Virus record (IMG/VR): IMGVR_UViG_3300025949_000069
Span: 1 to 30,890 of that record
Reading direction: 5' to 3' (one strand)
Source: a virus
Length of the DNA stretch: 30,890 nucleotides
Shown: piece after piece, positions 1 to 30,890 of the stretch
Layout of the letters: each line of letters begins with the position of its first letter
How positions within the stretch are numbered: position 1 is the stretch's first letter
The notes under the pieces: model-generated
What the model was told of the DNA's origin: nothing
What the model saw: the letters and a program-made list of their open reading frames with translations, nothing else
The model's database searches: none
Made by a program: the position numbers and the translations under genes

Positions 1-1
1 G

Positions 2-307
2 GCCCTCATTGCTGCCAGGCTCGCCGAGGGGGCTACTGTGGAGCGGTGCAAGCTGGCGATCGACGGGTGCAAGGCCAGCCCGGAGCACAACGGCCAGAAG
101 GACGGGCGGGTCTTCAACGAGATTGGGCTCATCTTCCGGAGCATGGACAAGCTGGACGGCTTCGTGAGCAAGGCGCCCAAGCGCACGCTGTGGATCAAGC
201 CTACCGAGGAGCCGGCCCGGTCTGAGCCGGTAGCAGACGAGGCGACGGCCCGAGAGATGGCGGCACAGTTGGCGAAGGTAGTCGGAAGGATAGGGCGGAC
301 ACCATGA
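2..307 (+). CDS. C-terminal end of a phage replication-initiator-like protein (partial)
   Basis: The frame is open from the first bases of the window, so the gene starts upstream; only about 101 residues are seen. The segment reading LIAARLAEGATVERCKLAID, followed by a His-Asn-Gly turn and an ending with GLIFRSMDKLDGFV, resembles the conserved C-terminal domain of phage replisome-organiser and DnaD-like proteins (the Phg_2220_C type), which usually follows an N-terminal winged helix. The last 30 residues are Ala/Glu/Arg-rich and probably disordered. The stop TGA overlaps the next ATG (ATGA at 304). Replication function is inferred from the domain resemblance; the diagnostic N-terminus is outside the window. 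Confidence 0.6.
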   Translation, partial: ALIAARLAEGATVERCKLAIDGCKASPEHNGQKDGRVFNEIGLIFRSMDKLDGFVSKAPKRTLWIKPTEEPARSEPVADEATAREMAAQLAKVVGRIGRTP

Positions 308-720
308 GAATCAGTCTGTGCGAGCAAGAACACCTGTACCTCATCGCCGAGAAGCCCACGGGAGTGGAGTACGAGGCGCAGGTCGGCGGCATAATGTGCA
401 GCCATCCGAGCGTAGAGGGTGCCGTGATAGCCGTTGCAGTCGACCACAAGGAGGCCGTGGGCGGCTTCATGTGCGAGGTCGGCTGTTACGGCGAATCCGG
501 GTGGACAACGGAGCGGATCGAGAAGGCCAACGAGATGCTTGGCAACCTCGGGTGGGACGTGTTCACCGAGATCGTCGATCTACGGCTAGACACCGACCGA
601 CTCGCCGAGTCCACCGAAGGGTGGTGGCGCGTCCGGTTCACCGCGAGAAGCGAGTACACCTATCCGAAGGTGGTGCCCGTAGAGTGCGTGGGCGTGGTGT
701 GCGGACCTAACTGCGACTGA
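304..720 (+). CDS. DUF6210-like protein of unknown function
   Basis: The 138-residue protein starts at the ATG that overlaps the preceding stop. The opening (a short strand, then LYLIAEKPTGVEYEAQVGG, then a Cys/His-containing turn and VEGAVIAV) resembles the DUF6210 family, known mostly from actinobacteria and without known activity. A later part, DTDRLAESTEGWWRVRFTA, also fits that family. It has no signal peptide or membrane segment. It ends in a small Cys cluster, CVGVVCGPNC. The assignment rests on remembered family patterns, so it is moderate; the alternative is an unrelated phage orphan. Confidence 0.5.
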   Translation: MRISLCEQEHLYLIAEKPTGVEYEAQVGGIMCSHPSVEGAVIAVAVDHKEAVGGFMCEVGCYGESGWTTERIEKANEMLGNLGWDVFTEIVDLRLDTDRLAESTEGWWRVRFTARSEYTYPKVVPVECVGVVCGPNCD

Positions 721-750
721 CGGCAAGATGCCGTGAAAGGAAGGGGAGCG

Positions 751-1113
751 ATGGGAACCGACATTCACTGGACGTTGGAGGTCCTGAAAAACGGGCGGTG
801 GATAGGCCGACGGGACACCCTGGACCGGAGCCGTAACTACACGCTCTTCGCGGAGCTGGCTGGAGTGCGGCAGCGGGCGCCGGAGGTGGCCGTCATCCAT
901 CCACGCCGTGGGACCCCTCCGGACGCCTCCGGCTCGCACCTGGACCTGTTGGCCGACTACGTCAACGATGACCACTCGCATTCCTGGGCCACGCTGGAGG
1001 AGCTGCAAGCCTACCACTCGGACAGCGTCCAGAGACTCGTCGCTCGGATTGGCTACGATGCCGACTTCCAGACGCCCGGGACCGTCCGTCTCTTGTACTT
1101 TTTCGACAACTGA
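751..1113 (+). CDS. Conserved phage hypothetical protein (MGTDIH family)
   Basis: The 120-residue product begins MGTDIHWTLEV. A strong purine-rich ribosome-binding site, AAGGAAGGGGAG (738-749), lies just before the ATG at 751, which favours this start over the in-frame GTG at 733. Proteins opening with an M-x-x-DIH motif, then a statement of a 'gRW' strand, a 'Y.LF..lAGVR' helix and a late 'HSHSW.TL.EL' motif recur in many unrelated phages; all these elements are present here. The conserved Asp/His pairs suggest metal binding, but no activity is established. It is soluble and lies among other small early genes. Confidence 0.75.
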   Translation: MGTDIHWTLEVLKNGRWIGRRDTLDRSRNYTLFAELAGVRQRAPEVAVIHPRRGTPPDASGSHLDLLADYVNDDHSHSWATLEELQAYHSDSVQRLVARIGYDADFQTPGTVRLLYFFDN

Positions 1114-1122
1114 GGTGAAGTC

Positions 1123-1563
1123 ATGAAGATCGAAGAACTAGAGGCGGCAGAAAGAGCGGCTACGCAGAGAGCGCCCGGCCTACTCCACCCGCGCGAGTCA
1201 TGGGTCTGGCAGGGCTCCGCCGCACACTTCATCTGTGGGCCGTGGTGCCGCTTCCATCTAGCGACTGTCGTGGGCCAGTGGCTTGTGTCCACCGTCGGCG
1301 AGTACGTCTCGGCCTACGACACCAAGATGCACGGGGAGAGCGCCCAGCCGACCACCATCGGGCACAAGCGGCTGTACGAGACGATGGTGTTTCGTGCTGG
1401 CGCCGCGTGCGCAGAACCGGAGTGCGGGGGCGAGTATCACGCGGACGGACAAGAGCTGGACTTCGCGCCGGCCAACACACGCGCCGAGGCGTACGCAGCG
1501 CACCGCCGACTCTGCGAGCTATGGGCAACCCGTCCCATCTCGTGGGGAGTGGACGCGTCATGA
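1123..1563 (+). CDS. Conserved phage hypothetical protein with CxxxC and paired Cys motifs
   Basis: A GAGGTGA ribosome-binding site precedes the ATG at 1123. The 146-residue product has a central segment, FICGPWCRFHLATVVGQWLV then STVGEY, that is typical of a small phage family whose members pair this motif with a later Cys motif; here that is CAEPECGGEYH near residue 93. A tail with NTRAEAYAAHRRLCELW closes the protein. The Cys/His spacing suggests a zinc-bound fold, which is inference. No enzyme function is known for the family. The stop overlaps the next ATG by ATGA at 1560. Confidence 0.7.
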   Translation: MKIEELEAAERAATQRAPGLLHPRESWVWQGSAAHFICGPWCRFHLATVVGQWLVSTVGEYVSAYDTKMHGESAQPTTIGHKRLYETMVFRAGAACAEPECGGEYHADGQELDFAPANTRAEAYAAHRRLCELWATRPISWGVDAS

Positions 1564-1850
1564 CTGGCGCCCCCTTCGTACCCGGCTCAGATACCAGTGA
1601 AGAGGCCGCTGAGGCCATAGCGCCGCACCTCAGCCGTCTACAGCAACTACTACTGGCCGACCTCAGGCGGTACCCTAACGGGCTCACGGACGAGCAGATG
1701 CAGGACGGTGGGTCAGGAACGCCGCTCTGGCGGCCATCCACCCAGCGCCCCCGCCGCATAGAGCTGGTGGCTCGCGGGTTGGTCAAGGACTCCGGACAGC
1801 GTCGCCGGACTCGTAGCGGTCGCTTCGCGGTCGTCTGGGTCGCCACATGA
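1560..1850 (+). CDS. Small winged-helix DNA-binding protein
   Basis: The start is the ATG overlapping the previous stop, giving 96 residues; a longer in-frame extension upstream is the shadow of the preceding gene. Residues about 24-96 form a typical compact winged helix: a helix (LSRLQQLLLADLRRYP), a 'GLTDEQMQ' turn, a recognition-type segment rich in Arg and Pro (PSTQRPRRIELVARGLVKDS) and a closing wing (RTRSGRFAVVWVAT). Small proteins with this 'GlTDeE...RPRRieLv..Glv' layout are frequent in phages and are presumed to bind DNA. Target and role are unknown. It may regulate early genes, which is inference. Confidence 0.75.
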   Translation: MTGAPFVPGSDTSEEAAEAIAPHLSRLQQLLLADLRRYPNGLTDEQMQDGGSGTPLWRPSTQRPRRIELVARGLVKDSGQRRRTRSGRFAVVWVAT

Positions 1851-2089
1851 CCGGCAACGCCAAGCCTGGGACGGGCTCCTACGGCCTTCTCGTGCGGAAC
1901 CTGAGGCTGGCCGCGGAGAAGAAGCCGCGAGGCATCAAGGCCAACGTGGAGGCCGCATGCAAGGCGCTGGAAGCTGAGGCCGTAGAGTGGCGGAATGACC
2001 ATCAGATGGCCGAGGACGTGGACTACGCCTCCGGCCTGCTCTCGGCCGTGCATGACATCCGCCTCGCCCTGCTCGGGAAGAAGCCATGA
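1847..2089 (+). CDS. Small hypothetical protein, helical
   Basis: The 80-residue product starts at an ATG overlapping the preceding stop (ATGA) and ends with an ATGA overlap into the next gene. It is mostly helical and charged (a Lys/Ala-rich first half, then a helix EAACKALEAEAVEWRNDHQM and a short C-terminal helix). There is no signal peptide, membrane segment or recognisable motif. The tight coupling on both sides and codon use like its neighbours support a real gene. Function unknown. Confidence 0.65.
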   Translation: MTGNAKPGTGSYGLLVRNLRLAAEKKPRGIKANVEAACKALEAEAVEWRNDHQMAEDVDYASGLLSAVHDIRLALLGKKP

Positions 2090-2364
2090 CCGACCACTTG
2101 AACACCCTCCGCTTGCTACACAGCTTCGCCCAAGGCGACCACAGAGAGGCTCTAGAGGCTGCGATAGAGCGGTTCTCGCTGCCGGTGATCGAGACGTGCG
2201 GAGCATGCTCGCACTGCGACGAGAGCCCAGACATCGGCAACGTGAACGACAGATGCGCGCATCCGCTGGCCGAGCAGTCCGGACAGTGGCCAGAACCCGA
2301 CGCCACATGCGCAACGTCGGCACCTCCTGGCTGGTGCCCGCTCAGGAATCAGTCTACAAAATAG
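2086..2364 (+). CDS. Small six-cysteine protein, probable zinc-binding
   Basis: The 92-residue product begins at an ATG overlapping the previous stop. Cysteines lie at residues 38, 41, 44, 57, 75 and 84. The CGACSHC triplet and the closing GWCPLR motif are typical of small phage proteins thought to bind zinc. The N-terminal 35 residues are helical. This is the last gene before the first clear intergenic gap (2365-2476), so it probably ends an operon segment. Function unknown. Confidence 0.65.
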   Translation: MTDHLNTLRLLHSFAQGDHREALEAAIERFSLPVIETCGACSHCDESPDIGNVNDRCAHPLAEQSGQWPEPDATCATSAPPGWCPLRNQSTK

Positions 2365-2401
2365 GCTCGCCATAGAAATCGACGGGGCCATGTTAGAAAG
2401 T

Positions 2402-2432
2402 GCTTGCGGAAAGTCTGGGGCCGGATTAGGTT
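2402..2432 (+). promoter_or_regulatory. Sigma70-like promoter with shared 16-base -35 block
   Basis: The block GCTTGCGGAAAGTCTG (2402-2417) is repeated exactly at 8895. It contains a -35-like TTGCGG (2404-2409); a -10-like TAGGTT (2427-2432) follows after 17 bases. The site lies in one of the few intergenic gaps in this half of the window (2365-2476), with comparatively A+T-rich sequence upstream. Transcription would start near 2440, leaving a leader of about 37 bases with a good ribosome-binding site before the ATG at 2477. Recurrence in intergenic sequence with correct -10 spacing is the main support. No terminator is visible in the gap. Confidence 0.65.
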
Positions 2433-2476
2433 CTCGGTGTCGCGCTGGAAGGCGCTTCGGAAGGAAGAAAGAGAAC

Positions 2477-2662
2477 ATGACGAATCTGCAAATCCGGACG
2501 GTGGCGCGCTACGTGGTCATCGCGGCTCGCGAGGCTGGCAAGGAAGAGCACGAGGTCGAGGCGTGGGCAACGGACGCTCGCATCTCCGAGGTGGCCGGTG
2601 GCCGCGTCAACGCCGCCGCGTGCCAGAGCGTGCGCGACCAAATCTCGATGCTGGTGGGCTGA
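2477..2662 (+). CDS. Small hypothetical protein, first gene after the 2402 promoter
   Basis: The ATG at 2477 follows a strong purine tract, GGAAGGAAGAAAGAG, and is chosen over the in-frame ATG at 2390, which lies upstream of the predicted promoter. The 61-residue product is helical (TNLQIRTVARYVVIAAREAG, then an acidic stretch and a final helix). No signal peptide, membrane segment or known motif is visible. It is the first gene of the transcript starting near 2440, so it is probably made early; function unknown. Confidence 0.65.
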   Translation: MTNLQIRTVARYVVIAAREAGKEEHEVEAWATDARISEVAGGRVNAAACQSVRDQISMLVG

Positions 2663-2664
2663 CC

Positions 2665-3006
2665 ATGGCATCCAAGTCAGTCGAGAAGTCGCTCTCCTCC
2701 GTCCACGCTCTCCTCGGTGAAACTCCCGAGGCAGCGGCAGCGGTGGACATCCTGCGGGACCTCGTGGAAGCCAGGGAGCGTAACCCGCTGCGCACGTACA
2801 TCCCGCCTACCGAGGCTGACCAAGTCTACTGCCTAGACCGTATCGCTCTGGCGGTGGAGAAGGCCCTGCACAAGCAGTACGCGCTGGGCTGGGAGCACGC
2901 CTCGGAACGGTCGGAGGACGAGGATGACGCCAGCGACGACATGGACGGCGATCACGCCTCCGCTCTAGAGAGCGTGTACGGACCCGACAACGACGAGGAG
3001 GGCTGA
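2665..3006 (+). CDS. Hypothetical acidic-tailed protein
   Basis: The ATG at 2665 is two bases after the previous stop; a longer open frame upstream (from 2404) covers the promoter and the previous gene and is rejected. The 113-residue product is helical in its first 80 residues and ends in a strongly acidic tail (ERSEDEDDASDDMDGDHAS and on to a final EEG). Such acidic tails are seen in DNA mimics and in proteins that bind basic partners, but the sequence gives no further support for either. Function unknown. Confidence 0.6.
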   Translation: MASKSVEKSLSSVHALLGETPEAAAAVDILRDLVEARERNPLRTYIPPTEADQVYCLDRIALAVEKALHKQYALGWEHASERSEDEDDASDDMDGDHASALESVYGPDNDEEG

Positions 3007-3009
3007 GCC

Positions 3010-3261
3010 ATGGACCGCGCGCAGGCGTATTGGGCTCAGGTCCTAGACTCTCTCAACGGCAAGTCAGACGGCCCAGAGGGCGCCATCGTGGAGGGGCTGC
3101 GGACCCTGCGCCGTGCCGAGGTGGAGGGGTGGCCGGTCCGAGCCTGGGCGCGTGGCCGCGTCTGCACCGTGAGCGTGGAGCGGGAAGGCGTGACGCTCGT
3201 GGGTCGTGGCGATAGCCTGCTGGACGCCATCGAGAACTTGGGGATGCACGATGCTTTCTGA
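3010..3261 (+). CDS. Small hypothetical protein
   Basis: GAGGAGGG in the end of the preceding gene is well placed for the ATG at 3010. The 83-residue product has an N-terminal helical half and a C-terminal half with alternating strands (VRAWARGRVCTVSVEREGV, then LVGRGDSLLDAIENL) that looks like a small alpha/beta fold, similar in feel to small phage proteins that describe 'crVy...g.v.a.GdSLldAI..l'. No catalytic motif is visible. It overlaps the next gene by 11 bases. Confidence 0.6.
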   Translation: MDRAQAYWAQVLDSLNGKSDGPEGAIVEGLRTLRRAEVEGWPVRAWARGRVCTVSVEREGVTLVGRGDSLLDAIENLGMHDAF

Positions 3262-3523
3262 CCGAGACCTGTACCCCGATGACGCCTACTACGAGCGACT
3301 TTGGGCCCAGAAGGAACAAGCCGCCCACGGGGTAGCCCCGTCCCTCGCTGCTATCGTCCACGCGGACAACGCGGAAGCCCTGGCACAGATGAGGGGCGAG
3401 GAGTTCCCAGACCCGGAGGAGCCTCGGTTCGTAGCGGATGCCTACCAGGCTCGTCACTTCGGCGGAGGTGGGTTCTGGGTGGCATCGTGGGCGATCGATT
3501 CAGGGCCGGAGTGGCTCAGGTAG
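3251..3523 (+). CDS. Small hypothetical protein
   Basis: The start is the ATG at 3251, inside the end of the previous gene; a start further upstream in frame would overlap that gene more deeply. The 90-residue product is acidic and Glu/Asp/Ala-rich (LSDRDLYPDDAYYERLWAQK), and ends with a Gly-rich aromatic turn (FGGGGFWVASWAID). There is no signal peptide or membrane helix. Function unknown. Confidence 0.55.
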   Translation: MLSDRDLYPDDAYYERLWAQKEQAAHGVAPSLAAIVHADNAEALAQMRGEEFPDPEEPRFVADAYQARHFGGGGFWVASWAIDSGPEWLR

Positions 3524-3546
3524 ACAACGAAGGAAGGACGGAGAGC

Positions 3547-3762
3547 ATGGACAAGATCGAGCACTTCAAGAAGACGCGACGGGCCTGGCAGAAGATGCAC
3601 GGGATGAAGGGCGGCAAGCGCCTGCGCATCGTGGACATCGCGCCGGATGGGACCCGCATCCGAGCGGTGGCATCGGCCACACGGATGACCTACGCGCACG
3701 ACGGTCCGAGCAAGGCACGCCGGCCGTCCACTCGCCGAACCGCTCTGTGGGCCGTGTCGTGA
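3547..3762 (+). CDS. Small basic hypothetical protein
   Basis: The ATG at 3547 follows AAGGAAGGACGGAGAGC, one of the stronger ribosome-binding sites in the region, and it is chosen over the in-frame ATG at 3301. The 71-residue product is very basic (Lys/Arg through KTRRAWQKMHGMKGGKRLR and again in the last 20 residues), which suggests nucleic-acid binding, by composition only. Its TGA overlaps a GTG (GTGA) of the next gene. Confidence 0.55.
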   Translation: MDKIEHFKKTRRAWQKMHGMKGGKRLRIVDIAPDGTRIRAVASATRMTYAHDGPSKARRPSTRRTALWAVS

Positions 3763-3992
3763 CTCCGGACGCCCGATACCGCCTTGCCCTGGTGAACATG
3801 GCCCAGGGAGCCCAGCGTCAGGCGGACACCCTGCGCACGGTACACGCCTTGTCTGGAGCAGAGGCGGAAGAGCAGGCGCAGGCGTACGACAGGGTGGCCG
3901 TGTTCCTCGCGAACGAGGCCGACGCGATGCGAGCCCAAGAGCCCGCACGAGCAGACACGGACATGAGCCCTCCTCACGACAGGGTGCGGTGA
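3759..3992 (+). CDS. Small hypothetical helical protein
   Basis: This gene is read from a GTG at 3759 that overlaps the preceding stop (GTGA), in line with the coupling used elsewhere here; the first internal ATG is at 3798. The 77-residue product is Ala/Gln-rich and helical (a coiled-coil-like stretch ALVNMAQGAQRQADTLRTVH and on). It lies directly before the Rad52-like gene, whose ATG overlaps this stop by one base. Function unknown. Confidence 0.55.
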   Translation: MTPDARYRLALVNMAQGAQRQADTLRTVHALSGAEAEEQAQAYDRVAVFLANEADAMRAQEPARADTDMSPPHDRVR

Positions 3993-4615
3993 TGGCCATC
4001 ACCAAGGAGCAGCAAGCCGAGTTGAGCAAGGCGCTGAGCCCAAACGCCGTAGCCACGCGCAAGAACAGTGACGGTGACGGGCCGGCCGAACTGTCGTACC
4101 TACACGGCCACTACGTGATCCGAGAGATGAATCGCATCTTCGGGCACGGCGGATGGTCGTACCGAGTCACTGTCGCGAAGGAATGGGACGGCACAAACGA
4201 GAAAGGCAACTTCGTGTGCACGTACCTGGGGCGCTGCGTGCTGACGGTTGGCGACTGTGTGATCGAGGACGTGGGCGCCGGCCAGGGCAACAGCAAGCGA
4301 CCTAGCGCGGCGATCGAGAAGGCGGCCAAGGAGGCCGCGACCGACGCGCTCAAGCGCTGCTGCAAGACGCTAGGCGACCCACTGGGGCTCGCCCTCTATG
4401 ACAAGGAGCAGGCGCACGTGGCAGACGCCGCCCCTGAGCCCATTGGCCCGAAGGCAAAGGCCCTGCTGGCTCAGATGGAGGCGGCACAAGACACCAAAGC
4501 CAAGCTCGCTGCTGACAACGCCTGTCGTGAGGCATGGGGCAAGCTGAACGCGGCGGAGCGGGCACTCATCAACGAGGCTGAGAGCCACTGGCGCAAGTCG
4601 CGCGGCGAAGTGTGA
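3992..4615 (+). CDS. Rad52/Rad22-family single-strand annealing protein
   Basis: Recombinases of this family anneal complementary single strands, and phages use them in replication-linked recombination. The 207-residue product has the family signature: an N-terminal helix (EQQAELSKALSPNAV), then LSYLHGHYVIREMNRIFGHG (residues 34-53) with a GWSYRV strand, a cysteine strand, a Gly-rich segment VGAGQGN and the hallmark helix AAIEKAAKEAATDALKRCCK followed by LGDPLGLALYD. The C-terminal third is helical and charged and probably holds a partner-binding tail. The start is ATG at 3992 (TGATG); a GTG one codon upstream is equally possible. The RuvC-like gene at 7716 and the HNH proteins could act in the same recombination pathway, by inference. 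Confidence 0.85.
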   Translation: MAITKEQQAELSKALSPNAVATRKNSDGDGPAELSYLHGHYVIREMNRIFGHGGWSYRVTVAKEWDGTNEKGNFVCTYLGRCVLTVGDCVIEDVGAGQGNSKRPSAAIEKAAKEAATDALKRCCKTLGDPLGLALYDKEQAHVADAAPEPIGPKAKALLAQMEAAQDTKAKLAADNACREAWGKLNAAERALINEAESHWRKSRGEV

Positions 4616-4650
4616 ATCAATGACTACGCGGAGACGCGGGAGGTTGGGAT

Positions 4651-4815
4651 ATGGCGACGAAGAAGCGAGCTTGGGACGTGGAGGTTGTGCACACGTTCGT
4701 CGTGCGCGTGTTCACCGAGACGAAGGACGAGGCCGAAGAGAAGGCTAAGACCGAGGTCGTCTCGGACCCGAGCGCGTACCTCGTGAGCGAAGAAGCAGAA
4801 GCGGAGGAGGCATGA
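4651..4815 (+). CDS. 54-residue hypothetical protein
   Basis: The ATG at 4651 sits behind GGGAGG (4638-4643), and the TGA overlaps the ATG of the HNH gene (ATGA at 4812). The product opens MATKKRAWDVEVVHTFVVRV and ends in a Glu-rich tail (EEAEAEEA). The first half looks like two beta strands, in the manner of small phage proteins that carry a single 'w.V...tf.V.V.A.deeeA...a' repeat. A competing frame starting with the ATG at 4620 is about 40 codons long, has no good ribosome-binding site and overlaps this gene. Function unknown. Confidence 0.6.
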   Translation: MATKKRAWDVEVVHTFVVRVFTETKDEAEEKAKTEVVSDPSAYLVSEEAEAEEA

Positions 4816-5342
4816 CCAGGGCAGAGGCTAGATCTAGGAAGTGGAGCGATGAGGAGTTGAAGTTGTCACTTCTGACTCGGTTCCATCGCAACGTCCGGGC
4901 TGGGGCCGATGACGCATGCTGGGAGTGGCAGGGTCAAAGACACTCCTTCGGGCACGGCACAATCGCATCAGGCGGCGCTGAGTTTGGTGGACGCCGTGTT
5001 CTCGCCCACAGACTCGCGTGGGAGCTTGCCAACGGGCGGCCCGTCCCAGACGGCATGTGCGTCCTGCACCGCTGCGACAACCCGCCGTGCTGCAACCCGG
5101 CCCACCTGTTCCTCGGGACGGACGCCGACAACGTGGCCGACATGATGCGAAAGGGTCGCCATTCGGTGGCCAATAGAGCGACCGGCGCGCGCAACGGAAG
5201 GGCGCGGCTTAGCTGGGACATGGTGCGTTCGGCACGCGCGCGCCATGCGTCCGGAGAGAGCGCTAGAGCGATAGCAAGGTCACTCGGCGTAGCCCCAGCA
5301 ACTATCGACAAAATCGTACACGGGAAGGCTTGGCGAGCATGA
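4812..5342 (+). CDS. HNH endonuclease with C-terminal helix-turn-helix
   Basis: The protein has 176 residues. CWEWQG (36-41), AHRLAW (65-70), GMCVLHRCDNPPCCNPAHLF (81-100) and LGTDADNVADMMRKGRH (101-117) are the standard features of the phage HNH_3-type nuclease: His86, the CDNP turn, Asn95 and His98 form the metal and zinc site with the paired cysteines. Residues about 134-174 (LSWDMVRSARARHASGESAR, then a typical helix-turn-helix ARSLGVAPATIDKIV) resemble the recombinase-type DNA-binding motif that follows many HNH homing endonucleases. It cuts DNA, presumably a phage or host target, and may be a free-standing homing endonuclease. Confidence 0.85.
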   Translation: MTRAEARSRKWSDEELKLSLLTRFHRNVRAGADDACWEWQGQRHSFGHGTIASGGAEFGGRRVLAHRLAWELANGRPVPDGMCVLHRCDNPPCCNPAHLFLGTDADNVADMMRKGRHSVANRATGARNGRARLSWDMVRSARARHASGESARAIARSLGVAPATIDKIVHGKAWRA

Positions 5343-5416
5343 CCTCCAGGAATCTTGCGATCGAGAAGGCGGCGCGTGACCTGTTGGGCATCGACCCGTC
5401 GGAGGAGACGCGATGA
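5339..5416 (+). CDS. 25-codon mini-gene linking HNH gene to next gene
   Basis: This short frame starts with an ATG that overlaps the HNH stop (ATGA) and ends with a TGA that overlaps the next ATG (ATGA at 5413). Its product would be MTSRNLAIEKAARDLLGIDP followed by five residues, with an amphipathic helix. The stop/start overlap at both ends and normal codon use suggest that it is translated, at least as a relay that carries ribosomes to the next start. No function can be given. Confidence 0.5.
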   Translation: MTSRNLAIEKAARDLLGIDPSEETR

Positions 5417-6147
5417 GCAAGCCCACGCCGGAGCGAGAGAAGGAGATACGCGAGCGACATGCCGAGGCGCCGTCCGTCGACGACTGCGACGCATGCGCTC
5501 TGCTCGCCCTCCTCGACGACGCCCGCACCGCCCTCACCACCGCCACCCAACGAGCAGAGGCCGCAGAGGCGGCGTTGCGGACGGCGCGCGTGGATGCGCT
5601 GAGGGAGGCGGCGGCGTCTTGGCGCGCGCAGCACGGGGCGGGCCTGTTGCCAGAGTGGCTCGACGCACTCGCAGAAGCGGTGCATGACTGGCGCGCGTGG
5701 GGCGAGCGCTGCGCGCAGATGGGCGCGGCACGCGTAGAGGACGAGCGGCGACTAGACGCGACAGAGCTTGCACAGGCGATGGAGTCGGCCGGCCCGCCTC
5801 CATGGTCTGTCGGCGAGATGCGCGAATGGGTCCGCGACGTGGTGAACGCCGCGCGGTTCCGCACGCAGAGCCCGCTCGTGCAGGTTCCTGGCGGGATGTC
5901 GGAGACGGACCTCGACGCCGTTCTCGCGCGCGTCGGCCCTCCACCCGCACCCGTGCAGGAGGCGACGGTGGGGGCGAGCCCGGACCCGAGTCTCGACCCG
6001 GCCAACGCTCGCGAGTTCGCGCTGGAGGTCGCCGCACGCGCCGTACTCCGCAACATTCCGCGACCCGAGGCGTTCCCTGGCGCGAAGGAGCTGCGCGCGG
6101 CGATCGAGATGCCCGACCCGTTCGAGCGAAAGCCGGTGCGGTCGTGA
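5413..6147 (+). CDS. Hypothetical coiled-coil protein
   Basis: The 244-residue product opens with KPTPEREKEIRERHAEAPSV and a CDAC pair; a long Ala/Arg-rich heptad stretch follows (residues about 32-62, DDARTALTTATQRAEAAEAA). Phage proteins that start with a 'reIreRh....DC.ACaLLa.lDdar' segment and a coiled coil are common but uncharacterised. The rest is helical with two Pro-rich linkers. The gene is rich in GCG and CGC, unlike the genes before it, and has a single CTAG. Function unknown. Confidence 0.7.
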   Translation: MSKPTPEREKEIRERHAEAPSVDDCDACALLALLDDARTALTTATQRAEAAEAALRTARVDALREAAASWRAQHGAGLLPEWLDALAEAVHDWRAWGERCAQMGAARVEDERRLDATELAQAMESAGPPPWSVGEMREWVRDVVNAARFRTQSPLVQVPGGMSETDLDAVLARVGPPPAPVQEATVGASPDPSLDPANAREFALEVAARAVLRNIPRPEAFPGAKELRAAIEMPDPFERKPVRS

Positions 6148-6185
6148 GCGCGGGGCTGCCGGTGATCCAGGAAGGTCGATCGTGA
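6144..6185 (+). CDS. 13-codon bridging mini-ORF
   Basis: A GTG overlaps the preceding stop (GTGA) and opens a 13-codon frame, MSAGLPVIQEGRS, whose TGA overlaps the GTG of the next gene (GTGA at 6182). It therefore fills the 34-base gap between two genes exactly. It also contains the AGGAAGG ribosome-binding site of the next gene. It is probably a translational relay, or a remnant, rather than a functional protein. Confidence 0.3.
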   Translation: MSAGLPVIQEGRS

Positions 6186-6520
6186 CCGACAAGATCCGAG
6201 CACGCGCACGCCGTGACGGCACCACGTACGGCGAGGCCATGCGCGCGATGCTCGCAGAGGCCAAGGCGAAGAAGGCCGAACCGCTCACGTACCGAGAGGC
6301 GATGTCCGTCGTGAGCCAGCCTCGCGAACCGAAGGTGCATCGTCGCCTCTCGTCGGTGTTCACCGGTCCTGCGCACGAGGACGTGGCGATGCGCTCGCAG
6401 CCGCGTTGCCGAGGCTACGGGCTCAAGACGACGGGCCCCGTGTGGGCGCCGGAAGATCCGCGACTGACAGACGATCCCGCTGCGGTGACGTGCGGCCAGT
6501 GCCGGAGGTTCGACTCATGA
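6182..6520 (+). CDS. Hypothetical protein with C-terminal zinc-ribbon-like motif
   Basis: The start is GTG at 6182 with AGGAAGG at 6169-6175. The product has 112 residues. The N-terminal 60 residues are basic and helical. Residues about 75-112 contain a CRGYGLKTTGPVWAPEDPRL segment followed by a second pair, CGQC, near the end. This looks like a half zinc ribbon with a conserved Trp, a pattern found in many small phage proteins. Zinc binding is inferred. The TGA overlaps the next ATG. Confidence 0.65.
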   Translation: MTDKIRARARRDGTTYGEAMRAMLAEAKAKKAEPLTYREAMSVVSQPREPKVHRRLSSVFTGPAHEDVAMRSQPRCRGYGLKTTGPVWAPEDPRLTDDPAAVTCGQCRRFDS

Positions 6521-7008
6521 GCGACGAGAAGACGAACGACGCGCGCGATACCGTGGTCGCCTTGGCGGCGTCCGAAGCCACGTCGCAGGACGTGCTCGAT
6601 ACCGCGCTCGACGACTTCGACGCGGCCATCCGAGAGGACGAGCGGGAGCGCCTCGCGGCGTTCGGTGTGAAGCCGGAGCCGACGAAGCTGGGTGCTCGCA
6701 TCGAGCGGGCGTTGAAGCCGATCGCGCAGCGCTGTTCGCGCAAGGCCATGAAGGCGCTGCGGTTCGAGCTGCACAGGCTCGAAGGTTTCGAGTACCTGTT
6801 CAATGAGATGGCCGCCCAGCGCGACGCCGCCCTTTCCCGCACCCAGCCCGGCCAGCCGGGAGAGGTGTGGACGAGGGCGCAGATCGAAGAGATGGCGCGC
6901 GACGCGTACGACAACAGCGAAGCGCACGCCAGCATTGGCGACAGGGCCCACTTCATGGACTGCCTCTCCGCCCTACTGGACGCGGAGACGAAGGGCGGTG
7001 GGAAGTGA
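6517..7008 (+). CDS. Hypothetical helical protein
   Basis: The ATG at 6517 overlaps the previous stop; a longer open frame from 6406 is rejected because it would run antiparallel in sense over the zinc-motif gene. The 163-residue protein is acidic at the N-terminus (VLDTALDDFDAAIREDERER), basic in the middle (ARIERALKPIAQRCSRKAMK) and helical to the end. It has no membrane segment or catalytic motif. Function unknown. Confidence 0.6.
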   Translation: MSDEKTNDARDTVVALAASEATSQDVLDTALDDFDAAIREDERERLAAFGVKPEPTKLGARIERALKPIAQRCSRKAMKALRFELHRLEGFEYLFNEMAAQRDAALSRTQPGQPGEVWTRAQIEEMARDAYDNSEAHASIGDRAHFMDCLSALLDAETKGGGK

Positions 7009-7442
7009 CGAAGGCGGTCGAGTGGCGGCACGACACCATCCAGCAGACCTCGCCGGGCGTCACCGAGCATCGTCTGATGTGGGGCACCGCGTGCGTCGCA
7101 TCCGTGTGGTCGAACGGCACGTGGCACACGTGGGACCGACAGAGCACGGGCGGCGAGAACGCGAGCGAGCCAACCGTCGAGCGTGCGAAGCGAGAGGCCC
7201 TCGCGGCTCTCGTGCGCCAGAACGCGCGACCGTACAAGGGTTGGCAGGCCCACGCGCCGCGGTGTGCAGCGGCCATCGTCCGCGCGTGCGCGCTGGCGTG
7301 GGCACAGTCCCCGGTGACGTACCAAGAAGCGCGAGTGCTTCACGCCGCACTCTCGTGGAAGGCGCGTGAGCTGTGGTCTGAGCAGCGGCTCGCCGAGACG
7401 GTCGATGCGTTGCACTGCCGACAGATGGAGCATGGCCGGTGA
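7005..7442 (+). CDS. Hypothetical protein with N-terminal beta domain
   Basis: The product has 145 residues from a GTG overlapping the previous stop (GTGA). Its first 45 residues form probable strands (VEWRHDTIQQ, MWGTACVASVWSNGTWHTWD), as in the common small phage pattern '..W......g...l.v.g..vA.V...dg.W.a..' and the helix VERAKREALAALVRQN follows. The C-terminal half is helical. Function unknown. It shares the GCG-rich codon use of the two genes before it. Confidence 0.6.
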   Translation: MTKAVEWRHDTIQQTSPGVTEHRLMWGTACVASVWSNGTWHTWDRQSTGGENASEPTVERAKREALAALVRQNARPYKGWQAHAPRCAAAIVRACALAWAQSPVTYQEARVLHAALSWKARELWSEQRLAETVDALHCRQMEHGR

Positions 7443-7492
7443 AGCCCGCTGACCCCCGAGCACCCAGCGATGCGATGACGGTGGAGACATGA
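7439..7492 (+). CDS. 17-codon bridging mini-ORF
   Basis: A GTG overlaps the preceding stop (GTGA) and opens MKPADPRAPSDAMTVET, whose TGA overlaps the ATG of the next gene at 7489. The frame fills the gap of 46 bases between two genes and contains the GTGGAGA ribosome-binding site of the next one. It is probably a translational relay or a remnant. Confidence 0.3.
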   Translation: MKPADPRAPSDAMTVET

Positions 7493-7719
7493 CCAATCCC
7501 AAGCGCTCGCCTTCCGCTGCCGCTATCACAGCAGCAAGAGCAAGAGCCCTGGCTACGATAGCCGGTGAGTATGTGCCCCCTGCCCCGGTCAAGGCTAAGA
7601 GTCGGTCGAGGTTCAATCAATCGTTCGGCAAGGTGCCCAGAGAAGAGCCGGCGCTATACGGGAAGGGTGGCGCACCTGTGGGGCCCCCGCGTAGGTCAAG
7701 TCAGAAGAGGGAAACATGA
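7489..7719 (+). CDS. Small basic hypothetical protein
   Basis: GTGGAGA (7481-7487) precedes the ATG. The 76-residue product is Lys/Arg/Ser/Pro-rich, with an Ala-rich helix (AAAITAARARALATIAGEYV) and a basic, probably disordered second half. It overlaps the RuvC-like gene by ATGA and might help it bind DNA, which is conjecture. Function unknown. Confidence 0.55.
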   Translation: MTNPKRSPSAAAITAARARALATIAGEYVPPAPVKAKSRSRFNQSFGKVPREEPALYGKGGAPVGPPRRSSQKRET

Positions 7720-8249
7720 TCGTCCTGGGACTAGACCCGTCGCTCACGGCCTACGGGTGGGCCATCGTAGACCGCTCCCGCGACGTGGTGCTGTCGGCCG
7801 GCTGCATCCGCACCGAGAAGGACGCGAGGAAGTCGCACATGTACGCGGCAGACCAAGACGCGCTACGCGTGATCATGCTCGCCGAGGGGCTGGAGGAGGC
7901 CGTCCTCAAGGCGAGGTCTTTCGCTGGCTCCATCGACCAGTCGCCGCGAATCGTCTGCGAGGCCCCAGCAGGCGCGCAGCACGCGGCAAGCGCCAAGGCC
8001 CTTGGGCAGTCGTTCGGGGTTACCCTGGGCATCCTCGTGGCGGCGGGGCTGTACCCGCGACTCGTACAGGCCCACGAGGTGAAACTGCGGCTAGGAGGGT
8101 CCCGCGATGCCAGCAAGGCAGCGGTGGCTGACGGCGTCCAGGCGATGACCTCGTGGCGTTCCGAGGCCAGGACCAAGCCATCGCGCGAAGCGGAGTACGA
8201 CGCGGCAGCCGTGGCGCTGATGATGACCCTGGAAGAACTGCGAGCATGA
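7716..8249 (+). CDS. RuvC-like Holliday-junction resolvase
   Basis: RuvC-type enzymes of the RNase H fold cut branched DNA; phage versions resolve junctions before packaging. The product of 177 residues shows MIVLGLDPSLTAYGWAIVD at the N-terminus (catalytic Asp7 and the following Gly-Trp-Ala strand), IVCEAPAG (catalytic Glu82), a Ser/Gly helix ALGQSFGVTLGILVAAG, the basic SRDASKAAVADGV and the last acidic site EAEYDAAAVALMM (Glu160, Asp162). The length is like bacterial RuvC. The start is the ATG that overlaps the previous stop. With the Rad52-like and DUF968-like proteins it makes up a recombination set. Confidence 0.85.
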   Translation: MIVLGLDPSLTAYGWAIVDRSRDVVLSAGCIRTEKDARKSHMYAADQDALRVIMLAEGLEEAVLKARSFAGSIDQSPRIVCEAPAGAQHAASAKALGQSFGVTLGILVAAGLYPRLVQAHEVKLRLGGSRDASKAAVADGVQAMTSWRSEARTKPSREAEYDAAAVALMMTLEELRA

Positions 8250-8851
8250 CCCTCCGCAACGAAGATACCCGTACCGCTCGTGTGGCTGTGGTAGCCGCTG
8301 CCCTCTTCGTGCTGGCAGGGCTCCTCGGGCGCTGTGGAGCTGAGCCTTCCCCTGCTCTCGCCCAAGCACCAGGACGGCCCAGGTGGTCGCACACGTCGGC
8401 ACTGATGCTGGCGCAGGCCGCGGTGCATGAAGCCGACTGGAGAGCCCTGGGGGACCTCGGCGGCATCTTCCAAGTCGTGACCAACCGACGCCACGAGGGC
8501 GAGACGTTCGCCGCAGCCCTCCGGCGTGTGATGCCCAACCTCGCAGCAGGGAACACCGGGCGTGCGTGGGTGCTGGGCTTGCCCGTGGGCCCCATCCATC
8601 ACAGCCCGCCCGGCTGGCCCTGGAGGCTCCCGGCCGCTCACTTCTCCCAGGACTGGATGCGGCTACACGATCACGCCGTATCCCTCCTAACTGGTACCCA
8701 GGCTCCTCCATGCGAGGGGTACCCTACGAGATGGTTCGGACGTGTTTGCGACCGGGCACGCCTGGAAACGGCGCTAGAGTCTGGGATGTGGGTGGAGGTT
8801 CCGTGCGGAGGGACGGCCAACGCGTTCTTGAGTGCCATCGACCCCGACTAG
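8246..8851 (+). CDS. Secreted or anchored cell-wall-hydrolase-like protein
   Basis: The 201-residue product has a hydrophobic segment at residues 11-29 (ARVAVVAAALFVLAGLLG) followed by an Ala-rich stretch ending ALAQA, so it is exported or anchored. Residues about 52-115 (LMLAQAAVHEADW, then IFQVVTNRRHEGETFAAALR and WVLGLP) resemble the fold seen in SleB/transglycosylase-like phage proteins, with Glu62 in the place of the catalytic acid. The C-terminal part has a Cys-Gly pattern (PPCEGYPTRWFG, then VEVPCGGTANAF) shared by a phage family without proven activity. A role in lysis or host entry is inferred. It is the last gene before the promoter at 8895. Confidence 0.5.
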   Translation: MTLRNEDTRTARVAVVAAALFVLAGLLGRCGAEPSPALAQAPGRPRWSHTSALMLAQAAVHEADWRALGDLGGIFQVVTNRRHEGETFAAALRRVMPNLAAGNTGRAWVLGLPVGPIHHSPPGWPWRLPAAHFSQDWMRLHDHAVSLLTGTQAPPCEGYPTRWFGRVCDRARLETALESGMWVEVPCGGTANAFLSAIDPD

Positions 8852-8894
8852 AACACGTGTGGTTTCGTCGACTTGTGAAATAGTTGTGATTATC

Positions 8895-8924
8895 GCTTGC
8901 GGAAAGTCTGAAGCGGTGTAGATT
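8895..8924 (+). promoter_or_regulatory. Sigma70-like promoter, second copy, producing a leaderless transcript
   Basis: The 16-base block GCTTGCGGAAAGTCTG (8895-8910) is identical to that at 2402. It includes a -35-like TTGCGG (8897-8902); a -10-like TAGATT (8919-8924) follows after 16 bases. An A+T-rich tract (8870-8894) lies just upstream and may act as an UP element. Transcription is expected about seven bases after the -10, which is the ATG at 8931, so the mRNA would have almost no leader. There is no ribosome-binding site before that ATG, which agrees. The gap 8852-8930 contains no visible terminator. Confidence 0.7.
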
Positions 8925-8930
8925 CTACTC

Positions 8931-9233
8931 ATGCCGACGACGATGAACACGCAGCCGACCTGGACCGCTCAGTATGTCCGCCCGCTCAAGTCGACGTGGA
9001 TCCTCAACTGCAAGGCGTGCAAGGCTCATCTTCGGCTTGAGGCTGGCGAGGCTGTTCCGGTGGTCAACAAGACACCGCACGTGACTTGCTGCATCCCGGA
9101 CCGTCAGATGGACGCGAAGCTCCTCAAAGGATTCTTCTGTGCTGAGGTCGTCTGCTCGGCCATCTGCACCGGCGCCAAGGGTCACACCTGCGACTGTTCA
9201 TGCGGTGGCAAGAACCACGGAAAGGCGGCTTGA
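8931..9233 (+). CDS. Cys-rich phage protein with C-terminal CSCGGKNHG motif, probably leaderless
   Basis: The ATG follows the promoter by six bases and has no ribosome-binding site, so the start is fixed by the expected transcript end. The 100-residue protein has cysteines at 27, 30, 53, 54, 70, 75, 79, 87, 89 and 91. The end, CTGAKGHTCDCSCGGKNHGK, is a motif that recurs at the C-terminus of small phage proteins and probably binds zinc. No activity is known. Its position directly after a strong-looking promoter suggests early, high expression. Confidence 0.75.
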   Translation: MPTTMNTQPTWTAQYVRPLKSTWILNCKACKAHLRLEAGEAVPVVNKTPHVTCCIPDRQMDAKLLKGFFCAEVVCSAICTGAKGHTCDCSCGGKNHGKAA

Positions 9234-9234
9234 G

Positions 9235-9618
9235 ATGGAACCGACGGTGGGCCCGGAGCGGTACAGAAAGGGGGAGTGGGTGGTCAACGAAACGGACGTG
9301 TACACCCACCGTTACAAGACGCGCGGTCCAGAGCACTCCATCGGTTTCAGCATCGCGCACGTGCCGAGTAACACGCGGCTGATCTGGGGAATGAAGCGGC
9401 TGCCGGATGCCAAGGCGGTCGTGCGGTGGGTGAACGAGGTGTGCCCGTCGCCAAAGATCGAACGCGAGGACGGCGACGTGGTGTCCATGGACGAGGCGAG
9501 CGAGCGTGCGCTACGCGCCGTCGTCCTCCGCGTGGACCATGCGCGTCACCACAGGCTGACGATCCGCGCCGAGCGTGCACGGTCACTGCAAGACGTGCTT
9601 GCGGACCAAGACGAGTAA
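9235..9618 (+). CDS. Hypothetical protein upstream of the tRNA-like element
   Basis: The ATG at 9235 is one base after the previous stop; GGAAAGG lies a little further upstream than ideal. The 127-residue product has an N-terminal beta-type half (EWVVNETDVYTHRYKTRG, then SIAHVPSNTRLIWG) and a helical second half with a Val-Asp-His-Ala segment. There is no recognisable motif. The stop TAA (9616-9618) touches the first base of the tRNA-like element. Function unknown. Confidence 0.6.
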   Translation: MEPTVGPERYRKGEWVVNETDVYTHRYKTRGPEHSIGFSIAHVPSNTRLIWGMKRLPDAKAVVRWVNEVCPSPKIEREDGDVVSMDEASERALRAVVLRVDHARHHRLTIRAERARSLQDVLADQDE

Positions 9619-9755
9619 GGGGATGCAGCACGAGTGGACGTGCTCGGGTCACGGGACGCTGTGACCGCGGCTGGTCGGACGAGGGGGTAGCTACCCGAGC
9701 GAGGGCCAGACGATACGCGCGAGCGTGGTTGCGGGTTCGAACCCCGCCATCTCCA
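9619..9755 (+). ncRNA. tRNA-like structured element with canonical T-arm
   Basis: The gap 9619-9815 holds a canonical T-arm, GCGGG-TTCGAAC-CCCGC (9731-9747), followed by CATCTCC and A (9748-9755). GGGGATG, the first seven bases after the preceding stop (9619-9625), pairs with CATCTCC over seven positions (one G-U). A four-pair arm GCAC/GTGC (9628-9643, loop with GG) comes next, then CGGGT (9645-9649), which pairs with ACCCG (9693-9697) exactly where an anticodon stem belongs. All four cloverleaf helices exist, but the anticodon loop has 43 bases and the variable region 33, containing the hairpin ACGC-GCGA-GCGT. No CCA is encoded. It may be an interrupted tRNA, a tmRNA-like RNA, or an attachment-site copy of a host tRNA or tmRNA 3' end. 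Confidence 0.4.
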
Positions 9756-9815
9756 GAGGCCGACCCGGACTGATTCCGAGGTCGGTACCCGGTAGTGAAG
9801 GAAGGACAGAGACAC

Positions 9816-10208
9816 ATGAAGAACCCGAAGATCGAGGAACTCCAGCGCGACATCGCCAACAAGCAGACCGCCCTACGGGCCATCTTGGAGGCAGAGCACA
9901 AGGCCGCCCAAGCGCTCGTAGCAGAGACGGAGGAGGCTCTGGCGGTGCTGGGTGGGAAGGCCCCCGTGCAGACGCTGGCGCCCGCTCCGACCGACAAGGG
10001 CCGAGTGGGTAGCCGCCCCGCGGTGCGCGCTGCCCTGCGTCGCCTGGGAGCCATGACGGCGGGTGAGGTCTCGGTGGTCGCCAAGGTCTCCCGTGGCGCT
10101 GCGAGCGGGGCCCTGTTCCGACTCGTGACCGATGGTGAGGTGACGCGTACGCTCTCGCCCGGCCGCAAGCGGGATGCGGTCTACGAGCTGACGGCGAAGG
10201 GGGTCTAA
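9816..10208 (+). CDS. Coiled-coil plus winged-helix DNA-binding protein
   Basis: AAGGAAGGA (9798-9806) precedes the ATG at 9816. The 130-residue product has an N-terminal coiled coil (residues about 5-45, IEELQRDIANKQTALRAILE and on) likely to make dimers, a Pro-rich linker and a winged helix at about 64-128: AVRAALRRLGAMTAGEVSVV (helices one and two), SRGAASGALFRLVTDG (recognition helix) and a wing with Arg-Lys. It probably binds DNA as a regulator. It is the first gene after the tRNA-like element; 9756-9797 contains nothing further that I can identify. Confidence 0.7.
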   Translation: MKNPKIEELQRDIANKQTALRAILEAEHKAAQALVAETEEALAVLGGKAPVQTLAPAPTDKGRVGSRPAVRAALRRLGAMTAGEVSVVAKVSRGAASGALFRLVTDGEVTRTLSPGRKRDAVYELTAKGV

Positions 10209-10212
10209 GGCC

Positions 10213-10347
10213 ATGGCAGACGAAGGGCTCAAGGCCGGCATCGGATGCACGGCGGTCATCCTCGTCCTGACCATCAAGGTAGCCGCGTTCTGCGGCATGG
10301 TGTGGCTGGCTGTCTACGTGCTGCGTGCATGCGGGGTGCACCTGTGA
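10213..10347 (+). CDS. 44-residue membrane protein
   Basis: The ATG at 10213 follows AAGGGGG in the end of the preceding gene; the TGA overlaps a GTG of the next gene (GTGA at 10344). The product opens MADEGLKAGIGCTAV, and residues about 8-38 are almost entirely hydrophobic (ILVLTIKVAAFCGMVWLAVY), long enough for one long or two short membrane helices, with a single Lys at 22. It could be holin-like, but the sequence does not prove this, and no partner endolysin is adjacent. Confidence 0.6.
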   Translation: MADEGLKAGIGCTAVILVLTIKVAAFCGMVWLAVYVLRACGVHL

Positions 10348-11045
10348 CCGCCCTCCGGATCGGCCAGGCTTGCGAGTTCAAGCCTACCGCTGGCCTCGGT
10401 GGCTGGCGTCCTGGCGTGGTGGACGGCTTCGTCGGCCGTCTAATCTCGGTTCGGGCTGGGACCATCCTCCACAGCGTCAAGCCCTCCCACGTCCGCCCCT
10501 CTCGTGAAGAGACCAGACCAGACCGAGGAGCCCAGCAAGCAGCGGCAAGGGCTCAGCGTCTAGTGATGGCCCCTCCTCCGATGGACACCGAAGAGCCGGA
10601 AGAGGTCATCCCGCGAGACGTGGGCGTGGTGGACCTGTCCAGCCATGCCGTGAGGAAGGCTAACGCAGCCATGAAGAGGAACCCACCGAGGGACTTCGCA
10701 CCGCAACCCAAGGCCCCCAAGCCCACCCGCTCCCAAGCGTACCGAAAGCATGTGATCATGCAGGGCTGCGCCGTGACGGGTGCCATGGCGGAAGACGCGC
10801 ACCACTACTCCAGCAAGGGTATCTCGCGCGGCATGTCCGAGAAGGTATCCGACTTCTATTGCGTCCCGCTGACGCACGCGGCTCACATGGACTGGCACCG
10901 TCTCGGGTACATTCCCGAGTGCTATGACGCTGAGCCGGACCGCCTCAACCCGGCCCGCATGGCTACTCGTATCGCGATGTTGGAGGCCGCTCTCAAGTGT
11001 CTGGTGGCATGGCTGGAGACGAAGGAAGGCGAAGAAGATGAGTAA
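10344..11045 (+). CDS. DUF968-like HNH nuclease with N-terminal SH3-like domain
   Basis: The start is GTG overlapping the previous stop. The 233-residue product has an N-terminal beta-rich part (residues 1-50, RIGQACEFKPTAGLGGWRPG, a small SH3-like barrel), a basic, Pro-rich linker (50-130) and a C-terminal nuclease-like domain. There CAVTG (142-146), the AHHY pair at 152-155, KVSDFYCVPLTHAAHMDWHR (167-186) with His178, His181 and His185 match the DUF968 and Ref-type HNH recombination nucleases found in phages. It probably cuts DNA in recombination. The end overlaps the next gene by eight bases. Confidence 0.7.
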   Translation: MTALRIGQACEFKPTAGLGGWRPGVVDGFVGRLISVRAGTILHSVKPSHVRPSREETRPDRGAQQAAARAQRLVMAPPPMDTEEPEEVIPRDVGVVDLSSHAVRKANAAMKRNPPRDFAPQPKAPKPTRSQAYRKHVIMQGCAVTGAMAEDAHHYSSKGISRGMSEKVSDFYCVPLTHAAHMDWHRLGYIPECYDAEPDRLNPARMATRIAMLEAALKCLVAWLETKEGEEDE

Positions 11046-11412
11046 GAAGATCAAGCGACTCACGAAGCAAGAGGCGTTCAACAAGGTCTGGCGGTGGTTC
11101 GTGCGGGACAAGAAGCCGCAGAGCATCAAGGATGGCTATTGCATGTACCGTGGGCCCATGGGCGCCCGTTGCGCGGCAGGCGTGTGCATCCCGGATAGCC
11201 TCTACACCGAGGATATGGAGGGTGTAATCCTAAGCGTACCCACGCCGGTATTCGCCAAAGTGCTCCGCGTGTTCCCGCGCGGCGACCTAATACGCAACAT
11301 GCAATCGCTGCACGACGACGGCGAGCAGAAGGGCACCGTGTTCACCGCCAAGATGCGGAAGGGTCTCATGTACATCGCCAACGAGTACCGGCTCAAGGTG
11401 CCCTCGCGATGA
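11038..11412 (+). CDS. Conserved phage hypothetical protein (CxYRGPxGxxCAAG motif)
   Basis: The ATG at 11038 lies inside the end of the previous gene, behind GAAGGCGAAGAAG. The 124-residue product opens with KRLTKQEAFNKVWRWFV. Next come CMYRGPMGARCAAGVCIPDS and LYTEDMEG, a motif string I recognise from a widespread but uncharacterised phage family ('TKQEvFd.v..hL....k.s....g.C.YRg..G.kCAvG.lIpd..Y...mEG'). The rest is helical (LIRNMQSLHDD). No enzymatic role is known. It ends with an ATGA overlap. Confidence 0.75.
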   Translation: MSKKIKRLTKQEAFNKVWRWFVRDKKPQSIKDGYCMYRGPMGARCAAGVCIPDSLYTEDMEGVILSVPTPVFAKVLRVFPRGDLIRNMQSLHDDGEQKGTVFTAKMRKGLMYIANEYRLKVPSR

Positions 11413-11783
11413 CCTCCCACCAGAAGCCCGCCGACGCTCTCCGGCATCTGCAATACATGCACGCAAGGCTACTGGACCAAATCCGGGCCTACGACTCCTG
11501 GCCCGAGAACGACAAGCGCAAGGTGAGCCTCGGGCCTAGCCACGACAAAAACGTAGACCACGCCCCGGCCCTCGCTCTGGCAGTGGTAGCCGTCCGCCTC
11601 TACGAGAGAGAGCTACACCACGAGCCGCACGCCGTTGACCTCCTCGATCGTCTCGTAGCAGCCATGCGAGCAGTGAGAGGGGCACGTACCCGAGAGGAGA
11701 GGATCCAAGGGGAGGCGCTGGTAGAGGAGGTGATGAAGTCGTGCGGCCGCTTTTGCGATGACCTTCCGGACGGTGGGCGATGA
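11409..11783 (+). CDS. Hypothetical helical protein
   Basis: The ATG at 11409 overlaps the previous stop. The 124-residue product is helical, with His/Leu-rich segments (RHLQYMHARLLDQIRAYDSW, HHEPHAVDLLDRLVAAMRAV) and an acidic end. There is no signal peptide or known motif. Its TGA overlaps the next ATG. Function unknown. Confidence 0.6.
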   Translation: MTSHQKPADALRHLQYMHARLLDQIRAYDSWPENDKRKVSLGPSHDKNVDHAPALALAVVAVRLYERELHHEPHAVDLLDRLVAAMRAVRGARTREERIQGEALVEEVMKSCGRFCDDLPDGGR

Positions 11784-12109
11784 CGCCGCCGGAACTAGAC
11801 GCGCTAGCCGAACAGGTGCGGGCACAGGTAACGCGCAAAATGGCGTCAGAGTTGACCCGCAAGCTAGACGCGGAGATCAAGCAGGCCGTTGTCAAGGCGG
11901 TGGCCTCGTACATCGAAGCGGAAGTGATGCCGGCCGTCCTTGCCGAGTTGGAGAAGCGCAAGGCCAAGCTCGTGTTCGCGTGCGAGGACGGCGTGGCCTC
12001 TGGCGTGGCGGAGTATGCGAAGAAGTACACGGCGTCGAAGATGAGCAACCTCAATGGCCGCACGCCGGAACTCTTCGACGCCATCTTGCGCGGGCTGGTT
12101 AACCGGTGA
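11780..12109 (+). CDS. Hypothetical helical protein
   Basis: The ATG at 11780 overlaps the previous stop. The 109-residue product is nearly all helix, with an Ala/Lys/Glu-rich amphipathic stretch over residues 5-60 (a probable coiled coil, MASELTRKLDAEIKQAVVKA) and a short ordered end (LNGRTPELFDAILRGLVNR). No motif is recognised. The stop overlaps a GTG of the next gene. Confidence 0.6.
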   Translation: MTPPELDALAEQVRAQVTRKMASELTRKLDAEIKQAVVKAVASYIEAEVMPAVLAELEKRKAKLVFACEDGVASGVAEYAKKYTASKMSNLNGRTPELFDAILRGLVNR

Positions 12110-12375
12110 CCGCCCTCCCCAAGCCACTAGCCGACGACCTTGCAAGGGTCCGGCTAGCTCTCCATTCGCCACAGGCCGGCCCTGACGTTCTCAGCGCCCG
12201 TGAGTCCCTCGACCGGATAGAGGCGGCTCTCAGAGGCTCACAGGAGCTACGAAAGGCTACCCTTGCTCTTGGGGTCGTACTCCGGGAGTACCTGGACCGT
12301 GGCCCGCTGACCCGCTCTGGGGAGGTTCTGCTTGAGCGCATGTGTGATGCGGAGGAGAGGGCTACGCGTGGCTAG
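12106..12375 (+). CDS. Small hypothetical helical protein
   Basis: The start is GTG at 12106, overlapping the previous stop (GTGA). The 89-residue product is helical and Leu/Arg-rich (LADDLARVRLALHSPQAG, then ARESLDRIEAALRG and LGVVLREYLDRG). It ends TAG, and the next gene begins eight bases before that end. Function unknown. Confidence 0.55.
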   Translation: MTALPKPLADDLARVRLALHSPQAGPDVLSARESLDRIEAALRGSQELRKATLALGVVLREYLDRGPLTRSGEVLLERMCDAEERATRG

Positions 12376-12733
12376 GAAGCGCAACTACGAGGGCGTGCCG
12401 GTGCCGTATCGGTTCAATCTGGACTACGTGCAGCCAGGTGGCCCCATGCCCGAGCGAATCGCGCGCGTGAAGGTGGGCCACGGGGCATGGCGTGAGCCCA
12501 GCGGGCCGATCGAGCCAGGTCGTCCGCCGGTGACAGGCCGCCGTCACATCGACGCCGCCATCCGGCACAAGCGTCACAACGCCGTGAGCAAGGCCCTGAC
12601 CCGTGAGGCGTACGTCGGACGGGCAGACCTCCAGCCGCCCCCTCTCACCAAGCCCCGATCCTCCGGTGACTACGGAGAATGCCCAGACGAACAAGAGCTA
12701 CCATGGCACCTGAGACAGAAGCGGAAGCCATGA
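12368..12733 (+). CDS. Basic hypothetical protein
   Basis: The start GTG at 12368 is preceded by GGAGAGGG (12354-12361), well placed; an upstream in-frame ATG (12332) would overlap the previous gene more deeply. The 121-residue product is basic and Pro-rich (MARKRNYEGVPVPYRFNLDY, then GRPPVTGRRHIDAAIRHKRH). It has few predicted helices and no recognised motif. The stop overlaps the next ATG. Confidence 0.5.
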   Translation: MARKRNYEGVPVPYRFNLDYVQPGGPMPERIARVKVGHGAWREPSGPIEPGRPPVTGRRHIDAAIRHKRHNAVSKALTREAYVGRADLQPPPLTKPRSSGDYGECPDEQELPWHLRQKRKP

Positions 12734-12927
12734 CCATCACGTTGGATGACCTGCTCGCCGACCCGACGTGTTCAGCGCGGGCCGCGAGCCTCTTTGAGCG
12801 CCTCGGACCGGGCAGTGAAAGGCTCGTGGTCTTCTTCTGCGACCCGCTCATGTCTGTGGACCTGCGCGACAAGCGATGGCCGGAGAAGTTCGATACTGCT
12901 CACCCGACGCGCCGTAGGTTTCCATGA
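12730..12927 (+). CDS. Small hypothetical protein
   Basis: The ATG overlapping the previous stop (ATGA at 12730) is chosen over an in-frame ATG at 12679. The 65-residue product opens MTITLDDLLADPTCSARAAS and has a central strand (RLVVFFCDPLMSVDLR) and a basic tail. Function unknown. Confidence 0.45.
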   Translation: MTITLDDLLADPTCSARAASLFERLGPGSERLVVFFCDPLMSVDLRDKRWPEKFDTAHPTRRRFP

Positions 12928-12953
12928 CCATCACATCCGAGGACGGGCAATGA
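12924..12953 (+). CDS. 9-codon bridging mini-ORF
   Basis: An ATG overlaps the previous stop (ATGA) and opens MTITSEDGQ; its TGA overlaps the ATG of the methyltransferase gene at 12950. The first four codons, MTIT, are the same residues as in the gene before it, with similar codons. It is likely a translational relay and too short for a functional protein. Confidence 0.3.
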   Translation: MTITSEDGQ

Positions 12954-13597
12954 GTGCGAAGGGCCGAGGCCGTCACGACGGCGGGGACTTCGACTTCTAC
13001 CCCACGCCTGCCTGGTGCGTTACGCGCCTCCTGGAGGCCGCTCCAGGGCTTCTGGACATCAACGAGGCGCTAGAGCCCACCTGTGGGGACGGTGCCGTGG
13101 TGGCCGCCTGCGTCGACTGGATGGGCAAGCGACTAGCTCCGCCGAAGTGGACCGGGGTCGAGGTCCGCAAGAACGCCGTGCGCGAGCCTGCCGCCTTCGC
13201 CCACCTCTACGAGGGCGCCGACTTCCGCACGTGGCAGCCGACGCGGCGCTACCAGCTGGCTATCGGGAACCCGCCATACAACCTGGCCGAGGAGATCATC
13301 CGGAAGTGCCTCGCCCATGCTGACGTGGTGGCCATGCTCCTCCGGGTTGGCTTCCTAGGGTCCGACGAGCGCGTGGACTTCTTCCGTACCGTGGGCGCTA
13401 ACCCGGCCCTGTTCATTCTGCCCGACCGCCCCAGCTTCGACGGGATCGGGACCGACGCGAGCACCTATGCGTGGTTTGTCTGGGGCTACCCGCCGCTCCG
13501 AGGCGTCCACATGCTTGGATCTACGCCTCTCGCCGTCCGCAAGTCACAGACCCCGCAGGGCTTGGAGTACGAGAAGGCTCAAGGCGCCCTCTTCTAG
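12950..13597 (+). CDS. Adenine-type DNA methyltransferase, orphan
   Basis: The 215-residue protein shows the class I SAM-dependent methyltransferase order: an entry motif DFYPTPAWCVTRLLE (15-29), the SAM-binding loop EPTCGDGAVV (42-51), an acidic strand end VEVRKNA, and the catalytic GNPPYN (106-111), which is the N6-adenine/N4-cytosine NPPY motif. It transfers methyl groups from SAM to DNA. No restriction enzyme lies next to it, so it probably modifies phage DNA to evade host restriction, or regulates it; both are inference. The target sequence cannot be read. The start is the ATG at 12950. Confidence 0.8.
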   Translation: MSAKGRGRHDGGDFDFYPTPAWCVTRLLEAAPGLLDINEALEPTCGDGAVVAACVDWMGKRLAPPKWTGVEVRKNAVREPAAFAHLYEGADFRTWQPTRRYQLAIGNPPYNLAEEIIRKCLAHADVVAMLLRVGFLGSDERVDFFRTVGANPALFILPDRPSFDGIGTDASTYAWFVWGYPPLRGVHMLGSTPLAVRKSQTPQGLEYEKAQGALF

Positions 13598-13665
13598 AAC
13601 GGGCAGCGCAAGCCGCCTACCGACTCGCCCTAACCATACAACCGCGCTAGAGTGGAGACTCAGAC

Positions 13666-13839
13666 ATGGAACGCACCGTCATCAAGGACATGCAGACCGG
13701 GGACCTCGTGGCGCTCATCGCTCGCATGCAGGCGGTAGCCCTGATGGCCTCGTATGGGCTGGCGGCCGTTCCCACGCAGGACGAGATCAACGACACCGAA
13801 GCGGCTCACCTGGAGCTAAACAACCGGGTCCCGCGATGA
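13666..13839 (+). CDS. 57-residue hypothetical protein, first gene of the packaging region
   Basis: GTGGAGA lies seven bases before the ATG at 13666. The product, opening MERTVIKDMQTGDLVALIAR, is helical with a Met/Ala-rich segment (ARMQAVALMASYGLAAVPTQ). The stop overlaps the next ATG (ATGA at 13836). The 68-base gap before it (13598-13665) has only a weak -10-like TAGAGT (13648-13653) without a convincing -35. Function unknown. Confidence 0.6.
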   Translation: MERTVIKDMQTGDLVALIARMQAVALMASYGLAAVPTQDEINDTEAAHLELNNRVPR

Positions 13840-14006
13840 CCCAAGGCCCCCTCACAGACGAAGAACTGGCTGGATGGGAGGCTGAGGCGCGCGCCCCTGT
13901 CCGAGTCGGCATGCACCGACTCCTCGCCGAGCTACGCTCTCTCCGGGCTGAGAAGGCCGCCCTAACCGCGAAGGTGCTGGAGCGTGCCTTCCTGGGTATC
14001 GTATGA
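13836..14006 (+). CDS. 56-residue coiled-coil hypothetical protein
   Basis: The ATG overlaps the previous stop. The product opens MTQGPLTDEELAGWEAEARA and has a Leu heptad pattern (LLAELRSLRAEKAALTAKVL), so it is probably a short coiled coil. Small 'LTdeELagwe' proteins with a coiled-coil end recur among phages. The stop overlaps the next ATG at 14003. Function unknown. Confidence 0.55.
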   Translation: MTQGPLTDEELAGWEAEARAPVRVGMHRLLAELRSLRAEKAALTAKVLERAFLGIV

Positions 14007-14284
14007 CCTCCCGTCCCAAGGAAACGGAGACTACCTGCGACGAGTGCGGAGGCTCGGGCATGGTCTCGGACATCTGCGGGTGCTGCGAGCACGAGTGCCC
14101 TGCCTGTGATGGGCCTACCGGGGCGTACCAGGCCGCTCGTGCCGCTGAGATGACCCGAGCCAGAGAGTTAGCAGCAGGGCGATGGGCTAAGCTCACGCCA
14201 GCCGAGCAGCAGGCCGAGACTGCGCTACAGAACGCCACGGACGCCCACCGCGAGTTCGTGGAACGCTCGCTCTATGGCCTCTGA
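14003..14284 (+). CDS. Small DnaJ-type zinc-finger protein
   Basis: The product has 93 residues; cysteines at 12, 15, 25, 27, 28, 32 and 35 make CDECGGSGMV and CGCCEHECPACDG, close to the CxxCxGxG repeats of the DnaJ zinc-binding domain. The C-terminal two-thirds are helical and Ala-rich. It lacks a J-domain. It might assist a folding or assembly protein, and a GroES-like gene lies nearby, but this is conjecture. The end overlaps the terminase-small-like gene by 11 bases. Confidence 0.7.
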   Translation: MTSRPKETETTCDECGGSGMVSDICGCCEHECPACDGPTGAYQAARAAEMTRARELAAGRWAKLTPAEQQAETALQNATDAHREFVERSLYGL

Positions 14285-14786
14285 CAAAATGTCAAACAAC
14301 GACGAAATGTCAGGGTCACGCGAGGAAGAGGATTCCGCAAGGGGTCCCTACAAGTTCACTCCTGAGAAGGTCAAGGCCATCTGCGACCGCATCAGGAAGG
14401 GCTCATTCCTTCGTCATGCCTGTGAGCGTGAGCGGGTGACTGAGCGAGGTCTCTACCATGCGATGGCTCGTGACCCTGAGGTCGCTGCTGACGTGCATGA
14501 GGCTCAGGCCGAGTCGGAAGAGAACCTGCTCGCTCGGATGGAAGTAAACACCTTCGACTGGAAGCGTGAAGCCTGGCTCCTCGAACGAAAGCGCCGGGAC
14601 CTGTTCAAGCCGCCCAAGGCTGAGGCTGAGGTCAAGCAGGAGCTTACCGGCAAGGATGGCGCTCCCCTGATTCCTCGTGTACAGCGGAGCCCGGCAGAGA
14701 TAGCCGCCGAGCTTGCCAGGCTACAGACGATCGCGGCGGAGACGGCCGCGGACCTAGACGAGATCCGACAACGAAAGGGAGAGTAG
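14274..14786 (+). CDS. Terminase small subunit-like protein
   Basis: TerS proteins recognise phage DNA and deliver it to TerL for packaging. The 170-residue product has an acidic N-terminus, a helix-turn-helix-like region (residues about 28-65, KFTPEKVKAICDRIRKGSFL and HACERERVTERGLYHAM), and a following helix (EAQAESEENLLARMEVNTFD, WLLERKRRDLFKPP) that matches the layout of many phage TerS proteins. The C-terminal 50 residues form a coiled coil. The ATG at 14274 gives an 11-base overlap; another ATG at 14289 is possible. Its location upstream of TerL, at a distance, supports the call. Confidence 0.65.
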   Translation: MASDKMSNNDEMSGSREEEDSARGPYKFTPEKVKAICDRIRKGSFLRHACERERVTERGLYHAMARDPEVAADVHEAQAESEENLLARMEVNTFDWKREAWLLERKRRDLFKPPKAEAEVKQELTGKDGAPLIPRVQRSPAEIAAELARLQTIAAETAADLDEIRQRKGE

Positions 14787-15209
14787 ATGCCCGTTAGCTA
14801 CAAGCCACACCGCGACCTGATCCTGTGCCAGCTCATCCAGCGGAAGAAGATCGGGGCCATCGACCTCCCCGACGACTATCAGGAGAGCAACCCGCGGGCG
14901 AAGGTGATCGACGTGGGGCCTGGCCGCATCGTCCAACTAGGCGGTGAAATGGTCCGGGAGCCCATGCCAGTGGTCCCCGGTGACATCATCATGATCGACG
15001 CATCGCAGGGCTGGCACGTCCATACGGACGCCTCGGGGGCCTATGCGCTGCTACCGTCGAGCGCCATCCTTGCCACCATCGAGGGCGACGAGGAGCACGA
15101 GGCAGCGCTACCGCCCAAGCCGGCCGAGACGGGCCTGATCGACACGGAGACTAAGCTCGACGTGAAGACGCAGCTACGCAAGCTCAAGGCAGCGGGCCGG
15201 AGACACTGA
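14787..15209 (+). CDS. GroES-like co-chaperonin
   Basis: The 140-residue protein fits the GroES fold: PHRDLILCQLIQRKKIGAID (a first strand and the mobile-loop region at about 18-28), LPDD, then AKVIDVGPGR (the Val-Gly-Pro-Gly turn), and VVPGDIIMID (the VxxGDxV strand). A further domain (residues 72-140) is longer than in bacterial GroES, with a conserved-looking SSAILATIEG. Phage GroES homologues replace the host cofactor so that GroEL folds the capsid protein. AAAGGGAGAG precedes the ATG. It may help fold the phage capsid protein, by inference. Confidence 0.75.
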   Translation: MPVSYKPHRDLILCQLIQRKKIGAIDLPDDYQESNPRAKVIDVGPGRIVQLGGEMVREPMPVVPGDIIMIDASQGWHVHTDASGAYALLPSSAILATIEGDEEHEAALPPKPAETGLIDTETKLDVKTQLRKLKAAGRRH

Positions 15210-15373
15210 TGCGGGCCTGGATTGCCGACCTCATCGAACGCGCTCCAGCCGCTGACCCTCAAGCGGCGCTGGATGCGGTGGCCACGCTGGAGGCCGCGGA
15301 GAAGGCGGAGCCAGGGTCAGCAGAGCGGCTGGAGCGCGCGAGGCGGAAGCGAGAGCGCAAGGCCAAGCGGTGA
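15209..15373 (+). CDS. 54-residue hypothetical protein
   Basis: The ATG at 15209 overlaps the stop of the GroES-like gene by one base (TGATG), and the TGA overlaps a GTG of the next gene (GTGA at 15370). The product opens MRAWIADLIERAPAADPQAA and ends in a strongly basic helix (ERARRKRERKAKR). Function unknown. Confidence 0.55.
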   Translation: MRAWIADLIERAPAADPQAALDAVATLEAAEKAEPGSAERLERARRKRERKAKR

Positions 15374-15801
15374 CCATCCCGTTCCCCTGCCTCCTACGTC
15401 CAGCAGAGGACCGTGACACGGCCTTCGTCATCGGCTCATGGCTGGAGAGCTACAAGAATGCAGCTCCCAAGGGCACGTGGCGTCATCAGCTCCCATGGCC
15501 ACGCTACCGCCGACAGCAGACGGCGGTCATCAAGCACGCGATGGAGCACGGCTCGACGGTCGTAGCCTGCGTTCCTGATGACACCGACCACCTGCTCGGG
15601 TTCGCATGCGGCCGTGGCTCCGTAGTCCACTACGTGCACGTCAGACCCGAGAGGCGTAGGCTAGGGCTCGCTACGATGCTCGTGCAGACGCTCTCGCTCG
15701 GTGGTGGGACATGCGAGGCGTCCCACATGACGCCTGCCGGGGAGCACCTGGGCCGCAAGTTCTCGCTAACGTACAACCCTCTGTCTGCGATGGTGGAGTG
15801 A
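15370..15801 (+). CDS. GNAT-family acetyltransferase-like protein
   Basis: The start is GTG at 15370, overlapping the previous stop (GTGA). The 143-residue protein opens LLRPAEDRDTAFVIGSWLES, has a strand segment VVACVPDDTDHLLGFACGRG, and then VVHYVHVRPERRRLGLATML (residues 85-104), which matches the acetyl-CoA motif of GNAT enzymes (V-R-x-x-x-R-R-x-G-x-A). The end is less conserved. Phages carry similar proteins next to packaging genes; the substrate is unknown. It would transfer an acetyl group to a protein or small molecule. Confidence 0.7.
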   Translation: MTIPFPCLLRPAEDRDTAFVIGSWLESYKNAAPKGTWRHQLPWPRYRRQQTAVIKHAMEHGSTVVACVPDDTDHLLGFACGRGSVVHYVHVRPERRRLGLATMLVQTLSLGGGTCEASHMTPAGEHLGRKFSLTYNPLSAMVE

Positions 15802-16115
15802 TGATCCTGCGGCTCCTCCACAGCATCCGCGTCCGCCGGCCTGGCAGCGCCGCATACGACGAGCTGGTGAGCATCTCAGACGCTCAGGCCACCATCGTGG
15901 AAGGGCCGCACGGTGTCATCGTGACGGCTGTGGAGGAGTCGACCTTCGTGCCCTGGGCTCAGGTCCGCAGCATCGAGTGGCCTACCAGTTCCCGCAGTGC
16001 CCCGGGTGACACGGCAAGCTCAGAGGGCAATCCGACGCTTGCTGACACTCGTACCAGCAGCCCCACGCCCGGCAAGAAGCGTGGTCCCCGCAATCAGAGT
16101 CCGCCGAACAGTTGA
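15801..16115 (+). CDS. Small hypothetical protein with low-complexity C-terminal tail
   Basis: The ATG at 15801 overlaps the previous stop (TGATG). The first 60 residues form a probable beta domain (LRLLHSIRVRRPGSAAYDEL, then ATIVEGPHGVIVTAVEESTF and VPWAQVRSIEW). Residues 61-104 are Ser/Thr/Pro/Gly-rich and look disordered; this part lies antisense to the start of the lipoprotein gene. The tail may have been created when that gene was inserted. Confidence 0.6.
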   Translation: MILRLLHSIRVRRPGSAAYDELVSISDAQATIVEGPHGVIVTAVEESTFVPWAQVRSIEWPTSSRSAPGDTASSEGNPTLADTRTSSPTPGKKRGPRNQSPPNS

Positions 16116-16281
16116 CTGTGCACCACGAGCCGCCCGCGGTCACTCTGCATGTGAGCCCCGGCGAGCACGTAGAGACGCCGTCGTCAGGACCAGCAGCATC
16201 CCCAGCGCATGGAGCGAGGTAGTCAGGATGGACCGAGGCGGGCGAGCAACCGACGAGCAGAGCGAGCATCAGGTAGCGCAT
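15982..16281 (-). CDS. Cysteine-rich phage-encoded lipoprotein, the only reverse-strand gene
   Basis: Translated from the complementary strand, the 99-residue protein begins MRYLMLALLVGC, a short export signal with lipobox LVGC ending at Cys12. After it come twelve cysteines (25, 39, 45, 54, 58, 64, 70, 75, 79, 85, 91, 96) in a disulfide-rich pattern: CSPGLTC, SWC, CSADSDCGDHASC, GCWYECQQASDC and CHPGHC. Such 'C.aDsDC....C' repeats are typical of secreted and lipoproteins of myxobacteria and relatives. Ser follows the lipidated Cys, so outer-membrane sorting would be expected in a Gram-negative host. Encoded against all other genes, it looks like a moron; superinfection exclusion is a natural guess but unproven. 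An upstream in-frame extension to 16482 runs antisense over TerL and is rejected. Confidence 0.75.
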   Translation of the reverse strand: MRYLMLALLVGCSPASVHPDYLAPCAGDAAGPDDGVSTCSPGLTCRVTAGGSWCTVNCSADSDCGDHASCRAWGCWYECQQASDCPLSLPCHPGHCGNW

Positions 16282-16287
16282 GCTTCT

Positions 16288-16315
16288 GGTGTAGCGACGG
16301 TCGAGCCTGACGCAA
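16288..16315 (-). promoter_or_regulatory. Weak promoter candidate for the reverse lipoprotein gene
   Basis: On the minus strand, TTGCGT (16310-16315) is followed after 16 bases by TACACC (16288-16293), which is six bases before the lipoprotein ATG (16279-16281). The geometry, TTGCG, 16 bases, -10, six bases, ATG, repeats that at 8895, and there is again no ribosome-binding site. The -10 is poor and the resemblance could be chance. The gap 16116-16333 is otherwise occupied by the lipoprotein gene and a short leader for TerL. Confidence 0.3.
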
Positions 16316-16333
16316 CGACTGGACACCGGTTCA

Positions 16334-17740
16334 GTGGACGTTGAAGCCGACCTAGAGCGCCTACGGGCTGACCTGTTGGTCTCCATCCCGTTCTGTCCCC
16401 ACGAGCCCACGAGGCGCCAGAGGGCGTTCCTAGCCCTCCAAGAGCGGGAGGCTCTGTACGGCGGTGCGGCTGGCGGCGGCAAGTCTGACGCGCTCCTAAT
16501 GGCGGCGTTGCAGTACGTGGACCGGCCGGACTACTCCGCGATGCTGATGCGTCGGACGTTCGCCGACCTAAGCCTTGACGGCTCGATCATGTTCCGCGCG
16601 CACCAGTGGCTGGACGAAGTGCCAGGCATCCACTGGAACGGGTCGGACCATCGCTTCACCTTCCCCAGCGGCGCCAGACTCACCTTCGGGTACTGCGACC
16701 ACGAGGACGACCGGCTCCGCTACAAGTCCGCCGAGTTCCAGTTCATCGGCATCGACGAGGTAACGACCTTCACCGAGAGTATGTACACCTACATGTTTTC
16801 GCGTCTGCGCCGTCGGTCTGGCTCGGACGTGCCTATCCGGATGCGGGCGGCTACCAACCCGGGCGACATCGGGCATGCTTGGGTCAAGGCCAGGTTCATA
16901 GAGCCGCGGAACCGCGAGCGGCCCTTCGTCCAGGCGTTCGGCAAGGACAACCCCTACAACGACATGGAGGATTACCTCAAGTCGCTTGCCCAGCTCGATC
17001 AGACGACGAGAGACCAACTCGAACACGGCCTGTGGATCTTGGACGATGGCCAACGAGTCTACCGCCACGACGCCAAGCACGACGTGGAGGCTCTGCCCAC
17101 CCACGACCCCAACGGTCGGCCACTGAGCCCACAGGGCTGGCACCGGGCGTTCATCGCCGACCTTGGAGCCTCCGAGGTCAAGCCCACCACCGGCTTCGCC
17201 CAGCTCGCATGGCACGAGAACCACCCGCACACGTTCGTGGAGGAGGCGACCAAGGAGGCGGGCATCATCCCGGCGACGCTGGCCGAGCGGTTCCAAGCTG
17301 AGATCGCCGAGCATGGCCCGGAACTGGTGTGCATTATCGACGAGGGCGCCCTAGGTCACGCCTATGGCAACGAGCTGCGCGTCCGGTATGGCCTGCCCAT
17401 CATCGCAGCCGAGAAGAGCGAGAAGCGGGCTAACCGACGCCTACTCAACGGTGCCTTGGAGCGAGGGGAGTGCCGGCTCATCAAGGGCATGTGCGATGCG
17501 GTGGCTACCGAGTGGGCGTCACTGGTCTACGACAAGTCGGGGCTAGACGAGGCCAAAGGCCTTGCGAACCACTGCGCTGATGCGGTACTGTACGGCTGGC
17601 GTCACTCGCAGGCGCACAGATCCGAACGCGTGGCTGTAGAGCCGGAGTATCAATCGCCAGACTGGTGGGCGCAACGTGCGGCAGAGGCTGAGGCAGCCGA
17701 TCGCCGTGTCGAGGATGTCCCCGGCTATGAGCGATGGTAG
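16334..17740 (+). CDS. terL: Terminase large subunit
   Basis: TerL is the packaging motor and nuclease. The 468-residue product starts at GTG (16334). Motor domain: Walker A GGAAGGGKS (43-51, Lys50), Walker B FIGIDE (137-142), and the coupling motif ATNPG (173-177). Nuclease domain with RNase H-like fold: Asp276 in ADLG, Asp336 in IIDEG and Asp416 in CADAVLYGWR. The N-terminus has a Q-motif-like HEPTRRQRAFLAL. The end is acidic and Trp-rich. Nothing is missing relative to the family. No good ribosome-binding site precedes the GTG. It overlaps the next gene by 14 bases. Confidence 0.95.
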   Translation: MDVEADLERLRADLLVSIPFCPHEPTRRQRAFLALQEREALYGGAAGGGKSDALLMAALQYVDRPDYSAMLMRRTFADLSLDGSIMFRAHQWLDEVPGIHWNGSDHRFTFPSGARLTFGYCDHEDDRLRYKSAEFQFIGIDEVTTFTESMYTYMFSRLRRRSGSDVPIRMRAATNPGDIGHAWVKARFIEPRNRERPFVQAFGKDNPYNDMEDYLKSLAQLDQTTRDQLEHGLWILDDGQRVYRHDAKHDVEALPTHDPNGRPLSPQGWHRAFIADLGASEVKPTTGFAQLAWHENHPHTFVEEATKEAGIIPATLAERFQAEIAEHGPELVCIIDEGALGHAYGNELRVRYGLPIIAAEKSEKRANRRLLNGALERGECRLIKGMCDAVATEWASLVYDKSGLDEAKGLANHCADAVLYGWRHSQAHRSERVAVEPEYQSPDWWAQRAAEAEAADRRVEDVPGYERW

Positions 17741-17939
17741 CGACCCCTACGGCCATGCACTGCGCGCCATCCAGACCCTCAAGGGCTGGGGCGCTGTAGC
17801 CGTCTCTGTGGGCGGGGTCTCTGCCACGTTCGGTGTGTCGGCGCTGTCTACGCTGCCAGAGCTACCCGTGGCCGCTGATGAGACGCCAGAGGAGCGAGCG
17901 AAGCGAGAAGAGCGCGAGTTCTACGGGAGCGCTGGGTAA
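17727..17939 (+). CDS. Small hypothetical protein between TerL and portal
   Basis: The ATG at 17727 overlaps the end of TerL; an in-frame ATG at 17715 is also possible. The 70-residue product has an uncharged, mildly hydrophobic central stretch (WGAVAVSVGGVSATFGVSAL, not strong enough for a sure membrane helix), then an acidic-basic C-terminus (DETPEERAKREEREFYGSAG). Its end, with PxxRAxREExEFY, is a common feature of small genes located between TerL and portal in phages. Role unknown. Confidence 0.6.
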   Translation: MSDGSDPYGHALRAIQTLKGWGAVAVSVGGVSATFGVSALSTLPELPVAADETPEERAKREEREFYGSAG

Positions 17940-17958
17940 TGAAAGCGAGCGTTACGGT

Positions 17959-19824
17959 ATGACCGGCGGCTTTCTCTCAGCATCCGACGACCGCGCAGAC
18001 CTCCGTTGGTGGAACCTTCCCACGGAACCGGACGGGGCGAATGAGCTTGCCAAGGCCGTGGTGGCCTACGCCAAGCACATCGAGGAGACGCCATCACAGA
18101 AGTACCGGGAACGCCTCTTCCAGCGTCACGCCCGCATGTACGGCAACGCGGAGATCTTGGGGCTCAAGCCGTGGGAGTTCACCGCCTGGGCCGCTGTAGA
18201 GTCTCGGCTCCAGATGAACGTGATCGCCTCGTGCATCGACACGGCGACGGCGAAGATCGCCGCTAACCGGCCGGCCCCTCAGTTCCTCACCAACGGCGCC
18301 GACTTCGAGATGCGTCGCAAGGCGCCCAAGCTCAACAAGTTCGGCAAGGGCATGCTTCACCAGTCCGGCTCCTACGAGCTGGGGCCGACCATCTTCCGCG
18401 ACGGCGCCACGTTCGGGACGGGCATCAGCAAGATCATCGGGGACAAGCACGAGAAGACCATCGGCAACGAGCGCGTGCTGCCCTGGGACATCCTGATCGA
18501 GGATCAAGACGGGTTCCAGGCCAAGCCGCGGACCATGACGCAGCGGGCCTACGTTGACCGGAGCGTCCTCAAGGAGGCGTACCCGGAGCACGCCGAGGCC
18601 ATCCAGCGCGCGGCCACCAAAGAGGTCAGGGGCGACCAGGGACCTACCGATCAGGTGATGGTCTACGAGTCATGGCACCTCAAGAGCGGCCCGAACGCCA
18701 AGGACGGCCGCCACGTCATCGCCGTGGACGGTGCCCTGCTGTTTCAGGAGGAGTGGAAGCGGCCCAACTTCCCGTTCGCCGTGTTCCGCTGGGAGAAGTC
18801 CATCGCCGGCTGGTGGGGGCGTGGCATCGCCGAACGCCTCACCGGGATTCAGGTGGAGATCAACAAGCTTCTAGAGCGTGTGCAGCGCTCCATGCACCTG
18901 CTCGGCGTAACCAAGATCATCCTACAGGCGGGCTCAGGCGTACCGAAGGCCCACCTGAACAACGACATTGGTGCCATCCTGACAGTCAACGCCGGGGCGC
19001 AGGCGCCCACGGTGGTGCCGCAGCAGAGCGTGCACCCGGAGATCTTCGCGCACCTCGACCGGCTCTATCAGAGGGCCTTCGACGAGGTGGGTATCAGCCA
19101 GCTCGCGGCGCAGTCCCGCAAGCCCGTTGGCCTGGACAGCGGCAAGGCCCTCCGCGAGTTCTCGGACATCGAGTCGGAGCGATTCATTATCCCAGGTCGC
19201 GCCTATGAGCAATGGTTCATGGACGTGGTGGCCCGTGGCATCGACGAGGCGCAGGAGATCCCCGGCTTCGAGGTCGACGTACCGGACAAGAACCAGAAGA
19301 TCCGCATCAAGTGGCTCGACGTGAACCTAAAGCGCGATGAGTACGTCCTCCAGTGCTTCCCCGAGTCGCTCCTACCCCAGACACCCGCCGGCCGGTCCCA
19401 GACTGTCAGCGAGTGGCAGAAGGCTGGTTGGATCACGCCCGAGCGTGCGATGGAGCTGGCGGATATCCCCGATCTGGAAGAGGCCGGCGACATCGCTACC
19501 GCTCCGCTGCGAGCCGTCCGTGCCCGCGTATGCGCCATGCTGGATGACGGCGACTACCAGGCCCCCGAGGCGTACGACAACCTCCAAGTGTGCGTGCAGT
19601 ACACCCAGGCTGTGTACCTCGACGAACGCGAGAAGGGCGCCCCCGAGAAGACTCTGGAGCTACTCCGCCGCTTCATGAACGAGGCAGCGGCCATGCTCGC
19701 GCCGCCCCCAGCAGCGCCTCAGCCAGGCCCGCAAGCCCCCGTAGGCCCGCCGCCTGGGATGCCGATGCCTGCCCCTGCTGGCCCACCTGTCGCGCCACCT
19801 GCACCCATGCCGATGGCGGCCTGA
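17959..19824 (+). CDS. Portal protein
   Basis: The portal forms the dodecameric ring through which DNA enters and leaves the head. The 621-residue product starts at ATG 17959; a longer in-frame extension (from 17833) covers the preceding gene. Features: a helical start (ELAKAVVAYAKHIEETPSQK, YRERLFQRHARMYG), IDTATAKIAANRPAPQFLTN, GTGISKII, and the long-helix region with QVEINKLLERVQRSMHLLGV, then ALREFSDIESERFIIPGRAY. This matches podovirus portals of the P22/T7-like type. The C-terminal 40 residues are Pro/Ala/Met-rich and probably disordered. It lies immediately upstream of the scaffold, as expected. Confidence 0.9.
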   Translation: MTGGFLSASDDRADLRWWNLPTEPDGANELAKAVVAYAKHIEETPSQKYRERLFQRHARMYGNAEILGLKPWEFTAWAAVESRLQMNVIASCIDTATAKIAANRPAPQFLTNGADFEMRRKAPKLNKFGKGMLHQSGSYELGPTIFRDGATFGTGISKIIGDKHEKTIGNERVLPWDILIEDQDGFQAKPRTMTQRAYVDRSVLKEAYPEHAEAIQRAATKEVRGDQGPTDQVMVYESWHLKSGPNAKDGRHVIAVDGALLFQEEWKRPNFPFAVFRWEKSIAGWWGRGIAERLTGIQVEINKLLERVQRSMHLLGVTKIILQAGSGVPKAHLNNDIGAILTVNAGAQAPTVVPQQSVHPEIFAHLDRLYQRAFDEVGISQLAAQSRKPVGLDSGKALREFSDIESERFIIPGRAYEQWFMDVVARGIDEAQEIPGFEVDVPDKNQKIRIKWLDVNLKRDEYVLQCFPESLLPQTPAGRSQTVSEWQKAGWITPERAMELADIPDLEEAGDIATAPLRAVRARVCAMLDDGDYQAPEAYDNLQVCVQYTQAVYLDEREKGAPEKTLELLRRFMNEAAAMLAPPPAAPQPGPQAPVGPPPGMPMPAPAGPPVAPPAPMPMAA

Positions 19825-19842
19825 CCCAAGACCCGAGGAAGA

Positions 19843-20793
19843 ATGAGCGAAGCCACGACCGAGACCGTTGCCCCCGCGACCAACGGCGCCGCACCCGTGC
19901 AGGCGCCCACCGAGCCGGCTAAGACGCCGGAGACAGCAGAAGTCAAGAAGCCCGAGGCGCCCAAGCCGGCCCCGGGCGTCAAGGACTGGTCGGCCATCAC
20001 CGCCGCCGAGAAGCGCCTCACGCGAGAGCGCCAAGGCGTGGAAGCGCGCGCCAAGGAAGTGGCGGCCAAGGAAGCGCAGCTAGCCGAGCGCGAGAAGGGC
20101 ACTTCTGCTGGGATGGAGGCTCTCCGGAAGGCGTACAACGATGGGGACTATTCCAAGATCGAGAGCGAGTTCCCGGACATCTACAAGCGCCTCACTCAGC
20201 ACAAGTTGTCTGCCAAGCGGCCCGCAGCACCCGCCGCACCGCCTCCGGTCACCGAGGAGGCCATCCTAGCCAAGCTGGAAGCACGCCAGAAGGCCGACCA
20301 CGAGAAGGCTGTAGCGGAGCGCTGGACGGGCATCGAAGCGACGTGGGCAGAGCACATCAAGACGGCTGGAGAGAAGTTCCCGCTACTGGCAATCGAGTGG
20401 GAAGACGATCCCGACTTGATTCGCAATACGCTCCGTGATATGGATAAGCGTCCTACGGCGCTCACGTTCGACGCGGCGTCCGCAGAGATGGAGTCCTGGC
20501 TAAAGACCAGGCTGGAGCGTAGACAGAAAGCGCTCGCCCCCACCGGCCAGGTGGAACCGAAGACACCGTCAGTTAGCAGCCCTGGAGACACAGCGGGCAA
20601 CGTGAGTGGGTCGGGTGGTCCGACGACACTTACAGGCCGACTCTCGCAAGAGTCCGCGATGCCCGCTGCTCCGGCAGCCCCTGCGGGGACGGTTCAGGGA
20701 GATGATCCCGTGAGCGTCATCCGACGGAGGCAGGAACACGAGGCCCGCGAGCTTGAACGAGCTACCGCGGAGTTCGTGGCGCGACGTAAGTAG
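19843..20793 (+). CDS. Scaffold protein
   Basis: The GAGGAAG ribosome-binding site is just before the ATG at 19843. The 316-residue product is very charged, with a Pro/Ala/Thr/Glu-rich start (residues 1-48), a coiled coil (residues 55-95, EKRLTRERQGVEARAKEVAA), a helical centre and a basic C-terminal helix (VIRRRQEHEARELERATAEF). Composition, coiled coil, and location between portal and major capsid protein are what scaffolds show. It should support procapsid assembly and then leave; there is no visible protease motif. Confidence 0.85.
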   Translation: MSEATTETVAPATNGAAPVQAPTEPAKTPETAEVKKPEAPKPAPGVKDWSAITAAEKRLTRERQGVEARAKEVAAKEAQLAEREKGTSAGMEALRKAYNDGDYSKIESEFPDIYKRLTQHKLSAKRPAAPAAPPPVTEEAILAKLEARQKADHEKAVAERWTGIEATWAEHIKTAGEKFPLLAIEWEDDPDLIRNTLRDMDKRPTALTFDAASAEMESWLKTRLERRQKALAPTGQVEPKTPSVSSPGDTAGNVSGSGGPTTLTGRLSQESAMPAAPAAPAGTVQGDDPVSVIRRRQEHEARELERATAEFVARRK

Positions 20794-20804
20794 CGCTTCC
20801 GACT

Positions 20805-20819
20805 CTCCGCCCCGCGGAG
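20805..20819 (+). promoter_or_regulatory. Hairpin that includes the capsid gene ribosome-binding site
   Basis: CTCCGC (20805-20810), loop CCC, GCGGAG (20814-20819) form a perfect six-pair stem. The 3' arm contains GGAG (20816-20819), six bases before the capsid ATG at 20826, so the stem would cover the ribosome-binding site. It may limit or time translation, or protect the mRNA end after processing. It has no U-tract, so it is not a standard terminator. Confidence 0.6.
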
Positions 20820-20825
20820 TGTCTC

Positions 20826-22073
20826 ATGGCTGATTTGGACATCACGGCATTTACGCCGGTCCTCAAGACGGTTTTCCCGAACGGCGAATACCCCAAGGAC
20901 GTAGTCTACAAGGGCTCGCCCCTTCTCGGCATCCTCCCCAAGGACCCCAAGGCCGCCGGACTCGGCGAGTTGATCAAGGTCCCGCTCCGCTACGGCCTGC
21001 CCCAGGGCCGGTCGGCGACGGCTGGCACCGTGCTCGGCGCAAGCTCGGGTCAGAGCGCGTCGAAGTACAAAGCGTTCCAGATCACGACGGTCAACGACTA
21101 CGCGGCGGCGCGCATCACGGGTGACGTGATCGACCGGTCGAAGTCGAACCCCGGCGCGTTCATCCAGGGCGCCAAGAGCGAGATCGATGGCGCCATGCGC
21201 CAGCTCAAGCGCTCTGCGGTCCATGCGCTCTACCACAACGGTGGTGGCGCCATCGGGCAGATTTCGACGGGCTCGACGGTCGCCTCGCTCGTCCTCACGC
21301 TCGCCGAGACGGCGGATATCGTGTGGTTCGAGGTCGGCCAGTTCATCCAGGCGGCCACGACCGACGGCACCAGCGGTTCGCTCAAGACCGGCTCGGCGCA
21401 GATCACCGCGATCGACCGCAACGCCGGCACCATCACGACGAGCGGCGCCAACTGGTCGACGCAGATCACCGGCCTGGCGACGAGCGACTACCTGTTCGTC
21501 TCGGGCGACTTCGGCCTCAAGATGAGCGGCCTGGACGCGTGGATCCCCACTACGGCTCCTGGCGCCACGCTCTTCTTCGGCGTCGACCGCACGGCGGACC
21601 TCCAGCGTCTGTCTGGCGTCCGTGCGTCGGCGAGCCTCGCGGGTACTCCCATCGAGGAAGCGCTGCTCACTGCGGTCGAGCTGGTGTCGCGTCAGGGCGG
21701 GATGCCCGACACGATCGTCATGCACACGCAGGACTTCAAGAACCTCCAGAACAGCCTTGGGACGCGTGCACGCTACGTCCTGACGCCCTCGTTCGACGCG
21801 TCGACGGTCGGCTTCCGTGCCATCGAGATCATCCTCGGTGACGTGGAGTGCCGCATCTACGCAGACCGCGACTGCCCGCGTGGACGCATGTACGTGCTCC
21901 AGTTGGACACGTGGATGCTCTACTCGCTCGGCGGCATCCCCAAGATGCTGAACAACGACGGCCTCGACATGCTGCGCGTCGTGACGGCGGACTCGGTCGA
22001 GTTCCAGGGCGTGTACCGTGCGCAGCTCGCCTGCAACGCGCCTGGCTTCAACGGCGTGTTCACGATCGGCTGA
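20826..22073 (+). CDS. Major capsid protein
   Basis: The 415-residue product, opening MADLDITAFTPVLKTVFPNG, should form the head shell. Features that fit HK97-like capsid proteins of podoviruses: an N-terminal strand-helix start, VPLRYGLPQGRSATAGTVLG, a central helix with IDGAMRQLKRSAVHALYHNG, and a beta-rich P-domain-like end. A Thr/Ser/Gly-rich middle part (residues about 165-235) may be an inserted surface domain. Leucine codons are almost all CTC and CTG with no CTA, unlike portal or nozzle, as expected for a very abundant protein. Its location after the scaffold supports the call. Confidence 0.9.
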   Translation: MADLDITAFTPVLKTVFPNGEYPKDVVYKGSPLLGILPKDPKAAGLGELIKVPLRYGLPQGRSATAGTVLGASSGQSASKYKAFQITTVNDYAAARITGDVIDRSKSNPGAFIQGAKSEIDGAMRQLKRSAVHALYHNGGGAIGQISTGSTVASLVLTLAETADIVWFEVGQFIQAATTDGTSGSLKTGSAQITAIDRNAGTITTSGANWSTQITGLATSDYLFVSGDFGLKMSGLDAWIPTTAPGATLFFGVDRTADLQRLSGVRASASLAGTPIEEALLTAVELVSRQGGMPDTIVMHTQDFKNLQNSLGTRARYVLTPSFDASTVGFRAIEIILGDVECRIYADRDCPRGRMYVLQLDTWMLYSLGGIPKMLNNDGLDMLRVVTADSVEFQGVYRAQLACNAPGFNGVFTIG

Positions 22074-22076
22074 GCC

Positions 22077-22505
22077 ATGGCGAACCGCACAGTACATAGC
22101 GAGTACGGCTCGCTAGACCGTAACGTGGTCGTGGTCTATGCGCACATGAACGTCGGGGCTACCGGCGCCATCACTGCGCAGGACTGCAACGGCGTCACGC
22201 TGTCTCGTACCGGGGTCGGGGCGTATCGACTGACGCTAGCGGATGTGTATCCGCAGAGCGCAGCCAACTACGTCTCGGCTGGCACGCTGACTTCGCCACT
22301 CCTGTTCGTGGACTTCATCGTCCTCGATGCGGGTACGCGAATCGCGCCGACCATGACCATCATCAGCCAGACCGTCCACACCGACGGCATCATCAACATC
22401 CAGTTCGACTCCGCGGCCAACACGCCCGTCGAGTTGAACAGCGGATGTACCGTCCGGTTCGCCATTCACCTCAAGAACTCCACGACTCCGCGAAAGGGCT
22501 CCTGA
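22077..22505 (+). CDS. Probable capsid-associated protein
   Basis: The ATG at 22077 is three bases after the capsid gene stop. The 142-residue product is beta-rich (RNVVVVYAHMNVGATGAITA, DCNGVTLSRTGVGAYRLTLA, and an end FAIHLKNSTTPRKGS). I recognise this string as a common but unnamed family next to phage capsid genes: it opens with 'aNRTVhseYGsLdrdvV' and ends in 'lkNS..prKG'. It could decorate the capsid or fill a head vertex; this is inferred from position. It uses CTA codons, unlike its neighbours, so it is probably less abundant. Confidence 0.7.
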   Translation: MANRTVHSEYGSLDRNVVVVYAHMNVGATGAITAQDCNGVTLSRTGVGAYRLTLADVYPQSAANYVSAGTLTSPLLFVDFIVLDAGTRIAPTMTIISQTVHTDGIINIQFDSAANTPVELNSGCTVRFAIHLKNSTTPRKGS

Positions 22506-22507
22506 TC

Positions 22508-23197
22508 ATGAGCATCACCGACACCTCCATTGGCCTTGGCGTAGTCCTGGGCACCCCGAGCGCGAACGGCGCTGGCGCGATCTTCTCGGTCCAGTCGGAC
22601 CGATTCGGCGTGCAGCTCAACGCGGACTTCCGCGCACGGTTCGCGGCCATGGCGGCCAAGAACATGGTCTTTTCGACCAGCACGGCAACGGCGGGCACCA
22701 CGATCGTGGCGGCCAACGTGGCCCCGCCCGCGGCGGCGGCGGCGACGTTCCTGTCGCTCTACAACCCCGTGGGCAACACCTACGACTTCGAAGTGCTGTT
22801 CGCCGACATCGCACGCATCTCTGGCACCGACGGCGCGCAGGCATGGTACTGGTGCGTGAGCGCCGGCAACACGGCGGCCCTCACGGCGACCACGACCTCG
22901 GCAGCGACCCCTCAGGCGGCTCGCGCAGGCACCTCGACGGCCAAGGCGTACACGCAGGCGGCCATTACGGGTGGCCTGGTCCACACGACCATGCGCATGT
23001 TCCCAACGGTCGGCTTCGCGGCAGCCATCGCGGCCACCACGCCCAACCAGATCGTCCGCGAGTACGTGGACGGGTCGATCGTCGTGCCGCCCGGCTCGGT
23101 GCTGACGCTCGCCCCTGGAGCGGTCGGTACCGCCGTCGTCGCGTCGGCGTCGATCACGTGGGCGGAGCTGCCCATCACCGGTACGGGCGGCGTCTGA
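22508..23197 (+). CDS. Probable abundant structural protein
   Basis: The 229-residue product starts at the ATG at 22508, two bases after the previous stop. It is Ala/Thr/Val-rich and beta-like (IGLGVVLGTPSANGAGAIFS, VFSTSTATAGTTIVAANVAP, QIVREYVDGSIVVPPGSVLT, and a closing ITWAELPI). The 'VPPGSVLTL' and 'WaElPi' end is seen in several phage surface and capsid-decoration proteins. Codon use is strongly biased to GCC, ACC, CTC and CTG, as in the capsid gene. It is likely a second major virion protein, possibly a decoration protein; the exact role is unknown. Confidence 0.65.
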   Translation: MSITDTSIGLGVVLGTPSANGAGAIFSVQSDRFGVQLNADFRARFAAMAAKNMVFSTSTATAGTTIVAANVAPPAAAAATFLSLYNPVGNTYDFEVLFADIARISGTDGAQAWYWCVSAGNTAALTATTTSAATPQAARAGTSTAKAYTQAAITGGLVHTTMRMFPTVGFAAAIAATTPNQIVREYVDGSIVVPPGSVLTLAPGAVGTAVVASASITWAELPITGTGGV

Positions 23198-23430
23198 TGT
23201 CCGGTCCCGAGGCTGTAGAGTCTCGGGTGCGTTCGATGCTCGGCGGCAAGCCAGAGATGGCAGCCGCCGAGCCAGACGCAGACGACCTCGGAGAAGTGGT
23301 CGACCCCGAGCAGATGACGCTAGAGGCTGGCTCTGCCGACCTCATCGCAGCGGTTCAGGCGGGCGACCCTGGAGCGGTTTCTCGCGCCTTCCGCTCCATG
23401 TTCGAAGCGCTGATGAGTCCCACCGAGTGA
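23197..23430 (+). CDS. Small acidic hypothetical protein
   Basis: The ATG at 23197 overlaps the previous stop by one base (TGATG). The 77-residue product is acidic (EPDADDLGEVVDPEQMTLEA) with a C-terminal helix (ADLIAAVQAGDPGAVSRAFR). Small acidic proteins of this kind precede the adaptor gene in many phages. Function unknown. Confidence 0.6.
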   Translation: MSGPEAVESRVRSMLGGKPEMAAAEPDADDLGEVVDPEQMTLEAGSADLIAAVQAGDPGAVSRAFRSMFEALMSPTE

Positions 23431-23439
23431 GGTAGCCGC

Positions 23440-24168
23440 ATGGCCCGTGTCCGCACCCTGCTACAGCTTCGCACCGAAGTCCGGCAGCGTGCGGACATGG
23501 AGGGCGATAGCCACGTCACCGACGCGGAGATCACCCGCTTTGTCAACCAGTCGTGCGCGCGATTGCACGCCATGATGGTGGACTATGACGAGGCGTACTT
23601 CATGTGTCGCGCCACGTTGACCACGGTGGCGGGCACGGCGCTCTACGCCGTGTCCAAGATCGACGGCGTCGAAACGGGATTCTACAAGCTCCTCCACGTC
23701 GCTGCGAACATCAACGGCTGGCAGCGCTCGCTAGACCGATGGACGCCAGAGAAGCGGACCCTCTACGAGAACGCGTCAACGTGGGGCGTGCAAGCGCTCC
23801 CGGTGTCCTACCGGCTCAGCATCCAGTCTAACAACGCTTCCGCTGGAGGTGTTGGACTGTTCTTCTCGCCCACGCCTGACGGTGCCTACGTCATCACGGT
23901 AGACTACGTCCCGTCGTTCGTGGACCTAGTGGCCGATGGCGACAACTACTGGTCGGGTGATGGCTGGGAGGAGTGGGTGGTCCTCGACGCGGCCATCAAA
24001 TGCTTGACCAAAGAGGAGTCTTCGACGACGGACCTTGTGAACGAGCGCGATCGCGTCCTGCTCGACATCCAGGCCCAGATACGGACACCCGACCTCGACC
24101 ACCCGGGCACCGTGCGCGACACGGAGAACGCCGGGTATGGTAGGGACTGGATGCAGGTTCGTTCATGA
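23440..24168 (+). CDS. Head-to-tail adaptor (T7 gp11-like)
   Basis: The 242-residue product starts at ATG 23440 with GAGG a few bases upstream. It opens with MARVRTLLQLRTEVRQRADM, GDSHVTDAEITRFVNQSCAR and LHAMMVDYDEAYF, the typical N-terminal helices of podovirus adaptor or connector proteins, followed by a beta domain (GTALYAVSKIDGVETGFYKL) and a helix with WVVLDAAIKCLTKEES. It should sit under the portal and bind the nozzle. The order portal, scaffold, capsid, adaptor, nozzle is that of T7-like phages. Confidence 0.7.
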   Translation: MARVRTLLQLRTEVRQRADMEGDSHVTDAEITRFVNQSCARLHAMMVDYDEAYFMCRATLTTVAGTALYAVSKIDGVETGFYKLLHVAANINGWQRSLDRWTPEKRTLYENASTWGVQALPVSYRLSIQSNNASAGGVGLFFSPTPDGAYVITVDYVPSFVDLVADGDNYWSGDGWEEWVVLDAAIKCLTKEESSTTDLVNERDRVLLDIQAQIRTPDLDHPGTVRDTENAGYGRDWMQVRS

Positions 24169-24404
24169 CCGCTCAGATTGACCTCGTCTCTACCGGCAAC
24201 CCAGACCACGTCCAGCTAGAGACGGCGGTCCGCCGCGCGTTGGACCAGGCGCGGCGCCAGACCATCGACGCTGCTACCGATGCCGAGAGCTATCAGGCTG
24301 GCTCGCCGACGGATTGGGCTAGCCCTGCCCCCACGACGCAGGACGCGGCGTTGAACCGCTTGGCGGCGGCGGTGTCCGGTCTGCTCGGTGGGCCTATCCC
24401 GTGA
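24165..24404 (+). CDS. Small hypothetical protein between adaptor and nozzle
   Basis: The ATG overlaps the previous stop and the TGA overlaps a GTG of the nozzle gene (GTGA at 24401). The 79-residue product is helical at first (LETAVRRALDQARRQTIDAA), then Pro-rich with a short C-terminal helix (ALNRLAAAVSGLLGG). Function unknown; it may be a minor tail component. Confidence 0.55.
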   Translation: MTAQIDLVSTGNPDHVQLETAVRRALDQARRQTIDAATDAESYQAGSPTDWASPAPTTQDAALNRLAAAVSGLLGGPIP

Positions 24405-27400
24405 GCCTAGACAAGCGCGTTGTGACGGTGCCGCTCGTGGACGGCCTGTCAGACAATGACGACAACTTCGCGAGTGACCCGCCGGGGTGGATCTCCATCG
24501 GCGAGGTCCGCTGGTCGCGTGACAAGCAGATCGGCAAGCGTAACGGCGTAGCGCTGGACGTGGCCCACGGGTCTGGTACCCAGGCGGCGATTGCCAAGGC
24601 TCCGAACTCCATCGTCGACATGGATGGAGTCCCGCACCTGCTCACCGCTGACGGGACACTACGACGCGACCCTATCTTCGGGTCGTGGTCGTACGTCAAT
24701 GCGTCTGCCCCACGACCGTCGCGGTTGGTCTCTGACCCTCTAGTTAGGGTCAATGACACGACCAACAAGTCCGACGTGGCAGTGGCCGGTAACACCGCCT
24801 GTGCCGTGTGGGAGGTCATCAAGCCGGCGGGTACCGTACCCGTAGTCTATTACGGCTTCTGGGATATCAGCGGGGACGTTCCGCGGCCCTTGGCCCCACC
24901 GGTGGCCGTAGTGGGCAACGCGCCGCGCGTGGTGGCGCTGGCATCTCGCTACTTCGTGATGACGTGGATCGACCTACCCACGGGCGCCCGGCACATCCAG
25001 TCGGCCGCGTACGACACCACGGCAGGCACGTACACGTTTGGTGGGACGATTGTGCTCGATGCCATCGGCATCGGCGGGTCTAACCAGTACGCGCTAGGCA
25101 CCAGCGCAGACCTCACATCGTACGCGATCGTCTCGTACCTCACTGGCGCGACGAACCAGGCGAAGAAGCTCGACAACACGGGCACGGCGACGGCGACTAT
25201 CGCGCTTACCGCGATGTCCGGCGCACAGCACGTTATTCACAACAGCGCGATCAGCAAGATCGTAGTGATCGACGGCACGGGCACCGTCCAGCACTTCGCA
25301 GACACGTTCGGTGGCGTTGGCACAGTCATCACGCCTTTTACAGCACCTCCGAGTGGCAGGTACGCGGGGCAGTTCTTCCGTGCCACCATCGGCCTTTTCG
25401 ACGCCACTGGTAGGATGCTTATTGCCCGGTCTACCGCTGGGCCGCACGGCACCGCTCTCGCTGGTCCGATGGGCGCTCAGGTGGCCGTGCTCGATACGGC
25501 GTTCGCCGTTCTGTACGACGGTGTGAACGTCCTCGGTGGGATTGCTATCGCCGGCCACTGCTCGCCGTTCATCACCCGTACGGCATGCTGCTACTTCGCT
25601 GTCTCTCATGAGTCCGCGTACTACACGGCAGATCAGGACCCCACCACAACGACACCGACCGTGTCCGCGTTCCGCGCCGCGCCGGTTGCCTATGTGGTGC
25701 GCGCCTACGTCGACACGCACAACGCCATGCAGCTCGCGGCGGTGGGTCGTTACGGTCAGGATGCGATAGAGCTTCTTGGAAACGCCGCAGTAGGCACCCC
25801 TGTCGTGTCTACCGGCACCTCGCACCTGCCGCACATGGCATATGACCCGTCAGCTACTGACCCGCGACTAGTCACCGCGTACCCGGCCCGCATGGCTGAT
25901 TTCCTCGGCGGGACACTGGGCACGTTCAAGCGCGGCGTGGACATCGCGCAGTGCTGGCCGCACACGACTACCCCGGCCCGCAACGTCAACGCTCAGGCGC
26001 TGCGGATCATCGGCTGCGGTCACGGCACCAGCAGCATCGACGGCAACGAGCATGTGGAGATGACGCCAGAGGCTCCGCAGTGGCTGGAGATCAGCGGCTC
26101 GGACGCGGCTAGCGTCGGCAATGCCTATCCGGTCGGCGCGGGCAGCCACATCGACACGACAGGCACACCGTGGGGTGGTGGCCCGAACCCCAACAAGCAA
26201 TGGGGGTTTTGCGTCGTGTGGCGCTACGTGGATGCCCGCGGCGCTCTGCATCGGTCTGCGCCGTCGTCCGTGTACTACGCGCTTTACGCGGAGCTGGTTG
26301 GCGGTGGTGGCGAAGCGGCCAAGCTCGTGTTCGAGCCGTGGCGACCGATGGGGCTACTCGGAGAGCGCGGCACCACCCCGGAGATCGAGGTGTACGCGGC
26401 GCCATACGATGCGCCGGGGGACTTCCGGCTCCTCGGCATCGTGACGCCTGTACCGGATACCACTGTCGACGAAGGCCGTGTGTATGTGGCGCTGACCAAC
26501 GGCGGAACGCCACTCGCCTATTCCGTTGGCGTGACGGCTACGTGGGATGCCAAGGACCCGCGCAACGCGACGCCTCGCCAGTTGTACACCACCGCGCTCG
26601 CAGGTTCCGGGCTGGCGGCCACGCCTAGCCCGGCGCTGCTCTCCATCTGCTCTACGCAGTCTCGTCTTTGGGGCCTGAGCGGCGAGGACCGCCTAGATGT
26701 CTGGTACACCAAGCCCATCGCGCTTGGTTACGCGCCCGAATGGTCTGACACGCTACGCGTGAGGGTGCCTCAGGATGGCGGTCCCTCTGTGGCTATCGCA
26801 GCCATCGACGACAAGGTGGTCGTCTTCAAGCGGACCAAGGTGTTCGTGATCGAAGGCGACGGTGGCGACGCCTCCGGCAATAGCAGCTCCCTACGTACTC
26901 CGCGGCTGGTGTCGTCTGACGTTGGATGCGACTCGGTCGAGAGCGTGGTCGAAGGTCCGTTCGGCATCATCTTCCACAGCGAGCGCGGGTTTATGGTCCT
27001 AGGCCGTGACCTGACCTACAACTTCATCGGCGCGCCCGTTATGGATCAACTCACGCCTGCGTCTTCGGACGGCGTGAGCCGCATCGTCGTTAGCTCGTGC
27101 ATCATACCGAGCGAGACCGAGGTCAGGTTCGCGACCAAGACAGCCAGGTCGTCCAACGCGGGGCTGGGCCTCGCCTGGAACTACCGATTGAACCGGTGGA
27201 CCCGCCGTAGCGTGACCGTGCTGCCGGTGGCCTTCAACGCCAACGTGGGCGGGGTGGAGTGGTTCGATTGCTTCCATACCTCCAACGGCTCGGACATTTA
27301 CAAAGAGACGCCGTACGTCTGGACGTATGCGCCGTTTCAGCAGTCCATGCAGTCGTCGTGGGTCAAGCTCAACGGGATCGCCGGCTACGGCCGGGTCTGG

Positions 27401-27727
27401 CGAGCCGTGTTCGTGTTCAAGCACTACGGAGACGCCAACACCGGCACCGGTATCACCATCACGTGTTCGGCCGACTATACGTCCGCGCTGGACGTGACAC
27501 GCGCATGGTCTCCAGCGGACCTGGCAGCGCTACAGGACTCGTCTGGTAGGATTGAGCTGTCGGTCAAGCCGCTGACGCAGAAGTGCGAGGCGATCCAGTT
27601 CAACATCGCAGAGACCGACGACGCAAAGCTAGATACGGGTCGCGGCTTCGACCTCATTGGTGTAACACTAGAGGTGGGCGTCAAGCGTGGCGCGTACAAG
27701 CGGCTCCCTGCCGCAGCGAGGAAGTAG
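24401..27727 (+). CDS. Tail nozzle-like protein (T7 gp12 type)
   Basis: The 1108-residue product starts at GTG overlapping the previous stop. It is nearly all beta, with repeated propeller-like blades and few helices. The segments DKVVVFKRTKVFVIEGDG (residues about 805-822), VVEGPFGIIFHSERGFMVLG and LAWNYRLNRWTRRSV are hallmarks of podovirus nozzle (tail tubular protein B) beta-propellers. A less usual N-terminal half (residues about 150-500) has further blades; the protein is longer than the 794 residues of T7 gp12. It would form the end of the short tail. Confidence 0.75.
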   Translation: MSLDKRVVTVPLVDGLSDNDDNFASDPPGWISIGEVRWSRDKQIGKRNGVALDVAHGSGTQAAIAKAPNSIVDMDGVPHLLTADGTLRRDPIFGSWSYVNASAPRPSRLVSDPLVRVNDTTNKSDVAVAGNTACAVWEVIKPAGTVPVVYYGFWDISGDVPRPLAPPVAVVGNAPRVVALASRYFVMTWIDLPTGARHIQSAAYDTTAGTYTFGGTIVLDAIGIGGSNQYALGTSADLTSYAIVSYLTGATNQAKKLDNTGTATATIALTAMSGAQHVIHNSAISKIVVIDGTGTVQHFADTFGGVGTVITPFTAPPSGRYAGQFFRATIGLFDATGRMLIARSTAGPHGTALAGPMGAQVAVLDTAFAVLYDGVNVLGGIAIAGHCSPFITRTACCYFAVSHESAYYTADQDPTTTTPTVSAFRAAPVAYVVRAYVDTHNAMQLAAVGRYGQDAIELLGNAAVGTPVVSTGTSHLPHMAYDPSATDPRLVTAYPARMADFLGGTLGTFKRGVDIAQCWPHTTTPARNVNAQALRIIGCGHGTSSIDGNEHVEMTPEAPQWLEISGSDAASVGNAYPVGAGSHIDTTGTPWGGGPNPNKQWGFCVVWRYVDARGALHRSAPSSVYYALYAELVGGGGEAAKLVFEPWRPMGLLGERGTTPEIEVYAAPYDAPGDFRLLGIVTPVPDTTVDEGRVYVALTNGGTPLAYSVGVTATWDAKDPRNATPRQLYTTALAGSGLAATPSPALLSICSTQSRLWGLSGEDRLDVWYTKPIALGYAPEWSDTLRVRVPQDGGPSVAIAAIDDKVVVFKRTKVFVIEGDGGDASGNSSSLRTPRLVSSDVGCDSVESVVEGPFGIIFHSERGFMVLGRDLTYNFIGAPVMDQLTPASSDGVSRIVVSSCIIPSETEVRFATKTARSSNAGLGLAWNYRLNRWTRRSVTVLPVAFNANVGGVEWFDCFHTSNGSDIYKETPYVWTYAPFQQSMQSSWVKLNGIAGYGRVWRAVFVFKHYGDANTGTGITITCSADYTSALDVTRAWSPADLAALQDSSGRIELSVKPLTQKCEAIQFNIAETDDAKLDTGRGFDLIGVTLEVGVKRGAYKRLPAAARK

Positions 27728-27729
27728 CC

Positions 27730-28410
27730 ATGGCATTCGTAGGCACAGGCGGCGCGCTAGAGGGGCTTTACGGAGCCCTTGGCAATCCTACGTCCATCGA
27801 CCGTCAGCGGCTGTACGGAGCCCAGACGGGGGCGCTAGGCGCTCAGATCCAGGGCCACGAGGCAGAGGCCCGTCGTGCGGCGGCATCTGGTGCGACATCT
27901 GCCATGGGTGGCGGTAACCCGTTCCTCGCCGGACGCGTTGGGGCTCAGGGTGGAGCGGATGCCGTCCAGCGCATCGCGTCTCAGGGCGTGCAGCAGCAGG
28001 CGCAACTGTCGGCGCAGCAGGCGGCCCAGGAGCTACAGGCCCGACAGCATCAAGGCCAGTGGGCGCAACAGATGCTCGGTGGTCTCATCGGAGCAGGCGG
28101 CCAGGTACTCGGGATGGCGGTGCCTGCGTTCGGGGCGCTCGGCGGCGGCGGTGCTGCTAGCCGACTCGGCGGAGCCATTGGCGGCGCTCCTGGGGGCCTC
28201 GGTGGCATCCTCGGCGGTCAGACCGCCATGCCGCCGGGCTCCACGCTCCTGAGCCCGCAGAGCGGCCAGGGCATCCCGCAGGCCGCTCCTATGGCCTCTG
28301 CTCAGACGCCTCAGGTAGGCATCGGCTCTGGCGGGTTCTCCGCCCAAGGCATGACGGCTCCTCCTGGGATGCGCTGGGACCCGACCACCAACCAGTGGGT
28401 GTCGGTCTGA
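27730..28410 (+). CDS. Gly/Ala/Gln-rich ejection-type virion protein
   Basis: GAGGAAG precedes the ATG at 27730. The 226-residue product is helical at 10-120 with a Gln/Ala-rich stretch (QGVQQQAQLSAQQAAQELQA, then QHQGQWAQQMLGGLIGAGGQ) and a Gly-rich, low-complexity second half (residues 130-200), and it ends in MRWDPTTNQWVSV. Its composition and its location after the nozzle fit the internal or ejection proteins of podoviruses (in the region of T7 gp14). The hydrophobic Gly segment may interact with membranes. The role is inferred. Confidence 0.55.
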   Translation: MAFVGTGGALEGLYGALGNPTSIDRQRLYGAQTGALGAQIQGHEAEARRAAASGATSAMGGGNPFLAGRVGAQGGADAVQRIASQGVQQQAQLSAQQAAQELQARQHQGQWAQQMLGGLIGAGGQVLGMAVPAFGALGGGGAASRLGGAIGGAPGGLGGILGGQTAMPPGSTLLSPQSGQGIPQAAPMASAQTPQVGIGSGGFSAQGMTAPPGMRWDPTTNQWVSV

Positions 28411-30743
28411 TGGACCCGGAGGAGCTACAGTCGATCGCCGACGCGAACGGGATGCCTATCCAGCATTTCGACGGGTACTCTGTTATGAGTCATCCGACGG
28501 ACGGCCCTATGGTTGTGGCACATCCGCCTGGCGCACGCATTCCGGTTCGTCCGCCGCAGCCTCCCGTGGAGGGGGTTCCGCCTCTGCTGGCTCGCCCCCC
28601 AGCGCCGTCGCCAGTCGCGGCGCCCGTCCTCACGCCTGAGATGCAGCGCTCGCGCGACGCGATGCGAACGGCGCAGGCCGCGCGGGTCGAGGCCGAGCGT
28701 CTCGCCCGCATTCGAGGTTTCGAGGCGGAGGAGGCCGCTCAGGCGGAAGCCCTTGACCGTCAGCTCGGGTACACGGTGAGCGACCCTGATCAGTATGGGA
28801 TTGTTACGCGTACATACCCAGGCGGCCGAACGGTCCGCGTCACAACTACGGATCCGCGCGCGTTCGAGGCTGAGGCGCGCGCTCGCGCCCAAGCGGCAGA
28901 AGCAGCCCGTATCGAGGCGCTTCGTCACACGGAGACCGGCGCCGGAACCCGCACGTTCCCGGATGGCGCCACCGTGACAACAGACGCCTCTGGCGCGTCG
29001 GTGATGGGACGGCAGGGTCCCGTTGACATGGCTCGGTTGCGCGAGGAGATGGCCGGTGGCCCGGGTCGTCCGGCGATGGGTGAGCGTGATGTGCCCATCC
29101 TGTCCGAGCGTGTGAGCGGAGCGCTACCGGCCGTGCGCGATGCGGCTACGGCAGCGTGGGAGGGCACGGCCTCCCCAGAGGTACAAGCGGCCCTATCGCC
29201 CGCGACCGAGGCTCTTTACAGCGCTGTTTCGCCTAGCACCGCTGCGGCTGACTACACGCCCGGCACGCTACCGGATGGCACGCCTACGGCTGTCCCGGTG
29301 TCCGAGGCACAAGCGGCGGCGCCAGTCGCTCCGCGTCGGTCGATGCGCGGTCCAGGCGGCCGTCCGGTGGCTCCTGCTCCGATGACCGCTCCGCAGTTCG
29401 TAGAGCAGCTAGCGGGAACGCCAGAGGCTCAGGCGGGATTCGACCAAACGATCGCCGGGCTCGCTCGTGACCCGCGAGACGGTGGGCAGCTCGACCTCCC
29501 TGGGCGTCAGATGCTCGTGGAGAGCCAGCGGGCCGGCCTCGCAGCCAAGGCCGCGCAGACTCAGCAGCACATCGAGGCGCAGGCAGAGCAGCAGCGCCAG
29601 CAGACAGAGCAGGACCGGCAGCGCGCAGTGGCAGGGGCGACCCGCGCCTATCAGAACGCCATCGCGCGCGTAGCCGATGCTCGGATCGAACCGGGCCGAT
29701 GGTTCCGTGATGTGGGGGCCGCCGGTACGGTGGGGGCGACCATCGCCGTTGCTCTCGGCGCCATCGGCAACGCTCTGACGGGGCAGTCCACCAACGGAGC
29801 GCTAGAGCAGATCAACCGAGCCGTGGAGCAGGACATCGACGCCCAGCGCTCGGAGATCGAGTCGGGCCGTGCAGCCGCTGACCTCCAGGGCAACATGGTG
29901 GGCATCATGCGTCAGGAGTTCTCGGACCGCGGAGCCGCTGACGAAGCCGCACACGCCGCGATGCTCCAGCAGGCCGCGCTACAGGTGCAGGAGCACGAAG
30001 CCTATCTCGCAGACGACGAGGCGCGGAATCACGCGGAGGAAGTGCGCGCGCAGATGGACGCAGCGGCCTCGGAGCGGTGGCGGGCGGCGCTGGACCAGCA
30101 GTCGCAGATGGACCTACGGGCAGCACAGGCGGACCGCGCTCGCGCAGCGGCTGCGGCTGACGATGCGCTGGCTCGTCGTCGCGCGTCGGGTGGCACCCGC
30201 GCTCCGGCCCCCGTGACACACACGCAGTGGCAGGCGTTCCAGGCGGCCATTGAAGGCGGCATGTCTCCGGCCGATGCCGCACACGCCTCGTTCCCGGTGG
30301 GCTCTGCGCCATACGCGAACCCTCCGGCGCACGCCCCTATCAGCGGCACCGAGCGGGCCTCGCTGGAGGACTTGCAGTCTGCTCTAGACCTCGTGACGAC
30401 CCACCTTCCGGGCGATGCGAGCGAGGATATCCCCGGCTTCGGCGCCACCGGCCTATTCCCGCGGATGCTGCTCTCGCAGGAGGGCCGTGACCTACGCGCC
30501 TACGTCACCAATCTCCGCGATGCCTTCGGACGCGACCGCACCGGCGCCAACATGCCGCCGAGCGAGGTGGAGCAGTTCAATCAGATTCTGGGTAGCGACC
30601 CGGCGCTATCCTCGGACGCGGACCTCCGGAACGGTATCCGCATCATGCAGTCGATCATCGCGGGCCACCTCCATCGCGGAGCGGACTTGCTTGGCGCCAC
30701 CGATCGCGATGCGGCCGAATTCGGTGGCACGAGGGTAGAGTGA
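28410..30743 (+). CDS. Large coiled-coil ejection-type virion protein
   Basis: The ATG at 28410 overlaps the previous stop by one base (TGATG); an in-frame start at 28395 is less likely. The 777-residue product has a Pro-rich start, several Ala/Glu/Arg/Gln-rich heptad stretches (residues about 75-110, 385-430 and 530-600), a short hydrophobic segment (VGATIAVALGAIGNAL) and a Glu/Asp/Gly-rich end. It contains two similar 'RTYPGGRTVRVTT' / 'RTFPDGATVTTD' units near residues 138 and 188. This is typical of internal virion proteins that are ejected with DNA. No transglycosylase motif is visible here. Confidence 0.65.
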   Translation: MDPEELQSIADANGMPIQHFDGYSVMSHPTDGPMVVAHPPGARIPVRPPQPPVEGVPPLLARPPAPSPVAAPVLTPEMQRSRDAMRTAQAARVEAERLARIRGFEAEEAAQAEALDRQLGYTVSDPDQYGIVTRTYPGGRTVRVTTTDPRAFEAEARARAQAAEAARIEALRHTETGAGTRTFPDGATVTTDASGASVMGRQGPVDMARLREEMAGGPGRPAMGERDVPILSERVSGALPAVRDAATAAWEGTASPEVQAALSPATEALYSAVSPSTAAADYTPGTLPDGTPTAVPVSEAQAAAPVAPRRSMRGPGGRPVAPAPMTAPQFVEQLAGTPEAQAGFDQTIAGLARDPRDGGQLDLPGRQMLVESQRAGLAAKAAQTQQHIEAQAEQQRQQTEQDRQRAVAGATRAYQNAIARVADARIEPGRWFRDVGAAGTVGATIAVALGAIGNALTGQSTNGALEQINRAVEQDIDAQRSEIESGRAAADLQGNMVGIMRQEFSDRGAADEAAHAAMLQQAALQVQEHEAYLADDEARNHAEEVRAQMDAAASERWRAALDQQSQMDLRAAQADRARAAAAADDALARRRASGGTRAPAPVTHTQWQAFQAAIEGGMSPADAAHASFPVGSAPYANPPAHAPISGTERASLEDLQSALDLVTTHLPGDASEDIPGFGATGLFPRMLLSQEGRDLRAYVTNLRDAFGRDRTGANMPPSEVEQFNQILGSDPALSSDADLRNGIRIMQSIIAGHLHRGADLLGATDRDAAEFGGTRVE

Positions 30744-30890
30744 GCGACCCGCAGGTCACGGCGCCGGTTCTACTGCGGCACGAGTCCGGGGCTCTCTACG
30801 AGGTCCCCGCAGACCGCGCAGAGGCGGCCATCGCATCCGGCAGGTTCCGACAGGAGACGCCGGAAGAGGCGGACCTACGCTCGCGACGTA
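30740..30890 (+). CDS. N-terminal part of a further virion gene (partial)
   Basis: A GTG overlaps the previous stop (GTGA at 30740) and opens a frame that leaves the window after about 50 codons. It begins MSDPQVTAPVLLRHESGALY, then EVPADRAEAAIASGRF. The pattern 'G.lyeVPadrA.aAiaSGrfr.etpeEa' is seen at the N-terminus of large phage proteins, often the biggest ejection proteins or transglycosylases. The main body is missing, so its function cannot be stated. Confidence 0.7.
   Translation, partial: MSDPQVTAPVLLRHESGALYEVPADRAEAAIASGRFRQETPEEADLRSRR

What the first reader, a model, noticed from the sequence alone, without database searches (positions are those of the whole stretch)
15982..16281. 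Reverse-strand Cys-rich lipoprotein inserted between packaging genes
It is the only minus-strand gene in the window and lies just before TerL. It has a clean lipobox and twelve further cysteines in a myxobacterial-like disulfide pattern, quite unlike any phage structural protein. The orientation and position are typical of a moron expressed independently of lytic genes, for example to alter the host surface or exclude other phages.
Basis: partly seen in the sequence, partly recalled or inferred. Interest (0 to 1): 0.7.

Follow-up and report, generated by a model that had tools for sequence, protein, structure and literature searches.

The report
Phage-borne myxobacterial cysteine-rich lipoprotein
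A small phage, probably of myxobacteria, carries a backward-facing gene for a lipid-anchored, cysteine-rich protein resembling ones its presumed hosts make, and a related phage keeps the same gene in the same place, so it is a real gene that may block rival phages or change the host surface.

Summary
Window 15982-16281 (-) encodes 99 aa with a lipobox (LVGC) and 12 further Cys. The strongest evidence is a sister phage (contigs L229 and L262) with an orthologue in the same slot and orientation: 45 of 97 aligned residues identical, 13 of 13 Cys kept, frame open. 0 of 5000 simulations of unconstrained drift match that. Weaker relatives of its modules are Cys-rich, often lipobox-bearing proteins of Myxococcota: 19 of 377 genomes, none with stops in the match, against 2 of 373 and 2 of 369 in two control phyla, all four broken by stops. 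The closest TerL found in cellular genomes is in a Polyangiaceae MAG, so the host is probably a myxobacterium. Some relatives score with the TraA-type repeat TIGR04201 or with DUF7107; the window protein reaches neither cutoff. The moron reading is partly supported: the gene is optional in the wider family, but no integrase, promoter or terminator was found. Best guess: an outer-membrane lipoprotein made in the infected cell that blocks a receptor, as T5 Llp does. Function is inferred, not shown.

The parts
15982..16281 (-). Cys-rich lipoprotein gene, 99 aa; lipobox LVGC with Cys12 as presumed lipidation site; 12 further Cys in about three chained modules (residues 25-58, 58-79, 79-96; my division)
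   Evidence: orthologue in L229 and L262; purifying-selection tests; Myxococcota relatives
16246..16281 (-). short presumed type II signal peptide MRYLMLALLVG-C; +2 Ser and +7 His fit the outer membrane by the M. xanthus sorting signals (PMC3222651)
   Evidence: sequence; sister MRIAILALILAG-C; sorting passages; no signal-peptide program was available
15801..16115 (+). Small convergent gene (104 aa, weak bPH_6 below cutoff), overlapping the lipoprotein 3' end by 134 nt; same arrangement in the sister phage (128 nt)
16334..17740 (+). TerL; starts 52 nt from the divergent lipoprotein ATG (53 nt in the sister phage)
15370..15801 (+). GNAT acetyltransferase; an equivalent ORF lies between TerS and TerL in L229 and L262 (aligned) and, by eye, in L111 and L012
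14274..14786 (+). TerS
14787..15209 (+). GroES-like co-chaperonin

Best explanation
Shown: a real, conserved phage gene, opposite to the late genes, encoding a small protein with a lipobox and 12 conserved extra cysteines, of the module type found in Myxococcota Cys-rich proteins. Inferred: the phage infects a myxobacterium; the protein is exported, disulfide-bonded and lipid-anchored in the host outer membrane during infection; there it binds and masks or jams a surface component that its own kind uses for adsorption, so that the infected cell and later its debris do not capture further phages ('lytic conversion', as with T5 Llp). The phage seems to have taken a host-type Cys-rich scaffold for this.
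For: Orthologue in the same slot and orientation in the sister phage, 13 of 13 Cys kept, dN 0.59 and dS 1.38. Profile matches in 19 of 377 Myxococcota genomes against 2 of 373 and 2 of 369 controls, whose matches are broken by stops. Near full-length relative L220 with the same module order. Closest TerL in a cellular genome from a Polyangiaceae MAG (Myxococcota). Sorting residues fit the outer membrane. No PF00589 or PF00239 match, so a role during lytic infection fits. Small lipoproteins are exclusion factors in lytic phages: T5 Llp on FhuA, Rtp45 on LptD (passages of PMC9586334 and PMC12685063). The Polyangiaceae relative carries a different lipoprotein-like ORF upstream of its putative TerS (L111:297-701).
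Against: No functional or expression data. No match to any PHROG at E 0.05 or better. It is not next to a receptor-binding gene, as llp is. No promoter, terminator or Shine-Dalgarno found. Codon statistics weak. The signal peptide is very short (Cys at position 12) with one R. The structure model has low confidence (mean pLDDT 60). TerS is as divergent as this protein (43% identity), so fast evolution is no special sign of an arms race. The host is inferred, and the orthologue is known from one sister species only.
Confidence: 0.42

Rival explanations
1. Host-surface or social-behaviour modifier: the lipoprotein mimics host Cys-rich adhesin modules (TraA-type stalk repeats) and changes cell-cell contact or is passed to kin cells by outer membrane exchange.
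For: TIGR04201, the repeat first described in TraA, scores below its cutoff of 25 bits in 2 of 5 host-type relatives scanned, L220 (19.4) and L203 (13.3); TraA and repeat passages; lipoprotein toxins SitA on the Mx-alpha prophage-like element travel by outer membrane exchange; sorting residues fit the outer membrane.
Against: The window protein has no NCBIfam match at E<=10; the sister scores 7.7 of 25 bits. 3 of 5 host-type relatives do not score with TIGR04201 either. No PA14 or toxin domain found. Whether this host performs outer membrane exchange is unknown.
Confidence: 0.17
2. Passenger cargo captured from the host with no phage function.
For: Absent from 5 of 5 more distant relatives inspected; relatives are host Cys-rich proteins.
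Against: Kept in two phage lineages at 46% identity with all Cys and frame intact; dN/dS about 0.43.
Confidence: 0.15
3. Lysis (outer spanin) or virion protein.
For: A small outer-membrane lipoprotein is formally what an o-spanin is (recalled); the gene lies in the packaging block.
Against: Not near the putative lysis genes (L109:10148-10606 with a hydrophobic start and coiled-coil-like sequence by eye; L109:10603-11121, PHROG hit tail lysozyme; 2 of 2 without a Pfam match). Opposite strand to the late genes; Cys-rich modules are not a spanin feature (recalled).
Confidence: 0.08
4. Spurious antisense ORF.
For: Codon score no better than antisense blocks; no expression signals.
Against: 0 of 5000 drift simulations match the observed identity or Cys retention in the sister phage; same slot, strand and 52/53-nt spacing.
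Confidence: 0.02

Closest known systems
Myxococcota Cys-rich repeat proteins and TraA-type repeats (TIGR04201; Pfam DUF7107)
   Same: C-x2-D-x-D-C type modules chained through Cys, often an N-terminal lipobox, Myxococcota distribution; near full-length relative L220
   Different: Phage-encoded, about three modules in 99 aa; scores below both family cutoffs
T5 Llp, Cor and Rtp45 superinfection-exclusion lipoproteins
   Same: Small phage lipoprotein predicted for the outer membrane; Rtp45 has a Cys30-Cys38 disulfide
   Different: No similarity found (no PHROG match), 12 extra Cys, not beside a receptor-binding gene; exclusion untested
Ltp (S. thermophilus phage TP-J34) exclusion lipoprotein
   Same: Cell-surface lipoprotein coded by a phage (abstract start in listing)
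   Different: Temperate phage of a Gram-positive host; no sequence link shown
SitA lipoproteins on Mx-alpha
   Same: Lipoproteins on a phage-like element of myxobacteria
   Different: SitA has a C-terminal toxin domain and an immunity partner; none seen here

Membership tests
TIGR04201 Myxo_Cys_RPT | HMM score at or above 25 bits | tested here: not met
   Window protein no match at E<=10; sister 7.7 bits
TIGR04201 Myxo_Cys_RPT | Relatives confined to Myxococcota | tested here: inconclusive
   19 of 377 Myxococcota genomes against 2 of 373 and 2 of 369 in two other phyla, the four control matches broken by stops; only three phyla searched
Pfam DUF7107 (PF23416) | Gathering score 24.6 bits | tested here: not met
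   Window protein 12.2 bits, E 0.25; sister no match at E<=1; of 4 host-type relatives scanned 1 (L308, 36.1 bits) passes
Bacterial lipoprotein (signal peptidase II) | Lipobox [LVI][ASTVI][GAS]C after a hydrophobic stretch | tested here: met
   LVGC; sister LAGC; motif recalled
Bacterial lipoprotein (signal peptidase II) | PROSITE position rule (Cys at 15-35, six preceding residues free of D/E/R/K; recalled) | tested here: not met
   Cys at 12 with R2 inside the stretch; host-type relatives L212 and L219 also have Cys at 12-13 with the start codons I assigned
Bacterial lipoprotein (signal peptidase II) | Actual lipidation | not testable with these tools
   Needs palmitate labelling or globomycin
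Llp/Cor-type superinfection-exclusion lipoprotein | Homology to known exclusion lipoproteins | tested here: not met
   No PHROG family at E<=0.05; no solved-structure match better than E 0.078
Llp/Cor-type superinfection-exclusion lipoprotein | Gene adjacent to receptor-binding gene | tested here: not met
   Neighbours are the PH-like gene and TerL
Llp/Cor-type superinfection-exclusion lipoprotein | Blocks adsorption or injection | not testable with these tools
   -
Moron | Optional gene absent from relatives | tested here: met
   0 of 5 distant relatives inspected have it; present in the sister species; profile scan of 189 viral and phage loci finds it only in loci of these two phages
Moron | Own promoter and terminator | tested here: inconclusive
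   0 consensus promoters, 0 terminators; the scan covers sigma-70-type sites only
Moron | Expression from a prophage | tested here: inconclusive
   No PF00589 or PF00239 match in the 41.6-kb record; other routes to lysogeny not excluded

The most novel reading that the evidence does not exclude
A phage has taken the Cys-rich module that myxobacteria use in surface recognition proteins (the TraA-type stalk repeat) and made a minimal lipid-anchored form of it, which engages the host's contact or recognition system, either blocking a Cys-rich receptor by mimicry or spreading to kin cells by outer membrane exchange, so that phage exclusion or a surface change acts beyond the infected cell.
Probability: 0.08. 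Interest if true: 0.85.

Novelty: new variant of a known kind. Interest (0 to 1): 0.5.

Why it matters
Two searches of the held library for phage lipoproteins of Myxococcota or myxobacteria gave 0 papers each, and in the main text of the M. xanthus phage review the words 'receptor' and 'lipoprotein' do not occur. A conserved phage lipoprotein built from host-type Cys-rich modules gives a specific, testable handle on what such phages do at the myxobacterial surface, and links phage lipoproteins to the module family used in TraA.

Tried and rejected
Homology of the single protein: phages and plasmids by tblastn up to E 10 (one record each, E 0.5 and 9), viral contigs (only the identical record), genome contigs (90 pattern matches, none confirmed), Pfam, PHROGs and NCBIfam and solved structures (best E 0.078 to Beta-toxin Cn5, taken as Cys-spacing noise). 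GNAT and GroES scans gave no further phage lineage. A cysteine and lipobox scan of the first 106 loci found this gene only in four copies of the same phage; other Cys-bearing ORFs it listed I judged unrelated (next best tblastn E 0.012). The major-head-protein relatives were examined only by these scans. The 95% relative (L003, same contig as L091 and L228) starts inside TerL and does not reach the slot. A later profile scan of 189 viral and phage loci found the gene in 12 loci, all of the window phage or its sister (next E 0.23); in 80 genome TerL loci the best match was E 0.0035, a 47-residue frame without Met start that I take as antisense noise.

The single-sequence Myxococcota search is weak evidence by itself: 42 of 377 genomes at E<=0.01, with the reversed protein giving 19 of 377, and several of the 42 are noise by eye (for example L199, L209, L211, L216, L225). 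The profile search is the better test. In the rows shown its control genomes tend to be smaller, and only the top 13 candidates per genome were scored.

I first thought the 44-residue tail of the convergent + gene was an artefact of an insertion (codon score -0.33 against 0.37 for its first 60 codons). The sister has a similar tail and overlap, so I dropped that. Structure: mean pLDDT 60, pTM 0.42, too low for a fold search, which I did not run. A tblastx of the phage against the Polyangiaceae contig gave scattered short matches and was not used.

Full report
OBSERVATION. The minus-strand ORF at 15982-16281 starts with ATG, is 99 aa long and has 13 Cys, one of them in the lipobox LVGC at residues 9-12. 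The window is a 30,890-base virus record. A second record, IMGVR_UViG_3300005563_000016 (41,597 bases), is 100% identical in all stretches compared, which together cover the window, and is a circular permutation: both its ends carry window 6103-6172, so it closes as a circle, and the window lacks about 10.6 kb of it. The genes that I annotated by family are all on the + strand: Rad52, HNH, RuvC, DNA methyltransferase, TerS, GroES-like, GNAT, TerL, portal or adaptor, major head protein and a weak internal virion protein match. I did not run a full gene call.

IS THE GENE REAL? Within one sequence the case is weak. The codon score of the ORF is no better than that of antisense blocks (synonymous score 0.039; 88 blocks with median -0.048 and maximum 0.213). 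No sigma-70-type promoter or terminator lies within 15300-16900, and there is no Shine-Dalgarno match, although only 11 of 28 + gene starts tested have a match of 4 nt or more. The decisive evidence came from a portal scan, which found two contigs of a sister phage, L229 and L262 (70-78% DNA identity to the window in the aligned pieces; 99.98% identical to each other over 4513 bases). Both carry TerS, GroES-like, GNAT and PH-like genes, then a minus-strand lipoprotein, then TerL. The two minus-strand proteins share 45 of 97 aligned residues, all 13 Cys, the lipobox and an opening MR, with gaps of one or two residues. With the same substitutions placed at random, 0 of 5000 runs reached the observed 45 identities (mean 24.6) or 13 Cys (mean 2.8). 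In the 55 codons outside the overlapping + gene, 0 of 5000 reached the observed 26 identities. The protein alignment was optimised before this test, which favours identity a little. dN is 0.59 and dS 1.38; dS is near saturation. The comparison is of two lineages only: a profile scan of 189 viral and phage loci found no third, nor did a viral-contig scan with the pair.

SURROUNDINGS. The gene starts 52 nt from TerL, divergently (53 nt in the sister), and its 3' end overlaps the end of a convergent + gene by 134 nt (128 nt in the sister). In five more distant relatives that I inspected by ORF list (TerL about 40-45% identical), the slot before TerL holds a + strand ORF in four (L111, L012, L011, L010) and nothing in one (L013); none of the five has this lipoprotein. 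So the gene is optional in the wider family and kept in this subgroup.

HOST AND RELATIVES. In the genome collection the best TerL match is in a Polyangiaceae MAG (L111, 45% over residues 19-455, E 1e-103; phylum Myxococcota), with, by eye, a GNAT and a small gene upstream of TerL as in the window. A profile of the two phage lipoproteins matches 19 of 377 Myxococcota genomes at E<=0.001, none with stops in the match. In two control phyla, those of a Solirubrobacterales MAG (Actinomycetota) and of Planctomycetes bacterium Pan216, it matches 2 of 373 and 2 of 369 genomes, and all four matches contain stops. Many of the matched proteins that I read have a lipobox and chained C-x2-D-x-D-C-type modules. 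L220 aligns over nearly the whole length (34% identity). L219, L203 and L207 are small stand-alone proteins of this type. Of the four host-type proteins scanned with Pfam, L308 passes DUF7107 (36.1 bits) and the other three stay below. Of the five scanned with NCBIfam, L220 and L203 score 19.4 and 13.3 bits with TIGR04201, cutoff 25, and the other three do not match it. TIGR04201 was built from the Cys-rich repeats of TraA, the outer-membrane-exchange receptor (passages of PMC3325183). The window protein passes neither model. I therefore call it a divergent relative of the Myxococcota Cys-rich modules, not a member of either family.

HOW IT MAY WORK. In M. xanthus, inner-membrane lipoproteins tend to have Lys at +2 and matrix lipoproteins Ala at +7 (passages of PMC3222651). 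The window protein has Ser and His there, the sister Gln and Thr, which fits the outer membrane. No tyrosine integrase (PF00589) or serine recombinase (PF00239) was found in the 41.6-kb record, and none of the 30 ORFs scanned (a subset of the genome) matches an integrase or repressor family, so there is no sign of lysogeny by integration. A role during lytic infection is then the simplest reading. The best precedents are T5 Llp, which binds FhuA and stops further adsorption, and Rtp45, which acts on LptD and has a disulfide (passages of PMC9586334 and PMC12685063). Everything from export onward is inference. The main rival is a change in cell contact or social behaviour, suggested by the kinship to TraA-type repeats and by SitA lipoprotein toxins on the prophage-like Mx-alpha element (passages of PMC5562445).

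NOVELTY. Two searches of the held library for phage lipoproteins of Myxococcota or myxobacteria gave 0 papers. Of 50,697 phage records, which include Mx8, only one gives even a weak tblastn match to the window protein (E 0.5); the collection may leave out records very near the window. Phage outer-membrane lipoproteins that exclude other phages are a known kind; a version built from Myxococcota Cys-rich modules appears to be a new variant of it.

Noticed in passing
L331/L332 (Polyangiaceae MAG contig WQYX01000039.1, 36,725 bases): Relative of the window phage with a 51-base direct repeat at its two ends that reads like the 3' half of a tRNA-Phe gene (by eye; ARAGORN found no tRNA), and a tyrosine integrase (PF00589, E 2e-11) near one end: it looks like a temperate phage using a tRNA attachment site, unlike the window phage.
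   Followed up: partly
L111:297-701 (+): Another lipoprotein-like ORF (MKTSLMLAVLFVSLVSC...) just upstream of the putative TerS in that phage, not similar to the window protein.
   Followed up: partly
window 15982-16115: Convergent antisense overlap of 134 nt between the lipoprotein and the end of a + gene, kept in the sister phage (128 nt); both frames may be used.
   Followed up: partly
window 14787-15209 (+): GroES-like co-chaperonin between TerS and TerL, 84% identical in the sister phage and the most conserved of the six proteins compared.
   Followed up: no
L109:9168-9238 (-): tRNA-Met (CAT) gene in the part of the phage genome missing from the window.
   Followed up: no
L109:9506-9988 (-): 160-aa protein with two hydrophobic stretches and an internal lipobox-like LQGC (by eye) near putative lysis genes; possible outer spanin or holin. 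No Pfam or PHROG match.
   Followed up: no
window 1-30890: The window is an incomplete piece of a phage genome of about 41.5 kb that another record holds in circular permutation.
   Followed up: yes
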